Positions 1-63,369 of a DNA stretch of 63,369 nt are shown in pieces. Positions within the stretch are counted from its first letter, which is position 1. The number at the start of each line of letters is the position of its first letter. A program made the position numbers and the translations under genes. This DNA is from Candidatus Poribacteria bacterium (GTDB lineage: Bacteria; Poribacteria; WGA-4E; WGA-3G), in NCBI GenBank assembly GCA_009839745.1, contig VXPE01000016.1:1-63369 (forward strand), written 5' to 3'. A model generated the notes under the pieces. That model was not told the DNA's origin, made no database searches, and saw only the letters and a list, made by a program, of their open reading frames with translations.

Positions 1-138
1 TAGACTTCCGAACCCGCTGGACCCAAAGCTAAAGCATTGGGATTGTTAGACGATGCCCATCAAATATCTCTCCTAAAAAAAGTATTGAATCTTACATTTA
101 CGTTCTTGCACTGTCAGTCCCGGCGAAAAAAGTTTCTT

Positions 139-456
139 TCACTTTGTATAAACATCGACCGTGCTACAGAAAATGAATTGTCCAATATTACCACGAAACG
201 CACGGATCGCACTCTCAATATCCGCTGGAACAAAACTGATCATGTCAATGACAGCGTCGAAATTCCCTGCTTCTGTCATCTGTGCTTCAAACGCCGCGTA
301 GTCCTTCCGATCACCCGTAATGGTATTATACCGTTCTGGAATATCAGCCTTCGTCTGTCCGCGGTTGTAGAGCGTCACATTATCCCCACGCGCAATGAGA
401 GCGCGCGTAATCGCCGTGCTAATCAATCCTGTCCCACCAATAATTAAAACCCGCAT
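139..456 (-). pseudogene. Truncated NAD-dependent epimerase/dehydratase (N-terminal part only)
   Basis: The product opens with a Rossmann nucleotide-binding motif (VLIIGGTGLIS, residues 3-13). The extended SDR pattern follows, with a charged position after beta-2 (YNRGQ) and the FCSTVDVY strand that normally precedes the catalytic Tyr-x3-Lys region. It then hits a TGA after only 105 codons, whereas family members are about 300 residues. None of the three frames after the TGA reads as the missing part, so this looks like a rearrangement or deletion, not a single-base shift. The ATG at 454-456 is a sensible start. The remaining 138 bases to the window edge hold no recognisable gene. Substrate unknown. 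Confidence 0.6.
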
Positions 457-544
457 GAATATCTCCGATCTGATGTAAAGATAAAAACGCCTTCTACTGC
501 CAAGTATATTTCAACACGCGAGATATGTCAAGGAGTTCTGTAAC

Positions 545-967
545 GTGAGTCTTTGTGAAAATCTGATTCCGCGTATTCCGCTGGTTAAACTTGAGACGGT
601 TGTTGCTGATTCACAATTCCAACGTAACTATATCACCAGAATCGTTCATCAAATTTACGAAGGTGCAGAAAAGAATCCAGAACCGGAACGGATCAAGACG
701 GGCTGTAGGTGGATTTGTAAGCGGTTTCTACGAGCAGGTATGATCCTCGTGTTATCACGTTCAAAGGCTTTCACACGCGATCTGTATTATTGCTATGAAG
801 AGTTTGCTAAGTTCTATCCAGAGCAGGATGCCGCAATGTGGCAGGCATTGGAATACGCCATAAATCCGACAGGAAACGTAGAGGAGCTTCTTCCACTTGT
901 TAAGGAGCTTGGTGACTTTCTTGCGCAAGAGGCAGACGCTGTTTTTGGAGTGCCGCAAAACTCATAA
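545..967 (+). CDS. Conserved-looking hypothetical protein, 140 aa
   Basis: I do not recognise a family. A GTG start is favoured because AAGGAG (530-535) sits nine bases upstream. The protein has no signal peptide or membrane segment. It is mixed alpha-helical with a Cys/Trp/Lys-rich middle (GCRWICKRFLRAG, about residues 53-65) followed by an aromatic stretch (YYCYEEFAKFYPE) and an acidic C-terminus. It precedes a lipoprotein cytochrome gene by about 60 bases, but nothing else ties them together. It is probably cytoplasmic. The coding call rests on the RBS, an uninterrupted frame and amino-acid composition typical of a soluble protein. Confidence 0.55.
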   Translation: MSLCENLIPRIPLVKLETVVADSQFQRNYITRIVHQIYEGAEKNPEPERIKTGCRWICKRFLRAGMILVLSRSKAFTRDLYYCYEEFAKFYPEQDAAMWQALEYAINPTGNVEELLPLVKELGDFLAQEADAVFGVPQNS

Positions 968-1024
968 AACAGATAGTGGGTGATCACCCAGAAATGATTG
1001 TATATACAGAAAGGAGAAAATTCT

Positions 1025-1525
1025 ATGAGAAATGCATATTTAACCCAGATTGTTTTCAATAAACATTCTTGTTATTTCTTGATTCCGGTTGTGAGTCTTT
1101 TACTGATCACCATTTACATGCCCGGCTGCGGGGGTGACAGTGATACGGATGAAGAATCCAGTAGTCCAACAAGTATCGTTCAACCTGCATCAACGCCTTC
1201 TACGGCGACCACCCCGCCCCCAGTGGCAGTCGCTGAAGCCGAACCAGACGAAGATGTTGGCATCTCTTTCCAGAACGACATTTTGCCGATTCTCGAAAAG
1301 AATTGTGCGCTTGCTGGATGTCACGTCGCTGGCGGCGCAGCAGGACTCGACCTGACGGGGTACGACTCCTTCGAGAAAAGCGGCACGTTCGTCCCAGGAA
1401 ACGCTAAAAGGAGTATCGTTATTACCCGCATTGACGGCGGTGGCATGCCACCCGCAGGACCTCTTGACGATGACTTGATAGACCTTGTCAAGGACTGGAT
1501 TGATGAAGGTGCTGAGAACAACTAA
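1025..1525 (+). CDS. Cytochrome c-like lipoprotein with CX4CH haem motif
   Basis: Start chosen at ATG 1025, behind AAGGAG (1012-1017). The N-terminus has a hydrophobic segment ending in a lipobox-like YMPGC, so the protein is probably lipid-anchored outside the cytoplasm. A Ser/Thr/Pro/acidic linker follows. The C-terminal domain matches small planctomycete-type cytochrome domains: FQNDILPILEKNC, the haem-binding CALAGCH, GLDLTGYDSF, then GGGMPP, which supplies a possible distal Met. Note CX4CH where CX2CH is usual. A role in periplasmic electron transfer is inferred from the family. No redox partner is encoded nearby. Confidence 0.72.
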   Translation: MRNAYLTQIVFNKHSCYFLIPVVSLLLITIYMPGCGGDSDTDEESSSPTSIVQPASTPSTATTPPPVAVAEAEPDEDVGISFQNDILPILEKNCALAGCHVAGGAAGLDLTGYDSFEKSGTFVPGNAKRSIVITRIDGGGMPPAGPLDDDLIDLVKDWIDEGAENN

Positions 1526-1618
1526 TTTTTCTAATACCATTTCTAATTGAACAATGTGCCTTTGGTAGCACTTGTGTACTTTGTGTTATACTTCCTCTTT
1601 TCCCTCTTGGAAAAATTT

Positions 1619-1665
1619 GGAGCGATGCAATAGGCTTTCCCATATTTTGAATGCTGCATCGCTCC
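1619..1665 (+). promoter_or_regulatory. Long inverted repeat upstream of the STAS gene
   Basis: GGAGCGATGCA (1619-1629) and TGCATCGCTCC (1655-1665) are perfect 11-base arms separated by 25 bases. They end 57 bases before the STAS start. This could be a leader hairpin, the terminator of the upstream cytochrome gene (no good U-run follows), or a small dispersed repeat. Confidence 0.5.
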
Positions 1666-1721
1666 CTCTATCAACCCAAAAATCGTCTTTAGAACTTGCA
1701 AAATCACTGAGAGGTGCTAAA

Positions 1722-2078
1722 ATGTTATTATGGAAGAAGAAACCGGCGATAACGCGTCAAGACGGTTGGCTCAAGGTCGGTTATCAAGACACCGATGTTT
1801 CCGTTCGACTTTTCGGTAGACTTGACCGGACACTCAGAGACACAATCCGCGGAACGTTACAATCTCTATTGAAGCTTCGAGGACAAGGCGCAATCCACCT
1901 TCAGATGATGGATGTGTTTTTACTGGATCCGTCTACAGCCGCTGGATTGGTGGCTTTTTTTAGAGATGCCGAACAGGACGATGTTCGCGTTGAAGTCCGT
2001 AGCGCGAGTCCAGCCGTCAAGCAAGTATTTAAAGGATTAGGTGTTAGCGATTTGTTAGATAACGTGAATTCAATATAA
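1722..2078 (+). CDS. STAS-domain protein (anti-sigma-factor-antagonist-like)
   Basis: Start chosen at ATG 1722 because GAGAGGTG lies just upstream and the longer reading has no family resemblance. The 118 residues form a single STAS fold: VSVRLFGRLD (beta strand/turn), a helix, then IHLQMMDVFLLDPSTAAGLVAFF. The Ser/Thr after LLDP occupies the site that is phosphorylated in SpoIIAA-type antagonists. VKQVFKGLGVSDLL matches the C-terminal helix. No kinase or sigma factor is adjacent, so the partner is unknown. STAS domains also serve as scaffolds in lipid-transport systems, though no such genes are here. Confidence 0.75.
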   Translation: MLLWKKKPAITRQDGWLKVGYQDTDVSVRLFGRLDRTLRDTIRGTLQSLLKLRGQGAIHLQMMDVFLLDPSTAAGLVAFFRDAEQDDVRVEVRSASPAVKQVFKGLGVSDLLDNVNSI

Positions 2079-2088
2079 GGATATAATT

Positions 2089-2206
2089 CTCGTAGGTTGG
2101 GTTGAGCGGTAAAAGACTAAAATCCATCCAATTTGTAGGGTAAATTCCGTTTCTCAATGTCCGATTTGTACAGGAACATAGCGAAACCCAACAACCTAAA
2201 CACGAG
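2089..2206. repeat. Intergenic inverted-repeat element (about 118 bp)
   Basis: The left end CTCGTaGGTTGGGTT (2089-2103) pairs with the right end AACCCAACaACCtaaacACGAG (2185-2206), with a non-coding centre. It fills the gap between the STAS gene and the Ycf48-like gene. The arrangement resembles a small non-autonomous palindromic element. I see no target-site duplication and no second copy in this window. Confidence 0.55.
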
Positions 2207-2220
2207 GATGGGAGAAACAC

Positions 2221-5200
2221 ATGCGTATTATTACAATAGTCATATTTTTTCTTCTATTACTTAGTGGGTGTGGCATAAAATCAGTCCAACAACCCGCACC
2301 TGTCACAGCAGAAATCGTTAGAAAGGCTGACTGGGAGGTAGAATTCAGGGATGTCTTCTTCCGCGATGCAAAGCACGGTTGGGTCATTGGAGAGAAAGGC
2401 ACAATCCTTTACACAGAAGACGGTGGCAAAAATTGGGAAACGCAGAAGAGTAACACCGAAGCACGTCTGAACAAGATGCAGTTCATAGATGAAAAGCGAG
2501 GGTGGGTCGTCGGAAACGAAGGAACTTTCTTACGAACAGGAAACGGCGGTAAAAAATGGCAGAAACGGGTTGTCAGGGACCGGAGCATGAGTCTGATCAG
2601 CCTTCACTTCTTGGACGAACAACGCGGCTGGATAACTGGGGAAGGGGGTGCGCTCTATTATACGGCAGACGGCGGAGAATCGTGGGACTTTCGTGCCAGC
2701 GGTGTTGGGGAAGCACTCCTTGATATCCACTTTGTTAACGAAAACGATGGGTGGTTGATCGCACAACTCGGCACAACATTGCACACGACAGACGGCGGGA
2801 AAACATGGGATTATAAATCGGTAGGACCGCAGGACGGTCTACTTAATATACAATTCGATGCCGACCAGAAAACGGGCTGGGCTGTCGGAATTGCGTCTAC
2901 TGTGCTCTCAACGACAGATGGCGGAGAAACGTGGACCCGTGGGGAACCCAGCATCGAAGCCTCCCACGCCATCTATGACCTCTGCTTTACCGATACTAAA
3001 AATGGATGGCTGGCGGCCCAAGTTGGTGAAGTGTTGCATACACAAGACGGTGGAAAAACATGGACGGTTCAAGAGACAGGCACCCGTAGCGACCTGATGG
3101 CTGTCCATTCTCCTGACGCAAAACATATCTGGGCAGTCGGTAGTTACGGCACAATGCTGCATTCTACCGATGGTGGGAAAACGTGGACGATCGACTTTGA
3201 AAGTAATGCCGAACCTTTAGCGGGTGTGGAGATGGCAGATAGCGGACGCGGTTGGGCCGTTGGACGTCGCGGTGCAATTTTCCGCACGGAAAATCAAGGA
3301 CGCTCTTGGGAACGACAAGAGAGTGGTCTTTCTGTGGGTTTGAATAAGGTGACCGCGGTGGACGAAGAACAGGCGTGGGCAATCGGTGATTCCGGCTACA
3401 TTTTGCACACCAAAGACGGAGAGACATGGGAAGTCCAAAAAGGCTACGATTGGATCGGATTACACGATGTCCAGTTTCTAAACAGTCAGCGGGGTTGGGC
3501 TGTTGGGGATATGGGGGGTATCTTCTATACCAACAACGGTGGTGAAAATTGGATCGAGCAACGTGGTTATATTTTTGAGCTCTTAAAAGGTCTCTGCTTT
3601 GTTTCACCGAATGAGGGATGGACGATCGGTTGGCCCGGCAAAATCCTCCACACCGTCGATGGTGGGAAAACATGGCAACCCCAAGAGAGCGGGACGTTTA
3701 ACGAACTCTACTCGATCTATTTCATAGACCCCGAACTCGGTTGGATCTCTGGACAATACGGACTCATCCTTCATACTACTGATGGAGGTAAAACGTGGAA
3801 CTCCCAGTATACTCGCACGCAGGCGAATCTCAACAAAATCTTTTTCGCTTCTCCTAGGGTCGGAATAGCGGTCGGTGACGAAGGGACGCTCTTACTCACG
3901 CAGGATGGCGGTAAGACCTGGACCCGGCAAGACAGTGGAACGGACAAAAATCTCAGCGACATCAGTGTCACGGAGGATAAAATATTTGCGGTTGGTGAAG
4001 ACGGTATCGCTCTTGCCTACACAATTCCCTCGATATCAAAATATACGCCACGCAAGCGATTTTTTGATGAGATTGAAACTGGGCTGCCGAAAAAGGATGC
4101 TGGGTGGGACACTTTACATACCGACGGTCCCTTCCGAATCATGGGCGCGGATACCGGCATAAAATCAGCGGATATTTCCTTTATTAACGCCATCGAAGGA
4201 TGGGTAGTCGGTAATTCCAGCACGATGCTCCGCACCTTGGACGGCGGCAACACGTGGAAAAGCGTTGAATCGCCCGTGGATACGCCCCTGATTGCCGTGC
4301 ATTTTGTTTCCTCAGAAATCGGTTGGATTCTCACCCAAGACGCGAGTTTCCTATCTACAACCGATGGTGGCAAAACGTGGCAGGTTCTGAATAAGACCAC
4401 TAAACCCGGGATGGCGGGTTACAACGCGAATGTCTCCTTCATCAATGCTACTGAAGGATGGACAATAGACGCTTCTGGGATGGCACTGCTCCACACCTTA
4501 GATGGCGGCGACACTTGGGAGCGCGTTGAATCCCCCATAGATGCCCCTTTGAGTGTTGTTCACTTTACCGCCGTAGAGACCGGCTGGGTCGTTACGGATG
4601 ACATGCGTTACCTATTGACGACCGATGGCGGCAAAACATGGGAGATGTTGGACGAAGGGGCTGAACCCGATATGGCTGGATATGCCCCACGGAGTCGTCG
4701 CGTAGAAGAACCGTGTGAACTTTATACTGCACACTTTCAGGGTTTCGGTGAAGGATGGGCTGCCGGTAAAGAAGGCGTTATCCTACACAACAAGGACGGA
4801 AATACAATCTGGAGACATCAGGAAAACGAAACCTCGGCATCCTATCGGGACATCCAGATGGTAGAAGATCACTACGGTTGGGCTGTCGGGTCGTCGGGAA
4901 AGGTCCTCTGGACGAACGATCAAGGGGACACATGGCATCTTCAGACAACCAACACAGGATATGATCTATATGGTGTGTCTTTTCTGAACCGACGAAAGGG
5001 ATGGACTGTCGGAAGAGACGGGATCGTTCTCCGAACATCAGATAGCGGTTTAGCGTGGTCTGCAGTTAATACGGGCATCAGCACGCACCTTTATGATGTT
5101 TCTTTCGTAAACGAAATGGAAGGCTGGATTGTCGGAGAAGGTGGACTCATCCTGCATACTAAGGATCGTGGAGAAACATGGGTAATTGAGGAATCCGGCA

Positions 5201-5304
5201 CCGGTGAAGATTTATATCATGTTGGGTATGTCGAAGGGTTTGGCATAGTTGTGTTGGGGGCGCACGGCACGATCCTCAAGCGAAAGGTAGAGATTCAATC
5301 TTAG
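2221..5304 (+). CDS. Giant Ycf48/BNR-like repeat lipoprotein, 1027 aa
   Basis: The lipoprotein signal is clear (hydrophobic run ending LLSGC at about residue 17). The rest is about 22 copies of a roughly 45-residue unit with consensus GW-x-VG-x-x-G-x-ILHT-x-DGGKTW, the Ycf48/HCF136-like beta-propeller repeat. Ycf48 itself is a single seven-bladed propeller. Here about 14 repeats come first, then a roughly 50-residue linker, then eight more, suggesting two or three propellers in a row. Residues about 655-820 contain a two-blade block present twice in tandem (SVESPVDTPL and RVESPIDAPL copies). Function is probably binding or scaffolding on the cell surface; photosystem assembly is not relevant here. 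A PD40 protein follows 23 bases downstream. Confidence 0.85.
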   Translation: MRIITIVIFFLLLLSGCGIKSVQQPAPVTAEIVRKADWEVEFRDVFFRDAKHGWVIGEKGTILYTEDGGKNWETQKSNTEARLNKMQFIDEKRGWVVGNEGTFLRTGNGGKKWQKRVVRDRSMSLISLHFLDEQRGWITGEGGALYYTADGGESWDFRASGVGEALLDIHFVNENDGWLIAQLGTTLHTTDGGKTWDYKSVGPQDGLLNIQFDADQKTGWAVGIASTVLSTTDGGETWTRGEPSIEASHAIYDLCFTDTKNGWLAAQVGEVLHTQDGGKTWTVQETGTRSDLMAVHSPDAKHIWAVGSYGTMLHSTDGGKTWTIDFESNAEPLAGVEMADSGRGWAVGRRGAIFRTENQGRSWERQESGLSVGLNKVTAVDEEQAWAIGDSGYILHTKDGETWEVQKGYDWIGLHDVQFLNSQRGWAVGDMGGIFYTNNGGENWIEQRGYIFELLKGLCFVSPNEGWTIGWPGKILHTVDGGKTWQPQESGTFNELYSIYFIDPELGWISGQYGLILHTTDGGKTWNSQYTRTQANLNKIFFASPRVGIAVGDEGTLLLTQDGGKTWTRQDSGTDKNLSDISVTEDKIFAVGEDGIALAYTIPSISKYTPRKRFFDEIETGLPKKDAGWDTLHTDGPFRIMGADTGIKSADISFINAIEGWVVGNSSTMLRTLDGGNTWKSVESPVDTPLIAVHFVSSEIGWILTQDASFLSTTDGGKTWQVLNKTTKPGMAGYNANVSFINATEGWTIDASGMALLHTLDGGDTWERVESPIDAPLSVVHFTAVETGWVVTDDMRYLLTTDGGKTWEMLDEGAEPDMAGYAPRSRRVEEPCELYTAHFQGFGEGWAAGKEGVILHNKDGNTIWRHQENETSASYRDIQMVEDHYGWAVGSSGKVLWTNDQGDTWHLQTTNTGYDLYGVSFLNRRKGWTVGRDGIVLRTSDSGLAWSAVNTGISTHLYDVSFVNEMEGWIVGEGGLILHTKDRGETWVIEESGTGEDLYHVGYVEGFGIVVLGAHGTILKRKVEIQS

Positions 5305-5327
5305 GTTCGATCAAGGGAAGTTTATTG

Positions 5328-6281
5328 ATGAAACGAATATTATTTCTGTTGATGGTGTTGTTCAATAGTAGTCTGTTGATAATCAACGTTTGGGGTAGCG
5401 GTAAGATTTCCTTCACCTCCGATAGCACAGGAAACCTTGACATCTACATCATAGATATAGATGGTAAGAATCTCGTCAACTTAACCAATCATCCATCAGA
5501 TGACTTCTCGCCGACATGGTCTCCAGATGGTCGGGCTTTTGCCTACGTCTCAAACAGGGACGGAAATCCAGAAATTTACGTAATGAATATGGATACGAAA
5601 GAATCTCGAAGGATCACAAACCATCGAGCAACGGATGTGGATCCAGCATGGTCCCCGGATGGCAAGTGGATCGCATTTGCATCCAACCAAGCGCGCGATC
5701 ATGCTGCCGACACTGACATCTACATAATGGACGTGAATGGAAAGAAGGTTCAGAGACTCACAAACAAGGGCGGACACAATTCAACACCGGCATGGTCCCC
5801 GGATGGCGAATGGATCGCGTTCCGTTCCACACAGGACGGCATCGGCGGTATCCATGTCATGAACGCTGATGGTGAAAAACAACGAGCACTCACACAGGTT
5901 TCTGCAACAGGTCCCACTTGGGCTTCCAACGGAAAACAAATTTATTTTTCCAGTGAGAAGTTAGGCGGTGTGAAAGTGCCGACACTGTTCGCAGTAGACG
6001 TTGATGGAGAAAATCCAAAAAAAATAACGGATGCTGGACAGATCTGCGAAGAACCTGATGGCTCGCCTGACGGTCAGTGGATTGCCTATGTATCCGTTCA
6101 AGATGCGAACAAAGACATCTATCTGATCCGCGCGGCAGGGGGTGGTCTCCGAAAATTGACACAAGATCCGGGACTGGAATTTTCTCCTGCATGGGTGCCG
6201 TCGGCGTTTAGTGTTTCACTGAGCGCGCACACACAGATGGTGCTCTGGGGAATACTCAAGCAAACAAAAAGAAAAAAATAA
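5328..6281 (+). CDS. Exported PD40/TolB-like beta-propeller protein with C-terminal WG-x-x-K tag
   Basis: ATG 5328 is preferred over TTG 5325, given AAGGGAAG at 5313-5320. After a signal peptide come six repeats of the PD40/TolB type (DIYIIDIDGKNLVNLT, PTWSPDGR, AYVSNRDG). TolB works in the Tol-Pal envelope system, but no tol genes are present and these are better seen as generic exported propellers. The C-terminus reads VLWGILKQTKRKK, a variant of the tail shared by six other proteins in this window. It lies between the Ycf48-like lipoprotein and a putative barrel, likely in one transcript. Confidence 0.82.
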   Translation: MKRILFLLMVLFNSSLLIINVWGSGKISFTSDSTGNLDIYIIDIDGKNLVNLTNHPSDDFSPTWSPDGRAFAYVSNRDGNPEIYVMNMDTKESRRITNHRATDVDPAWSPDGKWIAFASNQARDHAADTDIYIMDVNGKKVQRLTNKGGHNSTPAWSPDGEWIAFRSTQDGIGGIHVMNADGEKQRALTQVSATGPTWASNGKQIYFSSEKLGGVKVPTLFAVDVDGENPKKITDAGQICEEPDGSPDGQWIAYVSVQDANKDIYLIRAAGGGLRKLTQDPGLEFSPAWVPSAFSVSLSAHTQMVLWGILKQTKRKK

Positions 6282-6301
6282 TCGGTCTCCAACCAAGGGA
6301 G

Positions 6302-9280
6302 ATGCGGTTTCCCATCACAATACCCTCCTCAACTTTGAACAAATATATTCTATACAAAACGGAGTTCGATGGACTCCGGTGGGACATCTCTTTTGCGCAA
6401 GAACACCATCTTTTTAGCTTCATCCACTCCCGTATCTCTAATCCTATTAAAATAACAGACGCTGCAGAAGATGGCGCACTCGGACAGGATCTCGGACGCC
6501 GAAACGGGTTGAACGCAGCGTCAGGTGTCAGGAATATTGAAAACGCACGACTCGTCGGTTTTCGAGGACAGGGACTTTTCGGCGAAATGTTCCGTGTCGG
6601 ATTTACTTATGTCAATTTGCATAAGGAACATCCCGAGCGCCTCATAAACTCGTTCATGGGGACTGTTGCCAACACACCCCCTGAAACAATATCCGTTGTT
6701 TTTCGTGATGACTCGCCTGAGGACAATCAGACGAGCGCATTCACGGATCTTCGTACTTATGATCCTAATTTACATAACGATCATAGCCAAGAGGGTGTCG
6801 GTGCCGCTTTTAAGCGCATGAAGATAACTATCGTTACACAATCACTTCACAAATTACCCCCCGCCGCTATAGCGGAAGGCATTGAACCCGAGCTTCTTCC
6901 CGAAATGACGCACCAATTCGATATCTTTGCTGACGAACTCGTGCCGTTTGATCATAGCGGAGGTACTTCCGAAATCCGAGATTCCGTTGACGGGAAGTGG
7001 AAGATTGTCACCGGTTTCAATAAAATGAAATATGATCTTATGCTGACGGATCAGAAGATTAACATTGATCCACGAACAGTTAAATCTGTTGTATTTGATA
7101 TGGTTGTTGCCGGCGATTACAATATAGCCGTTATCGGTTTTAGCGAAGCGAATAGAGCCGAGGAAAACCCCGACCTACAGGAGTGGATTAAAACAACAGA
7201 TGGCCGCATTCAGATGCCGTATCGCGACATAATTCAGGCACCGGGGAATTACGGTCAATCCCCGGATTACATCAAAGACAGGAAAAAACTTGTAGACAAT
7301 CCCACGCAATGGAGGGGTGAAGGGAGACCTCGGAAAGTTAGATACCGCTACGGTGCTGCACGTGCTGCGACTCTCTATGGACTTGATCTTGAAGGCACTG
7401 TCAGCAATGTTTTCATCAGGGCACACTACTCCATTAATGGTAAATACAAACAGTATCCCACTATCCCGAAAGATAAAGTCGGCTTTAGTCGAACTAAAAC
7501 CACACTTCAGCTGCCCGATGGTGAGGAAGAAACAGGTGTTACTATTGATCTCGGCAGCCAACTCCCAGTAGATGCAAATGGAGTCCCGACATACTCGGAA
7601 ACTGAGGGCGAACGTTTTGAGGCTTTTTTAGGGGGTGACGGAACAGATGAAGATAGCAACGGGAAACTCGGTAGAGAAACCGCTTGGTTCATCCAACTTA
7701 AGTCTCGTTTTGGCAAACTCCACTTAGAAGCCGTCTTGTATCATATCGACCCAGGCTACACGACTAACTACCTGAATTTCGGTGCACATCCGAATCGGGG
7801 TCAAATTTACACGCTTGAACGCGGCAGGCGAGATAGACCCTTGGAAGAACGAATCCCGGCAGAACAAATTCCATGGGATGCCGCCAATTATACATTGATT
7901 GAGGATGACGATGATGGCGATGACTGGCCCGATGGCATTGCCGACTTTGATGGCGTAATTCCACGCGCTGATGACCGAGACCAGAACGGGGTATTAGACT
8001 TCCAAGAAGATTTTCTTATTTTTGAAGCCGACCCACCTGTATTTACCAATGGTATCGATCTGAATAATAACGGCATTGTTGATCGAATTGAGGATGACCT
8101 TGAACCGGAATACGAATACGGTATAGACCGTCAGGGGTATCACCTTAAAGCAAAATACGATCTACTCGATAACTTTGTTGTTCAAGTGGGTTGGTTAAAT
8201 GAAACCGAAGTTTCAAGTCGACGGAAGAATAACTCTAAATACATACATATCACCTATAAACGCAGCATCCCCGATTTTGGGAGTTTTCACTTCCAAAATT
8301 GGTTCGTCCGAGTCCATGATGATATTCCGGATTACGCAATCGTCTTGCCTGTTGGAGAATTGGAGCCGATTCGCATTAATGACGAGCTTGATTTTTACAA
8401 CGCGCGGGTGAATACAACAACGTTCCAATGCCTCTATACCGCGGTGCGGAACTTGACGCTTGAAGCCAAATTTCTGATTCACATGCAAAAACAGTTTGAA
8501 CAGGAGAAAGAGAAGGCACTTTTCACGGATATTGAATACGATCCAATATCAAAGAACTTTGAATCCGATGAACGCGTTGACTTTATGGTTCCAATTGAAC
8601 AGGTCCGAATTGGCGACAGGGGACGTGTATACCCGTTCTATCCCGATCACGGCATTAACGCACTCGACCCGACGGACACTGGTTTAATCTATGACGACAC
8701 GAATTGGAAAAAACGCCGTTACCCTGAACGGAACATTCGTAATCAACTCACGATTCTGAAGGCGAAATACGAGATACCACTTGCAGATCTCCCTTATGTC
8801 CACAAAATTGTTGAAGATTTAACGCTAACACCTATGGTGAAATACGTCTGGGACCGAGCTTTTGATCGAAGTGCCGAGGAAATTCCAAAGACACTCAACC
8901 CAGCACTGTTCCTTCCTACCAACGATGAACCCATTGAATACTTGCGATTCAATCGTCGAAGTCGGGAGGATATTCTTGGGGTCCGTCTCGATTATCAGTT
9001 TACACCAAGATTGAATATCATCGGAGGCTTCCAATACCGGAAGTTTTCCAACCGGGATAAAAACTTCAAAAACTACCTACAAACTTTCTCAGATGACACT
9101 GACCTTCCCAACCTATACCGCCCTGACCTACGAACGCGTATTTTTGAAATCCAAACTATTAACAGAGGCAGTTGGCTCGGTTTCTATATCGTCATTCTCG
9201 CAGGGCATCGGAGAACCACGCATCTGTTTGAAAGCACGACCAGTAATACAACCTTCGTTCGAGCGATGATGGGTTTCTAA
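6302..9280 (+). CDS. Large putative outer-membrane beta-barrel protein, 992 aa
   Basis: ATG 6302 follows AAGGGAG (6294-6300). I do not recognise a named family. Much of the chain has alternating hydrophobic/polar strands (for example NVFIRAHYSINGKYK, FVVQVGWLNET, LTLEAKFLIHMQKQ) and the last residue is Phe (TFVRAMMGF), as in BAM-inserted barrels. Near residues 535-600 is an Asp/Asn-rich insertion (DDDDGDDWPDG, DLNNNGIVD) resembling calcium-binding EF-hand or dockerin loops. No signal peptide is visible at this start, which is odd for a barrel. The gene may have lost its 5' end or use an unusual start. It probably forms a unit with the two preceding genes. Confidence 0.6.
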   Translation: MRFPITIPSSTLNKYILYKTEFDGLRWDISFAQEHHLFSFIHSRISNPIKITDAAEDGALGQDLGRRNGLNAASGVRNIENARLVGFRGQGLFGEMFRVGFTYVNLHKEHPERLINSFMGTVANTPPETISVVFRDDSPEDNQTSAFTDLRTYDPNLHNDHSQEGVGAAFKRMKITIVTQSLHKLPPAAIAEGIEPELLPEMTHQFDIFADELVPFDHSGGTSEIRDSVDGKWKIVTGFNKMKYDLMLTDQKINIDPRTVKSVVFDMVVAGDYNIAVIGFSEANRAEENPDLQEWIKTTDGRIQMPYRDIIQAPGNYGQSPDYIKDRKKLVDNPTQWRGEGRPRKVRYRYGAARAATLYGLDLEGTVSNVFIRAHYSINGKYKQYPTIPKDKVGFSRTKTTLQLPDGEEETGVTIDLGSQLPVDANGVPTYSETEGERFEAFLGGDGTDEDSNGKLGRETAWFIQLKSRFGKLHLEAVLYHIDPGYTTNYLNFGAHPNRGQIYTLERGRRDRPLEERIPAEQIPWDAANYTLIEDDDDGDDWPDGIADFDGVIPRADDRDQNGVLDFQEDFLIFEADPPVFTNGIDLNNNGIVDRIEDDLEPEYEYGIDRQGYHLKAKYDLLDNFVVQVGWLNETEVSSRRKNNSKYIHITYKRSIPDFGSFHFQNWFVRVHDDIPDYAIVLPVGELEPIRINDELDFYNARVNTTTFQCLYTAVRNLTLEAKFLIHMQKQFEQEKEKALFTDIEYDPISKNFESDERVDFMVPIEQVRIGDRGRVYPFYPDHGINALDPTDTGLIYDDTNWKKRRYPERNIRNQLTILKAKYEIPLADLPYVHKIVEDLTLTPMVKYVWDRAFDRSAEEIPKTLNPALFLPTNDEPIEYLRFNRRSREDILGVRLDYQFTPRLNIIGGFQYRKFSNRDKNFKNYLQTFSDDTDLPNLYRPDLRTRIFEIQTINRGSWLGFYIVILAGHRRTTHLFESTTSNTTFVRAMMGF

Positions 9281-9400
9281 TGGCGTGAAGGGAAAAGCGT
9301 TCCCAACAGACCTACGCTTGGGCGTTTTCACGAAATTGCCGGTCAGCATTGATCTTTTCCTGTATTCAACTATATCGACAACACTTTCTTCAATTTTTTC

Positions 9401-9428
9401 TTGCCTTCTGACTCTGATGTGCTATGAT
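9401..9428 (+). promoter_or_regulatory. Sigma-70-type promoter for the oxidoreductase gene
   Basis: TTGCCT (9401-9406), a 16-base spacer and TATGAT (9423-9428) lie about 45 bases before the start codon at 9473. It is the best match in the gap after the barrel gene. Confidence 0.45.
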
Positions 9429-9472
9429 AGGTGTAAATTAGCACACTCTCTTTGGCAAACTTGGAGATACAC

Positions 9473-10594
9473 ATGAACGACTACCGTATTGCAATCATCG
9501 GCTTAGGGGGCATGGGTGGAGCGCATGCCGAGGCGGTGCAGTTAGAGACGAACTGTGAACTCGTCGCCGGAGCGGAAATCAATCCAGAACGCGCAAAAGC
9601 CTGGAGCGAACGATTCAGCGTCAAAGCCATCTATGACGACTACGAAAAGATGCTTGACGAAGAACAACCCGACATCGTTATCGTCCCAACGCAGGCACCG
9701 ATGCACCACGCGCCAACAATCGCCGCGGCACAGCGCGGTATCCATGTATTCTGTGAAAAACCGACTGCCCTCAACCTCATTGAAGCCGACGAAATGGTCG
9801 AAACCTGCGACCAGTATCAGGTCAAGTTTGCCATTAACCACATTAAACGCGCCAGTCCCTATAATCGTCACGTTCTATCGCTGATTGAAAAAGGTGAAAT
9901 CGGCGATGTTGTGTTGTTGAAGGCGACTGACAAAGGTGGACGCAAGGTGGGTAACTCGTTGATGGAGATGGGCACCCATCTCTACGATTGGTTACGCCTT
10001 TTCGCTGGCGACGTTGAGTGGACGCACGCGCACCTCGTGCAGATGGATGGACGCGAGTCAACCGTCGATGACATCAAACACACTCAAGAAGTCCACGCGT
10101 TCGATCGGGATGCGGGACTCGTGCTTGGAGAGCGTGGACACGCCGCGTTTCGCTTCAAGAATGGCATCCATGCCGATGTGCAGTTCCTCGCGCAACCAGA
10201 GACAAACGATAATGCATACGGCATCGACATCATCGGCACTGAAGGCAGAATTGCGATCCGAGAGAGTGTCGGCACGACCATGTTTATCCACAAAGGACAA
10301 CATAAGACACCCGCAGAGGCATGGGAACCTGTGCATCTATCCGCCGAAGACTTGGATGAACAAGGAAACCCACGGGACAAGGGATCGATACGGTTGCTAT
10401 TGCAACGTCTCATGCTACGCGACCTCATCGCAGCCATTGAAGAAGACCGGGATCCGTTCGCGAGTGGCAGGGATGGTCGAGATTGTCTTGAAATGATCCA
10501 CGCCACATGGGAATCACATAGACAGAAGTCCCGGGTATCTATGCCGCTTACGCCACGCGAACACCCCCTTGAAAGGTGGAAAAGAGATTCTTAA
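9473..10594 (+). CDS. Gfo/Idh/MocA-family NAD(P)-dependent oxidoreductase
   Basis: ATG 9473 has GGAG close upstream, and the Rossmann motif starts immediately (IAIIGLGGMGGAHAE), so the upstream TTG is rejected. The catalytic-loop Lys is in CEKPTA (about residues 96-101), followed by NHIKRASPYNR. The C-terminal alpha/beta domain (residues about 130-330) includes MGTHLYDWLRLF and GTEGRIAIRES, typical of sugar or inositol dehydrogenases of this family. It acts in the cytoplasm. The substrate cannot be read from sequence, and neighbours do not form a clear sugar pathway. Confidence 0.88.
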   Translation: MNDYRIAIIGLGGMGGAHAEAVQLETNCELVAGAEINPERAKAWSERFSVKAIYDDYEKMLDEEQPDIVIVPTQAPMHHAPTIAAAQRGIHVFCEKPTALNLIEADEMVETCDQYQVKFAINHIKRASPYNRHVLSLIEKGEIGDVVLLKATDKGGRKVGNSLMEMGTHLYDWLRLFAGDVEWTHAHLVQMDGRESTVDDIKHTQEVHAFDRDAGLVLGERGHAAFRFKNGIHADVQFLAQPETNDNAYGIDIIGTEGRIAIRESVGTTMFIHKGQHKTPAEAWEPVHLSAEDLDEQGNPRDKGSIRLLLQRLMLRDLIAAIEEDRDPFASGRDGRDCLEMIHATWESHRQKSRVSMPLTPREHPLERWKRDS

Positions 10595-10746
10595 CGATGG
10601 AATCCGGTGCGTTTCGTCCGTTGTCCGAAATGGCTGCTTTTCCAAGTAAGATCTCTGGGTTGGGTTCAAAGAGATGTTTACTGTAACCAGAAATCCGTTT
10701 TTTGACGACGGAAAAAAACGGATCAGAAAGGCCCAAGATTAAAAAA

Positions 10747-11427
10747 ATGCAACGATTAGATATTCTGCATCCCTCAATTGATGACTACTTACTCGACATC
10801 ATACCTGAACGCGATGAAGTCCTAACGGAGATGGAGACGCATGCCCGGGCAAACCGTTTTCCAATCGTAGGACCGCTCGTTGGGCGTGTCTTACACCAAT
10901 TGGTATTGCTGACGAATCCGACGCGGATTTTCGAGATGGGTTCGGGCTTTGGATATTCGGCGTATTGGATGGCGAAAGCATTGCAAAAACCGGAAGCATC
11001 TATCATCTGTACGGATGGTTCACAGGAGAACGCCGATAGCGCAGTGGGTTATCTCGCTCGCGGTGGTATCGCAGATCGCATCGACTATCGCGTCGGCAAC
11101 GCACTTGAAATCATCGACGAAACCGAAGGTGAGTTTGACATCATCTATAACGACATCGACAAAGACGGATACCCTGAAGCCTTCCACAAGGCAATCCCAC
11201 GGCTCAGAAGCGGTGGACTCTTTATCACGGACAATATGCTTTGGATGGGACGCGTCGTCACACAGGAACCCGGTGGTCCTCCAGAAAGACTTGATGAACG
11301 AGAGCAATGGTTCCATGCGGCGACAATCGGTGTTAAAGAGTTAACACGTCTTCTCTATAGTTCACCTGATGTATTCACGACGATCATCCCCCTCCGCGAT
11401 GGGGTCTCGGTCGCGGTGAAGCGTTAA
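10747..11427 (+). CDS. Class I SAM-dependent O-methyltransferase (Methyltransf_3-like)
   Basis: Start set at ATG 10747 because homology to the family begins there (N-terminal helix then THARANRFPIVGPLVGRVL). The SAM-binding motif I is FEMGSGFGYSAYW. The acidic residue of motif II is in CTDGSQENA. DIIYNDIDKDGY is the metal/catechol region and GGLFITDNMLWMGRV is motif III, the pattern of catechol or caffeoyl-CoA O-methyltransferases. It acts on a small cytoplasmic substrate that cannot be specified. It follows the oxidoreductase by about 150 bases and is probably transcribed with it. Confidence 0.85.
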   Translation: MQRLDILHPSIDDYLLDIIPERDEVLTEMETHARANRFPIVGPLVGRVLHQLVLLTNPTRIFEMGSGFGYSAYWMAKALQKPEASIICTDGSQENADSAVGYLARGGIADRIDYRVGNALEIIDETEGEFDIIYNDIDKDGYPEAFHKAIPRLRSGGLFITDNMLWMGRVVTQEPGGPPERLDEREQWFHAATIGVKELTRLLYSSPDVFTTIIPLRDGVSVAVKR

Positions 11428-11597
11428 TTCATAACCTGCGTTGGCGAGTTTTTGTCCGAATTACATAGTCATTTCCCTAATTGCTATTCTGTGTGTCTTA
11501 CCGATGTGTTGTTTGAGAATCTACATCTCAGACATGTTTCTATAAGAAAATAGACCTATCTTTGCCTTTTAGGGCGAAGAATATCAATAGGAGAGTC

Positions 11598-12617
11598 ATG
11601 ATGTTTTTTGAAAAAAAATCGTTTTCTGTTAAAGTCGACCTACTCACTATTGTTTGCTGTATCTTATTCGCACTGTCCACACTGCCGGTGATGGCACATT
11701 CAGGCGGTGAGGTGACATCGAAAAAAACTGAAACGCCTATCACGATTGATGGAATGATGGATGAGGCGGAGTGGGACGCAGCATTTCAAGAATCTTCACC
11801 CCTGCAAGATATTGTTGTAGACCCACGCGATCCGAAACATAACCAAGAGTGGTATCAAATTATCCCCGGGGGCGGTGCGGGTAGCGACACCAACGACGGT
11901 GGGTTGCGTGTCAGTCGCGGCAAATTCGATGGCGATGACGATTTCTTGGCACGCTGGGCGACGCTGTGGGATGACGACTACCTCTATTTTGCGTTCGATA
12001 TCACCGACGATACCTACCACGCCTACGCCAACGATCACGCCTCTCGGGACGGGGATATTGACGGGATATGGTTGCTCTTCGACACCAAACACGATGCCCC
12101 TGTCTTTGAGTTCCCTCACCATGAATTTGAAACGAAACATGTAGCGAATAACAGCACCTATGAAGACGACGATCATTATTGGATCTTTGCGCCCGTAACG
12201 ACTGAGGGGACAAGTGGGGCATGGTCACAAGCGTTGAGTGCGGGACGTGATCCAGAGTTAGGCGAACCCGGCAACGGACACGTCGCGGGTCAGAAAACGG
12301 GAAGCGGTTATGCCGCTGAGATACGTCTCCCTTGGTCGATCTTTGAGCCGTTTTTTGGTGCAGCCCTTGAGCCGACGGACGGCTTGGTCATCGGATTCGA
12401 CATCACAATTACAGACATCGATGGGGATGCCCCCGGCACCTACGCTGCCCCCCTTGGTGGTGCCGTCGCTTGGTCGAGTGATTTTGAAAACGATAACAGT
12501 CCGGGTGTGCTCGGCGATCTCCTCATTTCCAACGAGATCATCGGCAGTGCAACGTCTGTCGACCCCGCAGGCAAATTGCCCGAAACATGGGGTAAGATTA
12601 AACGCGACTATAAATAG
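11598..12617 (+). CDS. Secreted CBM9-like domain protein with C-terminal WG-x-x-K tag
   Basis: AGGAG at 11589-11593 supports the ATG pair at 11598/11601. A signal peptide ends near VMAHS. The mature protein starts with the hallmark of CBM9-type ligand-binding domains, ETPITIDGMMDEAEWDAA, and has the later strands LYFAFDITDDTYH, GIWLLFDTKHD and GYAAEIRLPWSIF. No catalytic domain is attached. The C-terminus GKLPETWGKIKRDYK carries the WG-x-[IVL]-K tail shared with the LamG and PD40 proteins in the window. Likely a cell-surface or secreted sugar-binding protein; the ligand is unknown. Confidence 0.82.
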   Translation: MMFFEKKSFSVKVDLLTIVCCILFALSTLPVMAHSGGEVTSKKTETPITIDGMMDEAEWDAAFQESSPLQDIVVDPRDPKHNQEWYQIIPGGGAGSDTNDGGLRVSRGKFDGDDDFLARWATLWDDDYLYFAFDITDDTYHAYANDHASRDGDIDGIWLLFDTKHDAPVFEFPHHEFETKHVANNSTYEDDDHYWIFAPVTTEGTSGAWSQALSAGRDPELGEPGNGHVAGQKTGSGYAAEIRLPWSIFEPFFGAALEPTDGLVIGFDITITDIDGDAPGTYAAPLGGAVAWSSDFENDNSPGVLGDLLISNEIIGSATSVDPAGKLPETWGKIKRDYK

Positions 12618-12752
12618 CATCCAATTAACCGCGATACCTTTTGCATTATTTGCTTTCGCCTTCATAGACAGGACCGAGTGGTTCTTCACCAACTATGAGG
12701 GCGAAAAGCCTGATACATCGATTGACGCTTATTTGTCGAAGCAACTTAAGTG

Positions 12753-14177
12753 ATGAGATATCTATTTCAAGGTGTGCTTATCCTGGTCTACTGCTGTTTC
12801 ATGGCAAGTGCCCAACACCCTGACCCTTTGCTATGGCACTATCGACAGGCGGAAGCACTTGCCAACCAGCAACGCTTTGATGAGGCACTTCGTGAATATC
12901 AGAAGGTCTTACAACTGGACGCGGATTTTGCCGAGGCGTATAGCGGCATGGGTGTGATCTACTGGAAAACAGGCAGGATAGATGACGCTATTGAGGTCTT
13001 CCAAAAAGCCCTTGCCCGCAACAATCGTCTCCTGCAAGCGCACGCCGTGATGGGACTCTTGCTTTCAAAACGTGGGCAAAACACGGAAGCGATCGCACAT
13101 TATAAGCAAGCAATCGACATCGATCCACACCTCAGTTGGCTGCATTCCAATTTAGCTGCGTTACTTTGGACTCAGAATCAAGTTCCACAGGCTATTTCTC
13201 GTTATCAAAAAGCCATCCAATTAGACCCCAAGTCACCACAAGCATATCTTGGGTTGGGAAATATCTATTACACCCAGCTCAAGTTTAATGCCGCGCTGGA
13301 AACGTATACACGGGCTATTGAACTGGAGTTACAGACACCAGGGATATACTGCAATCGTGGAATCATCTACACCAAACAGGGCGAGTATGATAAGGCAACT
13401 ACAGATTTTCAGCAGGCGTTGGCAATGGATACCGATTACACGCCAGCAAGATTTGAACTCGGCTTCCTCTATCAGCAGATGGGTGAGTATGAAAAAGCGC
13501 TTAGCGAATACGAGCGGGTGATGCCGCACCGGACAGGTGATCTCGCGCTGCACCATAATCTCGCGCGTTGCTATTTTCGTCTCGGACAGGTTGAAGCGGC
13601 AAGACATCAACACGAAATTGCACAGGAGATCCGCGAATTTCAAGATGCCCTTGAGACAGCACAGGGAAAAATTCGTGAAGAACCGAGCGATCCTGATGGT
13701 TATATGGCACTTGCGAAAATCTATGCAGAACATAACCAACCCGAGAAGGCGTTTGAGCAGTATAAAACCGTTATTCTCAAAGATGCCTTTTTGATGGAGG
13801 CTTACGATGGAATCGCCTCACTCTATATTCGGTATCAACAGGGCAGGAAGGCGATTCCCGTCTACAAAACCGCTGTTGGCGTTAATTCGGAATATACGAA
13901 AGGACATCTAAGGCTCGGATTACTGTATCGACAGTATGAACAGCCAAAGGAATCTGCACAGCATCTGGAAATCGCCCGCCAACTCGCCCAAAAAGCAACC
14001 GAAACGATGCCAAACGTGCAAAGTTTCAATATGCTGGGCGCAATCTATCTCGCCATGAAAGATTATAGCCGGGCTGAAGCCACCTTTCAGAAGGCTCTTA
14101 AATTAGCACCAAATAACAAACAGGCTCAGGAATACCTCCAGCAAGTGCGTCAAGAAAAAAAGAGAGCGTCGGACTGA
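12753..14177 (+). CDS. Exported TPR protein
   Basis: A short signal peptide (to about MASAQ, residue 20) is followed by about ten tetratricopeptide repeats of 34 residues (for example FAEAYSGMGVIYWKTGRIDD, SWLHSNLAALLWTQNQ, PQAYLGLGNIYYTQLK). There are two blocks separated by a helical linker near residues 280-300. TPRs mediate protein-protein contacts. The gene ends six bases before an FG-GAP/ASPIC protein, and TPR plus ASPIC/UnbV pairs are a common arrangement, so the two products probably work together in the periplasm. ATG 12753 is preferred over the overlapping GTG 12750, though the RBS is poor. Confidence 0.85.
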   Translation: MRYLFQGVLILVYCCFMASAQHPDPLLWHYRQAEALANQQRFDEALREYQKVLQLDADFAEAYSGMGVIYWKTGRIDDAIEVFQKALARNNRLLQAHAVMGLLLSKRGQNTEAIAHYKQAIDIDPHLSWLHSNLAALLWTQNQVPQAISRYQKAIQLDPKSPQAYLGLGNIYYTQLKFNAALETYTRAIELELQTPGIYCNRGIIYTKQGEYDKATTDFQQALAMDTDYTPARFELGFLYQQMGEYEKALSEYERVMPHRTGDLALHHNLARCYFRLGQVEAARHQHEIAQEIREFQDALETAQGKIREEPSDPDGYMALAKIYAEHNQPEKAFEQYKTVILKDAFLMEAYDGIASLYIRYQQGRKAIPVYKTAVGVNSEYTKGHLRLGLLYRQYEQPKESAQHLEIARQLAQKATETMPNVQSFNMLGAIYLAMKDYSRAEATFQKALKLAPNNKQAQEYLQQVRQEKKRASD

Positions 14178-14183
14178 TTTGGG

Positions 14184-15836
14184 ATGCGATACACAAGTTT
14201 TCTATTTCTCATAACCTGCTTGATTAACACGCCCTACTGCGGGTATGCTGAAGGTAAAATCTCATTTACGGACATCACAGCGGCAGCAGGACTCCAGTTT
14301 CACCACGTTGATGGCAGAAGTGGTGAGCGGTATTTTCTGGAAACCGTTGGATCGGGTGCTGCCTTCTTTGATTATGACGGGGATGGATGGATCGATATAT
14401 ATTTTGTTAACGGTGCAGATTTACCCGGCTTTCGCTCACCCCAATCACCAACGAATGTGCTCTATCGTAACAATGGGAACAGCACTTTCACGGATGTCAC
14501 AGAACAGGCAGGCGTTGGAGATACCGGCTATGGTGGAGGGTGTGCTGTCGGAGACTATGATAACGATGGCAATCTGGATGTATACGTGACGAATTTTGGT
14601 GCGAATGTGCTCTATCGTAACAATGGGAACAGCACTTTCACGGATGTCACGCAGCATGCCGGCGTTGGAGATAGGCGTTGGAGCCTTGGGTGTGCTTTCG
14701 CTGATTATGATAATGATGGTTTTGTTGATTTGTACGTCACTAACTACATCGACTTCCACTTTGAAACCCATACCAACTGCACACAAAAAGGTGTGGCGGC
14801 ATACTGTCCACCCGAAAGTTTTGAGGGCGCACCAGACACTTTATATCGCAATAACGGTGATGGAACGTTCACCGATGTCACCACGATCGCCGGGGTCTAT
14901 AATGAAGGTGGAAAAGGAATGGGAGTCGTGTTCGGGGATTATGACAACGATGGCGATGCGGATTGTTATGTGGGCAACGATGCTGGGGAGAATTTTCTCT
15001 ATCAGAACAGGGGGAATGGCACATTTACAAACGTCGGTTGGATGGCGGGGGTGGAAGCCGATGAAAACGGGAACGTCCAGGGAACAATGGGCGTCGATTT
15101 TGGGGATTATGACAATGATGGGCTGTTAGACCTCATCGCGATTAACTATCAACAACAGCCCAATGCCCTCTATCGCAACGATAACGCTAACTTTTTCACC
15201 GACGTATCATTCGTTGCGGGTATGGCTGACAGCGTTCCTTATGTTGGCTGGGGTGTCGATTTTTTCGATGTGGACAACGATGGGGATAAAGACCTCCTTA
15301 TCGCCAACGGTCATCTCCAAGACGCGATCGAACAATACGACGATACAACGACCTATCCCCAACACAATCATCTATTGATTAACAATGGACAGGGATACTT
15401 CGTTAATGAATCGGTGAAGACTGGAAACGGTTTACAGTCGCGTAAGGTGAGTCGGGGGCTCGCGACAGGGGATTACGACAATGATGGCGACTTAGACGTG
15501 CTGATCTGTAACGCCAATGATACCCCGCAGCTCCTTCGCAACGATAGTGAAATGCAGGAAAATTGGATTCTGATTCACACGATTGGGACGCGGAGTAATC
15601 GCGCAGGGATCGGTACACGGGTAAAAATTCAAACCGACACTCTCATCCAAATTGATGAAGTGCGGGGTGGCTCTGGCTACCTCTCTCAAAACGACTTACG
15701 TCTCCATTTTGGAATTGGTGCGCACAAGCACATCGACCGTATTGAAGCGAGATGGCCCAGCGGCATTGTTGACATAATTCGAGATGTCGCACCGAACCAG
15801 ATAATTACCATCACGGAAGGCACTCACGTTCGGTAA
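14184..15836 (+). CDS. FG-GAP/VCBS repeat protein with C-terminal ASPIC/UnbV domain (CRTAC1-like)
   Basis: A signal peptide is followed by ISFTDITAAAGLQFHHVDG, the usual opening of this family. Seven or so FG-GAP/VCBS repeats then carry calcium-binding DYDNDG loops (AVGDYDNDGNLDVYV, ADYDNDGFVDLYV, GDYDNDGDADCYV). The last 75 residues are an ASPIC/UnbV domain (NRAGIGTRVKIQT, VRGGSGYLSQNDLRLHFGIG). This is a predicted calcium-stabilised propeller outside the cytoplasm. No enzymatic residues are visible. It lies directly behind the TPR gene. Two adjacent repeats share an exact 49-bp DNA segment, indicating recent internal duplication or conversion. Confidence 0.88.
   Translation: MRYTSFLFLITCLINTPYCGYAEGKISFTDITAAAGLQFHHVDGRSGERYFLETVGSGAAFFDYDGDGWIDIYFVNGADLPGFRSPQSPTNVLYRNNGNSTFTDVTEQAGVGDTGYGGGCAVGDYDNDGNLDVYVTNFGANVLYRNNGNSTFTDVTQHAGVGDRRWSLGCAFADYDNDGFVDLYVTNYIDFHFETHTNCTQKGVAAYCPPESFEGAPDTLYRNNGDGTFTDVTTIAGVYNEGGKGMGVVFGDYDNDGDADCYVGNDAGENFLYQNRGNGTFTNVGWMAGVEADENGNVQGTMGVDFGDYDNDGLLDLIAINYQQQPNALYRNDNANFFTDVSFVAGMADSVPYVGWGVDFFDVDNDGDKDLLIANGHLQDAIEQYDDTTTYPQHNHLLINNGQGYFVNESVKTGNGLQSRKVSRGLATGDYDNDGDLDVLICNANDTPQLLRNDSEMQENWILIHTIGTRSNRAGIGTRVKIQTDTLIQIDEVRGGSGYLSQNDLRLHFGIGAHKHIDRIEARWPSGIVDIIRDVAPNQIITITEGTHVR
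14452..14650 (+). repeat. Exact 49-bp direct repeat within FG-GAP coding sequence
   Basis: Bases 14452-14500 and 14602-14650 are identical and offset by 150 bases (50 codons, one propeller repeat). The reading frame is kept, so the repeats have been duplicated or homogenised recently. Confidence 0.85.
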
Positions 15837-15959
15837 CACGCCTGATTTGTTCATGAAAGGGATGTTTCGCTACGGTTTCAAATGTTTTTCAAGGAACCCG
15901 CTATGATCGCACCTAAGGACAACATCCGCCAATAAACGTCTACATATTTAGGGGGAGTG

Positions 15960-17453
15960 ATGGAATTAACCGAATCACGTTTCAAACGGTTTATCTTTAT
16001 TATCATCGATGGGGCACCGTATGAAATCTTTAAAACGTTGATTGAGAACGGGGATCTTCCAAATATCAAGAAACATGTAGTAGATCGCGGCAGTTTGAAT
16101 AAAGCGGTCTCCGTCTTTCCGTCAACAACGGGACCCGCCTTTATCCCATTTTTTATGGGCTTGTATCCTGGCACTGCGAATATCCCCGGCATTCGGTGGA
16201 TGTCTAAATCGAACTTCCATATCCCCCACCACTTCAAACGTCCGGGGGTCTGCAGTTATATGGGGTTTGATGGGTTGCATTTTGAAGCCGATTTGCCCCT
16301 AAATTCTCCCACACTTTTTGATTTTTTTTCACCCGTCAGCAATATTTACAATCTTCTCGCCCGCGGGTGTCCGCCATCCAAAAACCTGACGCGCTGGAGC
16401 AAACCCTTCGTATACACCTACGCACACTTTTCCCATCGTTGGCGATTCGTCAATCAGATTGCAGCCCGTCGCTTATATAAAGCCGTTGAAGCAGGTGACA
16501 AATTCGTGGTATGCCTCTTTCCCGCAGTTGATACCTTTTCTCATCTCTCACAGATACAATCTCCACAGGTACTTCAGACTTACCGAGAGATTGATACCGC
16601 GATTGGAAACATTGTTCATACATTGCAAAAGGCGAACACCCTCCAAGAAACGCTGATTCTGATAACCAGCGACCATGGGATGACCGATACACATACGCAT
16701 ATTGATGTCCCACAGCACTTAGACGAAGGCGGTTGGCGATGTTTGCATTACCCAAAGGTCTGGCGACAAGGCACCGTATCTGCCAGTATGGTATCAGGAA
16801 ACGGGATGACGCATCTCTATTTTAAAAATAATCCGATTGGAAAGGGATGGGGGGAACGCACCCCCTTCGAGAAACTTCACAAAATGGGGGTCATTGGTTC
16901 CTTGATTGAATTGGAGGGGTTGGGATTCGTCGCAGGGCAGAGCGAAACTGGAGATATTCTCGTCCAAAACCGAGGTGGACAGGGAAGAATCTTGTGTCGT
17001 TCAGTGCAGACGGACCGCGGAAACCCACAAAGCGTAGGGGGGACGTTCAAATCCTCAGACGCGTTGCGTTTCTCCTACCAATTTACAGGGACAGATCCAC
17101 TCGGATATGGTGTTCCCTATGAGAATTTGTCCTCACGGGAAGCACTCCGTGAGACCTATGACAGTCCGCACCCTGATGGTATCGTTCAATTGTGGCAGAT
17201 TTTCAAAAGTGAACGGACAGGCGATCTTGTTCTCAGTGCCGAGAAGGGTTACGATTTACGTGCCCGTTATGAAATCCCTGAACATCGGGCGACGCACGGT
17301 GCTTTAATCGCCGAGCATCTATCCATCCCGCTTGCGACGAATTATCCAATCGCAGAACAGTGTATCCGATCCGTTGATGTATTTCCAACGGTGCTCAGTC
17401 TCTGTGGACATAACGTCGCAGAGCGTCACATTGATGGTAGAGTCGTTAAGTAG
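15960..17453 (+). CDS. Alkaline-phosphatase-superfamily phosphodiesterase/pyrophosphatase-like protein
   Basis: GGGGGAG sits just before ATG 15960. The N-terminus FIFIIIDGAPYEIFKTLIENG carries the first metal-binding Asp. AVSVFPSTTGPAFIPFF has the Thr nucleophile typical of type I phosphodiesterase/nucleotide pyrophosphatases. FPAVDTFSH holds the next ligands (D-x3-H) and LITSDHGMTDTHTHID the D-H pair. The C-terminal HRATHGAL supplies the last His. All metal-site positions therefore seem present. There is no signal peptide, so action in the cytoplasm is likely. Substrate (phosphodiester, phosphonate or lipid head group) is unknown. It is followed by a nucleoside phosphorylase with its own promoter. 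Confidence 0.82.
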   Translation: MELTESRFKRFIFIIIDGAPYEIFKTLIENGDLPNIKKHVVDRGSLNKAVSVFPSTTGPAFIPFFMGLYPGTANIPGIRWMSKSNFHIPHHFKRPGVCSYMGFDGLHFEADLPLNSPTLFDFFSPVSNIYNLLARGCPPSKNLTRWSKPFVYTYAHFSHRWRFVNQIAARRLYKAVEAGDKFVVCLFPAVDTFSHLSQIQSPQVLQTYREIDTAIGNIVHTLQKANTLQETLILITSDHGMTDTHTHIDVPQHLDEGGWRCLHYPKVWRQGTVSASMVSGNGMTHLYFKNNPIGKGWGERTPFEKLHKMGVIGSLIELEGLGFVAGQSETGDILVQNRGGQGRILCRSVQTDRGNPQSVGGTFKSSDALRFSYQFTGTDPLGYGVPYENLSSREALRETYDSPHPDGIVQLWQIFKSERTGDLVLSAEKGYDLRARYEIPEHRATHGALIAEHLSIPLATNYPIAEQCIRSVDVFPTVLSLCGHNVAERHIDGRVVK

Positions 17454-17605
17454 ACCGGAATCTCACCACACAAATTTCCAAATGCTGAACCGCCAATCAC
17501 TTGGGGCTACAGAGGTCGCTGCGGATGGAGATTGGGTGATTTTCAAACGCCATCACACCGCTGAACATTGATAGACCCACCTACCATAAACAGTCGCTCC
17601 TTGAT

Positions 17606-17634
17606 TTGACTTTCTTTGAGAAATGTGATACTAT
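17606..17634 (+). promoter_or_regulatory. Sigma-70-type promoter for the nucleoside phosphorylase
   Basis: TTGACT (17606-17611), a 17-base spacer and TACTAT (17629-17634) lie about 80 bases before the start at 17714. Confidence 0.55.
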
Positions 17635-17713
17635 TTTCGTAATTGGTTGCAATAATGTGCGATGGTGTTCGTGCCTGTTTTGTTCATCCTGTGAATAGAG
17701 GAAGGAGATAACG

Positions 17714-18502
17714 ATGCCAATACCCAATTTCCCCGATAAACATAGATCACGTCCCATCATCACTCCACAACAGCACGTCGCGTACTTCCGTCAACAAGGC
17801 TTTATTCCCGATTTCCCGATCCCCGAGAGCGTCATTTTCTGTTATGAAGGGAATCTTCTGGATCGTATTACCCGCATTGAAAGTGTAGAGCAGGTTCATG
17901 GAGTAGGTGGAGGTTTCTATCTGCTGACTGAAACTGACAATCGCCTGGCAGTTAGTGGCAATAATGGCATCGGTGCGCCGGGTGTGTCAATGGTTCTTGA
18001 ACTTCTGATAGAATTGGGGATTAAACGATTTATCAATGTAGGAATTGCTGGTGGCTTACAAAAAAACTCACACATTGGCGATGTCGTCGTTTGCACGAGT
18101 GCCATTCGCGATGAAGGCGTTTCATATCACTACTTGGAGGATCCTTCAGCACCTGCCCTGCCGTCCGAAAATCTGACAACCGCGTTCAGACGGACCCTTA
18201 CGCGCGACGGCATTCCTTATACGCAGGGACCAACATGGACGACCGATGCTTTTTTTCGTGAAACGATTGGGGAGATTCAGCATTATCAACGGGAAGGGGT
18301 TGTCACGGTTGAAATGGAAACCGCCGCTTTATTCGCCATCAGTACCCTGCGCGGTGTGGACATGGCATCAGGGTTTGTCATTAGCGATTTAGTGGCAGAA
18401 TTGGTATGGCATCCACAGATCCTCGCCCAAGAAACATACGAGCGTCTCTTTCGATTATATCAGGCAGCACGCGCAACCTTAAACGAAACGAATAAAAACT
18501 AA
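17714..18502 (+). CDS. PNP/UDP-family nucleoside phosphorylase (uridine phosphorylase-like)
   Basis: GAAGGAG lies nine bases before ATG 17714. The 262-residue protein has the family pattern: GNNGIGAPGVSMVLELLIELG (phosphate and substrate loop), FINVGIAGGLQKNSHIGDVVV, IRDEGVSYHY, and the ribose-binding VEMETAALFAIS near residues 198-209. A terminal SDLVAELVW supplies the base-contacting Asp. It should cleave a nucleoside with phosphate in the cytoplasm. The exact base is uncertain, but the IRDEG and VEMET elements favour the uridine/MTA-like side of the family. A PhyH gene starts 17 bases later, so they are probably cotranscribed. Confidence 0.85.
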   Translation: MPIPNFPDKHRSRPIITPQQHVAYFRQQGFIPDFPIPESVIFCYEGNLLDRITRIESVEQVHGVGGGFYLLTETDNRLAVSGNNGIGAPGVSMVLELLIELGIKRFINVGIAGGLQKNSHIGDVVVCTSAIRDEGVSYHYLEDPSAPALPSENLTTAFRRTLTRDGIPYTQGPTWTTDAFFRETIGEIQHYQREGVVTVEMETAALFAISTLRGVDMASGFVISDLVAELVWHPQILAQETYERLFRLYQAARATLNETNKN

Positions 18503-18519
18503 CATTAAAGGAAAGGCAA

Positions 18520-19341
18520 ATGGCAATTTTAACACAAGCACATCGTGAACACTTTGACAAATACGGTTATATGGTCATCGAAAATGCTATTCCAATTGAA
18601 CTGTGCGACGCTGTCGTTGACGCGATCTTTGCGTTCTTAGAAATGGACCCCTTAGACCCAAATGACTGGTACCGCGCACCGCACAAACCCGGGGCGGGGA
18701 TGGTAGAGATGTACCAACACCAAGCCATGTGGAATGTCTACCAGCACCCACCGATCCATCGAATCTATACCGAAGTCTACGGCACCCACCGGATTTGGGT
18801 CCACCCCGACCGCGTCAACATGAAACCGCCGAAGCACCCCGACTATCCCGAATGGGACCATAAGGGGATGTATCACTGGGATGCAGATACCTCGAAACTA
18901 CCCATCGGTTTCGGCACACAAGGTGTTCTGTTTCTGACAGACACAACCGACAACCAAGGGTCTTTTGTGTGCTGGCCCGGCGCACATAAGTCGCTGATTG
19001 ACAAGGAAAACCCGTGGGTACCGGAAATCTCGCCGGAACATTTCATTCAAGTCCCCGCGAAGGCGGGTGCCTTGCTTATATGGCATAAAGCACTGCCGCA
19101 CGGCAACGGTCGCAATACCTCCGATAAGCCACGACTGGCACAATATATGAACTTCTATCCTGTTCCCGATCCAATCGATGAGGAGCGACGGCAAGAACGC
19201 ATTACACTGTGGCGGGAGCGGCGAGCATTGGGACGAGGTCCCTATCCAGGCGACCCACGCGGTTGGGAAGCCAAAAACTATGGACCGGCAGAACTGACAC
19301 CCTTAGGACGAAAACTGCTGGGACTTGATATGTGGGACTAA
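18520..19341 (+). CDS. Phytanoyl-CoA dioxygenase (PhyH) family protein
   Basis: AAGGAAAGG precedes ATG 18520. It is a non-haem Fe(II)/2-oxoglutarate dioxygenase of about the usual size (273 aa). FDKYGYMVIENAIP is the characteristic opening. YHWDADTS supplies the HxD iron ligands, and LPHGNGRNTSDKPRLAQYM holds the distal His and the 2-oxoglutarate-binding Arg. The family hydroxylates small molecules including natural products; the substrate is unknown. Its stop codon overlaps the stop of the convergent LamG gene. Confidence 0.88.
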   Translation: MAILTQAHREHFDKYGYMVIENAIPIELCDAVVDAIFAFLEMDPLDPNDWYRAPHKPGAGMVEMYQHQAMWNVYQHPPIHRIYTEVYGTHRIWVHPDRVNMKPPKHPDYPEWDHKGMYHWDADTSKLPIGFGTQGVLFLTDTTDNQGSFVCWPGAHKSLIDKENPWVPEISPEHFIQVPAKAGALLIWHKALPHGNGRNTSDKPRLAQYMNFYPVPDPIDEERRQERITLWRERRALGRGPYPGDPRGWEAKNYGPAELTPLGRKLLGLDMWD

Positions 19342-20138
19342 TATTTCTTAAGCATCCCCCAACTCGTGGCTAATTTCCCTTGCGGGTCCACGCCGAGTGC
19401 TGCTTGTAATCCATTGTCTATGATTGCCTTGATCTGTTTTTCAGTCAAATCCACGTTGAAAATAGCGACCTCATCGAAAAGACCGAACATAAACTGGTGG
19501 TGTGCCAGAAAATCACCCATGTTAACCTCCTGGTCCTCAGCATTCGTGTCCATTGCCTGATCGCCACCTTCCTTGCCCTGAAGTTCACCGTCGACGTAAA
19601 GATCGTGATCTTGCACAGAGTCTGAACCTTTGGGAAAAACAACTGCCATGTGATGCCACTCTTTATCACAGACATCATCTGCTCCGTAATTTTGCCCGCC
19701 AGCCACCTCAACCCTCAAATTGCACTCCGCACCCCGTAGGTGCGCACGGACATAGTATTTTTCTCCCGTCAGGTTCGGTCCCCATTTCACCCACGAATGC
19801 TCTCTTGTGTCCCCTGCTTTAAACCAGAAGACCGTTGTTCTTGGATCCGTGCCACCAATGCCAGCGTAGCCGGAAACGATCAAATTGTCATCTTTGCCAT
19901 CATAGTCGAGACACTGCCCGAACACACCTTTGGTGTATTTCGCGCCAGATATCTCCCCGTCTCGACCGTTTCCAGAAATGTCCTTGGCGACCGTCCCTTT
20001 CCCTTCATCAAAGAGGTATGCAACCTCAACCGTCCCGGGATCCAGTATAGCGGCATGACTGATACTCGTAACCAGTACTCCGAAAGCGATAACAATTAAC
20101 CAAACCAGCGCAAAACTGACTCTACTTCTAAGTTTCAT
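19338..20138 (-). CDS. Secreted LamG-domain protein with C-terminal WG-x-x-K tag
   Basis: AGGAGG lies just before the ATG at 20136-20138. A signal peptide (FALVWLIVIAFGVLVTSISHA) leads into a concanavalin/LamG domain: GTVEVAYLFDEGKGTVAKD, GNGRDGEISGAKY, TVFWFKAGD, WHHMAVVFPKG, LYVDGELQG and FGLFDEVAIFNVDLTEKQI. The region after this (IKAIIDNGLQAALGVDP) leads to the tail GKLATSWGMLKKY, closely like that of the CBM9 protein at 11.6 kb. Probably a surface carbohydrate or glycan binder. Convergent with the PhyH gene and sharing stop-codon bases with it. Confidence 0.85.
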   Translation of the reverse strand: MKLRSRVSFALVWLIVIAFGVLVTSISHAAILDPGTVEVAYLFDEGKGTVAKDISGNGRDGEISGAKYTKGVFGQCLDYDGKDDNLIVSGYAGIGGTDPRTTVFWFKAGDTREHSWVKWGPNLTGEKYYVRAHLRGAECNLRVEVAGGQNYGADDVCDKEWHHMAVVFPKGSDSVQDHDLYVDGELQGKEGGDQAMDTNAEDQEVNMGDFLAHHQFMFGLFDEVAIFNVDLTEKQIKAIIDNGLQAALGVDPQGKLATSWGMLKKY

Positions 20139-20307
20139 AGTTTCCTCCTATGCAAATATATCACTGAATTTCCAATCCAAAACCTTATATTTTGATGGAA
20201 GGACCTAAGGGGGTAGTACACCAGACCATAGTTTTCTAAAAAATGGATTATAGCAAAATTGCTGAAAAATAAGCAAGAGAAAAACAGTCATAACAGTGTG
20301 ACTTTCA

Positions 20308-20337
20308 TTGATTTCACAAGTCCAAACAAGGTATAAT
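20308..20337 (+). promoter_or_regulatory. Sigma-70-type promoter for the methyltransferase gene
   Basis: TTGATT (20308-20313), an 18-base spacer and a perfect TATAAT (20332-20337) precede the start at 20395. The rest of the 256-base gap (20139-20394) holds no gene. Confidence 0.6.
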
Positions 20338-20394
20338 ATAATGTGGTTACGAGATACTGAGAAATGCATAAATCCTTTTCACATTTAATTCTGT

Positions 20395-21018
20395 ATGAAT
20401 ATACAAAAGGCATACGACACCTGGTCATCAGCTTATGATTCGGATGAGAACCGCACCCGAGATTTAGATCAGAGCGTTACCCAAAAAACGCTGGCAAATT
20501 CGTGCTATAAATCAATCCTTGAGATCGGTTGTGGAACTGGAAAAAACACCCACTTTCTCTCACAAATCGGTGAGAACGTTCACGCGATTGACTTCTCGGA
20601 AGGCATGATTTCTCTCGCCGAAGAGAAGTTGAAATCCAGCAATGTTACGTTCTCTCTCGCCGATCTTACCCGTCCATGGCACTGTGATAATGCGTCTATG
20701 GATCTTGTCGTCTGTAACCTTGTCCTTGAGCATATAGAAAACCTGGCATTCATATTCTCAGAAGCGTTCCGGGTATTGACCGATGATGGTCATTTCTTTC
20801 TCTGTGAACTTCACCCATTTAGGCAATATCAAGGGACACAGGCAAACTTTCAAACGGCTCACGGAACAATGGAAATTCAAGCGTTTGTGCATCACATATC
20901 CGATTTCCTCGACGCTGCCAAAAGCAGTGAATTCCGCCTTGAGGAATTCAAGGAATGGTGGCACGAAACAGATCAAAACAAACCTCCGAGACTTGTGTCG
21001 TTTATGTTCAAAAAATGA
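20395..21018 (+). CDS. Class I SAM-dependent methyltransferase (Methyltransf_11-like)
   Basis: The 207-residue protein begins YDTWSSAYDSDENRTRD, typical of UbiE/Methyltransf_11 relatives. Motif I is ILEIGCGTGKNTHFLS (about residues 41-56), motif II IDFSEGMISLAEEKL, then MDLVVCNLVLEHIENL and LTDDGHFFLCELHPF. The C-terminal part resembles methyltransferases acting on small metabolites. The acceptor is unknown. It is followed 33 bases later by a Stf0 sulfotransferase, so the pair may tailor a sulfated, methylated product. That link is inference. Confidence 0.82.
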   Translation: MNIQKAYDTWSSAYDSDENRTRDLDQSVTQKTLANSCYKSILEIGCGTGKNTHFLSQIGENVHAIDFSEGMISLAEEKLKSSNVTFSLADLTRPWHCDNASMDLVVCNLVLEHIENLAFIFSEAFRVLTDDGHFFLCELHPFRQYQGTQANFQTAHGTMEIQAFVHHISDFLDAAKSSEFRLEEFKEWWHETDQNKPPRLVSFMFKK

Positions 21019-21051
21019 AAGAGCAAACATTAAGAGAGGAGATTATCTTTC

Positions 21052-21852
21052 ATGGAACCACTCGCTTCATATTTGATTTGTGCAACACCGCGCTGTGGCG
21101 GGTATCTGCTGTTTGAGGCTTTGGAGAATACAGGACTTGCTGGAAATCCAGGAGAATATTTTTGGGAGGATGAACGTTGGGCTAAAGAATGGGGCGCGAC
21201 CGATTACACCGACTTCCTCAACAAAGTAAAGCAGAAAAGCACAACCCCAAATGGGGTCTTTGGAACAAAACTCATGTGGGGCTACTTTGAAAAGTTCATT
21301 AACAAAGCACTTCAAATCCCGCAATTTAGAGACAGAAATCCGTCCCCATATACAGTGCTAAACGAACTGTTTCCGAACCTGCGTTATATCTGGATCATGC
21401 GCAGAGATAAAGTCCGTCAAGCCGTATCGCTATGGAAAGGACTTCAGACATTGATCTGGTGGAAACGAACCGGTGATCCCATTCCTGAACTGGAAAAAGA
21501 ACCCGAGTACAACTTTGAGGCAATCGACTATTTCGTTCAAGAGATTGTTTTTCACGAAGCGGCATGGCAGTCTTACTTCACCGAATACCATATAACCCCA
21601 TTTACAGTAATTTACGAGGATCTCGTGCCTTTCTACGAGAAAACGGCTCTCAGGGTTATGGAGTGGCTGGAAATTTCTTATCCCGAAAATCTTGTGTTTG
21701 GTGCCAGACGCCTCCAAAAACAAGCCGACGGTGTTTCTGAGGCGTGGGGTCGGCAATATCGTGCCGATAAACAGAAACGAGAAAATGATAACCAAACATA
21801 CTCACCTTTCTCTATCACTTCTTGGGACTTCAAACCACCTAATATCCCTTGA
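21052..21852 (+). CDS. Stf0-family sulfotransferase
   Basis: GAGAGGAG lies about ten bases before ATG 21052. The 5'-phosphosulfate-binding loop is at the N-terminus (SYLICATPRCGGYLLFEAL). NPGEYFWED follows, as in Stf0 trehalose sulfotransferases. FGTKLMWGYFE and LRYIWIMRRDKVRQAVSLW match the family's 3'-phosphate-binding region. FTVIYEDLVPFYEKTALRVMEWL is the C-terminal conserved segment. Transfers sulfate from PAPS to a hydroxyl; in mycobacteria the acceptor is trehalose, here unknown. No signal peptide, so cytoplasmic. No PAPS synthesis genes are in the window. Confidence 0.87.
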   Translation: MEPLASYLICATPRCGGYLLFEALENTGLAGNPGEYFWEDERWAKEWGATDYTDFLNKVKQKSTTPNGVFGTKLMWGYFEKFINKALQIPQFRDRNPSPYTVLNELFPNLRYIWIMRRDKVRQAVSLWKGLQTLIWWKRTGDPIPELEKEPEYNFEAIDYFVQEIVFHEAAWQSYFTEYHITPFTVIYEDLVPFYEKTALRVMEWLEISYPENLVFGARRLQKQADGVSEAWGRQYRADKQKRENDNQTYSPFSITSWDFKPPNIP

Positions 21853-21897
21853 ATACTTATAAGAAAAAATGACCGATGCAAAATTTTTGAAAAAAAT

Positions 21898-21945
21898 TTG
21901 ACAAAGAGAAAAACGTGTGATATAATATTAACACTGTAAAGTTAA
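21898..21945 (+). promoter_or_regulatory. Consensus promoter with overlapping TetR operator
   Basis: TTGACA (21898-21903), exactly 17 bases, then TATAAT (21921-21926) is a perfect sigma-70 consensus. Immediately downstream, over the expected transcription start, is TTAAC-ACTGTAAA-GTTAA (21928-21945). Its core TTAACACTGTAAA recurs exactly at 22626-22638, in front of the next gene. Binding here would block transcription, implying autorepression by the TetR protein. Confidence 0.78.
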
Positions 21946-21972
21946 ATCACTCTGTAAATAAAGGTTAAAGCA

Positions 21973-22578
21973 ATGGGCACCAAAGAGCGCAGGGCAAGAG
22001 AAAAGGAACAACTGCGACAGCAAATTCTCGTTGCAGCGCGTGAACTGTTTGTCAATGAAGGCTATGAGAACATCTCCATGCGGAAGATTGCCAACAAGAT
22101 TGAATACTCTCCGACAACGATCTATCTCTACTTCAAAGACAAGGCGGATCTTTTAGATTCTGTTTGCCAGGAAACACTCCTGAACCTGTTGAACACACTT
22201 GAGCAGCTCAAAAGAGATGAGAGTGATCCGGTTGAAGCACTCAGAAAAAGTGGACGAACCTATGTCGAGTTCGGTCTCAAATATCCGCAGGATTACAAAC
22301 TCACCTTTGTCATCCGACCCCAGTTCCAGAAGGGGTTAGGTCTGGAGGAAGGATCCGTTGGCGAAAAGGTGTTCAATTACTTACGCGAAATGGTTTCTGA
22401 ATGCGTCGAGCAGAAGAGATTCCGTCAAATCGATGTCGAAACCACCGGTCAGGTGCTGTGGTCAGCGGTTCATGGGGTCACACTGCTCCTGATAGATTTC
22501 CCTGACTTCCCTTGGACCGAGAAGGACAAATTGATAGACACAGTCATTCACACGACAATCGAGGGTTTGAAGGCATAG
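21973..22578 (+). CDS. TetR/AcrR-family transcriptional repressor
   Basis: The N-terminal 60 residues are a clear TetR helix-turn-helix (ILVAARELFVNEGYEN, ISMRKIANKIEYSPTTIYLY, FKDKADLLDSV). The 140-residue helical C-terminal domain would bind an unknown ligand (EALRKSGRTYVEFGLKYPQ, LWSAVHGVTLLLIDF). A near-identical 13-bp core sits both at this gene's own promoter and upstream of the following FG-GAP/barrel pair, so it probably represses itself and that pair. It may also be co-expressed with them by read-through. Confidence 0.88.
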   Translation: MGTKERRAREKEQLRQQILVAARELFVNEGYENISMRKIANKIEYSPTTIYLYFKDKADLLDSVCQETLLNLLNTLEQLKRDESDPVEALRKSGRTYVEFGLKYPQDYKLTFVIRPQFQKGLGLEEGSVGEKVFNYLREMVSECVEQKRFRQIDVETTGQVLWSAVHGVTLLLIDFPDFPWTEKDKLIDTVIHTTIEGLKA

Positions 22579-22620
22579 GTTTAAAACTGTTTGGCAACGG
22601 GTGCCTATATTTTTTGCTTT

Positions 22621-22660
22621 ATAAGTTAACACTGTAAACTTATTTGCCTATGTTAACATA
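22621..22660 (+). promoter_or_regulatory. TetR operator plus second palindrome upstream of the FG-GAP gene
   Basis: ATAAGTT-AACACTGTA-AACTTAT (22621-22643) has perfect 7-base arms and contains the same 13-base core as the TetR promoter operator. TATGTTAACATA (22649-22660), a perfect 12-base palindrome, lies next to it. Both precede the start at 22687. A matching -35/-10 pair is not obvious. Confidence 0.65.
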
Positions 22661-22686
22661 TTCGCAAACTTGAAAGGAACATAAAA

Positions 22687-24450
22687 ATGAAAAAGCGAAG
22701 CCTATTCTCAATACTAACCCTTGGTGTCCTTCTATCTGGATACCTCAGCCTGTTTGGCGAAGAGGTTGAGCAGACCCCGCCTACCCCTGTGGAATTCACT
22801 TTCGATCAGTATGAGATCGTTATTGGCGCCACGAAACGTCAGACCGTTTTAACGGGATTTCTTCTCGGCGGTGCTATCGCGGAAATTGCTGTGGTGCACA
22901 CTGACGGGAACGACAACCGTCATTTACGCATCTACACGTTCGGCGACGGCACGTGGACACTGAAATTCAACACAACCCTGCGTCCCGAAGTATTGTTTGT
23001 CGATGTCGTAGACATCGGTGGTCGTGATCGATTAATCACGTATGGAAACGGTCGCCTGAACTGGTTTGATCCAGACTCACAGACGGAACGCTTGCTGGTG
23101 TCGGTTACTTCCAATTTCACACCACCCCGTAAAGACGAAATTCCCCATGTAGACATCACTCGGGACGTGAATGTTGACGGCCGCGATGACTTGGTAGTGC
23201 CTGATGCCGATGGTTTCTATGTGTTCATCCAGATGAGCGACGGCACGTTCGCCGACCCAGTGAAACTCGGTCCACCCACTGAGATGGAGCGGATCCTCGG
23301 TGCCGACGGATATCGATACGATCCGTGGTCTCAGAGCCGTATCTATGAGATCGACTCTGACAGAGACGGTCGCGTCGACCTGGTGTTCTGGAACGAAGAC
23401 CGTTTCAAGGTGCATCTCCAGGACAAGCGTGGGCTGTTTGCACCGAAATCCAAGACCTTCATGACCGATGTCGCATTTGACTCTGACCGGATCGCCGCAC
23501 TCACCACCGGGGACATGACAGGAAGGGTGTTGCACTCGTTGGTAGACCTGAACGGCGACGGTATCGCCGACCTGGTCGTTTTCAGGCTTTCAGGTAAGGA
23601 CATCTCCAACAAGCACTCCAGTTACGAGGTGCATTTCGGCGTGCCGACACCCGATGGCGGCACCACTTTCGCGCGAAGTGCTGACATCACATTCCGAACG
23701 GACGAGAGAATCCAGCTTGGGATGAACCGACACGACTTCAATTGTGATGGTCAGATCGATCTGATGATTACGACCATTCATACCGAGTGCCTCAAGGGAA
23801 GCCTCTGGAAGCGCATCAAGGGGTTCATGGGGGATGACATCGGGCTGGGACTTGAGTTCTACCAAATGGATGAAGGTCGCTATCTTGACACACCCAACAC
23901 GACTCGTAGCATCGCGTTGGATGGCGTACCCAGCCATCGCGAACCGGGATGGGTGCCACTGGGTGTCGTCCTGCGAGGCGCGACACACGAGATCCGGAAT
24001 ACGCAAAAAGGTTACCCGCGCGCCTTCAACACAACCTTGCGCATCGGGGATGTTACCGGTGATGGCCGCTCAGACCTGCTTATCTCGGATCATCCGCGGA
24101 TCATGCTCGTCTTCGTCGGCGTCCCGGGACCAGAAATATTCGCACGGCAGCCGCAGAAGGTGGCAGTTGCGCTTCCCAACGACGAAGAATACACACGGCT
24201 GGTGGACCTCAACAAGGATGGGGTCCAGGATATCCTCATGCATCATCCATTCACGCTACGGGATGCTCACGGAGCCCCGAAACTACCTCCAGGAACTGAA
24301 CCACACCCCAAAAAGATCGCGGTCACCTTGCCTATGGACGAACGGAATACTCGGTTAGTAGACTTCAACAAGGACAGTCAGCAGGATATCCTCATGTATC
24401 ACCCGTCTACTACTGATGCACACCGAGTGACACTATTGATCGCTCAATAA
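22687..24450 (+). CDS. Secreted FG-GAP/VCBS repeat protein, 587 aa
   Basis: AAAGGAAC lies just before ATG 22687. A signal peptide ends around residue 24. The chain has several FG-GAP/VCBS repeats with Asp-rich calcium loops (DVNVDGRDDLVVPDADG, DSDRDGRVDLVFWNEDR, DLNGDGIADLVVFRL, DFNCDGQIDLMITTI, DVTGDGRSDLLISDHP). The last roughly 90 residues contain two near-copies of a 45-residue unit (TRLVDLNKDGVQDILMHHP and TRLVDFNKDSQQDILMYHP). It is a predicted exported propeller with no visible enzymatic site. The gene is 18 bases upstream of a small barrel-like protein and is likely regulated by the TetR protein upstream. Confidence 0.8.
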   Translation: MKKRSLFSILTLGVLLSGYLSLFGEEVEQTPPTPVEFTFDQYEIVIGATKRQTVLTGFLLGGAIAEIAVVHTDGNDNRHLRIYTFGDGTWTLKFNTTLRPEVLFVDVVDIGGRDRLITYGNGRLNWFDPDSQTERLLVSVTSNFTPPRKDEIPHVDITRDVNVDGRDDLVVPDADGFYVFIQMSDGTFADPVKLGPPTEMERILGADGYRYDPWSQSRIYEIDSDRDGRVDLVFWNEDRFKVHLQDKRGLFAPKSKTFMTDVAFDSDRIAALTTGDMTGRVLHSLVDLNGDGIADLVVFRLSGKDISNKHSSYEVHFGVPTPDGGTTFARSADITFRTDERIQLGMNRHDFNCDGQIDLMITTIHTECLKGSLWKRIKGFMGDDIGLGLEFYQMDEGRYLDTPNTTRSIALDGVPSHREPGWVPLGVVLRGATHEIRNTQKGYPRAFNTTLRIGDVTGDGRSDLLISDHPRIMLVFVGVPGPEIFARQPQKVAVALPNDEEYTRLVDLNKDGVQDILMHHPFTLRDAHGAPKLPPGTEPHPKKIAVTLPMDERNTRLVDFNKDSQQDILMYHPSTTDAHRVTLLIAQ

Positions 24451-24468
24451 ACAAAAAGGAGAAAGACA

Positions 24469-25020
24469 ATGACACGCTCAATTTTTTGCACAATTTGTAT
24501 CCTTATCGGATTAACCCTCGGTTTCTCGGTTCAGGCGCATGCCACTGATCTTAACAAAAATAGTGTAAAGCAAGACAAATTCCTCACGGACGACTCGGAA
24601 TTTGGTATCGGACTTCAGGGAGCTACCTCTGAATTTGGCGGAATTAGTTTCCGCTATACCGGACTTGCACCCGTATACTTTCAAACCGTTGGACGTTTTA
24701 TTCTCAACGACCAGAATAGCGATCACATGTTAGGGGGGGGCGTTTCCTACGCTATATTTGAGCACCACGGTAGGTGGCATACATCACGCCTCTATTTCAC
24801 CTTAGAAGGGGGCTGGCGATACAATAAAGAACGCGAATTCCTTACCACCACGTTAGGCGGCGGACTCGCTTTTGGAGGCGAACTTGTGTTCTCACTCGGC
24901 GGCATCCCGCTCGGTTTGAACGTAGCTGTCGGTCAGGGGTTTGGGAGAGAAACATCCGACTCACAATCTAAAGGTATCGCTGGTGTTTACGTAGGAATGG
25001 GGATACATGCCTATTTTTAA
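24469..25020 (+). CDS. Small outer-membrane barrel-like protein, 183 aa
   Basis: AAAGGAG precedes ATG 24469. A signal peptide ends at VQAHA (about residue 25). The mature region is rich in Gly and aromatic amphipathic strands (FGGISFRYTGLAPVYF, LYFTLEGGWRYN, LGLNVAVGQGFG) and ends in Phe (GMGIHAYF), consistent with an 8-stranded outer-membrane barrel. No named family recognised. It probably shares a transcript with the FG-GAP gene, and the two may form a surface complex. Confidence 0.62.
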   Translation: MTRSIFCTICILIGLTLGFSVQAHATDLNKNSVKQDKFLTDDSEFGIGLQGATSEFGGISFRYTGLAPVYFQTVGRFILNDQNSDHMLGGGVSYAIFEHHGRWHTSRLYFTLEGGWRYNKEREFLTTTLGGGLAFGGELVFSLGGIPLGLNVAVGQGFGRETSDSQSKGIAGVYVGMGIHAYF

Positions 25021-25051
25021 TAGAGGCATTCGATTTTCACTCAGACCCGGT

Positions 25052-25085
25052 AGGAGCGGTTTCCTAACCGCTCCTGCTCCTTTTT
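25052..25085 (+). terminator. Hairpin terminator after the barrel gene
   Basis: AGGAGCGGTT (25052-25061), loop TCCT, AACCGCTCCT (25066-25075), then a T-rich run ending near 25085. It lies between convergent genes and could also be a copy of a dispersed hairpin. Confidence 0.65.
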
Positions 25086-25167
25086 CCATTTTTATGTATC
25101 CCCTCTGAATCCTCCTTATCAGGTGGACTGTAAAGGGAAATGCATAAGTCCTAAGTTTAAAAAACGT

Positions 25168-26058
25168 TCAATCCGATTTACGATGTGCTGCATTCCACTC
25201 TTCCCACGTCGGTTTATGACCTTCAGTAAGCACGACAAGCGGCACCCTATTTCCCCGCAAAGCTTTCGTTTTCACGAATTCGGCGGCTTCGCGCGCTTCG
25301 GCAGTCAAATCTGCTCGTTCAGGCGTGGGAAAGTAACGGAAGTCGATACTCCACCGGGATTTCCGCGTTGTGTTCACCTTGCTCGTATGGACGCAAAGGT
25401 TCGACATGAACAACGCACCACCAGGCTTCAGAGGAACTGGGACGGGTGTGCCACGCGCCTCGACATCTTCCTCCATCCGGACGTTTGAATCCGTGCCGCG
25501 CGCACCGTCCAGCAAACCCCAACGGTGGCTCCGGGGCATCACCCAGCAACACCCATTTTCGACTGTCGCTTCTACTAACGGCACCCATACCGTGACCATG
25601 TGGAGACCACCTGTGTGCTGCTCCTTTTTTCCGATAGTCGACTGGTCCAAATACTGGCTGTCTTGGTGCCATGGAAACGAAGTAATCACACTACCGGGGA
25701 GTTTCGTCCGTAATGCCGGTGTGCCGATATTTGAAACTTCAGGACCTAAAAGCAGGCGAAGCACATCAAGAACACCGGGGAGGTTGTAGAGATCGTAAAA
25801 CTCACGTCCATACATACCAAAACTCCAGTTGCGAGGTAATATATCCAACTCTTCGCAGATCGCCGCATACCGGCGCTCGAAGGATTCGTCTTCATAGCGC
25901 GAGGATAGTTTGCCTTCACTATATAACTCGTGGCTATACGCAGCAACTTTCGCCTTAATGAAATCTCGAATAGGTTCTAAATCCCGGTTATCAATAAGGT
26001 CTCTGACGACAACGTAACCATCACGTTCATAAGCGGTTTTGATTTCTTGATCTGTCAT
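25168..26058 (-). CDS. Phytanoyl-CoA dioxygenase (PhyH) family protein
   Basis: CAAAGGAG lies upstream of the ATG at 26056-26058. The 296 residues open with YERDGYVVVRDLIDNRDL. Iron ligands are in FPWHQDSQYL (HxD). NLCVHTSKVNTTRKSRWSIDFRY holds the distal His and the Arg for 2-oxoglutarate. VTVWVPLVEATVENGCCWVMPRSH is the family's core strand pair. It is not closely similar to the other two PhyH proteins here, so these are separate lineages and not local duplicates. Cytoplasmic; substrate unknown. Confidence 0.87.
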   Translation of the reverse strand: MTDQEIKTAYERDGYVVVRDLIDNRDLEPIRDFIKAKVAAYSHELYSEGKLSSRYEDESFERRYAAICEELDILPRNWSFGMYGREFYDLYNLPGVLDVLRLLLGPEVSNIGTPALRTKLPGSVITSFPWHQDSQYLDQSTIGKKEQHTGGLHMVTVWVPLVEATVENGCCWVMPRSHRWGLLDGARGTDSNVRMEEDVEARGTPVPVPLKPGGALFMSNLCVHTSKVNTTRKSRWSIDFRYFPTPERADLTAEAREAAEFVKTKALRGNRVPLVVLTEGHKPTWEEWNAAHRKSD

Positions 26059-26157
26059 TGACGCATCTCCTTTGGGGAAGTCACGCGATCACGATTATCG
26101 TGATGACCCGCTTCCGCCCGTCGCTGTTGCACAATCTCAGAAGATATGTTATCATGA

Positions 26158-26304
26158 ATGCTGGGCAAACGCAATATGAATATACCGCTCATGCAGGATA
26201 GCGTATTCGTGGTGCCAGAGCAGCCGGGACTCGGTGTCGAAATCAACGCAGCCGTTGCCAGAGAACATCTCATGCCTGGGTCTGACCATTTTGGGATCGA
26301 CTAA
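26158..26304 (+). pseudogene. C-terminal remnant of an enolase-superfamily (mandelate racemase/muconate lactonizing-like) gene
   Basis: The frame from 26158 to the TAA at 26302-26304 reads VFVVPEQPGLGVEINAAVAR, which matches the VP-x-x-PGLGVE-x-[ND] end of mandelate racemase/muconate lactonizing enzymes. A TGA directly precedes it and nothing upstream reads as the rest of the protein. It sits in the gap between two minus-strand genes, so it is most likely the leftover tail of a deleted gene. Similarity judged by eye only. Confidence 0.45.
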
Positions 26305-26333
26305 ATTAGCGTTCAAGAAATAAGTCAGAAAGG

Positions 26334-28247
26334 CTATCCGGGTAAGGCACCTTGGTAATTTACACCGGTAAACATCCCGATTAGCATCCAAACCCCTATA
26401 ATGCCAAATTCACCGATAATCAATCCCATAAACAGGGGTCGAAGCCTTCGATAGGATCCAATCCCACCCGATTTCAGTACCAGATACTTCAAAAACCAGC
26501 CGATACATATACAGGACCAGAGGAAATAGGAGGAGTAAACCGCACCCATCACATATCCAATTGGATGGAGTTGCCACCACATAAATTGACGCTGCATAAT
26601 CAACAGGAAACCGGTGATCCCAGCTCCCAAAAGCATGCTGTATGCCTCTCCCAATTTCGGGTCTTTCGGATACTGAATCAGGGAAACGATATGATTGAAG
26701 TATCTCGGGGCACCGGTAAAAGGACCCCTTTGCAGATTCAAGCCACCTTTCTCATAAATCAAGGACAACGATGCCACGTATGAAACACCGATAGCAACAG
26801 CAATCGCAAGTACCATCGCGCCGAGGACGCTCCTTCGATTTAATCCGACCGGATCCGCGGCTTTGAACCCGTGCAGAACACTCGGCATCAGAATACCGCC
26901 CCAGTCGCGCATCATTACCCGCTGGAACCCTAAGAGGGACAAACTGTTGGCGTTAATGATTCTCGAACCCGCAATAATTTCAAAATATTCGACGGGATAC
27001 ATCGGTGCCTGAATCAGGAGCATGCCACCGTTGACGACCATCCACGACAATGCCGTAGAAGCAATCAGGAACAGTGCCAGAATGCTACAAGCGACCCAAA
27101 ACGACATCCCCGCGTAGACGCAGAGACCCGCAAGCAACAGAAAACTGAGAATTGTCCCCAGCACAGCCCATCTATACGGCAATACTTCCTCTGAGTCGTC
27201 AATCGTTGTGGAGGTAGATGCCCCTAGAAACGTGCGTCTCAAGAGCTCTGTGATATGGGACCGACTGTTCAGCAGGAAGGCGAGGACCATGACCACATAA
27301 GCAGCCATTGTCTGCCCTCTGGCAGAAATCCAGGGGCTGATAGGGATCGCAAAGGCGTTGATGATGATGTACTGTAACTTGAAGAATAGGAAGAAAAACC
27401 AGCAGCTGAAAGACACATCCATCGCGAGAAAGTAGGTTATACCGATAACCGAGAAATAGAGGAAGAACCGAAATTGGGGCCACCACCCCATCACAATCCA
27501 CGGCCGCTCCGTGAATGGGGTGTACAAATCATACCGATTCGGAATGCGCGGGAGTGCGGGGACATACTCGTGCAGTCCATTGAGTAAATGGAAGAAAGCA
27601 GCGATTCCAAATCCGACCCACACCAGCCGGTTCCTGAACAAACTGTTCAGCCCTGCCTGCATTGAGGTTTGCTGGACCATCTCCACAGGCACAGTAACAA
27701 GCGGAAAGATGAACCTTTCACGCTCAACCCACTGTTTCCTTAACACCACCGATACGCAAATCGTCAGGGCGTAGAGCAGTAGAATAAAAACCGTCCAAAC
27801 AAGAAGGGGTTTTGCCCAGAGCAGCCAAGGGACAACCGATTCCCCCTCATAGAAATCGGTAACGGCATGCGCGTCCCACACAATTAGCCATTCAGGAAAG
27901 TGCGGATGTAGCGTTTCTGCCCACTCGTTCTCAGGTGTAGCGAAATAGACGGGTGCCGCCAGAAAGGGGAGTAAATACCCGATCATGCCTTTCGATGGGA
28001 TCGCTGAACTGATGACCATCATCACCCAGATGATCATCAATTCACTTGGATTTAGCACGCCTCGAGGAAATACTTTTTTTAGGATGGGATTGACGACAAA
28101 GGTGAGAAAAATCAGTGTGAACACTGTCCCCAAAGGAAAATGGTTTCCGGCAATATCTGTTCCTTGGAGATAGTAGTCATTATAGGGGGTAATTGCTGTC
28201 TGTATAATGACGAGTGCCAAACCGATCAGAATCGCTCTCACGCTCAT
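26334..28247 (-). CDS. Large polytopic membrane protein (DUF6785/DUF6784-type, transporter-like)
   Basis: 637 residues with about 14 hydrophobic segments. The N-terminus LIGLALVIIQTAITPYNDYYLQGT and the segment NPSELMIIWVMMVISSAIPSKG are the signature of the DUF6785 domain. The C-terminal half (VNGGMLLIQAPMYPVEYFE, GLNLQRGPFTGAPRYFNH) corresponds to DUF6784. The family resembles oligopeptide transporters and is frequent in planctomycete-like and poribacterial genomes. No experimental function that I know of. It stands alone between the enolase remnant and the repeat-rich secreted protein. Confidence 0.72.
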   Translation of the reverse strand: MSVRAILIGLALVIIQTAITPYNDYYLQGTDIAGNHFPLGTVFTLIFLTFVVNPILKKVFPRGVLNPSELMIIWVMMVISSAIPSKGMIGYLLPFLAAPVYFATPENEWAETLHPHFPEWLIVWDAHAVTDFYEGESVVPWLLWAKPLLVWTVFILLLYALTICVSVVLRKQWVERERFIFPLVTVPVEMVQQTSMQAGLNSLFRNRLVWVGFGIAAFFHLLNGLHEYVPALPRIPNRYDLYTPFTERPWIVMGWWPQFRFFLYFSVIGITYFLAMDVSFSCWFFFLFFKLQYIIINAFAIPISPWISARGQTMAAYVVMVLAFLLNSRSHITELLRRTFLGASTSTTIDDSEEVLPYRWAVLGTILSFLLLAGLCVYAGMSFWVACSILALFLIASTALSWMVVNGGMLLIQAPMYPVEYFEIIAGSRIINANSLSLLGFQRVMMRDWGGILMPSVLHGFKAADPVGLNRRSVLGAMVLAIAVAIGVSYVASLSLIYEKGGLNLQRGPFTGAPRYFNHIVSLIQYPKDPKLGEAYSMLLGAGITGFLLIMQRQFMWWQLHPIGYVMGAVYSSYFLWSCICIGWFLKYLVLKSGGIGSYRRLRPLFMGLIIGEFGIIGVWMLIGMFTGVNYQGALPG

Positions 28248-28256
28248 TTTTTAATT

Positions 28257-28284
28257 ATTCCTTGCGGTTCGATCACGTGAAATT
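28257..28284. repeat. Dispersed 25-bp repeat, copy 1
   Basis: ATTCCTTGCGGTTCGATCAC and the following bases match the repeat at 36776-36812 and, inverted, at 39208-39240 (shared core CCTTGCGGTTCGGTCAGGTG). This copy is intergenic. Confidence 0.6.
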
Positions 28285-28381
28285 GAGGTTTTGAAGTGCC
28301 TGTGCGTAGATCTGAAGAAATACCCTATCAAAAACCCTGCGTATTGTTGCAGGCTATGCTCTTTGGCACTCTTGTAATGGA

Positions 28382-30913
28382 TTAAGGCTCGTCACTGAAC
28401 ACTGGCTCTTTTGCCGGGCGAACGACCCACGCTGCGAAGGCCACCTCAAACGACGCTGACGTGTCTCCGAGATACAGGTGCTGGATACTTTCGATCGGAA
28501 CTCTTGTTGCTCCGTAGATCGATGAACGTCCCAACAATTCATCATCTTTGATCTCAAGTGGTTCAAACATTAGAATTGAACCATCGGTTAATCTCATAGC
28601 GACTTCAGAATAAGTGTCACCTGGTTTAATAACGCTATCTTTTAACTGCCGACTTCTTTGCTGATCGCTGATTGCTGATCGCTGATTGTTATTAATAGTG
28701 TCCCGCAGGTTTCCTATAGAGATTTGTGTTACATCCACCACCCGTGCGACACGGTCTATAGGAACGGAAAACTGGCGTAGTTTGGAATCAAACCGAATCG
28801 TTTCCCCATTGAAACCCAGCAATTTTCCCCGTTTCATATCCCCGTTTTCTGCCACTAAGATATGACTCGGCGGTGTGTCACGGTTGAAACGTGGAACGGT
28901 TAACGCACGCTCCAATTTCTCGTCTAACTTGTGGTTTTTAGATGGACCGTCATGAAAAAACTCTTCAAGGACCGCTTCGCCTAAATTCTGGTCGGGACGC
29001 ACGTGTATTTTCTTGCCATCTATCATGAGTATGATTTCGCCTTCTCCCACATTTATCTCGCCACCCTCTGCCAGAAATCCGTCCAAGTTACCATCTCCTT
29101 TGACTTCAATTCTATGGATGACACGGTTGTTGAACCGGTTTTCCCCTCTCTCTAAAACAGTAGATGGACGTTTATTGTTTGTTGAATGTACCCAATCAAT
29201 ATAGCGCGCGTGCGTTCTGCCAGAGAATTCAAGTGCTTTTACGTCCGCTGAATCCATAAGGTGCGCGCTAATAAAAGGAGACTGGAAACCGACAGTCTTT
29301 TCATCGTATGTCAAGATTTGACACGGAATGATCTCTCCACTCTTCAGATGCAATATATGGCGGAACTGTGAGGTGTCAAAAGGATACACCTTCGAGGCAC
29401 GTCTATTGTTGCGTTCTATGTGTGCCCTCCGACTGTTCGCCAACCGGACTGCCTTTGACGCACCGACGGGTTTCCAGCGAATCAACGATCCATCTTCTAT
29501 ATCGAAGAAAACGCGGCCCCGGAGATTCCCTAATGGATGAAACAATCTATCCTCGTCTTCAATCTGATCGTTATTCTTGGGATCCCTTGATTCCAGACGC
29601 AGCATTGTCCCGCAAGTCCAAAACGCGACTTGCGTCGCCCCCGCGAACATACATTCTATCGGTTCATTCGCGAACGCTGTCTGTAACAACACACTGTCTG
29701 GGTTCACTTGCGCAATCTTGCCCCGCAAAACCGCGCCATCGGGATATGTCAATGCAACGGGATGTTCCCTTTCGACTAAGGCAGCACCGGGTTGAACGAC
29801 ACGATCAATTTGCTGGATATCGATGTCATGCCGATTTCCGTCGTCATCGAGGACATAACTGCTTTCTTTCTCAACAAACAACTTCCCATAAACGACATGC
29901 CCATTCATTGTATGGACCCGTGGTTTGGAAGCCTCGATGTGCTGTTGTGTGGAACCAACAGGTTGCCGGTAGACCCTTAACCGCCGCACTGTCAGATTCT
30001 GACCTCGATTGTAGATATAGACACCGGATTCCGCAACTGTCGGTTTCCCGACCTCACCCAATTTCAGAAGCAAATTGCCAGCAAAATCGAATACCGTCAG
30101 CGCACGAGTGTCTCCGTTGTAAGCAAGACGCAAACGGAAGTTTCTCCGATCAGGTTGGATCGTCAATACCGGCTCGAACAGTGTGCCTTGAACGACAACG
30201 AGTTCGTTAACCCAAGTCTCCAATCGCAACGCCTCGTATAAATTCTTGCCGAGTGCGAAAACAAAACCGGGCGGGCGGGTTGCAGAGGCTAACTCCAAAT
30301 CAATCTCAAAATGTTGGGGCCAGTCGAGCGGGTGAAACATTTTTCCCTTGACTTTATCGGTCCGTGGATGCCCCTCGCGATCCGCATACCAATCCGGAAG
30401 CGTATTCCCACCAAAGAGCAATATTGGTTTGTTGGCATCCTCTTTGGGTAATTCCCAATTCGTCATTTGGGAACCATCAAAAACAAGATTGGGATGCACC
30501 CGGCGTTCAAGGGTATAGATCGCCTCACGATTTACTCGAAACTGACCGTGTCGCTTACTGGAAAATAGAAATGTGTCCGCATCCGAATCAACGATGTCGG
30601 CGATCCAGATATCTCCCGATACGGTCCCGACGCGAAAGGCCTCTGTTGTTGGAACGGGCTGTTTTGGAAAAGCAACCGATTCCAATACACCGATATCGAC
30701 AATCAGATCGTCCAAAAAGTAGGGCGATGACCAATGAATCGCGCCAGACGCGCTTTTCAGCAGGTTACCGGGAAGAGCATCACCATTTTTCCAACGCAAT
30801 GTTTGGGATCGGGACTCGGAGTTCTCTCCTACCTGAGCCTGTAGTATCGGAGACCATAATACCGTCAATATTGTGGTAACCACAACAATGAGTCTCTTTG
30901 GATTCCATTGCAT
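28382..30913 (-). CDS. Secreted beta-repeat protein with a DUF1080/LamG-like domain, 843 aa
   Basis: A signal peptide (LIVVVTTILTVLWSPILQAQ) is followed by repeated 40-45-residue beta-rich units of the type DG-x-x-x-x-G-x-[LI] (WKNGDALPGNLLKSASG, MNGHVVYGKLFVEKESS, YPDGAVLRGKIAQVNPDS, ENGDMKRGKLLGFNGETI, DGSILMFEPLEIKDDEL). Between the first and second units, residues about 160-330 look like a jelly-roll 3-keto-disaccharide-hydrolase/LamG-type domain (FEIDLELAS, LRLETWVNELVV, GVYIYNRGQNLTVRRL). This type of protein accompanies MoxR/DUF58 clusters in planctomycetes. Two palindromic repeats and a heptamer array are embedded in frame. Function unknown; likely periplasmic. Confidence 0.65.
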   Translation of the reverse strand: MQWNPKRLIVVVTTILTVLWSPILQAQVGENSESRSQTLRWKNGDALPGNLLKSASGAIHWSSPYFLDDLIVDIGVLESVAFPKQPVPTTEAFRVGTVSGDIWIADIVDSDADTFLFSSKRHGQFRVNREAIYTLERRVHPNLVFDGSQMTNWELPKEDANKPILLFGGNTLPDWYADREGHPRTDKVKGKMFHPLDWPQHFEIDLELASATRPPGFVFALGKNLYEALRLETWVNELVVVQGTLFEPVLTIQPDRRNFRLRLAYNGDTRALTVFDFAGNLLLKLGEVGKPTVAESGVYIYNRGQNLTVRRLRVYRQPVGSTQQHIEASKPRVHTMNGHVVYGKLFVEKESSYVLDDDGNRHDIDIQQIDRVVQPGAALVEREHPVALTYPDGAVLRGKIAQVNPDSVLLQTAFANEPIECMFAGATQVAFWTCGTMLRLESRDPKNNDQIEDEDRLFHPLGNLRGRVFFDIEDGSLIRWKPVGASKAVRLANSRRAHIERNNRRASKVYPFDTSQFRHILHLKSGEIIPCQILTYDEKTVGFQSPFISAHLMDSADVKALEFSGRTHARYIDWVHSTNNKRPSTVLERGENRFNNRVIHRIEVKGDGNLDGFLAEGGEINVGEGEIILMIDGKKIHVRPDQNLGEAVLEEFFHDGPSKNHKLDEKLERALTVPRFNRDTPPSHILVAENGDMKRGKLLGFNGETIRFDSKLRQFSVPIDRVARVVDVTQISIGNLRDTINNNQRSAISDQQRSRQLKDSVIKPGDTYSEVAMRLTDGSILMFEPLEIKDDELLGRSSIYGATRVPIESIQHLYLGDTSASFEVAFAAWVVRPAKEPVFSDEP
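28660..28687. repeat. Four tandem heptamers inside a coding sequence
   Basis: GCTGATC, GCTGATT, GCTGATC and GCTGATT are contiguous (28660-28687). They encode the low-complexity NQRSAISDQQRS stretch of the 843-aa protein and abut a palindromic element at 28689. Confidence 0.8.
28689..28729 (-). repeat. Intragenic palindromic element, copy 1
   Basis: On the minus strand: ACACAAATCTCTATAGGAAA, then CCTGCGGGACA and a TATTAATAA tail. Encodes TQISIGNLRDTINNN in frame. Its degenerate stem and CGGGACA tail match the copies at 29606, 38309, 39996 and 40136. Confidence 0.65.
29606..29636 (-). repeat. Intragenic palindromic element, copy 2
   Basis: Minus strand CGCAAGTC-GCGTTTTG-GACTTGCG followed by GGACA: a perfect 8-bp stem inside the 843-aa protein gene, encoding TQVAFWTCGTML. 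Confidence 0.65.
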
Positions 30914-31083
30914 CGTCCTTCTCCTTCTTTAGTTATCAGTACGTCTGCTGCGCAGGCTTTCAGTTAACAGTTTTCAGTTAAAGAGGTACTTGTGGCAGTC
31001 GCGGTTATCGTTATCATCAGAAAGGCTTAACTGATAACTGAAAGATTTTTCGTAGAAAAACCGTACCGATAACTGACAACTAT
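30914..31083. repeat. Intergenic GTTATCAGT/ACTGATAAC repeat element
   Basis: No gene. Direct and inverted copies of TTCAGTTA, GTTATCAGT and ACTGATAACTGAAAG form an imperfect palindrome over the whole gap. A related element fills 43388-43600. Probably a degenerate non-autonomous repeat. Confidence 0.5.
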
Positions 31084-32247
31084 TCACCTTTCATATATGG
31101 GTAAGAGACGATAATTCAACGCCAAGGCGAGGATAGCCATACCCGTGCCGTAGGCTCTGCCATGGGAACTCGAGAAACTGCCATCTTCTGCCTGCGTCCT
31201 CTGGAGCCAGTCGATCGTTTTTTGATTCCAAGCCTTCCACGCCTCAAAGTCGCTTTGAAACAGTGCCTGCGCCATATAGTAAAGATTATAGAACAGGTGT
31301 CCACCGCCGCGCTGGTCAATTCGCCGTTTGATGAACTCGGAAGCCGCTTTGTATTCAGGGGTGTCTTTTCTTTTCGCAATCGCATAAATCAGAACCCCAA
31401 TTGCCGTCCGGGTGAGTCCGCTACCATGACTGCTTGCCATCTGATACGTTACACTCCCATCTCGCATCGTGTGTGTCTGAAAAAAACTCACCGCCTTGTC
31501 AACGGCTTCGTTAGAAATCTCAATACCGGCGTTCCGAGCACCGAGTATGCCCATCAACACGGTTCCTGCCACAGTTGTGTCGGCATCTTGGGAATCTGGA
31601 GAGTAACGCCAAGCCCCCCACGGGTTTTTCCGTTGCGAGGTCAACGAGGAACGCACCGCCAGTTCTAACGCCTCACTAAGCGTGCGTCGCCGTTGAGAGG
31701 GAACGTCGCTCCCTTCCCAGAGCAATCGCTCACTGACCGCACCATACGCTTCGGAGAGTGCTAACAGGGCGAAACCGTGCTGGTACATGGATCCGTGTCC
31801 ACCCCAGCTGCCACCGATGTACCCGGTCCTCGCATCCTGATTGCTAATGATATTCTGCAAGGCTTTACGGATGTTCGTAGCATAAGGACCGAAGTCAGGA
31901 TCTTCACCGCTCGCCATCAATGCCATGACACAAATTCCAGTTATGCCGGGTCCGCTTCCCGCACCTGACCAACTCCCGTTCGCCATCTGTGAGTTCGCGA
32001 GATAGCGTAAACCGCGATCATTGATGATACGAACCGCCGCGGGAACACCTGTTCCATAACGGAGGGCAACCTCCTGCGCATTCGCCGACGCAGTTGAAAA
32101 TGTGACCAGCATCACAAGAAAAAAATAAAAAAGTTTGCAAGTGTATCGAAAGTGAGTAGGAGGGAATCGCGATTCCCGACGAAAGTTGTTAGCAACTTTA
32201 CGGACTTTAGCACACTTTACAGATTTTGAAACTTTCATGATCGTCAT
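31084..32247 (-). CDS. Exported prenyltransferase/squalene-cyclase-like toroid repeat protein
   Basis: A long charged N-region precedes a signal peptide (LFYFFLVMLVTFSTASANAQ). The true start may therefore be the internal Met at codon 4 or later. The mature protein has five or six repeats of the alpha/alpha-toroid type (GLRYLANSQMANGSWSG, AVSFFQTHTMRDGSVTY, TIDWLQRTQAEDGSFSSS). The position of the squalene-cyclase DxDDT motif reads DADTT, lacking one acidic residue, so terpene cyclisation is unlikely. Such proteins are usual members of planctomycete MoxR/DUF58/BatA clusters. Its start overlaps the stop of the upstream 63-aa gene by four bases. Confidence 0.8.
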   Translation of the reverse strand: MTIMKVSKSVKCAKVRKVANNFRRESRFPPTHFRYTCKLFYFFLVMLVTFSTASANAQEVALRYGTGVPAAVRIINDRGLRYLANSQMANGSWSGAGSGPGITGICVMALMASGEDPDFGPYATNIRKALQNIISNQDARTGYIGGSWGGHGSMYQHGFALLALSEAYGAVSERLLWEGSDVPSQRRRTLSEALELAVRSSLTSQRKNPWGAWRYSPDSQDADTTVAGTVLMGILGARNAGIEISNEAVDKAVSFFQTHTMRDGSVTYQMASSHGSGLTRTAIGVLIYAIAKRKDTPEYKAASEFIKRRIDQRGGGHLFYNLYYMAQALFQSDFEAWKAWNQKTIDWLQRTQAEDGSFSSSHGRAYGTGMAILALALNYRLLPIYER

Positions 32248-32435
32248 CTTCTCCTCGCAATCGGACCAAATACACGTTCAAATTCACCTTGCTGCCACGG
32301 TGTCAGGACTTCAAAGTCTACCGTCTGTGGGAAGAGCTGGAAAAACATCACGGTCGGGGAACTTTTCTCACGCAGCGGGGTAGGTATCAACGCTGACGCT
32401 GCCGTTTCTGTCGTTTCCCGTTGCATGTCATCCAT
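32244..32435 (-). CDS. Small hypothetical protein, 63 aa
   Basis: A strong GAGGAGG precedes the ATG at 32433-32435, and the stop overlaps the start of the toroid-repeat gene (ATGA), indicating translational coupling. The sequence is soluble and without a signal peptide: polar Thr/Glu-rich N-terminus, then VMFFQLFPQTVDFEVLTPWQ and a basic end (GPIARRR). No family recognised. The RBS and coupling make it more credible than its length suggests. It may be a cytoplasmic accessory of the cluster. Confidence 0.55.
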   Translation of the reverse strand: MDDMQRETTETAASALIPTPLREKSSPTVMFFQLFPQTVDFEVLTPWQQGEFERVFGPIARRR

Positions 32436-32450
32436 CTGTTCAATCCTCCT

Positions 32451-33398
32451 CTAATTTTCCTGGATTGTAGCCAAGCCTGTCTGCCATTCTTCACCTTTCT
32501 TACCTGCATAGATCATTGCGTAGGTGTCTCCAACTTCAAATATCTGACCCGTCAACACGCCATCGCAATCGAAAGCATTGGGATCGTCCGACGGTGTGAA
32601 TACCGGGTTATAAGGGTTCGGATCGAAGGTCCGGAAATCGCGGGTCCGCACATGTCCGATCCGCCAGACTTCACCATCGTATCCACCATAGAGAATATGG
32701 AAGTACTGCGAATCCTTGAACAATTCGGTCTCACGAACGGCTCGACTGTCCCACGCCTGTCCACTCCCTGTAAAAACGGGATTGTTAGAATTTTTTCTGA
32801 CCGACGCTGGATCGTTCGTCGGTGCGGTCGCATGACACATCGTCAATCCCTCCCCGAAGGACCGTGTCGCCTTCCCCGTATAAACGATGTGGATCGTGTT
32901 GTCCTCTATCGCAACCGAAGGGTGGGTTGAGCCGTGCCCCTCATGATCGGTATCCGCAGGAATGACTGGCATATTTCGGACGCGTCGCCACTCGCCAAGG
33001 TCGCCATCGCTCACAAGGAGCCCCGTCTGTTCCGGTGTCGTTTGTCCTTTGCCTCGATAATACATGTAGAACTTGTCGTCAGCAGGATTTAGGAATGGGA
33101 ATGGGTACTCAACGGCTGCATCATCGAACCCCTCTGCTGAAGGCTCCAGAATAGGATTCCGCGCATCCTGTGTGATGTTGGTGAGATCATTCACCGGAGC
33201 CGTCGCGTGCATTATCAACCATCGGACCCCAAGGTCGCGCTTACACCAGATGTAATGGACGGTTTCATCGATGATAATAGCGTGGGTCGCCGCTGCCCAA
33301 AGCGGGGGCGGCAGAGAAATGATCGGATTGCCCGTCTCAATTCGCTTGAAACTGGCGAATACTTCAAATGGAATAGGATCTTTTCTTGGATTGGTCAT
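32451..33398 (-). CDS. Five-bladed-propeller glycosidase-like protein (GH43/GH130-like)
   Basis: 315 residues without a signal peptide. It has repeated propeller strands seen in GH43/GH32/GH130-type proteins (IIIDETVHYIWCKRD, DKFYMYYRGKG, NTIHIVYTGKA, QYFHILYGGYDGEVWRIGHVRTRD, DTYAMIYAGKKGEEWQTGLA). Blade-ending phrases such as TGLLVSDGDLGEWRRV are typical. I cannot identify a complete catalytic triad by eye, so enzymatic activity is uncertain. Its start overlaps the stop of the large coiled-coil protein (33395-33398), so it belongs to the MoxR-cluster transcript although its role there is unclear. Confidence 0.65.
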   Translation of the reverse strand: MTNPRKDPIPFEVFASFKRIETGNPIISLPPPLWAAATHAIIIDETVHYIWCKRDLGVRWLIMHATAPVNDLTNITQDARNPILEPSAEGFDDAAVEYPFPFLNPADDKFYMYYRGKGQTTPEQTGLLVSDGDLGEWRRVRNMPVIPADTDHEGHGSTHPSVAIEDNTIHIVYTGKATRSFGEGLTMCHATAPTNDPASVRKNSNNPVFTGSGQAWDSRAVRETELFKDSQYFHILYGGYDGEVWRIGHVRTRDFRTFDPNPYNPVFTPSDDPNAFDCDGVLTGQIFEVGDTYAMIYAGKKGEEWQTGLATIQEN

Positions 33399-36300
33399 TG
33401 TTGGGTTCTCCCTTCTAAAGCATCGAAATAAGCGTCCAAACCTTGACGGAATTCTTCCGGTAACACGCGCCCCGTTTTCCCAGTTGCCTGTCTCGGTGAA
33501 CGATTTTCAATAGAGGCTTTGCCACTGTCATCACCGACACCGAGGAGCATCAAAGCTGACGCGGTGGCTGCGGGTGCGTTTCTTATCATGGGGGCATTTG
33601 GCATACGCCCGGTTTCGAGTAGGATTTCAATTGTCTCTGTTATTGCGGCAATCGCTCTGGGACCGGTGTCCGGTTCCGCGAGGATGTCTTCGACCTCTTC
33701 CATAACTTCCGCAGCACGCCCTACTTTCGCGAGCTGCCCCTGGATGAAGCGTTCTTGGGCATTAGGCAGGAGACTAATCTGTGCCTCTACCTCGCGGGTA
33801 TCCTCGGTGAGTGTGATTTGTGTGTCGTACAATGCGATGCTGCGATCGCGGTATTCATCAGCAGTCAGTGCCGCCTTCGCCTGCTCAAGTTCCCGTGTCT
33901 CTTCCCGCAATTGGATCTCGCGATTGATGATACGCATCACTTCCACGACGATTTCTGGGGGTAGGTTCGGCAGCTCAACCAGTCCCATCTCCTCCGGTGG
34001 AGGATTCCCATCAGGTAGCGGATCTACCAGCTGCTCTGCCCACCGATCCAACGTATCTGCCCAGAATTCCGCCTCAATCGTTGCGTCCCCGATAAAATTG
34101 TCTTGAATCGCTTCCGCTATGTCCAGCATCTGTTCAGATACAATCGCGTCCTGCATCTCCGACAGCACACGCGAGAAACCACTGGACGGTCGCCTGTCAG
34201 CATAAGCAGCCATGTCCTGTAGGAGCGTAGATGCTACCTTAGACTCAGAGACCTCTTTTCCCGCCAAACGCTCCCGGTCGGATGCAGCTTCCACCGCATC
34301 ACTCACATCTTGCCCGAAACCGTCCAGATTGTTCAGGTCCACTGCGGTGTCGATCTGCCGTCGCGATGCCGCTTTTAAACGTTTCACGAATGTGCTATTT
34401 TCAAAACCCGTGAGCAATTTGTTCATTTTTTCTGCCAACGCAGCAAAGGCATCCAGCAATTCCTGCTGTTCCTTGACGGCTTCCAAGACGAGTTCCGCCG
34501 TCTGAGGTGCAGCGGATTCTTCCTCTTCATCATTTTTTCTCCCACTCCCTTTAAGGGTTGTCACAGGAATTCCCAGACCTCCAACGACCTGTGGTGCCTG
34601 TTCCGATGCGTCTTCACTTTCATTAAAACCGGATTCAACATCAACGACACGCGGTGTTGGGTTGGCAGGTACATACCCCGGTTTACCATCTGGCTGCTTG
34701 CTTCTGTTCACGACAACGTCTGTGCCGGGAATATTCGGATCTTCAGGAATCTCGTCTAACCCTTCAGGAGGTGTCTTGCGCTCGGGTCCGTATTTCTCCA
34801 CGTTCTCCAAATTATTAGGTTCACCCTTGGAACGGAATGGAGGTTTCTCCGATGCCGGAGACAAGCTTTCTTGCTGATTGCTGGCAGGCGAAGTAACCTC
34901 GCTCCTACTCTGACCTGGTGCCTCAGCAGCACGTGCAAGTAGATCAGCGACAGAGGGCATTCTCTGCCCAGCGATCTCTTCTAACTTTTTGAGGATTTCT
35001 GCCCAGGAGTCCAGCTGATTCGGATCGAATTCCTCGTTTTTTGTGGCTTCTTGCACCAACTCGGTTCCAAGTTGGATGAGACTCTCAAGCCTCGCGGCAT
35101 TGGCACGCTCTGCAGCGGCTTGATTTTGAAGTTTCCTGCGCTGTGCTGGATCGTCAAGTGCTTCGGGCGGTAGGTCACGCAGTTCACGATTGGTTTCGTG
35201 CAACTGCAATTCTTTGTCGTGGACCTCCTGTGCTGCACCCATCCAGAGTTCCATCTGCCCCACCAACCACTTGAAATGTTCCGCTGGGGTCAACACATGT
35301 ATGACGAGGTCCGGTGAACGGACGCGCTCGCGACCGGGAAGATAATCCTCTGCAAAGGCGCGTAGACGTAAGCTCTGTGGACGCACATTTTCCCGCAAGG
35401 CAGAAAATGTAGCCGCAACAGTCATAACATCTGTGGTTGGTGTGCCGGATGCTACCGTTTTCTCACCACTCGTGGGCTCGGGGTTGTGAATAGGATTGCC
35501 AATGCCTTCCCATTCCAACCCTACCCGCTTGACACCGAAGTCGTCCCCTGCCTGAACCTCAAAGGTGAGGACTTCACTCGAAAGCACAACACGATTGTTA
35601 TTGAGTTTGTTGAAACTAACCCTCGGAGATTCATCTTCTCGCGCTTCTAACTGTATCACTTGCGGTTCACGTGCAGCGAGACCAAAGCGATCCCGCCACG
35701 CCAACTGGAGTTCAATCTGTTTCTCTATAGTCTTTATAGGCTCGGTTGTCACACGCGCACCATCCACACGTTGTGGACGCCCGTTTAAAGTCGCTTCGGC
35801 GAGTGCCCGTGTTGCTGTGGCTTCTAAGACTGCGGTACTTCCCTTCAATAAACTGAGGGTCCCACCGCGGACATCCTCCACGAGTGGCTCGCTGCGTTGC
35901 AAATAGACTGGCAGTTCTACCTTAGCAATAAGCTGCGTCAGTGCAGGACGCAATTTGGGTTCGATGGGGATGGTGCGCCGGGCATCGCCGACTCGAAGTT
36001 TGAGATGCCCATCCCTCGTTTGAGGTGGTAGTTGAAATCGGTAAGTTGCCTCGTCTCGCGTCGCAACCACAGAGGTTTGGTTGGCGTAACGGGCTTCTCC
36101 TGACTCGGGTTTCCACGGAGAACCTTCTTTTAAGCGTGCTTCCATATCAAAAGGTTCGGCGTAAGGGACAACACGCACTCCTGATTCACCCTCCAATTGG
36201 GCAAAGGTATAACGCTCTACGTTGCGCCACGGGGTTAGCCATCGGGCGAAGGTATTCCAACTTGTTGCGGGTATTGCTACGGCTCCGATCACCACCAGCA

Positions 36301-36814
36301 CTAATGGAAGGGCTGCTGCATAAGCCCAACGCCGGTGCCGCGGATTGGGAACCGCATCTGCCAAATTATGTCTTGCGACCTCGGCATCAACTTGGCGCAT
36401 GGCTGCCTCAACCAGCGTAGGACTCGACAATTGATCCTCTCTGTTCTGCGCTAACTCTACGATGCCCAGCACGTGATCCCCAAAACGTGGGAACTTTTGC
36501 TGCAACAACCGAGCGACACCCTCTAATTGTCGATGCTTCCAAACCCAGTTGTAGTATTTCATGGGTAAGAGAAAGACCATTCCGACCATACCAACCCCTA
36601 AGATGAGCACCCGTAGAAGTGTAGGTGTATCGAAGACTCGGTCTAAGCAGAAAACGATGATATAAGAGACAAGGATGCCAAAGATTGCCGCCAGACCCCC
36701 TTCAGCGAGCTTGATCGTCCATACCCGTTTTTGGTACCGTTCCAATGCCGCTTTCATACGTGGCGGTATTTTAACTTTTCCTTGCGGTTCGGTCAGGTGA
36801 GTCTGAATTTTCAT
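33395..36814 (-). CDS. Large membrane-anchored coiled-coil protein (DUF4175-like), about 1139 aa
   Basis: Start set at ATG 36812-36814, behind GGAGGAAAAC and 19 bases after the upstream stop; the longer reading overlaps that gene by 137 bases. Three hydrophobic segments lie near the N-terminus (LAAIFGILVSYIIVFCLD, LRVLILGVGMVGMVFLL, WAYAAALPLVLVVIGAVAI). Ig-like extracytoplasmic strands follow, then a long charged helical region with Gln/Glu-rich coiled coil (HDKELQLHETNRELRD, IQLREETRELEQAKAAL). This architecture resembles DUF4175/TIGR02302 proteins found beside MoxR/DUF58 genes. Codons 2-13 are part of a dispersed DNA repeat. Role probably structural in envelope assembly. Confidence 0.65.
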   Translation of the reverse strand: MKIQTHLTEPQGKVKIPPRMKAALERYQKRVWTIKLAEGGLAAIFGILVSYIIVFCLDRVFDTPTLLRVLILGVGMVGMVFLLPMKYYNWVWKHRQLEGVARLLQQKFPRFGDHVLGIVELAQNREDQLSSPTLVEAAMRQVDAEVARHNLADAVPNPRHRRWAYAAALPLVLVVIGAVAIPATSWNTFARWLTPWRNVERYTFAQLEGESGVRVVPYAEPFDMEARLKEGSPWKPESGEARYANQTSVVATRDEATYRFQLPPQTRDGHLKLRVGDARRTIPIEPKLRPALTQLIAKVELPVYLQRSEPLVEDVRGGTLSLLKGSTAVLEATATRALAEATLNGRPQRVDGARVTTEPIKTIEKQIELQLAWRDRFGLAAREPQVIQLEAREDESPRVSFNKLNNNRVVLSSEVLTFEVQAGDDFGVKRVGLEWEGIGNPIHNPEPTSGEKTVASGTPTTDVMTVAATFSALRENVRPQSLRLRAFAEDYLPGRERVRSPDLVIHVLTPAEHFKWLVGQMELWMGAAQEVHDKELQLHETNRELRDLPPEALDDPAQRRKLQNQAAAERANAARLESLIQLGTELVQEATKNEEFDPNQLDSWAEILKKLEEIAGQRMPSVADLLARAAEAPGQSRSEVTSPASNQQESLSPASEKPPFRSKGEPNNLENVEKYGPERKTPPEGLDEIPEDPNIPGTDVVVNRSKQPDGKPGYVPANPTPRVVDVESGFNESEDASEQAPQVVGGLGIPVTTLKGSGRKNDEEEESAAPQTAELVLEAVKEQQELLDAFAALAEKMNKLLTGFENSTFVKRLKAASRRQIDTAVDLNNLDGFGQDVSDAVEAASDRERLAGKEVSESKVASTLLQDMAAYADRRPSSGFSRVLSEMQDAIVSEQMLDIAEAIQDNFIGDATIEAEFWADTLDRWAEQLVDPLPDGNPPPEEMGLVELPNLPPEIVVEVMRIINREIQLREETRELEQAKAALTADEYRDRSIALYDTQITLTEDTREVEAQISLLPNAQERFIQGQLAKVGRAAEVMEEVEDILAEPDTGPRAIAAITETIEILLETGRMPNAPMIRNAPAATASALMLLGVGDDSGKASIENRSPRQATGKTGRVLPEEFRQGLDAYFDALEGRTQQ
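36776..36812. repeat. Dispersed 25-bp repeat, copy 2, inside the start of a coding region
   Basis: TTTTCCTTGCGGTTCGGTCA continues as GGTGAGTCTGAATTTT and overlaps the first codons of the coiled-coil gene (HLTEPQGKVK). The same core is intergenic at 28257 and, inverted, at 39208. Confidence 0.65.
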
Positions 36815-36833
36815 GTTTTCCTCCGTGGATCCA

Positions 36834-39074
36834 CTATACCGCCCCTGACATTTTTCTCGCAACCCAGAACCCCCCGAGCAGTAGGATAAGAAGTCCTGCC
36901 CAAAGTGGGTGTGCCCAAATCCGTGTGCGATGCACCGTTGGCTCAGGTTCCGGTAAGGCTGCGAGATCATCCAACAGACTTCTTGCCTCAGAAACCGACA
37001 CTAACCTGCCATCTGTAATTTTGGCGATTTCGTCTAAAACCTCAAAACGCGCCAAACGCCCCTGTTGTTCCCGATTTAAACCTTGGACTGACAGATCGGT
37101 TTGGACCGAAGCCCCAGTTTCAATGCTACTCGCAACGAGTTGATAGTTTCCTGATTCTTTCGGCGTAAACGAACCTGCGAACAATCCTATTGCATCACCT
37201 TCACCCGGTTCCAGATGTATCGTTTGTGTTTTACCTGACGGCGAAATCACCTGGACAACAACCGACCCTCTATCCACCGGCGTCCCCAACGGATCGTTCA
37301 CGTTGGCATTTAACATCACAACATCATCGACGTGTGGTCGATCGGGTGAATAAAACAAACGCATTGATTCGCCTTGTGCCATCTGTCGACGATACGCCAT
37401 CCACCGAGCGACTTGGCTCCAGAAACGGTAGTGATACTTATCCTCAACCCCTTGCCGCCACCGCCATGCACTATCTGTTCCCATAAACAACACTTTACCC
37501 GCACCGTAGGTTTTACTCACGATGAGCGGCACGCGTCCAGAAGCCGTCGCGACCTCATTGTGCACAGCTAAAGTCTCTGTCCCTGCCTTGGCGCGTTTGA
37601 CCGCAGCGTACCAATAGAAACCCGGCAATGTGCGCCATACTTGACGGTTGAGTTCCTCGGTTTCTCCGAGGCGAGTTAATAAACTCCGCTGTCCCAACTG
37701 CGTGAGTGCGAAATACCCCTGCGTTGCCGCCCCAACACCATACGGGGTCGCAGCGTCCAAAACCACGGGATAGAGATCCGCAAGCGGACCGGACATCAAC
37801 GATTCATGCATCCCGGTCCGTCCGGGCATAAAAACGAGTCCTGAAGCCTGTGCACTGACAAGCTGCCGGAGGTCCCGTGCCTGTTCAATTGTTAACTGTT
37901 TCTCTTTGACACCGACATCACCAAGGAACACCACGTCGTAGCGGCTCAGTTCATTGGTTGTAGGAAAGTTTTTGATGTAACTACGTCCTCCGCCGACCTT
38001 CGGTAGTTTCGGATGAAAAAGTAGGCAGGTCAATTCGACCCCCGGATCCCGCTCCAAGGCGTTGCGCAGGTAGCGGTACTCCCACCGTGGGTAGGATTCA
38101 ACGACAAGGACCTTCAATTGTTCTTTGCGCACCGAGATCGGCACAGAAATCTCATTGTTTTCTGGGATTAATTCCTGTGTGTCTCTCGGAATACGCATTG
38201 TTAGCATATAGTCACCAACTGCTGGCGGTGTCCAGACCATGTTCTCTTGTGTTTGGCGCATCGCGGGGACACGAATAAGTTTGCTAACAGTTGATTTATT
38301 GTTAATATTGTCCCGCAGGTCTCCTTTATAGACTTGCGTCAAGGTAACGTTCACGTCTCTGTCTTGACCCAAGGTGCTGCGAACGACAAACGGGATACGC
38401 AGTTGTTTATGGACGACCGCAAAAGTCGGGGCATCCATACGCACTAACTCAAGGTCAGGTAACGGTACTTTACTACCCACCCCAACGGCAAAAACAGGAA
38501 TTCCTCGCATCCGAAACCGCGTCGCCGCCTCGACAGGTGAATTACCGATATTCCAATCACCGTCCGACAATAGCACAACCCCACGAAGATTTGCATGCGT
38601 GTCCAAAACCTGTGACAGTCCGGCATTCAAGTCTGTTGCTTCCTCCGCCGGATCTAACTGCGAAGAGAAGGGTTCAAATACTACATTGAGGTCACTGGCA
38701 TCCGAAGGTTTCCAAACCTCCTCAGACATCAAGGGTTGAATTGTTTCCGCTCTACTTTTCGGGTCTCTTGGCTCAAGGTCTTGTGGGTCTATTACGTCCC
38801 GCGTTTTCATGCTATTAGATGTGTCCCAAAGCACTGCAAGTGTAGAACGCCGATCGGGGAGTTGTGTTTGCAACCATTCGGGCTGATTCAGGGTTACAAC
38901 GACCATGCAAATCAACACAAAGCGTAGGAATTCAAGCATCGCGGTCTTTTTGCTATAACCGCTGCGACACCATGCTAGCCAGCATAATATGCCCGCCACA
39001 ATTATGACAGCCACACTCAATCCTAAGAAGGTGCCGCTTGAGAAAAATTCGAGGTTTCCCTGCTGTTCCTGCAT
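36834..39074 (-). CDS. VWA/glutamine-amidotransferase-like membrane protein of the MoxR cluster, 746 aa
   Basis: Two N-terminal membrane segments (FLGLSVAVIIVAGILCWLAW, AMLEFLRFVLICMVVVTL) lead into a von Willebrand A-like domain with a MIDAS start DTSNS (LAVLWDTSNSMKT) and VVLLSDGDWN. A class I glutamine-amidotransferase-like segment follows (LKVLVVESYPRWEYRYL, RYDVVFLGDVGVK). A C-terminal membrane helix (LWAGLLILLLGGFWVARKM) ends the protein. This is the familiar large partner in planctomycete MoxR/DUF58/BatA gene sets, probably a metal-dependent adhesion or chaperone scaffold. One palindromic element is inserted in frame (38309-38340). Confidence 0.75.
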   Translation of the reverse strand: MQEQQGNLEFFSSGTFLGLSVAVIIVAGILCWLAWCRSGYSKKTAMLEFLRFVLICMVVVTLNQPEWLQTQLPDRRSTLAVLWDTSNSMKTRDVIDPQDLEPRDPKSRAETIQPLMSEEVWKPSDASDLNVVFEPFSSQLDPAEEATDLNAGLSQVLDTHANLRGVVLLSDGDWNIGNSPVEAATRFRMRGIPVFAVGVGSKVPLPDLELVRMDAPTFAVVHKQLRIPFVVRSTLGQDRDVNVTLTQVYKGDLRDNINNKSTVSKLIRVPAMRQTQENMVWTPPAVGDYMLTMRIPRDTQELIPENNEISVPISVRKEQLKVLVVESYPRWEYRYLRNALERDPGVELTCLLFHPKLPKVGGGRSYIKNFPTTNELSRYDVVFLGDVGVKEKQLTIEQARDLRQLVSAQASGLVFMPGRTGMHESLMSGPLADLYPVVLDAATPYGVGAATQGYFALTQLGQRSLLTRLGETEELNRQVWRTLPGFYWYAAVKRAKAGTETLAVHNEVATASGRVPLIVSKTYGAGKVLFMGTDSAWRWRQGVEDKYHYRFWSQVARWMAYRRQMAQGESMRLFYSPDRPHVDDVVMLNANVNDPLGTPVDRGSVVVQVISPSGKTQTIHLEPGEGDAIGLFAGSFTPKESGNYQLVASSIETGASVQTDLSVQGLNREQQGRLARFEVLDEIAKITDGRLVSVSEARSLLDDLAALPEPEPTVHRTRIWAHPLWAGLLILLLGGFWVARKMSGAV
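38309..38340 (-). repeat. Intragenic palindromic element, copy 3
   Basis: Minus strand GACGCAAGTCTATAAAGGAG then ACCTGCGGGACA and AATATTAAC. In frame it encodes TQVYKGDLRDNINN, the same frame and nearly the same peptide as copy 1 in another gene. Confidence 0.7.
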
Positions 39075-39207
39075 TTTTTAATTTTTAATTATTCGCAAGG
39101 CGTTAAATGGAGTGTTCTGTTTATCGACGGTTTTCTCTTAAATCCGCCTGCGTGTTTTTGCTTGGGCGTTTCTGTGTATTTCCTCTAAATAAGGGACTTT
39201 ATTCATC

Positions 39208-39240
39208 AAAACACCCTGACCGAACCGCAAGGAAAAATTA
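39208..39240. repeat. Dispersed 25-bp repeat, copy 3 (inverted)
   Basis: ACACCCTGACCGAACCGCAA followed by GGAAAAATT is the reverse complement of the 36776 copy. It lies directly downstream of the BatA-like gene's stop. Confidence 0.65.
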
Positions 39241-41301
39241 AAAAGTCGTTCTGGTTCTCTTACTCGGTAAACTCAGTGCCGCCTCTGCCAGAAGTGCCAC
39301 TATCATGGCAATGAGAAAAATACGCCACAGTTCACTCGTTAATGCAGATGTGTCACCTACATCAACATCAATCCGTCGATACGATATCCCATCAAAGAGT
39401 GCATCCACTGTCTCAACAGGGACTGCCGTAGCACTGTCTTCAATTTGGCTACGATTTACAGCCGTCCAATACATGCCGTCTCGGTACACACCCGCATGTA
39501 ACCCGCGTTGTGACAGGAGTGGCGAGTTGTCCGTAGGTGCGACTAACTCCCAAGCCGAAGCGTCTGCCAACACATCAGGACCTGCGTCTCGTTGAGAGGC
39601 AACAGACAAGGCTCGACAACCCCAGTCCAACGCTCGTTGTAAAATCACGTAAAAGATGACACCTTCACGTTCGAGAGAGGAAAATTGTGCCGTGGGTAGC
39701 GTGCTACAGAAATATATCGCACCGCGATCGGTAGGGACACGGCTGAGTAGAGGCGCATCGTCATTAAATCTCGCCAAGGGTGTCCCAGGACTTTCAAAAG
39801 AACGGTATCGATACGTGCGTAATTCGTTCAGTGGCAACGCGTCCCCGCTCTCTACATGAGCCAGCAGGTCTGTATCACCACGCCACCATGAAGTGCTGAA
39901 AATCTGTTGACTTCCGGGAGTTTGCCAGTCCGCCCAATGCGAGCCAAATAGCCGTTCATCTGCGTTCTGATTCCCCTCCCGAGTAACGGATGGGTTGTCC
40001 CGTAAGCCTATAAAGGCTTGCGTCGGCGGGAAGAACATAACCACGCGCCCTGTATCAACAAATTGCGCAATCTGTTCTGCGACTGCCCCGCGCGGTAGAG
40101 CCGCTTGCCAGATCAACAATCCTGTATTTTCCCATTGTCCCGCAAGCCTGTTAAGGCTTGCACCCTCTGAAGCGCGATCTACGGAAATTACATCAATCTG
40201 ATGTTGAAGTCGAGGGTCTATCGGAATAGCAAGTGCCCGTCGAAACGCTTCACCGTTCTTTACATCATCACTCACAACAACGGCTTTCCGCGCCGGTGGT
40301 TCCGAAAACACAAAGAAGAACCGATTATCCAAGGGATTCGCATCGCCTGGCAACCCAACTGAACCCCACCCTGAACGGAGTTTGGTATCAATTGGGATAC
40401 GATGCCCTTTCAGAGAGGCTCCCTGTTGGTCAAGCTCCACCTCAACGACAGACCTAACGTTGTTGACTTCAAACTCAATCGGAACCTCTGGACGCATTGT
40501 GCCACTATTCCCCTTCGACCGAACTATCACATCAAGGACAAGCTCCGCATCGTTCCCGCGTTCCCACCGTTGGACGTTTTCTACCCTTATCGACAAATTG
40601 CTTGAAGGTAAATCTGCGTCCGCCAGCAAGAAATGATGGACACCCTCTAATTGCGCAAATTCCTCACGTATCGCTTGCCAACGTCCGCTTTCAACATCCC
40701 AATCGTTCTCGTTCAAGTCAGAGCAGATCCACACGTCAACGCGTCCCGACTCATTCGCGTTGAGATACGCTAAGGTGGACGCAAGCATCCCCGGAATATC
40801 CGCACTGGTGGCACTCGGTCCGGCGATGGGTATATCCAATAGTGCCTTCGGTGAATCTACCTCCTGTAGTTGACGGCTTGCACTATCAATCAGAATCAAG
40901 TGCGTCCCGTAATCTCCCTGTTCCAGCAATTCCGCGAGTTTTTGCAGTGCCGCAGATCGCTTCGACTGCCCGGTTTGTAAGTCTTGCATTTCCATACTCG
41001 CGGAACGGTCCAGGAGGATCAAGGTGGCATCCGGTTTACTCATTCCGATGCTACCCAACCATCCACCAGATAAGGGACGACTGACGACGAAAATTAGAGC
41101 GGCGACTGCAAGGACACGCATCAATAGAATAAGGAAATGCCGAAGACGCGCCATACCTTTGCGCATCCGTTTCGCGCTCATCAGAAACATCATGGCTGCC
41201 CAAGGGATCGTGCGGTGCCGATACTGATTGATGAGGTGGATAAGGATCGGCAACGCGATTAAAGGAAGCGCAATTAACGCCAACGGTTGCAGAAAACCCA
41301 T
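39238..41301 (-). CDS. BatA-like VWA membrane protein, about 687 aa
   Basis: Start set at ATG 41299-41301, because the BatA-type N-terminal double-membrane domain starts there (MGFLQPLALIALPLIALPIL, then IHLINQYRHRTIPW and MMFLMSAKRMRKG). A second hydrophobic stretch follows (FLILLMRVLAVAALIFVVS). The VWA domain has LILLDRSASMEM, a good DxSxS MIDAS. The C-terminus has one more membrane helix (LWRIFLIAMIVALLAEAALS). BatA-type proteins work with MoxR ATPases in envelope processes. Two palindromic repeats are embedded at 39996 and 40136, in different frames. Confidence 0.8.
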   Translation of the reverse strand: MGFLQPLALIALPLIALPILIHLINQYRHRTIPWAAMMFLMSAKRMRKGMARLRHFLILLMRVLAVAALIFVVSRPLSGGWLGSIGMSKPDATLILLDRSASMEMQDLQTGQSKRSAALQKLAELLEQGDYGTHLILIDSASRQLQEVDSPKALLDIPIAGPSATSADIPGMLASTLAYLNANESGRVDVWICSDLNENDWDVESGRWQAIREEFAQLEGVHHFLLADADLPSSNLSIRVENVQRWERGNDAELVLDVIVRSKGNSGTMRPEVPIEFEVNNVRSVVEVELDQQGASLKGHRIPIDTKLRSGWGSVGLPGDANPLDNRFFFVFSEPPARKAVVVSDDVKNGEAFRRALAIPIDPRLQHQIDVISVDRASEGASLNRLAGQWENTGLLIWQAALPRGAVAEQIAQFVDTGRVVMFFPPTQAFIGLRDNPSVTREGNQNADERLFGSHWADWQTPGSQQIFSTSWWRGDTDLLAHVESGDALPLNELRTYRYRSFESPGTPLARFNDDAPLLSRVPTDRGAIYFCSTLPTAQFSSLEREGVIFYVILQRALDWGCRALSVASQRDAGPDVLADASAWELVAPTDNSPLLSQRGLHAGVYRDGMYWTAVNRSQIEDSATAVPVETVDALFDGISYRRIDVDVGDTSALTSELWRIFLIAMIVALLAEAALSLPSKRTRTTF
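39996..40024 (-). repeat. Intragenic palindromic element, copy 4
   Basis: Minus strand GACGCAAGCCTTTATAGGCT followed by TACGGGACA; stem GCAAGCCT/AGGCTTAC with a TTAT loop. Encodes TQAFIGLRDN, the same frame as copies 1 and 3. Confidence 0.7.
40136..40162 (-). repeat. Intragenic palindromic element, copy 5
   Basis: Minus strand GCAAGCCT-TAAC-AGGCTTGC followed by GGGACA, a perfect 8-bp stem. It is read in a different frame from copy 4 in the same gene (GASLNRLAGQ). Confidence 0.7.
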
Positions 41302-41395
41302 ATTTTTAATTATTGCTCCTGGGCTGCCTTCCACTTCGTTTCAGGCAGGTTTTCGGTTAATTCGCGATTGGGTTTGAAGATGTGTAGCGTTTTTC

Positions 41396-42298
41396 TCACT
41401 TGTGTCGTTTCGGTGTCCGGCCTAACAGAAATCGCGCTAACACATCGTCGTAGTTCTCGTCGATGCGGATACGATGATAATCGACTTCGGTTTCCTGAAT
41501 GACCGTGTTCATATCTTCGAGATATATCTCCAGTGCTCGCTGATATTGCGCCCCAATGACGGTTGGATCCGCCAATATAGGCTCGCCGCCCTCCATGTCA
41601 ACGAAACGCATGGGACGATCGAATTCCAACGCCAATTCGCGCTGCTCCAACAAATGGAACACCGCGACATCGTGCTTACGGAATCGCAGATGGTCAAGAC
41701 AGTTCCGAACGACTTCCGGTTCGATGAACAGATCGGAAAGGATGATAATGAGTGCCCTTTGCCGGACACGTTCAGCGGTTTCATGGAGAACGTTCGCCAA
41801 CCCTGTTTCACCAGAGGCTTCCATCGCACCCAATTCATCGAGAACTGCGCTGAGATGTGCCGTACTCCGTTTCGGTGGTATCTCTTTGTGGAACCCTGTG
41901 CCTGCACAGTAGAGTCCGACGGCATCGCCTTGCTGTGCAGCGATATAGGCTAAGGTTCCAGCGATACGACGGGCATAGTCCAGTTTACGCATCCCATCGT
42001 GTGCGAAATTCATGGAACCGCTCGTATCAACGACTAAACACATCCGTAAATTGGTGTCAGCCTCAAACTCCTTGATGTAGTAGCGATCGTTCCGGGCGTA
42101 AGCGCGCCAATCAAGCCTCCGGGGATCATCCCCCGGCACATACTTGCGATATTCTGCGAACTCAAGGCTCGAACCGCGAATCGGACTCCGATGTTTGCCC
42201 GATACGCTTCCAATCATAGGCAACCGAGCGTGCAATTGAAGGCTCGAAAGTCGTTCCAGCACCTTCTGATCAAGGTAATCTCGTTTGAGCTGCAACAT
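41396..42298 (-). CDS. DUF58-domain protein
   Basis: 300 residues, no signal peptide or membrane segment. The DUF58 signature is intact: GSVSGKHRSPIRGSSLEFAEYRKY (split here as GSVSGKHRSPIRGSSLEF then AEYRKYVPGDDPRRLDW), followed by RAYARNDRYYIKEFEA. A VWA-like fold follows with MIDAS LVVDTSGSMNF and LIIILSDLF. DUF58 proteins are encoded with MoxR ATPases and BatA-like proteins, as here; a direct biochemical role is not established. It sits between those two genes with gaps of about 60-95 bases. Confidence 0.9.
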   Translation of the reverse strand: MLQLKRDYLDQKVLERLSSLQLHARLPMIGSVSGKHRSPIRGSSLEFAEYRKYVPGDDPRRLDWRAYARNDRYYIKEFEADTNLRMCLVVDTSGSMNFAHDGMRKLDYARRIAGTLAYIAAQQGDAVGLYCAGTGFHKEIPPKRSTAHLSAVLDELGAMEASGETGLANVLHETAERVRQRALIIILSDLFIEPEVVRNCLDHLRFRKHDVAVFHLLEQRELALEFDRPMRFVDMEGGEPILADPTVIGAQYQRALEIYLEDMNTVIQETEVDYHRIRIDENYDDVLARFLLGRTPKRHK

Positions 42299-42360
42299 TT
42301 TTTATTTTTTTACGCGTGGGCATTAAACCACTGCGGAATGTAGTGGCGCAGTGCCCGGGT

Positions 42361-43374
42361 TTAATCGTTAGAAATCTCTTCAACGAGTCGGTTGACGATG
42401 TCTTTACTGGTAATATTTTCAGACTCGGCAGCGAAGGAGGTGATAACACGATGCGCCAGCACTGGATTTGCCACCGCAACAACATCTTCAAGGCGTGCCA
42501 TGTAGCTGCCACTGAGTGCTGCACGAGCTTTCGCACCGAGAATGAGATATTGAACCGCCCGCGGACCAGCACCCCAGGCAACCAAGGGTTTCAACCAGTC
42601 AGGTGCTGCATCTCCTTTCGGACGTGTGCTGCGGGCGAGGTCCACAGCAAATTCGTAGATGTGCTCGGCGACCGGAACGCGACGCACAAGGTCTTGAAAC
42701 GAGCGCACTCGCTCACCGGTCAGAACATGCTCCAGTGTCGGGAGGGACGCGCCAGTCGTTGTGCGTGCAATCTCGATCTCTTCAAACCGTGCCGGATAGT
42801 CCACCTCGATTCTGAACATGAATCGGTCTAACTGCGCTTCCGGTAACGGGTAGGTGCCTTCCTGCTCGATTGGGTTCTGTGTCGCTAAGACAAAGAAGGG
42901 GAGATCCAGAGCGTATGTTCTGCCGATGACAGTGATTTTGTATTCCTGCATCGCCTCAAGCATAGCCGCTTGGGTCTTTGAAGGGGCGCGATTAATCTCA
43001 TCCGCCAAAATCAGATTCGCAAAGAGGGGGCCCTTTATGAACTCGAACTCCCGTCTGCCGCCAGGGACTTCCTGAAGAATGTCTGTGCCGGTAATGTCCA
43101 TCGGCATGAGGTCAGGTGTGAATTGGATGCGACTAAACTGCAACGCCATCGTCTCAGCAAACCGACTGACCAATAACGTCTTTGCCAAGCCTGGAACACC
43201 CATCAACAGCGCGTGCCCTTGCGAAAATAAGCAGATCGCCAAGTGTTCGATGACCTGTTCCTGACCGATGATGATCCTTGCAAGTGATGTCTTTAACTGG
43301 TCATAGACGCTTCGGATCTCGTCAATTGCAGCAACGTCATCGGCATGCATTCCGTTATTTATTGAGGTCGTCAT
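42361..43374 (-). CDS. MoxR-family AAA+ ATPase
   Basis: AAGGAA lies before the ATG at 43372-43374. Walker A is GVPGLAKTLL (about residues 60-69), Walker B LILADEINRAPSKTQAAML, sensor 1 FVLATQNPIEQEGTYPLPEA, and RFMFRIEVDYP completes the MoxR pattern. These cytoplasmic ATPases act like chaperones on VWA-containing partners. Three such partners with MIDAS motifs follow in the same direction (DUF58, BatA-like, 746-aa protein), so this gene probably heads the transcript. Confidence 0.93.
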   Translation of the reverse strand: MTTSINNGMHADDVAAIDEIRSVYDQLKTSLARIIIGQEQVIEHLAICLFSQGHALLMGVPGLAKTLLVSRFAETMALQFSRIQFTPDLMPMDITGTDILQEVPGGRREFEFIKGPLFANLILADEINRAPSKTQAAMLEAMQEYKITVIGRTYALDLPFFVLATQNPIEQEGTYPLPEAQLDRFMFRIEVDYPARFEEIEIARTTTGASLPTLEHVLTGERVRSFQDLVRRVPVAEHIYEFAVDLARSTRPKGDAAPDWLKPLVAWGAGPRAVQYLILGAKARAALSGSYMARLEDVVAVANPVLAHRVITSFAAESENITSKDIVNRLVEEISND

Positions 43375-43387
43375 AATATTCCTTTTA

Positions 43388-43600
43388 ATGGTTATCAGTC
43401 GTCAGCCGTTAGTCGTCAGTTAAGAGGTTTTCATTTAACAAAACCCTCTTTTATAGTGAATCCAAAAAATAAATGGACATTCGCCTTCCACTCACTTCTT
43501 AGTGACACACTTTTAGCGTGAGAAGGTTGCACAATCTCAGAATAACCCCAAAGAAACACCTCTTAACCGAAAACCGACCACCGATAACCGATAACTATTC
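43388..43600. repeat. Intergenic repeat element with GTTATCAGT-like ends
   Basis: No gene. The left part has GTTATCAGTCGTCAG and TTAAGAGG (about 43421-43428). The right part has CCTCTTAA (about 43559-43566) and CCGATAACCGATAAC, forming an imperfect long inverted repeat related to the 30914-31083 element. It also contains GTTGCACAATCTCAGAA (43526-43542), an exact 17-bp match to 26126-26142. Confidence 0.5.
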
Positions 43601-43605
43601 TCATA

Positions 43606-45066
43606 CTAATGCGAAGCGACGCGCGGTATCATCTGCGGATGTGCATAAACAGTCGCGTCGAAACTTTTCTGCATCAGTTCCCATTTGACGGATTGGTAAT
43701 CGGCATGCTCCGAAAGATCGTTGTGTTCCCAAGGGTCGTTGTCGAGATCGTAAAGTTCGCAAAGTCCCTTTTGATGGTAGGTTACGAGTTTCCAGCGTCG
43801 GTCTCGATACATCGTGGCGTGTGTCCGGTCCGGCATTGAGATTGCATCGAAAAATTCACAACGGACCGCCTCCCGATGATCGTTAGCAGCGGTATCACCG
43901 CGCAGCAGCGGGGCAAGGGATTTGCCTTGGACGTAGTAGGGAACCTCCATACCCAAAGCATCATATAGCATCGGAACAATATCGGTCAGTTCAACGAGGG
44001 CATCACTCTGAACGCCTTGCAAAAACTGTCCGGGCCACGAGATCATGAGCGGCACCCGCACGGATCCTTCATAAAAACGACACCCTTTGAATGCTAACCC
44101 GTGGTCGCCAAGTGCCTCGCCGTGGTCGGAAGTGAAAACAATGATCGTATCTTCACGCAGCCCTTCAGCGTCGAGGTGGTCGAGTATACGCCCGAACTCG
44201 TGATCAAGTTGCTCAACCATGGCGTAATAAGACGCTTGCATCCGTTTTTCGTCCCATTCCGAAGGCAGTTTCGCTTGGGATTGAAAGTCGATACCAGCCT
44301 CTGTCAATTTCGACTGAAAGGCAATATCGCTCTCCTGAAAGTGGGGACCGGGCAGTGATTCCGGGTCGTATCGTCGATAATACTCCCAAGGGGCATCAAA
44401 GGGTGGGTGCGGATCAAACGGATTGATACTCAGCATCCACGGCTGATTTTCTCGGCGATTTTTCCCGATAAATTCGATTGTTTTCTCGGTGCACCAGTAG
44501 GTTTGATGAAGGGGTGGCGGAACATTGTCGCGATCGGGAGTCGGTTCTTGCACGCGTCCAGCACTGTTCGGATACTTTTGGGAAATCGCTTTTCCTGCTA
44601 TCAATGCTTCAGGATCAACCCCTTGTGCGCGTTGCCAATCCGCGTATTCGTGTCCGAGGGCGTTCGGCTTGCCGTGGTCGTGGCTGTATTGGAAATAGCG
44701 GTATCCGTCATCCACACGCTGTTCTTGTGCCTCGAAGGCACTGGCGAGGTGGAGTTTGCCGATTAACCCGCAGTCATACCCGTCTTGTGTCAACGCATGG
44801 GTTATCAGTCGATCTTCATAATATTCGGGGAAAACCGGGTTGCCGTTGCCAGTGACACTGACAGCTGAGGGATACATACCCGTCATAAAACTCGCACGGG
44901 AAGGTGTGCAGATGGGAGATTGGCAATAGGCGTGGGTGAATGTGACTGACTGACCCATAAATTCGTCGAGCCTTGGCGTGTTGATATGTGAATTTCCCAA
45001 TGCTCCGATAGTATCGAAGCGTTGTTGGTCTGTGCAATACCATAAAATATTCGGACGTTTTTCCAT
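43606..45066 (-). CDS. Sulfatase (type I, formylglycine-dependent)
   Basis: AAGGAG lies before the ATG at 45064-45066. RPNILWYCTDQQRFDTIGALG supplies the first metal ligands (here Thr-Asp-Gln). The formylglycine motif is CTPSR within QSPICTPSRASFMTGMYP. DTIIVFTSDHGEALGDHGL gives the D-H ligands, and MLSINPFDPHPPFD fits the family. Length (486 aa) is normal. No export signal, so it acts in the cytoplasm or via another route. The substrate cannot be stated; the Cys must be converted by a formylglycine-generating enzyme, which is not encoded in this window. Confidence 0.9.
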   Translation of the reverse strand: MEKRPNILWYCTDQQRFDTIGALGNSHINTPRLDEFMGQSVTFTHAYCQSPICTPSRASFMTGMYPSAVSVTGNGNPVFPEYYEDRLITHALTQDGYDCGLIGKLHLASAFEAQEQRVDDGYRYFQYSHDHGKPNALGHEYADWQRAQGVDPEALIAGKAISQKYPNSAGRVQEPTPDRDNVPPPLHQTYWCTEKTIEFIGKNRRENQPWMLSINPFDPHPPFDAPWEYYRRYDPESLPGPHFQESDIAFQSKLTEAGIDFQSQAKLPSEWDEKRMQASYYAMVEQLDHEFGRILDHLDAEGLREDTIIVFTSDHGEALGDHGLAFKGCRFYEGSVRVPLMISWPGQFLQGVQSDALVELTDIVPMLYDALGMEVPYYVQGKSLAPLLRGDTAANDHREAVRCEFFDAISMPDRTHATMYRDRRWKLVTYHQKGLCELYDLDNDPWEHNDLSEHADYQSVKWELMQKSFDATVYAHPQMIPRVASH

Positions 45067-45085
45067 TTTTACTCCTTTTTAATCG

Positions 45086-46294
45086 CTATTCTACTATTTC
45101 ACTCAGCGCAGCGTCAGTCGTGACGACATGCTTTCCACCTGAACCCTCGATTCTGGTTATCATCAGGGCTTTCAGTTCTTTCAGTTCCAACGGTGTCAAT
45201 TCTTCAACGAGAGGGCTCTCAATGAAGTTCCGATAGGCACGACTGGTATCCGTTTTCGGCATGATATACATCGGGATGATGGCTTGCAACATTGCGGCGC
45301 GTTTACGATCTGTTCGATTCACCCCGGCGCGATGCCAGACTCTCGAATCGTAGAGAATATAACTCCCACCCGGTGCCTCAACAACATCTGCATCGGGTCC
45401 ATTGTAAGGCAATCCATGGGCTGCGCGATAGCCCGGTTGTCTGTAGATGTGTCCCGGTCCCCACTCGTCTGGCGGACCTTCACCGAGTATGTGCGATCCG
45501 AGTTTGAAACAGGTTGCGCCATTCTCCTTTCGGAATTCGGAGACGCAGAGATTGCGCTGAACACCCATAACCAATTCAGGGAAATTGTGGGGGGGTATCT
45601 CTGGACCGGTGCCTCTCGTGGCAAAAATACCCCAATGATACGGGAAATCGGAATGCCAACCTTGGACATCCCGTTCGCCATCGTCCGGGGCAAGGATCGC
45701 GAGACCCGGCGGGTGCCCGAGTCGAATTTCACTCGTTCGCATGTATTGGCGCATCACCCACAAGGACACCGGCTCCGTCGCGGCTTGTGCTACGGCGATA
45801 CCTTTAACCAACGCGCCTGTACTTCGATCGTATGTTTCATGATCCCACCGACCCGTGCAACTAATCCGCTCCAATTCCTCAACAACATCGGGTGCTATAA
45901 TGGATGGGAGGCATACCCAACCGTTCTCTTGGAGTGTTTTTAGATACTCCGATGGCAGATGTGCTGGTCCATGTCGAGGGGAAAAGACCGCTCCCTCATC
46001 AACCGCTACAGTGCCGTTCCTGGCAAGTTGGTCACCCTTGTAATGAAGATAACAGCCCGTCCCGGACTTCACAGATTCCGCCTTAAGTTTGAGATCGGTG
46101 ACCACATGACGATACGCAGCACCATCATCAATCGATTCCCATATCGCTTTATCGTCTACATACTCAAAAACTGAGAGTCCATCGTCAGACGCGCCGAGAA
46201 ATCCACCGTTCGGGGCGCGTAACAACGTCCAATGCCCTGACGGGCGTTCCACACGAACGACGCGTTCCTGGAAAAGTTCATTCTCGTATGCCAT
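45086..46294 (-). CDS. Two-domain protein: unidentified N-terminal domain plus PhyH dioxygenase
   Basis: GGAGTGAAGG lies before the ATG at 46292-46294. Residues about 1-110 form a separate beta-rich region (WTLLRAPNGGFLGASDDG, KAESVKSGTGCYLHYKG) resembling fascin- or ricin-like trefoil repeats, though this is uncertain. From LPSEYLKTLQENGWVCLPSI onward it is a PhyH dioxygenase, with HxD ligands in GWHSDFPYHW and the distal His/Arg in VWHRAGVNRTDRKRAAML. At 402 aa it is longer than most PhyH proteins because of the extra domain. It is sandwiched between sulfatase and aldo/keto reductase genes on the same strand, suggesting a small catabolic unit. Confidence 0.8.
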   Translation of the reverse strand: MAYENELFQERVVRVERPSGHWTLLRAPNGGFLGASDDGLSVFEYVDDKAIWESIDDGAAYRHVVTDLKLKAESVKSGTGCYLHYKGDQLARNGTVAVDEGAVFSPRHGPAHLPSEYLKTLQENGWVCLPSIIAPDVVEELERISCTGRWDHETYDRSTGALVKGIAVAQAATEPVSLWVMRQYMRTSEIRLGHPPGLAILAPDDGERDVQGWHSDFPYHWGIFATRGTGPEIPPHNFPELVMGVQRNLCVSEFRKENGATCFKLGSHILGEGPPDEWGPGHIYRQPGYRAAHGLPYNGPDADVVEAPGGSYILYDSRVWHRAGVNRTDRKRAAMLQAIIPMYIMPKTDTSRAYRNFIESPLVEELTPLELKELKALMITRIEGSGGKHVVTTDAALSEIVE

Positions 46295-46353
46295 AAACCT
46301 TCACTCCTTATCTGTTCCCGTATCGGACAAGTTCACCCCAACGCGCTGACGCA

Positions 46354-47313
46354 CTACCACGCATACGCCTCTGGTGCCTCGCCACCGGGACCCACCCAAA
46401 TCTCATCGAGTTTCGCGAGGACTTCATCGTCCAGTTTCAGTGCCAAGACGGATAAGTTCTCCTCAAGTTGTTCGATCGTCCGCGGTCCGATAATCGGTGC
46501 TGTGATGTCTGAATTGCTGAGCACCCATGCCAGGGCAACGTTAGCAGGAGGCTCTCCTATTGAGGCGCAAAGGGTTTCGTATGCTTCAAACTGTGATCGA
46601 TGCGTCGCAATCGTTTCTCTGTGCGATTCCCTGCCCCGTCGACCGGTGGTCGGGTTATCCAGCACACCGCAGAGCAATCCACCGCCCATCGGGCTATACG
46701 GAATCACCGCCAAGCCGAGTTCGCGGCAACACGGTAGGACTTCAAGTTCGATTTTCCGGCTGCGGAGATTATACACACTCTGTTCTGAGACGAGTCCGAG
46801 AAAATTGCGTTGCTTCGCAATACCTTGGGCATGTGCAATGTGCCACGCCGCAAAGTTGCTGCTCCCGACGTATGAAATTTTGCCTTCACGGACCAATTGC
46901 TCCATCCCCTGCCAAATCTCATCCCACGGTGTTCGGCGATCAATATGGTGCATCTGATAAAGGTCGATATGATCGGTTTGCAGACGACGGAGACTGTCTT
47001 CGCATGCCCGACGGATATGGTAAGCAGATAGACGACCGTCGTTAGGTCCTTCACCCGTCGAACCGTACAATTTGGTCGCCAGAACAATCTGATCGCGCCG
47101 ACTTTTATCTTCAGCCAACCAGTTTCCAACAATCGTCTCCGTTAAACCTTCATTATAGATGTTAGCGGTATCGAAAAAGTTAATTCCGGCTTGCAGTGCC
47201 CGACTCAGGACTGGCAACGAATCTTCTGCGGACGTATGTCTCCCAAAATTGACGGTGCCAAGACAAAGACGACTCACCTGTAATCCAGTTCGACCGAGAT
47301 AGGTATATTCCAT
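46354..47313 (-). CDS. Aldo/keto reductase
   Basis: The catalytic tetrad is visible: Asp and Tyr in FFDTANIYNEGLTE (about residues 45-58), Lys in QIVLATKLYG and His in IDLYQMHHIDRRTP. NADPH-binding phrases near the end (LAWVLSNSDITAPIIGPRTI) match the family. Length 319 aa is normal, of the AKR11/12-like subgroup that often acts on sugar-like substrates. It is the first gene of a minus-strand run AKR, PhyH, sulfatase and is divergent from the MlrC gene. Substrate unknown. Confidence 0.9.
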   Translation of the reverse strand: MEYTYLGRTGLQVSRLCLGTVNFGRHTSAEDSLPVLSRALQAGINFFDTANIYNEGLTETIVGNWLAEDKSRRDQIVLATKLYGSTGEGPNDGRLSAYHIRRACEDSLRRLQTDHIDLYQMHHIDRRTPWDEIWQGMEQLVREGKISYVGSSNFAAWHIAHAQGIAKQRNFLGLVSEQSVYNLRSRKIELEVLPCCRELGLAVIPYSPMGGGLLCGVLDNPTTGRRGRESHRETIATHRSQFEAYETLCASIGEPPANVALAWVLSNSDITAPIIGPRTIEQLEENLSVLALKLDDEVLAKLDEIWVGPGGEAPEAYAW

Positions 47314-47414
47314 AGCGATTGCTCCTGTATGAATGTTGGGACTCTTGAATCTGGCAGCTCAAAAATGTCTGTCAATCATTTTATCAAATCTCGGATTTTT
47401 GATTAACAAAAATC

Positions 47415-47443
47415 TTGTCACGCCGATAAAGGTATGATATATT
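47415..47443 (+). promoter_or_regulatory. Sigma-70-type promoter for the MlrC gene
   Basis: TTGTCA (47415-47420), a 17-base spacer and TATATT (47438-47443) lie about 43 bases before the start at 47487. Confidence 0.6.
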
Positions 47444-47486
47444 TGTCTCAGAATTTACGGAGTTTCAAGAGCAAGGGAGGCAGTTC

Positions 47487-48977
47487 ATGCGAATCGCAGT
47501 CGGTTGTATCGGACACGAAACCAACACATTCTCACCCGTCCTGACAACTATTGATAACTTCAAAAAAGGGAGTTACCATCGCGGTGACGAAATCATCAAC
47601 GCGTTCCGCGGCACCCGAACCATTACCGGGGGTTTCCTTGATGTCGCGGAGCAACTCAATTTACAACCCGTCCCGCTTCTGTGGGCGTTCGCGACACCCT
47701 CGGGCATGGTGGAACACGCCGCGTATCAGACGCTGAAAACGGAGTTCCTGACCCTGCTACAGAACGCTGGAGAACTTGACGGTGTGCTTCTTGACCTACA
47801 CGGTGCGATGGTAACAGAGGAACTTGAAGATGCCGAAGGGGACCTGATGCAGGCAGTCCGTGAAACGGTAGGTGAAACATGGATCGTCACAACGCTCGAC
47901 CTACACGCCAATATCACTGAGAAAATGGCGCACTACGCCGACGTTATCATCGGGTTCGATACCTATCCGCACGTAGATTGCTACGAACGCGGGTTTGAAG
48001 CCGGACAACTCCTCTTCGGTATGAACCGAGGTAACGTTCAACCGACGATGGCATACCGTCAACTCCCCTTACTGACCGCACCGCCTGCGCAGTGCACAAT
48101 GAAATCTCCAATGACAGAAGTAATCAACGCACTGCACGCCCTTGAAACCGAGCGGGGTGTTGTGACAGCAACCCTTTCCATGGGCTTCCCATTTGCGGAT
48201 ATAACGGATGCTGGCGTTTCAGTTCTCGTTACGACCAACGGGGACATGGCACTCGCAGAGACACACGCTGACCGGTTCGCAGCACATATCTGGGAAATGC
48301 GTGATCGGTTCACTTTCAACCTACACAGCGTGGAAGCCGCAATTGGAATCGCACACCAAACAGACGGTAATCCGATTGTTCTCGCTGACGGCGCGGATAA
48401 TCCTGGGGGCGGTGGTCCCTGTGACGGCACAACGATTCTACGAAAGTTTATAGAAGCAGACGTGCAAGACGCGGTGATTGCGGTCATTGCGGATCCCGAA
48501 TCGGTTGACCAAGCGGTGAAGGCGGGGGTCGGAAATCGCGTTCAGTTGAACGTCGGTGGTAAAACGGACACACAACACGGCGCACCGGTCGCCCTAACAG
48601 GGTCAGTCAAAGCACTCTCTGACGGCAGATTCATTCTTAAAGGTCCAATGGGACGCGGCACCGCTGGAAACATGGGCAGAACCGCCGTCGTCCAAATCGG
48701 TGGGATTGAGATTATCCTCACGGAAAGACGGATCCAACCTTACGATGCACAGGTTCTTCGGAGCGTTGGGATTGAACCGAAGGCGCGTAAACTCATTGCC
48801 CTCAAATCCGCTGTTCATTTCCGCGCAGATTACACACCCATTGCGCACCAAATTTTGGACGTGGATACCCCGGGCGTTCACAGCCCGAACCTGTTTAATT
48901 ATGACTATCAGAAATTGAGGCGACCCATTTACCCGCTCGATCCAACCCTTACCTATGGTAAAATCGACGCAACCTAA
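47487..48977 (+). CDS. M81-family metallopeptidase (MlrC/microcystinase C-like)
   Basis: AAGGGAGG precedes ATG 47487. The whole 496-residue chain matches the M81 family: MRIAVGCIGHETNTFSP at the N-terminus, LLDLHGAMVTEELEDAEGD, and the Asp/His metal site in TLDLHANITEKM and GFDTYPHVDCYERG. The C-terminal MlrC domain has ADGADNPGGGGPCDGTTILR. MlrC cleaves the Adda-containing tetrapeptide in microcystin breakdown, but the family is much broader, and no other mlr genes are here. Treat as a hydrolase of amide or peptide-like bonds. Confidence 0.9.
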   Translation: MRIAVGCIGHETNTFSPVLTTIDNFKKGSYHRGDEIINAFRGTRTITGGFLDVAEQLNLQPVPLLWAFATPSGMVEHAAYQTLKTEFLTLLQNAGELDGVLLDLHGAMVTEELEDAEGDLMQAVRETVGETWIVTTLDLHANITEKMAHYADVIIGFDTYPHVDCYERGFEAGQLLFGMNRGNVQPTMAYRQLPLLTAPPAQCTMKSPMTEVINALHALETERGVVTATLSMGFPFADITDAGVSVLVTTNGDMALAETHADRFAAHIWEMRDRFTFNLHSVEAAIGIAHQTDGNPIVLADGADNPGGGGPCDGTTILRKFIEADVQDAVIAVIADPESVDQAVKAGVGNRVQLNVGGKTDTQHGAPVALTGSVKALSDGRFILKGPMGRGTAGNMGRTAVVQIGGIEIILTERRIQPYDAQVLRSVGIEPKARKLIALKSAVHFRADYTPIAHQILDVDTPGVHSPNLFNYDYQKLRRPIYPLDPTLTYGKIDAT

Positions 48978-49021
48978 AAGGGGACTGTCTTTCTTTTATA
49001 GATAATCAATCATCCATTCAA

Positions 49022-50401
49022 ATGAGAAAAAATATGATAGAAAAGCGTGTCACTGGAAACTACGAAATGAATCTACTGTTGACTGGAGAATCAACCCTTG
49101 ACCCCGTCAAAGTCTTCTTCTCTGGGGACACCGCGTTAGGTAAAAGGGGGTCCCTTGCTATCTCCAAGGACGGATTCAAGGTTGTCCGCGAAATCAACAC
49201 CGACACGCAAATCTGGAAAACTTATGATAACATTGGAAAACCACCGTGGAAGGTCAAGATTCTGAAGAAAGGCAATTTTTTCAGGTTTTGGATCAATGAC
49301 ACAACCGGTTGGATCCGCGGTCCATTGGGTGAATGGGAAGATATTTACGAACCGACCAACAACTATCTTGGCGTTGAAATACCATCAGGCATCCAACTCC
49401 AATCCTGCACCGTGACAACCCTCCCATGGCTCCAAGAGATTAGCAAACCGGTCATATCCCGTGGTCCCAAAGGTTCTTTCTATGAGAAACAGATCATCCC
49501 GGGTGCGATTATAGAATATGATGGTTTGTATTACATGTACGTCATGGCAGGAATGGCAGGCGACGAGGAGGGATCTTCAAGACGGACAATCGGAGTCGCT
49601 ATGAGTCCTGACTTAAAGCAGTGGAGGGGACATGTTGAACCCCTTATCTCCTATCTCGACACGCCGTATGATAATCTCTATGTTAGCGGCGCTGTCGTTA
49701 CCGATGACGGACGTGTTGCGATCATGTTCTCTGCGCAGAAGTTTCCAGAGTGGCAAGGATTCATGTTAGCCATGGCGGATCATCCGATGGGTCCATTCAC
49801 TCAGTATGTGGACAATCCAGTCTATAAACATCCCACGCATGCGCACGAGTTTGATCTCGTTCACGCTGAAGGGTTACCGCATCGCTATCTCCTTTTCTAC
49901 GCGGGATTTACGCCGGAACCTCAACACGGCCCCGCAGGCGATCGCGGGTACCTCCTATACAGCGACGATTTGGTGAACTGGCACCTCGATAAACAGAATC
50001 CGGTCTTTAGTCCCGAAACGTTGGACAACTGGGACGCGATTCACGTCCGACCGAGATCTCTGAATCGGATTGGGGATATGTGGTATCTGTGGTATGAAGG
50101 ATGTAATACATGGAAACCGGAGGGTGTGTCGCATCACGGTTGGTGGGATACGGTAGGACTGGCCCGCTCAAAAGACCTCGTCAACTGGGAATACTACCCG
50201 AGAAATCCTGCGCTGCCCGGTCTCGGCATCAACGCCGACCAATTCGACAGCAACTGGGTCGGTTGGCCCCGTATGTTCGTCAAAGATGGTATCGGATACG
50301 TCTTTTACACAGGAAACGCTCAAGTCGGATTACGGACAATTCCGTTGAACGATCTCACTAACTGGCAGACAGAAGGCGGACAAACCTTCGATTTGCTGTA
50401 G
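49022..50401 (+). CDS. GH43/GH32-like propeller protein, 459 aa
   Basis: Start uncertain between ATG 49022 and ATG 49034; neither has a good RBS. Residues 1-130 are a jelly-roll-like domain (KGNFFRFWINDTTGWIRGP). The rest is a five-bladed propeller with strands typical of GH43/GH32/GH130 proteins (IIEYDGLYYMYVMAGM, GVAMSPDLKQWRG, GYLLYSDDLVNWHLDK, DMWYLWYEGCNTW, VGLARSKDLVNWEYY). No signal peptide. I cannot fix catalytic acids by eye. It follows MlrC by 44 bases and is likely cotranscribed. Confidence 0.7.
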   Translation: MRKNMIEKRVTGNYEMNLLLTGESTLDPVKVFFSGDTALGKRGSLAISKDGFKVVREINTDTQIWKTYDNIGKPPWKVKILKKGNFFRFWINDTTGWIRGPLGEWEDIYEPTNNYLGVEIPSGIQLQSCTVTTLPWLQEISKPVISRGPKGSFYEKQIIPGAIIEYDGLYYMYVMAGMAGDEEGSSRRTIGVAMSPDLKQWRGHVEPLISYLDTPYDNLYVSGAVVTDDGRVAIMFSAQKFPEWQGFMLAMADHPMGPFTQYVDNPVYKHPTHAHEFDLVHAEGLPHRYLLFYAGFTPEPQHGPAGDRGYLLYSDDLVNWHLDKQNPVFSPETLDNWDAIHVRPRSLNRIGDMWYLWYEGCNTWKPEGVSHHGWWDTVGLARSKDLVNWEYYPRNPALPGLGINADQFDSNWVGWPRMFVKDGIGYVFYTGNAQVGLRTIPLNDLTNWQTEGGQTFDLL

Positions 50402-50421
50402 CACACACGTTTCCTGTAGGA

Positions 50422-50436
50422 GCGAGCTTTGCTCGC
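50422..50436 (+). terminator. Hairpin between convergent genes
   Basis: GCGAGC-TTT-GCTCGC (50422-50436) lies 21 bases after the propeller gene's stop and before the convergent PD40 remnant. There is no long T-run, so it may be a dispersed hairpin rather than a true terminator. Confidence 0.45.
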
Positions 50437-50449
50437 GAATTTGCCAACT

Positions 50450-50911
50450 TTACTTCTTTTTCACTTTTCCCCACATTGTCGTTAGCAACTCCGGCTGGGG
50501 TGAAACAGGCAACGCATACGCCGGGTCAAACCAATCTCCACCGAGATTCCACTCGGTATGTGTCATCTGTGTTTGAACGCCACTGTTTAGATTGATTTTG
50601 AAAATTTGAAATCGTCCCATAATTTCTTGTGTATAGAGGAGTTCATCGCCATTTGGTGATAACTTGGGAATTTGTGCGTAATTGCCCGCTTCATCGACAA
50701 GTTGTTTGAGTCCGGTGCCGTCTCGGTTGATACTGTAGATGGTCTGTTTATTTTTCCATGCGAGAGGCGCGCGATCAGCCCGCGGGTTGAAGTCCGGTGG
50801 GAACGGATGCTTGTTCCAAGAAAAAACAAGTTTGGCACCAGTGGTAGCCCAAGATGGTCGATGTTGCCAAGACATCGCTTTCTTCGGTAGGATAACTCTT
50901 CCATGCCTCAT
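50450..50911 (-). pseudogene. C-terminal remnant of a PD40/TolB-like protein with WG-x-x-K tag
   Basis: The 153 residues match only the last third of the PD40 proteins nearby: YSINRDGTGLKQLVDEAG, KLSPNGDELLYTQ, FKINLNSGVQTQMTHTEWNL, then FDPAYALPVSP and the tail LLTTMWGKVKKK. There is no signal peptide or N-terminal propeller, and an in-frame TAA lies just upstream. It is probably a leftover of a duplicated PD40 gene, adjacent to another damaged copy at 51056-52028. Confidence 0.6.
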
Positions 50912-51055
50912 AACTTAAAGACACATTTATCGGTGAAAAGGGTGCATACTGCTAAAAAAAAAATGGAAAATTGTTTCAATCCTTTGACAGCGGAAATCCC
51001 GTTGGTTCTACGCGAGTAATTCCCACAAACAACAGGGTTCCTTTACAGCCTCACC

Positions 51056-52028
51056 TTACTCCTTCTTCACTTCCGCCCAAGTTGTTGTGAGTGTCTGTTT
51101 CGTTGGCTGAACAGGCAACACCCCCGGATCAAACCAATCGGCGCAAAAATTGTGATCACCACGGGTGAGTTTTTGGGTTTGACCCGTCCGCAAATTGATT
51201 TTAAAGAGTTGCGTATGATTTCCGATTTTCTGTTGATAAAGAAGTTCCTCTCCATCTGGAGACCAAGCGGGCTGGGACACCCTCCTACCCTTCTCAGAAA
51301 CAATCTGCCTGAGTTCCCCACCAAAGCGATTCATCGTGCAGATTGTCCCTTTAGGGAGATCCTTTCTCATTAATGGAACGTGGGCAAAAGCAATTTGGTC
51401 GCCATTCGGAGACCAAGCCGGTTCGTCCATTCGCAGCCAAGGCTCCGGATGGATCGTTTCTCGATCACCAGTCTGTGGGTTAGCAAGTCGAAGTTGGTAA
51501 CTTAGGGGATCTATGGCTTGTGTTAAGTGAAACGCGATCTGTGTTCCGTCAGGAGACCATGCTGGCTCCCCCCCAAGCCAACCTGTCGAAGCGACCCTCC
51601 TGGCATTGCGCCCAATCAATCCCCGCAATATAGATAGCCCATTCAGGAAGCTGTGTGTAAGCAATCCATCTTCCATCGGGAGACCATACCGCATATTCTC
51701 TATGTGCAAGCGTCTTAAACACTCTCCGCACATCTGTCCCGTCCGCATCCATAATGTAGATGTCCCATTTCCCATCGCGATCGGAGGTAAAAATAATCTG
51801 TTCGCCTGTTGGTGACCAATGGGGTGCCATATCACGCGCAGGGCGATTGGTTAATCTGACCGACTGACTCCCGTCTGGATTCATCATATAAATTTCCACA
51901 TTGCCATCACGGGTAGAGTTAAACACGATTTTCGCAGTTGCTGGAGCGTTTGCCAAAACAGGACATATCGTCTCACACAACAGCATCAGATTGAGTCCAA
52001 AAAAGACAGATAAACATGAGCGGTTCAT
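51056..52028 (-). pseudogene. Frameshifted PD40/TolB-like protein with C-terminal tag
   Basis: GGAGGAAG precedes the ATG at 52026-52028. The first frame gives a signal peptide and PD40 repeats (IVFNSTRDGNVEIYMMNPDG, FTSDRDGKWDIYIMDADG) up to YIAGIDW. The other frame continues GRNARRVASTGWLGG, PAWSPDGTQIAFHL and the tail LTTTWAEVKKE. Removing one base at about 51614-51615 (minus strand GATTGGG to GATGGG) restores one continuous PD40 protein of about 320 residues. Either a real mutation or an assembly error. The full-length relatives are at 56660, 58242 and 5328. Confidence 0.8.
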
Positions 52029-52337
52029 AAGATTCTTCCTCCATCTGGTATCATCAGGTAACTAACCCCTCAAAAAGGAGTTCCCCAATGCCTATTGTAT
52101 TACTTTTCTGTGAAATAGACGACTTTTTTTCTGCCACTTGAAAAATATCAAATTACCAGAGATATTTCCTGAAAAACGCGGATGCTCTCGAAAGCTACAT
52201 GTCAGCAAGGTCATAACGATCTTAGTGAATTTTCATCAAAGTTAGTATCGGACTTTTAAGGGCTATTGAACGTATCACATCATTGACCGCCTCTAGAACA
52301 TCTCGTATATGACAGCAAGTTTCAAACGACAAGCAAT
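52029..52337. other. Gene-free AT-rich gap
   Basis: Apart from the RBS of the PD40 gene at its left end, I see no coding potential, clear promoter pair or repeat here. It follows the mutase stub and may be debris from the deletion that removed the rest of that gene. Confidence 0.5.
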
Positions 52338-52415
52338 TTAATAGAAGTTTTTCGAGGCAAAGTTGATGCCAACAATGCCGCGAATATCATACGCTTGGAA
52401 AATGTCAAGATTCAT
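52338..52415 (-). pseudogene. Phosphomannomutase/phosphoglucomutase start, truncated after 25 codons
   Basis: The ATG at 52413-52415 overlaps the stop of the nucleotidyltransferase (ATGA). The frame reads MNLDIFQAYDIRGIVGIN, which is the start of alpha-D-phosphohexomutases (IF-x-AYDIRGIVG). It ends at TAA 52338-52340, and no continuation appears in any frame. Intact enzymes are about 450 residues. The coupling and order (nucleotidyltransferase then mutase) suggest a former sugar-nucleotide pathway pair feeding the neighbouring glycosyltransferases. Confidence 0.6.
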
Positions 52416-53095
52416 CGGAAACGTTGCCTTGCATATGCCAGCCGTTCTGGAACACCTATATCAATCCAGCTTGCATCGGTACGCAATGTCCAGAGATCGG
52501 ACACGTACGGGAAAACATCCCGTTCGACCGAGAAACTGTTCCGATCTTTGGAAAATGCATCGGCTATTGTTTCATCGAAAAGATACACCCCGCCATTGAT
52601 GTATCCTGCAGAATAGGTTAATTGTTTCTCACAGAAGGTTATGATTTTCCCGTTTCTGTCGGATATAATCTGTCCGTACGGACGTATATCATCAACGTAC
52701 ACACTCAACAGCAATCCCGTCATGTCTCGGCGAAAGTAATTTGACATCTCTCGGAGCGAAAAGTTATTAAGGAGCACATCGCCGTTCAGGACGAAAAAGG
52801 GTGACGCGGTGATATATTTCATAGCGTTCCGGATCGCGCCGCCGGTACCAAGCCTTTTCACCTCTTTCGCATATCGAATACGCACACCGTTGTGGTAGAT
52901 ACCTACGCGTTCATAAAGCACATCGTGCAGATGCCCTGAGGCGAGGATGACCTCCTCGACCCCTGCCTCTTTCAGCAGTTGAACCTGCCAATCTAATACC
53001 GTCTGATCAGCAATGTCAATCAAAACCTTAGGGACCGTCTTCGTCGTCTCACCCAACCGCGTCGCTAAACCACCGCATAAAATAATAGCCTACAT
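52412..53095 (-). pseudogene. HddC/GmhD-like sugar-1-phosphate nucleotidyltransferase with stop at codon 2
   Basis: The product matches NTP transferases of the heptose-1-phosphate guanylyltransferase type: AIILCGGLATRLGETTKTVP, then KVLIDIADQTVLDWQ, LGTGGAIRNAM, FFVLNGDVLLNN and the end SWIDIGVPERLAYARQ. The natural start (ATG 53093-53095) is followed directly by TAG, where relatives have an AAG (Lys). The next canonical start, TTG 53054-53056, is inside the nucleotide-binding loop and would delete GGLATR. So the gene is either inactivated by one base change, mis-sequenced, or started at a rare ATT. It is downstream of two glycosyltransferase genes. Confidence 0.7.
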
Positions 53096-53229
53096 ACTAT
53101 ATCCCTTTTAGCGGATCCCAGAATTAACAATACATATTCGTAGCATAGATTGTTAGTCTGGATTTCCTATCTGATGGACGATAAATGAGCAGGCACTTAT
53201 GGTATAAATAACATAAGTGATAACTCATA

Positions 53230-54894
53230 CTACAGCACCGAATCGGAGAGTGTGTCTAAAATGTGACACGCCCTCTCTTTGTCCCCATCGTATATTTCAG
53301 TGAGAAGCATCTCAGCCTGTAGGCGTGAATGAGATTTGAGAAGCTCCTTAGCAAGTCCAACCTCAATACTTTCTGCGAAATAGTGTGGACGCTGAAGTGC
53401 CTGAGATCGGACAGTCCCATGAGCACCATTATATGAATAGCAGAACAGATTAGGGAAAGAATTATAAGTGGGCATCGTCTGCGTCTCGATTTGCCGATGC
53501 GTTAACGCGTGAACAAGATTAGCAAATTGCGCTGAAATCGCATCAGCAGAAAAACCTTCCGCCAATTTCCGTCCATCCTTAGAAAGCCGATCCATTTCTG
53601 TCGGATCTGCTAATAATTGCTTCAGGAAATCGAGAACACACCTCAAGTATTCGCGGTTGGTGATTCCTCTCTTTGAATCTATAAAAGCACAAGCGTTCCC
53701 AAGCTCTGGCATAGCAATACTCGTCCCTATGAGCGTGGGGACTCCACAAGCTAAACTCTGAAACAGTAGTGAACTCGAACTTTGTAAGGTCGCATGGAAA
53801 AAGCAGGTATCCATGGCGTTGAATAGCATCGGGAGCAAGTGTGGATCTGTCCCGAATTGTTCGGTCTCTGTATAAAAAACAAGGTTACCGGGTAGATTAT
53901 TTAAATACAGATCGGGTAATATAGGTGCGAATATGACAAAGAAGAGTTCTGGACACAATTGTGCCATAAATTTCCCAACACGATAATTGATTTCGGGAAC
54001 TTCTCCAGCGATGATTCCAACAACAGGTTTTTGGAAGACCTCTTGCGTATCAAAAATGGCACTTATACATCGTTTTCCTACCATCTTTTCTTGATATGGT
54101 CGAAACCTTTCCAGATCAATCGGATCAGGGATAAAAGAAAAATCAACGTCAGACGACAATATCTCTTGAAACCGATGTATGAGCCAAGGCGCATCAACAA
54201 CGATGGCATCAAAGGGACGCTTCGCTCCGTATATAGCCAAAACGAAATTTATAAAAGCGGCTTCGTCTCTAATCCCACCCTGGACACGCACAATAGTTGG
54301 AACACTATTCCAAGAAAAGAAAGGAATAACTCCATTCGCCTGCACAGATAAAAGCCCAAAATCAATAGGGGCGAACGCTATTGTTACATCATAGGTTGCG
54401 TTTATATAATAGGTTCGCGCGCGTTTAAGATCCGTTTCCATTGGAATAAAGTGAAAAACTTCATCATCGCGATAAGCTTCATCCCATTGATCTTTCGGAA
54501 GCCCAACGGTAACCTCCATATTCTGTGAAAGGGATTCTAAAAGCAGATAGATACTCCCATCCTCGGACTGTGAAGCCGGTATCTGACTTAGGAACGTCAA
54601 AAGGCGTAATTTTCGGTCCGCATCCGGGACGTAATGCCCTGCGTTCGACACAAGTAAATTTGATTCCGCAAAATACTTTAGGCGTTCAAACGCTTCAAAG
54701 ATTTCTGCTTCAGTGTGTTGTTCTTTTAGGTGTCTGATGATTTCTTCCCGGCTCCTTGAACCGCACAATTCCAACACGTTCCAAACAACGGGATCAACAC
54801 ATACTACTTCATTTCGATCCAAGTCAACGACGTAGTTTTGATTGTCAATCTGAAACTTCTCTATTTCATGAAGTTTTACAGGAAAATCTATCAT
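53230..54894 (-). CDS. Peptide-maturase-type N-domain fused to a degenerate GT4 glycosyltransferase
   Basis: Start set at ATG 54892-54894 (AAAAGG upstream) rather than the TTG. Residues 1-85 match the N-terminal recognition domain of SCIFF/QhpD-like radical SAM maturases (NYVVDLDRNEVVCVDPVVW, EIFEAFERLKYFAESNLLVS). Residues about 95-470 have the GT-B fold of GT4 (FFVIFAPILPDLYLNNLPGN, LACGVPTLIGTSIAMPELGN). The GT4 E-x7-E is replaced by Q371-x7-Q379 and the donor-binding R-x-x-PEKG loop by GEVPEINY, so it may be catalytically dead. The C-terminal about 50 residues are a helical module (LAKELLKSHSRLQAEMLLTE) shared with the next protein. Possibly a partner or scaffold for the active paralogue. 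Confidence 0.75.
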   Translation of the reverse strand: MIDFPVKLHEIEKFQIDNQNYVVDLDRNEVVCVDPVVWNVLELCGSRSREEIIRHLKEQHTEAEIFEAFERLKYFAESNLLVSNAGHYVPDADRKLRLLTFLSQIPASQSEDGSIYLLLESLSQNMEVTVGLPKDQWDEAYRDDEVFHFIPMETDLKRARTYYINATYDVTIAFAPIDFGLLSVQANGVIPFFSWNSVPTIVRVQGGIRDEAAFINFVLAIYGAKRPFDAIVVDAPWLIHRFQEILSSDVDFSFIPDPIDLERFRPYQEKMVGKRCISAIFDTQEVFQKPVVGIIAGEVPEINYRVGKFMAQLCPELFFVIFAPILPDLYLNNLPGNLVFYTETEQFGTDPHLLPMLFNAMDTCFFHATLQSSSSLLFQSLACGVPTLIGTSIAMPELGNACAFIDSKRGITNREYLRCVLDFLKQLLADPTEMDRLSKDGRKLAEGFSADAISAQFANLVHALTHRQIETQTMPTYNSFPNLFCYSYNGAHGTVRSQALQRPHYFAESIEVGLAKELLKSHSRLQAEMLLTEIYDGDKERACHILDTLSDSVL

Positions 54895-54917
54895 AAGTAT
54901 CAACCTTTTATCAGCAT

Positions 54918-56636
54918 CTATAAAGATGTTGCTTGCGTAAATCCATTGACGCGATTGAGAATATCAGCGACCGAGTGTCTGTCTTTCACGATGTGCATAA
55001 GGACCGCCTCCACTTCATGAACCGTCCGACGCTCCAATAACGTTAAAGCCAATGTCGTCTTCCAATCTTGATGATAACTACTGTGCATCAGCGGCTGCTG
55101 ATTATGCTGCTCCGTTATGTTCGTCAAAATCGACTGGCACTGCAATCGGCCGTCTAATAAATCATAGGAAGGCACAAACGAAGTTTTGAAACGCGTTCGT
55201 GAAGAAAACTGCTTTTTTCTTTTCAGGCGTTCGTAGAGCCTGACGAGTTTCTTTGCGGTTGTATCCCATTTAAATTCCAATGCCCGCTCGCGAGCCTGTT
55301 TACCAAGTTTCATTCGACAGGCATCGTCATTCAAAAGTTCTTGAATCGCTGTCAAGAGTGCTTCGGGTTCAACATACCCGGCGAAACTGCCAATGTCTTG
55401 ATCGAAGGTCTGACATGCCACAACGCGCCCCGCGTCTCCGACGACTTCTGGCAAACCCGCGAAGTTTGTTACGACGGGTGGCACCCCACACGCCATTGTT
55501 TCGAGAACAGCGTTGCCAAAAGCCTCCTCTCCAACGATAGAAGGGAAGCAATGGACATCAAAAGTATTTAAATACAACGGGAGCATCTCTCTCGGCGGCT
55601 GCTCGCCGATATAGATTAAATTCGGGGGTAACTTCTGGAGCTGATACGCATGTAAAGTCGGGGCAACCACAAAAAACAGGACCTCAGGAAGCATTTTGGC
55701 TATTTTGATAAAGATGCCCGCGCCTTTCTCAGGTTGGAAACGTCCAAAAAAACCGACGATCTTCTGATTTCTTATCTCTGGTCGATTGAGCATCTCTGCC
55801 ACTTGAGAGCGAGCCTGTGCTTTATCCATCGGACGGAAAAGGTCCGAATCAACACCGTTGGGAATGACATGAAAACAGTCCGTATCAAGAACATGTTGTG
55901 CATAGAAATCTTTGATAGAGTGCGTTGGCGTTATGAAAGCATCATGTTCGTTCATTGCGGCATAAGTGCATAGGATAGAATCAATCATTGACCCGTTGTG
56001 TCCGCGGGGTGAGCCAAGCCGGCTTATCAGGGGAATTCCCGATGAAAATAGATGCAGTGGCATCTGTTCCACCATGTCCAATGGGATCATCGGTATGAAA
56101 ATCCCATCAATCTGGTTTTGCTGAAGCTGAAATAAAAAATTGTGTCTTGAGGTGCCTCCGGAAAGGGTGTAAATCCCGTCTGAAATGACCTCCGATTTTG
56201 CGGCGTGGAAAAAAAGATCTGCATACTTCGACAGTGCACTCAGAATTTCTTTAGAGGCGAGACGGTATCCACTCTTAATGTATGTTTTATCTGACATCCA
56301 CGTTTCAATAGGACTTGCCACGAGGATTCTGAGGCGGTTTTTCTTTTCGAGCGTTTCACGCCCCGTATCTCCAAGAAGAAGTCCCATTTCCTCATAACTG
56401 TGTAGCTGCTCAAGAGCCTGATAAATGAGTTGAGGCTCATACCTTTCAGATAAAACTTCGAAAATCTCATCTGTCGTTGATTTCGGGCACAGTTGTAGTA
56501 TCTCCCAGACCAAATCGTCAGTTTCTAATACCTGTCCTACGTCTAAGTCAACGATGAAAAGCCGATCTTGACGCGTAAACGGATGCAACCGATGCGTCGG
56601 TTTTGGAGGTTGAAATAAGCGTTGTGTAGATGTCAT
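54918..56636 (-). CDS. Peptide-maturase-type N-domain fused to a GT4 glycosyltransferase
   Basis: Same three-part layout as the following gene. Residues 1-95: RLFIVDLDVGQVLETDDLVW, YQALEQLHSYEEMGLLLG. GT4 domain: IVGFFGRFQPEKGAGIF (donor loop), HCFPSIVGEEAFGNAVLETM with E371-x7-E379, GLPEVVGDAG. Helical tail from about residue 510: KTTLALTLLERRTVHEVEAV and ADILNRVNGF. The catalytic residues look intact. In known systems the N-domain type binds leader peptides, so this protein may glycosylate a peptide recruited by it; the small proteins at 57.8-59.6 kb are the obvious candidates. That is inference. The next paralogue begins about 24 bases downstream. Confidence 0.8.
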   Translation of the reverse strand: MTSTQRLFQPPKPTHRLHPFTRQDRLFIVDLDVGQVLETDDLVWEILQLCPKSTTDEIFEVLSERYEPQLIYQALEQLHSYEEMGLLLGDTGRETLEKKNRLRILVASPIETWMSDKTYIKSGYRLASKEILSALSKYADLFFHAAKSEVISDGIYTLSGGTSRHNFLFQLQQNQIDGIFIPMIPLDMVEQMPLHLFSSGIPLISRLGSPRGHNGSMIDSILCTYAAMNEHDAFITPTHSIKDFYAQHVLDTDCFHVIPNGVDSDLFRPMDKAQARSQVAEMLNRPEIRNQKIVGFFGRFQPEKGAGIFIKIAKMLPEVLFFVVAPTLHAYQLQKLPPNLIYIGEQPPREMLPLYLNTFDVHCFPSIVGEEAFGNAVLETMACGVPPVVTNFAGLPEVVGDAGRVVACQTFDQDIGSFAGYVEPEALLTAIQELLNDDACRMKLGKQARERALEFKWDTTAKKLVRLYERLKRKKQFSSRTRFKTSFVPSYDLLDGRLQCQSILTNITEQHNQQPLMHSSYHQDWKTTLALTLLERRTVHEVEAVLMHIVKDRHSVADILNRVNGFTQATSL

Positions 56637-56659
56637 AATGTATTCACCCTCATAAATTT

Positions 56660-57745
56660 TTAATTTGCTCCTTGTTTAAGTCTGCTCCAGAGGATTACCT
56701 TCTGGTTACTTCTCGGAGAGATATCAAAGTATCCTTCGGGTGCCCATGCCGGGTACATATTACTTGACATATCCACTTCCCCTATAAGAATAGGTCTCTC
56801 ACGCCCGTTACCCATCGCGTCTATAACATAGATGTCAGCAAATTGGAACGGCCATGGATCATCTGAAAAAACATAAGCGATCCATTTACCGTCAGGTGAC
56901 CAAGCAGGATAATAAATGGCTGGATTCGGAAAGCCCAATACCTTCATCGGTTTCAGTATGGGACCGCCTTGGGTGAGTTGGCGGAAGTTTTTGCCCTCTA
57001 TGTTAATGGTATATAGGTGCATTCGCTTCTCATGAGGGATATGAAGTCCGAAAGCAATTCGTTTTCCATCGGGAGACCACGCACACTCACCGTGAAATAT
57101 ACCGTTGATCATCTGTATCTCTTTGTCATCAAGTCGTCTCAGTCTTTTCCCACTGGTGTCTATTATATAGATGCCTTTCCTTTCACCCCGCCCGCGAGAA
57201 ACAAATGCGATCCATTGACTGTCAGGAGACCAAGTGGGGCGGCCGTTCTTTCCGCGGTCGGTTAATCGCCTCAGATTCGTGCCATCAATATCCATTCTGT
57301 AGATGTCCGCGTTCTGTTCATGACCGCCAGAAACAAAAGCAATCCATTTGCCATTAGGCGACCAAGCTGGAAAATAATCATCAACTATATTATGTGTCAA
57401 TTGACGGTGTTCTTTTGTTTTGGTGTTTATCACGTAAATCTCCGAGTTTCCATCTAGGTCGTAGGTATACGCTAAGAAACGACCATCAGGCGACCATGTT
57501 GGCTGGAATTCACGCGCCGGATCAGTTGTGAGTCTATGGAGATTCCCACTATCCTTGTTTAGGATATAGATATCAGAGTGCCCCATTTGGTTGGAAGCAA
57601 ATGCCAGAGTTCCAAACCCGGAGGCTTGTGCCCAAGTATTTATAAAGAATAGACTGTAGCCAAACATCAACACAATTCTAAGAATTGCACACGCAAGATT
57701 CCCTTTCATCAAAACAGGGAGAGTATCAATCGTCGGAAACTTCAT
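56660..57745 (-). CDS. Exported PD40/TolB-like propeller with divergent C-terminal tag
   Basis: CAAGGAGTCC precedes the ATG at 57743-57745. A signal sequence ends near FINTWAQASG. Six or seven PD40 repeats follow (IYILNKDSGNLHRLTT, PTWSPDGRFLAYT, IYVINTKTKEHRQLT, IYIIDTSGKRLRRL). The C-terminus VILWSRLKQGAN is a weak version of the W-x-x-[IVL]-K tail. It lies immediately downstream of small protein A and upstream of the glycosyltransferases, mirroring the PD40 gene behind small protein B, so propeller and small protein may form a pair. Confidence 0.85.
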   Translation of the reverse strand: MKFPTIDTLPVLMKGNLACAILRIVLMFGYSLFFINTWAQASGFGTLAFASNQMGHSDIYILNKDSGNLHRLTTDPAREFQPTWSPDGRFLAYTYDLDGNSEIYVINTKTKEHRQLTHNIVDDYFPAWSPNGKWIAFVSGGHEQNADIYRMDIDGTNLRRLTDRGKNGRPTWSPDSQWIAFVSRGRGERKGIYIIDTSGKRLRRLDDKEIQMINGIFHGECAWSPDGKRIAFGLHIPHEKRMHLYTINIEGKNFRQLTQGGPILKPMKVLGFPNPAIYYPAWSPDGKWIAYVFSDDPWPFQFADIYVIDAMGNGRERPILIGEVDMSSNMYPAWAPEGYFDISPRSNQKVILWSRLKQGAN

Positions 57746-57822
57746 AGTGGACTCCTTGCAAAGCGTTGAAGGGTCGATCCTGCTGAAGAAACAGCAAGAC
57801 CGACGATAATAGATTGATGTAC

Positions 57823-58086
57823 TTAGTGATCAACGCACTCTGAGTGCCATTCACCTATACACCCAGCGAACGGAGACCAGTCATCACACCAAAACAGACA
57901 GATTTCTCCGTCAGGACAACCTCCAGGATTACAATTGAAATGGGCGTGGGCGGTCGGTGTTAGCATTGATTGCGCCAACAACAAACTCCCACTTGCGATA
58001 CCTAATGTGAGGGGTGCCTTGACCCCTACACGCCCTTCCTCGGACGCGAGGAAGTCACGGAATTTATCGCGAAGGTTCTTTTTCAT
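57823..58086 (-). CDS. Small exported Cys-rich protein A (candidate modified-peptide precursor)
   Basis: AAAGGAG precedes the ATG at 58084-58086. Residues 1-49 are 73 % identical to protein B: a basic start, then DFLASEEGRVGVKAPL and a hydrophobic stretch ending AHAH. Residues 50-87 diverge and hold six Cys (52, 57, 63, 67, 76, 84) with conserved GEWHSECV. EEG-RVGVK followed by a hydrophobic run resembles class III (Flp/prepilin) signals cleaved after Gly by A24 peptidases, and a FlaK-like A24 peptidase lies 4.5 kb upstream. Alternatively it is a Sec signal cleaved after PTAHA. Conserved leader with variable Cys-rich core fits a modified peptide, but the product is unknown. Confidence 0.7.
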   Translation of the reverse strand: MKKNLRDKFRDFLASEEGRVGVKAPLTLGIASGSLLLAQSMLTPTAHAHFNCNPGGCPDGEICLFWCDDWSPFAGCIGEWHSECVDH

Positions 58087-58087
58087 A

Positions 58088-58219
58088 TCGGTTTCTCTCC
58101 TTTCCGCCAGTGCTTCTGTTCCGGCAAGATTGGATTCCCAAAACTGTTTGGGAACACCATCTCCAGGACGAACCCTATCGTTACGGGAGTGAAGCCCTCC
58201 CCCTGGACATGCTTTCTAA
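58088..58219 (-). promoter_or_regulatory. Structured 5' leader of small protein A
   Basis: Nearly identical to 59640-59775 (seven substitutions over about 118 nt). Predicted stems (plus-strand coordinates): 58135-58142 with 58147-58154 (TTCCCAAA/TTTGGGAA) and 58105-58110 with 58121-58126 next to the RBS. In this copy the RBS-proximal stem keeps pairing through G-U wobbles relative to copy B. Class not recognised; possible riboswitch-like or attenuator RNA. Confidence 0.55.
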
Positions 58220-58241
58220 AGGATTTTCAATCTGTATGCCA

Positions 58242-59246
58242 TTAGTCTTGTGTTTTGAGTTTCCCCCACGTGGTCGTCAAAAGAGATGGCTGGGGCGAGA
58301 CCGGCAAAGCAAACGCAGGATCGAACCAATTCGCGCGGAGGTTATCCCCCCGGTGTGTCAGCTGTTCTGGGACACCGCCGTCCAAAATGGCTTTAAAGAG
58401 CTGTCTGGAGCCACGACCCTGATGATTGTAAATGTTGTAAATGAGTTCATTCCCGCGTGGGGACCAGGTAGGGTTAGACACTGAAGTGTTTTCTCCAGAA
58501 TCAATAATCCTCTCCAGTCCGCTGCCATCTCGATTCACAATATAGATACTTTTGATATGCACTCCCACCTTACCCCCTAAAAAACCGTCCTCTTGCCTAC
58601 CGGTCCAAGTAAAGGCTATCTGGGCACTATCGGGTGACCAGGTAGGTCTATACATCCAAATACTCTTTGGAAGAAGTTTCTCTTTTACATGCGTTTGTAG
58701 ATTGATAATCTCGATTCTGACATCCGGAAATCTGAGATTGCCGTTGTCAGCCCAAACAAACTCCCCTGCCATAAAGGCGATTTCAGCACCGCTGGGAGAC
58801 CACGCGGGCCATAAGCCATCCGTAAGTTTTTCCTCATTTTCTCCGTCAATTGAGGCGGTGTAGATAGAGAATGTGTGAAACCGGTGATAAGCAAGTGCTT
58901 TGCCATCAGGCGACCACGTTGGAAACTCTCTGCCTATTAATTTTTTGAATACCTGACGCACATTCGCTCCATCTGGGTCCATCAGGTAGAGATCCTCTAT
59001 CCCATCTCGATCCGAGGTGAAAAGAATCTGTTCACCTGTCGGTGACCAGACAGGCGCGGCATCCTTGGCACGGTGCTGGGTTAAGTTTATCTGATCAGAG
59101 CCATCCGGGTTCATGCTATAAATCTCAAAGTTGCCATCGCGTCTTGATGTAAATATAACTTTGGCAGTTTCTGGGGCTTTTGCGAGAACAACGAAGAGGG
59201 GAACAAAGATAAGGAATGTGCTAAGCGCATAACATAAGCGTTTCAT
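58242..59246 (-). CDS. Exported PD40/TolB-like propeller with C-terminal WG-x-x-K tag
   Basis: ATG 59244-59246 is chosen because GGAGG precedes it by nine bases; the longer reading places the RBS inside. Signal peptide MKRLCYALSTFLIFVPLFVV, then PD40 repeats (IFTSRRDGNFEIYSMNPDG, VWSPTGEQILFTSDRDG, SWSPDGK-like WSPDGKALAYH, PTWSPDSAQIAFTW). It ends LLTTTWGKLKTQD. Closest in this window to the damaged genes at 50450 and 51056, which share DWFDP/NWFDP and LPVSPQP before the tail. It lies directly behind small protein B. Confidence 0.87.
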   Translation of the reverse strand: MKRLCYALSTFLIFVPLFVVLAKAPETAKVIFTSRRDGNFEIYSMNPDGSDQINLTQHRAKDAAPVWSPTGEQILFTSDRDGIEDLYLMDPDGANVRQVFKKLIGREFPTWSPDGKALAYHRFHTFSIYTASIDGENEEKLTDGLWPAWSPSGAEIAFMAGEFVWADNGNLRFPDVRIEIINLQTHVKEKLLPKSIWMYRPTWSPDSAQIAFTWTGRQEDGFLGGKVGVHIKSIYIVNRDGSGLERIIDSGENTSVSNPTWSPRGNELIYNIYNHQGRGSRQLFKAILDGGVPEQLTHRGDNLRANWFDPAFALPVSPQPSLLTTTWGKLKTQD

Positions 59247-59368
59247 GAGGCTTTCCTCCATAATGTCTGCTGTAGAAAGTCATGATAAATTCCCTGGAAA
59301 TTATCTGAGAAGTCGGTTCTACTGATAAAAAACAGCAGAACCGACGAAATGCACAATTTGGTGTGTTA

Positions 59369-59638
59369 TCAATTAACACACGAAGAGTGCCATACCTCTA
59401 CCCAGTCATTCACACCGGCAGACCATTCGTCTTCTATCCATTTGTCACACCGTTTTCCGGCATCGCAATCTCCATCGTCTTGACACTCCATATGTGCCTG
59501 AGCGGCATTTGGGAGTATAGTTTGTGCTAACAACAAACTCCCGCCTGCGATACCTACTGCGAGCGGTGCCTTGACCCCTACACGTCCTTCCTCGGAGGTG
59601 AGGAAGTCACGAAATCTATTGCGAAGGTTGCTTTTCAT
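59369..59638 (-). CDS. Small exported Cys-rich protein B (candidate modified-peptide precursor)
   Basis: AAAGGAG precedes the ATG at 59636-59638. It shares its first 49 residues with protein A (DFLTSEEGRVGVKAPL, GGSLLLAQTIL, AQAH) but then differs: four Cys (52, 58, 64, 87), an acidic CQDDGDCDAGKRC pattern and the conserved end VWHSSCV. The Cys-x5-Cys-x5-Cys spacing resembles extracellular Cys-rich modules. Same two processing options as protein A. The cassette leader RNA, small protein, PD40 gene is present twice in tandem, so this arose by duplication followed by divergence of the C-terminal half. Confidence 0.7.
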   Translation of the reverse strand: MKSNLRNRFRDFLTSEEGRVGVKAPLAVGIAGGSLLLAQTILPNAAQAHMECQDDGDCDAGKRCDKWIEDEWSAGVNDWVEVWHSSCVN

Positions 59639-59639
59639 G

Positions 59640-59775
59640 TCGGTTTATCTCCTTTCTGCCAGTGCTTCTGTTCTGGCAAGATTGGATTCCCAAAACTGTT
59701 TGGGAACACCATCTCCAGGACGAATACTCTCGTTGCGGGAGTGAAGCCCTCCCCCTGGACATGCTTTTCAATGGC
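59640..59775 (-). promoter_or_regulatory. Structured 5' leader of small protein B
   Basis: Four stems can be drawn (plus-strand coordinates): TCCAGG 59714-59719 with CCTGGA 59754-59759; GGGAG 59737-59741 with CTCCC 59749-59753; TTCCCAAA 59687-59694 with TTTGGGAA 59699-59706; TGCCAG 59657-59662 with CTGGCA 59673-59678, the last abutting the RBS. Nearly identical to the leader of protein A. Confidence 0.55.
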
Positions 59776-59831
59776 TTTTCAAAATCCTTATTGATTGTTC
59801 GGACGGTGTTTATCCAGTTCGTACACTGAGG

Positions 59832-61682
59832 TTACTGGCACGGTGTTCCACTTGCCCGTAACAACTGATTGGCACGGAATTTATGCCCATCAACGAAAAT
59901 CGTCGGTGACGCTTTAACACCGAGTTCTGCGGCACGCTGAATGTTTTCCCGGAAAAGTTGTTCTGCTTCGGGACTGTCAAATAATGCTTGAATCTTTGCG
60001 ACATCAATACCGTATTTCTCGGCACAGTCCTCCCAGCTCTTGTCCAGTTTTTTGCCTCGGCACAGAATATAGTCGAGATACTTATCGGGGTATTCTTGTG
60101 CTATGAGGAGCTGCCGAATGTTCTCTGCTACTTCAGGGTATCCATGTAGGCTCGTGAATGGCGTTACCTCTTGGAGAGAAACAGTCGCTTTCTCTTGGGC
60201 AATAAAGCGGAGTTTAAAGTCGATCGTATCGCCAAACTCCTTCACGATCGGAAAGACTTTCTCCTCCGCCTGAACACCGAACGGACAGTAACTCATTACG
60301 AAAAGTTCCAAGGTCGGTTTTCCCATTCGGGAAACCCGAGAGGCCAATAATTCCTCAAGGTTCATCGGTTGGCGACTGTGATCTACATCCTTGGTGTGGA
60401 GCGCTACCACTTCTGTAAACCCAGGCGAATGTTTTGTGTCGTGGCATGTAAGACAGAGAGATGTTTCCTCACCACTACGAATATTGCTCTTTTTGGGATT
60501 GCCGACGTGCTGCTTGCCGGGACCGTGGCAGGTCTCACATTGCACACCCTTAAATGTCGAAGTCTCATCCCCAATCTGAAAACCTGTCTGATAGCCGAAG
60601 CCGGTGGTATGACAGGAGACACAATTCGGATCGAAGTATCGTTCTTTTTTTACAAGGGTTTCAAAAGCGAAAGCGTGCCGTGTCACAGACCACTGGAGAT
60701 ATTCTTGCTCATGGCACCGCTGACAGGCAGTCGCTGAGACATATCCGTTTTGCGGATCCTGCTCCAATCGTTGTTCGGCAAAAAGAGGTTTATGTTCAGA
60801 CGATTGTGCGGCCTTTTGATAAAAATCGGTAAGCAGTTGACGCACAGATTCATCTTCTGGGACATCACCTGTCAGTGCAAGTTGTGCTGCGTGATGACGA
60901 CTCAGTTTCCCGTCTGCATTTACCCAGAGTGCCAAAAATCCTAATGTTTTCCCTTCAGATGTTGATCCGACCCAAAGAGGTCCGTCCGTTTGTTGTCTGT
61001 GTTCCATTCTTTCAGGACTGATAAGAATATCAGCATTGGATAGTTGTTCGGAAGGATGCGTCCCCAAGGCAATAGAAACATCTGCATTTGGCAATTCGCT
61101 CTCGGTTGAAGTAGATGCGATAAGAATAGAAAGTTCATCCACAGTTTTTACAATCGCTGCCTGGGTGTAAATGGCATTCTCGCCGAGAAATGGGAAGGAT
61201 GCTGCAGCACGTTGTTCAATAAGATACGCATCTCCATAATTGAGATCGTTTTGACTCAGCGCGACCGCGTCGTATTCCATCATTGACATCGCCTTTAGGT
61301 TGATCTGACACCGCTGGAAATCTATATCCTCGGTGCCGTCGAAAATATCCCCTGCGTCAACCAAGAGTGTTGGAATCCCCTGCTTGCGAATTTCTGATAC
61401 AAGATAGGCGCGCCTCGGTAGTCCGCCTGATTGCTCTTGATAGCATCCACACGGTTCCAGATGGCTTCTCGTGCCCCCCGTATACAAGATAACAACAGAA
61501 GGCGGTTCTGGGCTTTTGAGGACTGCAAGGACATTTTCAATGGAATCACCTATTGGCTGACGTGCCTGTTGCTTGATTTCTTGAATCTGTTGCTGTCTGC
61601 GGGATTCCGCCCAATGTGTATACAATGGTGGAGCCGCGATGGCAAGCGTTAGTAAAATTAAAGTGACAATAGCAAGTTTCAT
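59832..61682 (-). CDS. Exported fusion: metallophosphatase-like, tetraheme cytochrome and thioredoxin-like domains
   Basis: An N-terminal membrane anchor (residues 1-20) is followed by a UshA-like metallophosphatase domain: HLEPCGCYQEQSGGLPRRA (75-92), LLVDAGD, ALSQNDLNYGD. Four CxxCH haem sites follow at about 320, 354, 382 and 410 (CQRCH, CVSCH, CETCH, CLTCH), as in cytochrome c554-like proteins. The last 150 residues are a thioredoxin/DsbA-like domain of the VKOR-associated type: FVMSYCPFGVQAEEKVFP (Cys464 alone, no CxxC), ASPTIFVDGHKF. It starts one base after the stop of the A24 peptidase. It could supply redox or disulfide chemistry to the Cys-rich proteins; this is inference. Confidence 0.8.
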   Translation of the reverse strand: MKLAIVTLILLTLAIAAPPLYTHWAESRRQQQIQEIKQQARQPIGDSIENVLAVLKSPEPPSVVILYTGGTRSHLEPCGCYQEQSGGLPRRAYLVSEIRKQGIPTLLVDAGDIFDGTEDIDFQRCQINLKAMSMMEYDAVALSQNDLNYGDAYLIEQRAAASFPFLGENAIYTQAAIVKTVDELSILIASTSTESELPNADVSIALGTHPSEQLSNADILISPERMEHRQQTDGPLWVGSTSEGKTLGFLALWVNADGKLSRHHAAQLALTGDVPEDESVRQLLTDFYQKAAQSSEHKPLFAEQRLEQDPQNGYVSATACQRCHEQEYLQWSVTRHAFAFETLVKKERYFDPNCVSCHTTGFGYQTGFQIGDETSTFKGVQCETCHGPGKQHVGNPKKSNIRSGEETSLCLTCHDTKHSPGFTEVVALHTKDVDHSRQPMNLEELLASRVSRMGKPTLELFVMSYCPFGVQAEEKVFPIVKEFGDTIDFKLRFIAQEKATVSLQEVTPFTSLHGYPEVAENIRQLLIAQEYPDKYLDYILCRGKKLDKSWEDCAEKYGIDVAKIQALFDSPEAEQLFRENIQRAAELGVKASPTIFVDGHKFRANQLLRASGTPCQ

Positions 61683-61683
61683 T

Positions 61684-62831
61684 TTAAAAGAACCTATTTA
61701 TAAGGGAGATTATCCCAAGATGAAAGGGACCCTTACAGAGTGCCGTCAATAGCCCACCAAATGCGATGACGGGTGCGAAACGAATCGCGGGTTGAATCCG
61801 AATCTTGTTGTCAAAGTGGACAAAAGCATTTTCTTTAACTAAACTTTGTAATTCACTGATTGTTGCGGCGGAGAGTCCGACTGGATCAGTTGTTACGAGT
61901 TCGGCACCTTGGCGTTCATTTCTATCCATCTGTTTCTCATAACGGACACGACCGTCCTCCCCTTCCTTCTTGACGATGTGTTCACTGAGGATCATCCCTA
62001 CTTGGAGGTGTGACACTTCAATTATTCGATCAAACGCCGCACTCGCTAATTGAAGCACGAACTGCTTGGCTACTACAAAAATAAGCAGATAAAACACCAA
62101 GAAAAAAGCAAGCCCACCCAACAGGAGTCCGAGGGTAGGCGCGTTTTTAAACATCAACCAGCTGCTGCCAAAGAGAACAACTACAACTGCTGTTGGGGTT
62201 TTCAACAATGCCCCCAATACCTTCTGGACACCGGCGAAAACAGTAAGCGTCAGCACAAGTTGCATCACCCGATCCAACTGCCATCCCACTTTTTCAAAGA
62301 GGTAAGTGAGTCCAGCACCGATGAGGATGAACTGAAGCAAACCATAGAGTTTCTCCAACACCGAATCACGATCAAGCGCGGACTTGGCAAGTTGAATGAG
62401 CACTGCACCTGTCCCCCGGACCCGGACTAACTTGACAATGAGATAGCCCACTGCGACAATGGTATAGGGGATGATGATATTGAGTGCCAGCACGATAGGT
62501 GGGAACATCAACATCTCTTGGATAGATCCAAACCACCATGAGGGGAGTATCAAACATAGACCCCAAAGAACTTAGAGTCGCCGGGTGAAAAGACACCAAA
62601 TGTATAAAACCCGATGGCGATGGCACCGCTAATGGCAAAGAGTATTGTAATATTTAACGGCGTGGTTAATCCCAAGAACCAACCCATCAGTTGCCCGATG
62701 GTGCCTGCGTAAATGAGGCACATTGAACAGAGATTGGGTATCTTGTAGGTTCTTGTATCTGTATAGCAAGCATAACTACAAAAGGTAAGTCCAATAGCAA
62801 GCAGGATAATTTCGTAAGTTGCTGTACTCAT
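61684..62831 (-). pseudogene. FlaK-like A24 prepilin/preflagellin peptidase with a single-base frameshift
   Basis: The first frame (62831 to 62550) has the first catalytic Asp in YTDTRTYKIPN and the second in SPGDSKFF, then stops. The second frame (from about 62553) continues with membrane helices and the FlaK-type soluble domain (LQVGMILSEHIV, LSAATISELQSLVKE, IRIQPAIRFAPVIAFGGLL). Adding one base in the run at 62561-62570 gives GDSKFFWGLCLILP, just what relatives show after the GxD motif. So this is one gene of about 380 codons, disrupted or mis-sequenced. It would cut class III signals after Gly; the nearby small proteins carry such a candidate site. Confidence 0.72.
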
Positions 62832-62872
62832 AAACTTGTACTATTCCTGTTTCAGTTTGTTTCAGAGTGTTG

Positions 62873-63289
62873 TTAGAATTCCGTTAGAGCCAGGCTGCAT
62901 AGGCTTTGATAAAAATTAGTATTTTCCATGTCTGAAAAGATTTCGGGATTGAATCCCGGGAGTACCAACAATAGACGCGGACTCGCCTTTTTATCTTTCT
63001 TCGGGAAAAGCACTGGAGACTTCGCGCAGCGAGTGAAGAGCAATCCCTGTTTTGCGTACCCGGTTAAGGTCTCAAACGCTTCCTCAATATCTTCATCGCT
63101 ATATGCGGGCTTCAGTATTTCTGTTATCGCATCTGTAGTCCGGGTCTCCGACAGTTTCAGAATATCGACTATCACAGCAGAGATTTCTATGAGACTTGCT
63201 TTATCCAAGTCCACGGCGTAAAGCCGACCACCTTTTTTAAAGATATGGAGTTGATGAAGAGGTCTTGGAAAATCCAGCATATTGTCCAT
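62873..63289 (-). pseudogene. Third peptide-maturase-type N-domain, truncated glycosyltransferase
   Basis: Residues 1-90 align well with the N-domains of the 54.9 and 56.6 kb proteins (RLYAVDLDKASLIEISAVIV, DIEEAFETLTGYAKQGLLF). A linker follows, then only the first about 35 residues of a glycosyltransferase (PRLLLVLPGFNPEIF) before a stop. Either a truncated paralogue or a stand-alone recognition domain with a short tail. As it begins at a normal ATG and keeps the N-domain intact, it could still be made and bind a leader peptide. Confidence 0.6.
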
Positions 63290-63304
63290 AACCTAAATTG
63301 TTCC

Positions 63305-63321
63305 CTTTAGTTAAACTAAAG
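63305..63321 (-). promoter_or_regulatory. Palindrome upstream of the 63289 gene
   Basis: CTTTAGTT-A-AACTAAAG has perfect 8-base arms (63305-63321) 16 bases before the start codon, a plausible operator for the gene cluster. Confidence 0.45.
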
Positions 63322-63345
63322 TTTGGACAATATTATGATATTCAA

Positions 63346-63366
63346 GCTGCCTTGTCGAAAGGCAGC
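63346..63366. terminator. Hairpin at the window edge
   Basis: GCTGCCTT (63346-63353) pairs with AAGGCAGC (63359-63366) around a five-base loop. Probably the terminator of a gene beyond the window or a dispersed hairpin; the flank is cut off. Confidence 0.4.
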
Positions 63367-63369
63367 GTG

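Follow-up and report, generated by a model that had tools for sequence, protein, structure and literature searches.

Leader-bearing, cysteine-rich peptides of Poribacteria are encoded with RRE-glycosyltransferases, A24 prepilin-type peptidases and a structured 5' RNA

The window, by which we mean the whole stretch of DNA analysed (63,369 nucleotides of contig VXPE01000016.1, assembly GCA_009839745.1, Candidatus Poribacteria bacterium), carries on its reverse strand two genes for small Cys-rich peptides, here called A and B, together with the following associated features.

52412..53056 (-), nucleotidyltransferase-like (sugar-nucleotide) gene, named from sequence reading and cluster neighbours; conserved beside a phosphohexomutase-like gene
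53230..54903 (-), partner protein of the RRE-glycosyltransferase, with an RRE-like N-terminus (matching the RRE part of NF040492) and a divergent, glycosyltransferase-like remainder
54918..56636 (-), glycosyltransferase (RRE-GT) with an N-terminal RRE at about residues 15-90, a GT4 domain and a C-terminal bbb-aaa unit at residues 484-570; Pfam Glycos_transf_1, 3e-21
56660..57745 (-), PD40 beta-propeller protein, after peptide A; Pfam PD40, 4e-40
58086..57823 (-), peptide A, 87 aa: leader, residues 1-18; n-region, hydrophobic run and A-x-A, residues 19-48; six-Cys core, residues 49-87
58101..58214 (-), structured 5' UTR RNA before peptide A; cmsearch 114.6 bits, with covariation
58242..59261 (-), PD40 beta-propeller protein, after peptide B; Pfam PD40, 3e-21
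59638..59369 (-), peptide B, 89 aa: leader laid out as in peptide A; four-Cys core
59653..59766 (-), structured 5' UTR RNA before peptide B; cmsearch 120.7 bits, with covariation
59832..61682 (-), UshA-like/cytochrome c554/DsbA-like thioredoxin fusion (UCD); Pfam Cytochrome_C554, 5e-16, and DSBA, 5e-9; NF041198
61684..62831 (-), A24 prepilin-type peptidase with an Arc_PepC C-terminal part; Pfam Peptidase_A24, 2e-6; split into frames 62831..62550 and 62553..61684
62873..63289 (-), 138-aa RRE-GT remnant, an RRE part with a short tail that looks like a truncated RRE-GT start

PD40 propeller genes also lie in several overlapping frames at 50450-52028 (-); these are probably decayed cassettes.

A preliminary description of this DNA had presented A and B as tandem paralogues with a fixed leader and a diversified Cys-rich half. 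Direct counting bore out its figures: residues 1-49 are identical at 36 of 49 positions, the cores hold six Cys in A and four in B, and both proteins close on WHS-x-CV (EWHSECVDH in A, VWHSSCVN in B). The genes are paralogous but not direct neighbours: between them is a PD40 propeller gene encoding 339 aa (59261..58242), and a PD40 gene is found downstream of each. Although the cores differ in Cys number, they are not unrelated, sharing a C-x(4-5)-C-x5-C-...-C scaffold on top of which peptide A has an extra Cys pair. The likeness of the two genes begins upstream of the ATG, where 180 nt are 84% identical and include the conserved structured RNA. Chance is excluded as its source, since the genome holds about 19 more copies and the family recurs in 40 of 85 Poribacteria genomes.

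The RNA element spans 114 nt. P1 and two inner hairpins make up a three-way junction, and two more hairpins stand ahead of the ribosome-binding site. Across 40 distinct sequences, 91.5% of cells pair and 19 of 32 pairs are changed on both sides, two values reached by 0 of 500 shuffles; sliding the partners destroyed the signal. The alignment was built without structure and the structure was drawn on it by eye, using a cleaner sequence set, the alignment of all upstream regions being too mixed to fold. A covariance model located the element in 29 of the 85 Poribacteria genomes and recovered both copies in the window, and a search of Rfam gave no match above threshold, a loose threshold returning chance-level rows alone. 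The leader motif of the peptides lies within the next ~140 nt of 69 of the 71 mapped RNA copies (42 loci). Exclusive association with peptide genes was rejected, a few copies heading a methyltransferase, A24, PD40 or frameshifted peptide gene. The element may control expression of the peptide genes.

Within its own genome (141 contigs, 5.04 Mb), peptide A had 21 matches in a sequence search, of which about 20 are credible paralogues. A profile search placed the family in 40 of the 85 genomes of the phylum. All 24 loci found by scanning for one motif, EEG[KR]VGVK, belonged to Poribacteria, and the family may also occur outside the phylum. The fetched loci yielded 108 distinct peptide sequences, and deeper relatives, drawn from other orders, classes and genera, share the layout of the leader and have different Cys patterns, many with a CC pair. 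Two leader peptides at L151:9566-9769 and L151:9881-10078 have E-x-G-x-V-G and a short tail, without a Cys-rich core. Pooled dN/dS over the 38 nearest pairs rises from 0.11 in the leader (taken through position +5 of Gly18) to 0.18 in the hydrophobic part and 0.41 in the core. These values, rough because they come from a simple counting method with greedily chosen pairs, exclude equal conservation of the two halves. The earlier proposal of a leader/core contrast, as in precursors of modified peptides, is supported by this difference and by a confident RRE fold encoded beside the peptides. No description of the family was found in the literature searched; it is real and, as far as checked, apparently undescribed, consisting of small secreted Cys-rich peptides of sponge-associated Poribacteria, a phylum known from sponges (PMC9426513).

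Gly18 is the sole residue invariant throughout the 120 aligned leaders (98/98 near and 22/22 distant); Glu16 is present in 118 (98/98 near, 20/22 distant), as is Lys or Arg at position 23 (118/120). Residues 1-18 follow the pattern ...F-[LVI]-x-S-E-x-G, and downstream of Gly18 come [KR]-V-G-x-K, a hydrophobic run and, in most peptides, A-x-A (77 of 98, against 26 in shuffles), located in 72 of those 77 at 30-31 residues past the Gly. A hydrophobic run followed by A-x-A comprises, at the level of sequence, the features of a substrate of Sec and signal peptidase I, and the stretch after Gly18, read alone, has the appearance of an ordinary Sec signal peptide.

The preliminary description had further seen a class III prepilin site at Gly18. 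The invariance of Gly18 and the presence of dedicated A24 peptidases with both catalytic Asp uphold part of this claim, but the surroundings of the site depart from the canonical pilin arrangement (hydrophobic +1, Glu+5, hydrophobic run directly after): position +1 is charged (K/R/H in 96/98), position +5 is K/R in 98/98 instead of Glu, the hydrophobic run begins ~8 residues past Gly18, and A-x-A follows at a fixed distance. The Flp_Fap profile (PF04964) matched none of the peptides of the genome at E<=10, and Flp membership was rejected on this ground. Flp-like minipilins, cut by A24 after Gly18 and displaying the Cys-rich head on a hydrophobic run retained as membrane or filament stalk, would be consistent with the resemblance by eye of F-[LVI]-x-x-E-x-G plus hydrophobic run to Flp, with the linkage of A24 to the peptides and with the two coreless L151 leaders; we nevertheless judge them improbable, given the empty profile search, the charged +1 and missing Glu+5, the A-x-A kept directly ahead of the core, and the mapped clusters, in which no assembly ATPase was recognised (the single clear T2SSE ATPase of the genome lies elsewhere, at C45).

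In the window, the A24 gene has one internal stop or frameshift just past the catalytic GD, for which either genuine decay or a fault of the assembly may account; intact copies occur in paralogous clusters of the same genome. By Pfam search, five of the six A24 genes of the genome sit in peptide clusters, and the sixth, at C42, has the length and layout of an ordinary prepilin peptidase. Both catalytic Asp are conserved in the cluster peptidases, with GD in 26 of 26 copies. Peptide and A24 co-occur in 35 genomes, the peptide is alone in 5, A24 alone in 3, and 42 have neither (Fisher p 9e-15, a value that overstates independence because the genomes are related). The five peptide-carrying genomes without an A24 match are G002, G039, G051, G059 and G074, several of which are fragmented. 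Four genomes with no RRE-GT match (G034, G043, G045 and G046) retain both the leader motif and A24, so the motif is independent of the glycosyltransferase. The linked A24 gene speaks against signal peptidase I as sole cutter of the peptides.

The gene order that recurs across the mapped clusters runs RRE-GT, RRE-GT, [peptide, PD40]n, methyltransferase, A24, UCD fusion, peptide, nucleotidyltransferase-like and phosphohexomutase-like genes, and ECF sigma factor. PD40 follows 48 of 82 mapped peptides. In L102-L105 the cluster is reduced to peptide, PD40, A24 and fusion; it lacks glycosyltransferases, and the sigma gene lies opposite. The cluster sigma factor crosses the membrane once and continues into an extracytoplasmic beta-propeller (L022:10246-13158, L026:911-3883, L102:172-3126); it might be freed by intramembrane proteolysis.

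The AlphaFold model of the RRE-GT (pLDDT 85.6) shows a middle part whose fold matches the GT4 enzymes GlgM and MshA. Its RRE domain, modelled in bbb-aaa order with pLDDT 90.7, matches CteB (Z 11.2 over 78 residues, 30% identity), the lasso protein TbiB1 (Z 7.5) and PqqD (Z 6.9); an RRE-fold protein encoded with the precursor, one mark of an RRE-dependent RiPP system, is present at the locus. In the same model, residues 484-570 form a second bbb-aaa unit that is possibly a second RRE. Two RRE-GT-type genes are paired in most clusters, and RRE-GTs occur in 33 genomes, all 33 of which carry the peptide. These observations bear on a rival reading, which we regard as unlikely though deserving serious attention: that the peptides are plain Sec-secreted disulfide-rich proteins with a long n-region, cut by signal peptidase I alone, while A24 and the RRE-GTs act elsewhere, A24 for instance freeing the ECF sigma factor and the glycosyltransferases building a surface glycan. 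The A-x-A motif in 77 of 98 peptides agrees with it, the architecture of the sigma factor, with its one span and outer propeller, makes it a plausible substrate of a GxGD protease, and gene linkage does not name the substrate of A24. However, such a reading leaves unexplained the invariant Glu16/Gly18 and the K/R23 across the whole phylum, the RRE domains, whose known relatives bind leader peptides, and the restriction of RRE-GTs to peptide-carrying genomes.

An even number of Cys was counted in 86 of 98 cores, which suits disulfides and the DsbA-like domain. Ser or Thr stands at -1/-2 of the last Cys in 75 of 98 cores, against 21 in shuffles, and is a possible glycosylation site; since it is present in the lineage lacking the glycosyltransferases too, its role may instead be structural. 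A glycocin-like peptide, in which the RRE-GT would place a sugar on a Cys thiol as in sublancin, might be suggested by the joint occurrence of glycosyltransferase, Cys-rich core and thiol oxidoreductase. We hold this to be very improbable, because the even Cys number means that a Cys free to accept the sugar is not the usual case, and the RRE-GT has a GT4 fold.

The reading that we favour, while granting it somewhat less than an even chance, is that A, B and their relatives are precursors that carry a two-part leader and yield disulfide-rich peptides for export. The leader would serve for RRE docking and, once cut by A24 at Gly18, unmask a Sec signal, modification preceding export. The first part (residues 1-18) would hold the precursor in the cytoplasm, where the RRE domains of the paired glycosyltransferases, if present, would dock on it. 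In clusters with an RRE-GT pair, a sugar would be added prior to export, with the Ser/Thr beside the last Cys as candidate acceptor. The dedicated A24 membrane protease would then remove the leader after Gly18 on the cytoplasmic side, leaving [KR]-V-G-x-K, the hydrophobic run and A-x-A as an ordinary short Sec signal peptide. The unmasked peptide would be exported by Sec, signal peptidase I would make a second cut after A-x-A, and the four or six Cys of the peptide would be oxidised to disulfides with the aid of the DsbA-like domain of the UCD fusion. The notion of a protease-gated signal peptide comes from the way in which the stretch after Gly18 reads alone. Observed are the family with its conservation, the linkage of the genes, the RRE fold, the catalytic residues of A24, A-x-A, the even Cys number and the structured 5' RNA; the two cuts and the order in which they occur, docking, glycosylation, the pairing of disulfides and any biological target, whether host or competitor, are our inference. 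Against this reading, the Gly18 site has neither the hydrophobic +1 nor the Glu+5 of prepilins, the A24 gene is frameshifted in this very cluster (although the genome has other copies), and five peptide-carrying genomes have no A24 match. A24 could also have a different membrane protein as its substrate, the cluster's membrane-tethered sigma factor being one example. A wider proposal is offered with more hesitation, and we lean against it as things stand: that these peptides are a new ribosomal peptide class, in which an A24 (GxGD) protease removes the docking segment and unmasks a Sec signal peptide, RRE-guided glycosylation precedes export, and a new structured RNA that may regulate expression stands in front of each gene.

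Four known systems come closest to these clusters. MNIO RiPPs with Sec signal peptides (bufferins, oxazolins; PMC12452194) likewise have a Cys-rich core behind a Sec-type signal and a modification that must precede export; in contrast, the Poribacteria clusters had no match to an MNIO or DUF2063 partner among the scanned neighbour genes, carry RRE-GT4 and A24 instead, and place a longer conserved N-terminal stretch ahead of the signal. RRE-dependent RiPPs (SCIFF/CteB, lasso TbiB1) share an RRE fused to a modifying enzyme beside leader-core peptide genes, whereas here the enzyme is a GT4 with a second C-terminal bbb-aaa unit and the precursors have a Sec-type signal with A-x-A. Flp/Tad and other type IV prepilins also have a dedicated A24 peptidase and Glu-x-Gly ahead of a hydrophobic run; the Poribacteria peptides differ in Lys/Arg at +5, the charged +1, the later hydrophobic run, A-x-A, the absence of an Flp match and the absence of recognised filament genes in the cluster. 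Glycocins (sublancin and kin) combine a Cys-rich peptide with a glycosyltransferase and a thiol oxidoreductase, but the present system has an even Cys number, a GT4 fold with RRE and other leader processing.

Sec signals have been called rare in RiPPs, and for MNIO peptides the need to delay Sec export until modification has been stated, its timing being named as an open question (PMC12452194); a protease-gated signal peptide would be a testable answer. RRE-glycosyltransferase fusions, listed in RRE-Finder as absent from known classes (PMC7470986) and so noticed without a class, are given a use by the Poribacteria family. For A24 peptidases the peptide clusters likely represent a new use. Aspartic or prepilin peptidases go unmentioned in the consulted text of a review of leader proteases (PMC10885120). 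The family also adds a covarying RNA without an Rfam match above threshold and, to the biology of Poribacteria, a large and fast-evolving repertoire of secreted peptides.
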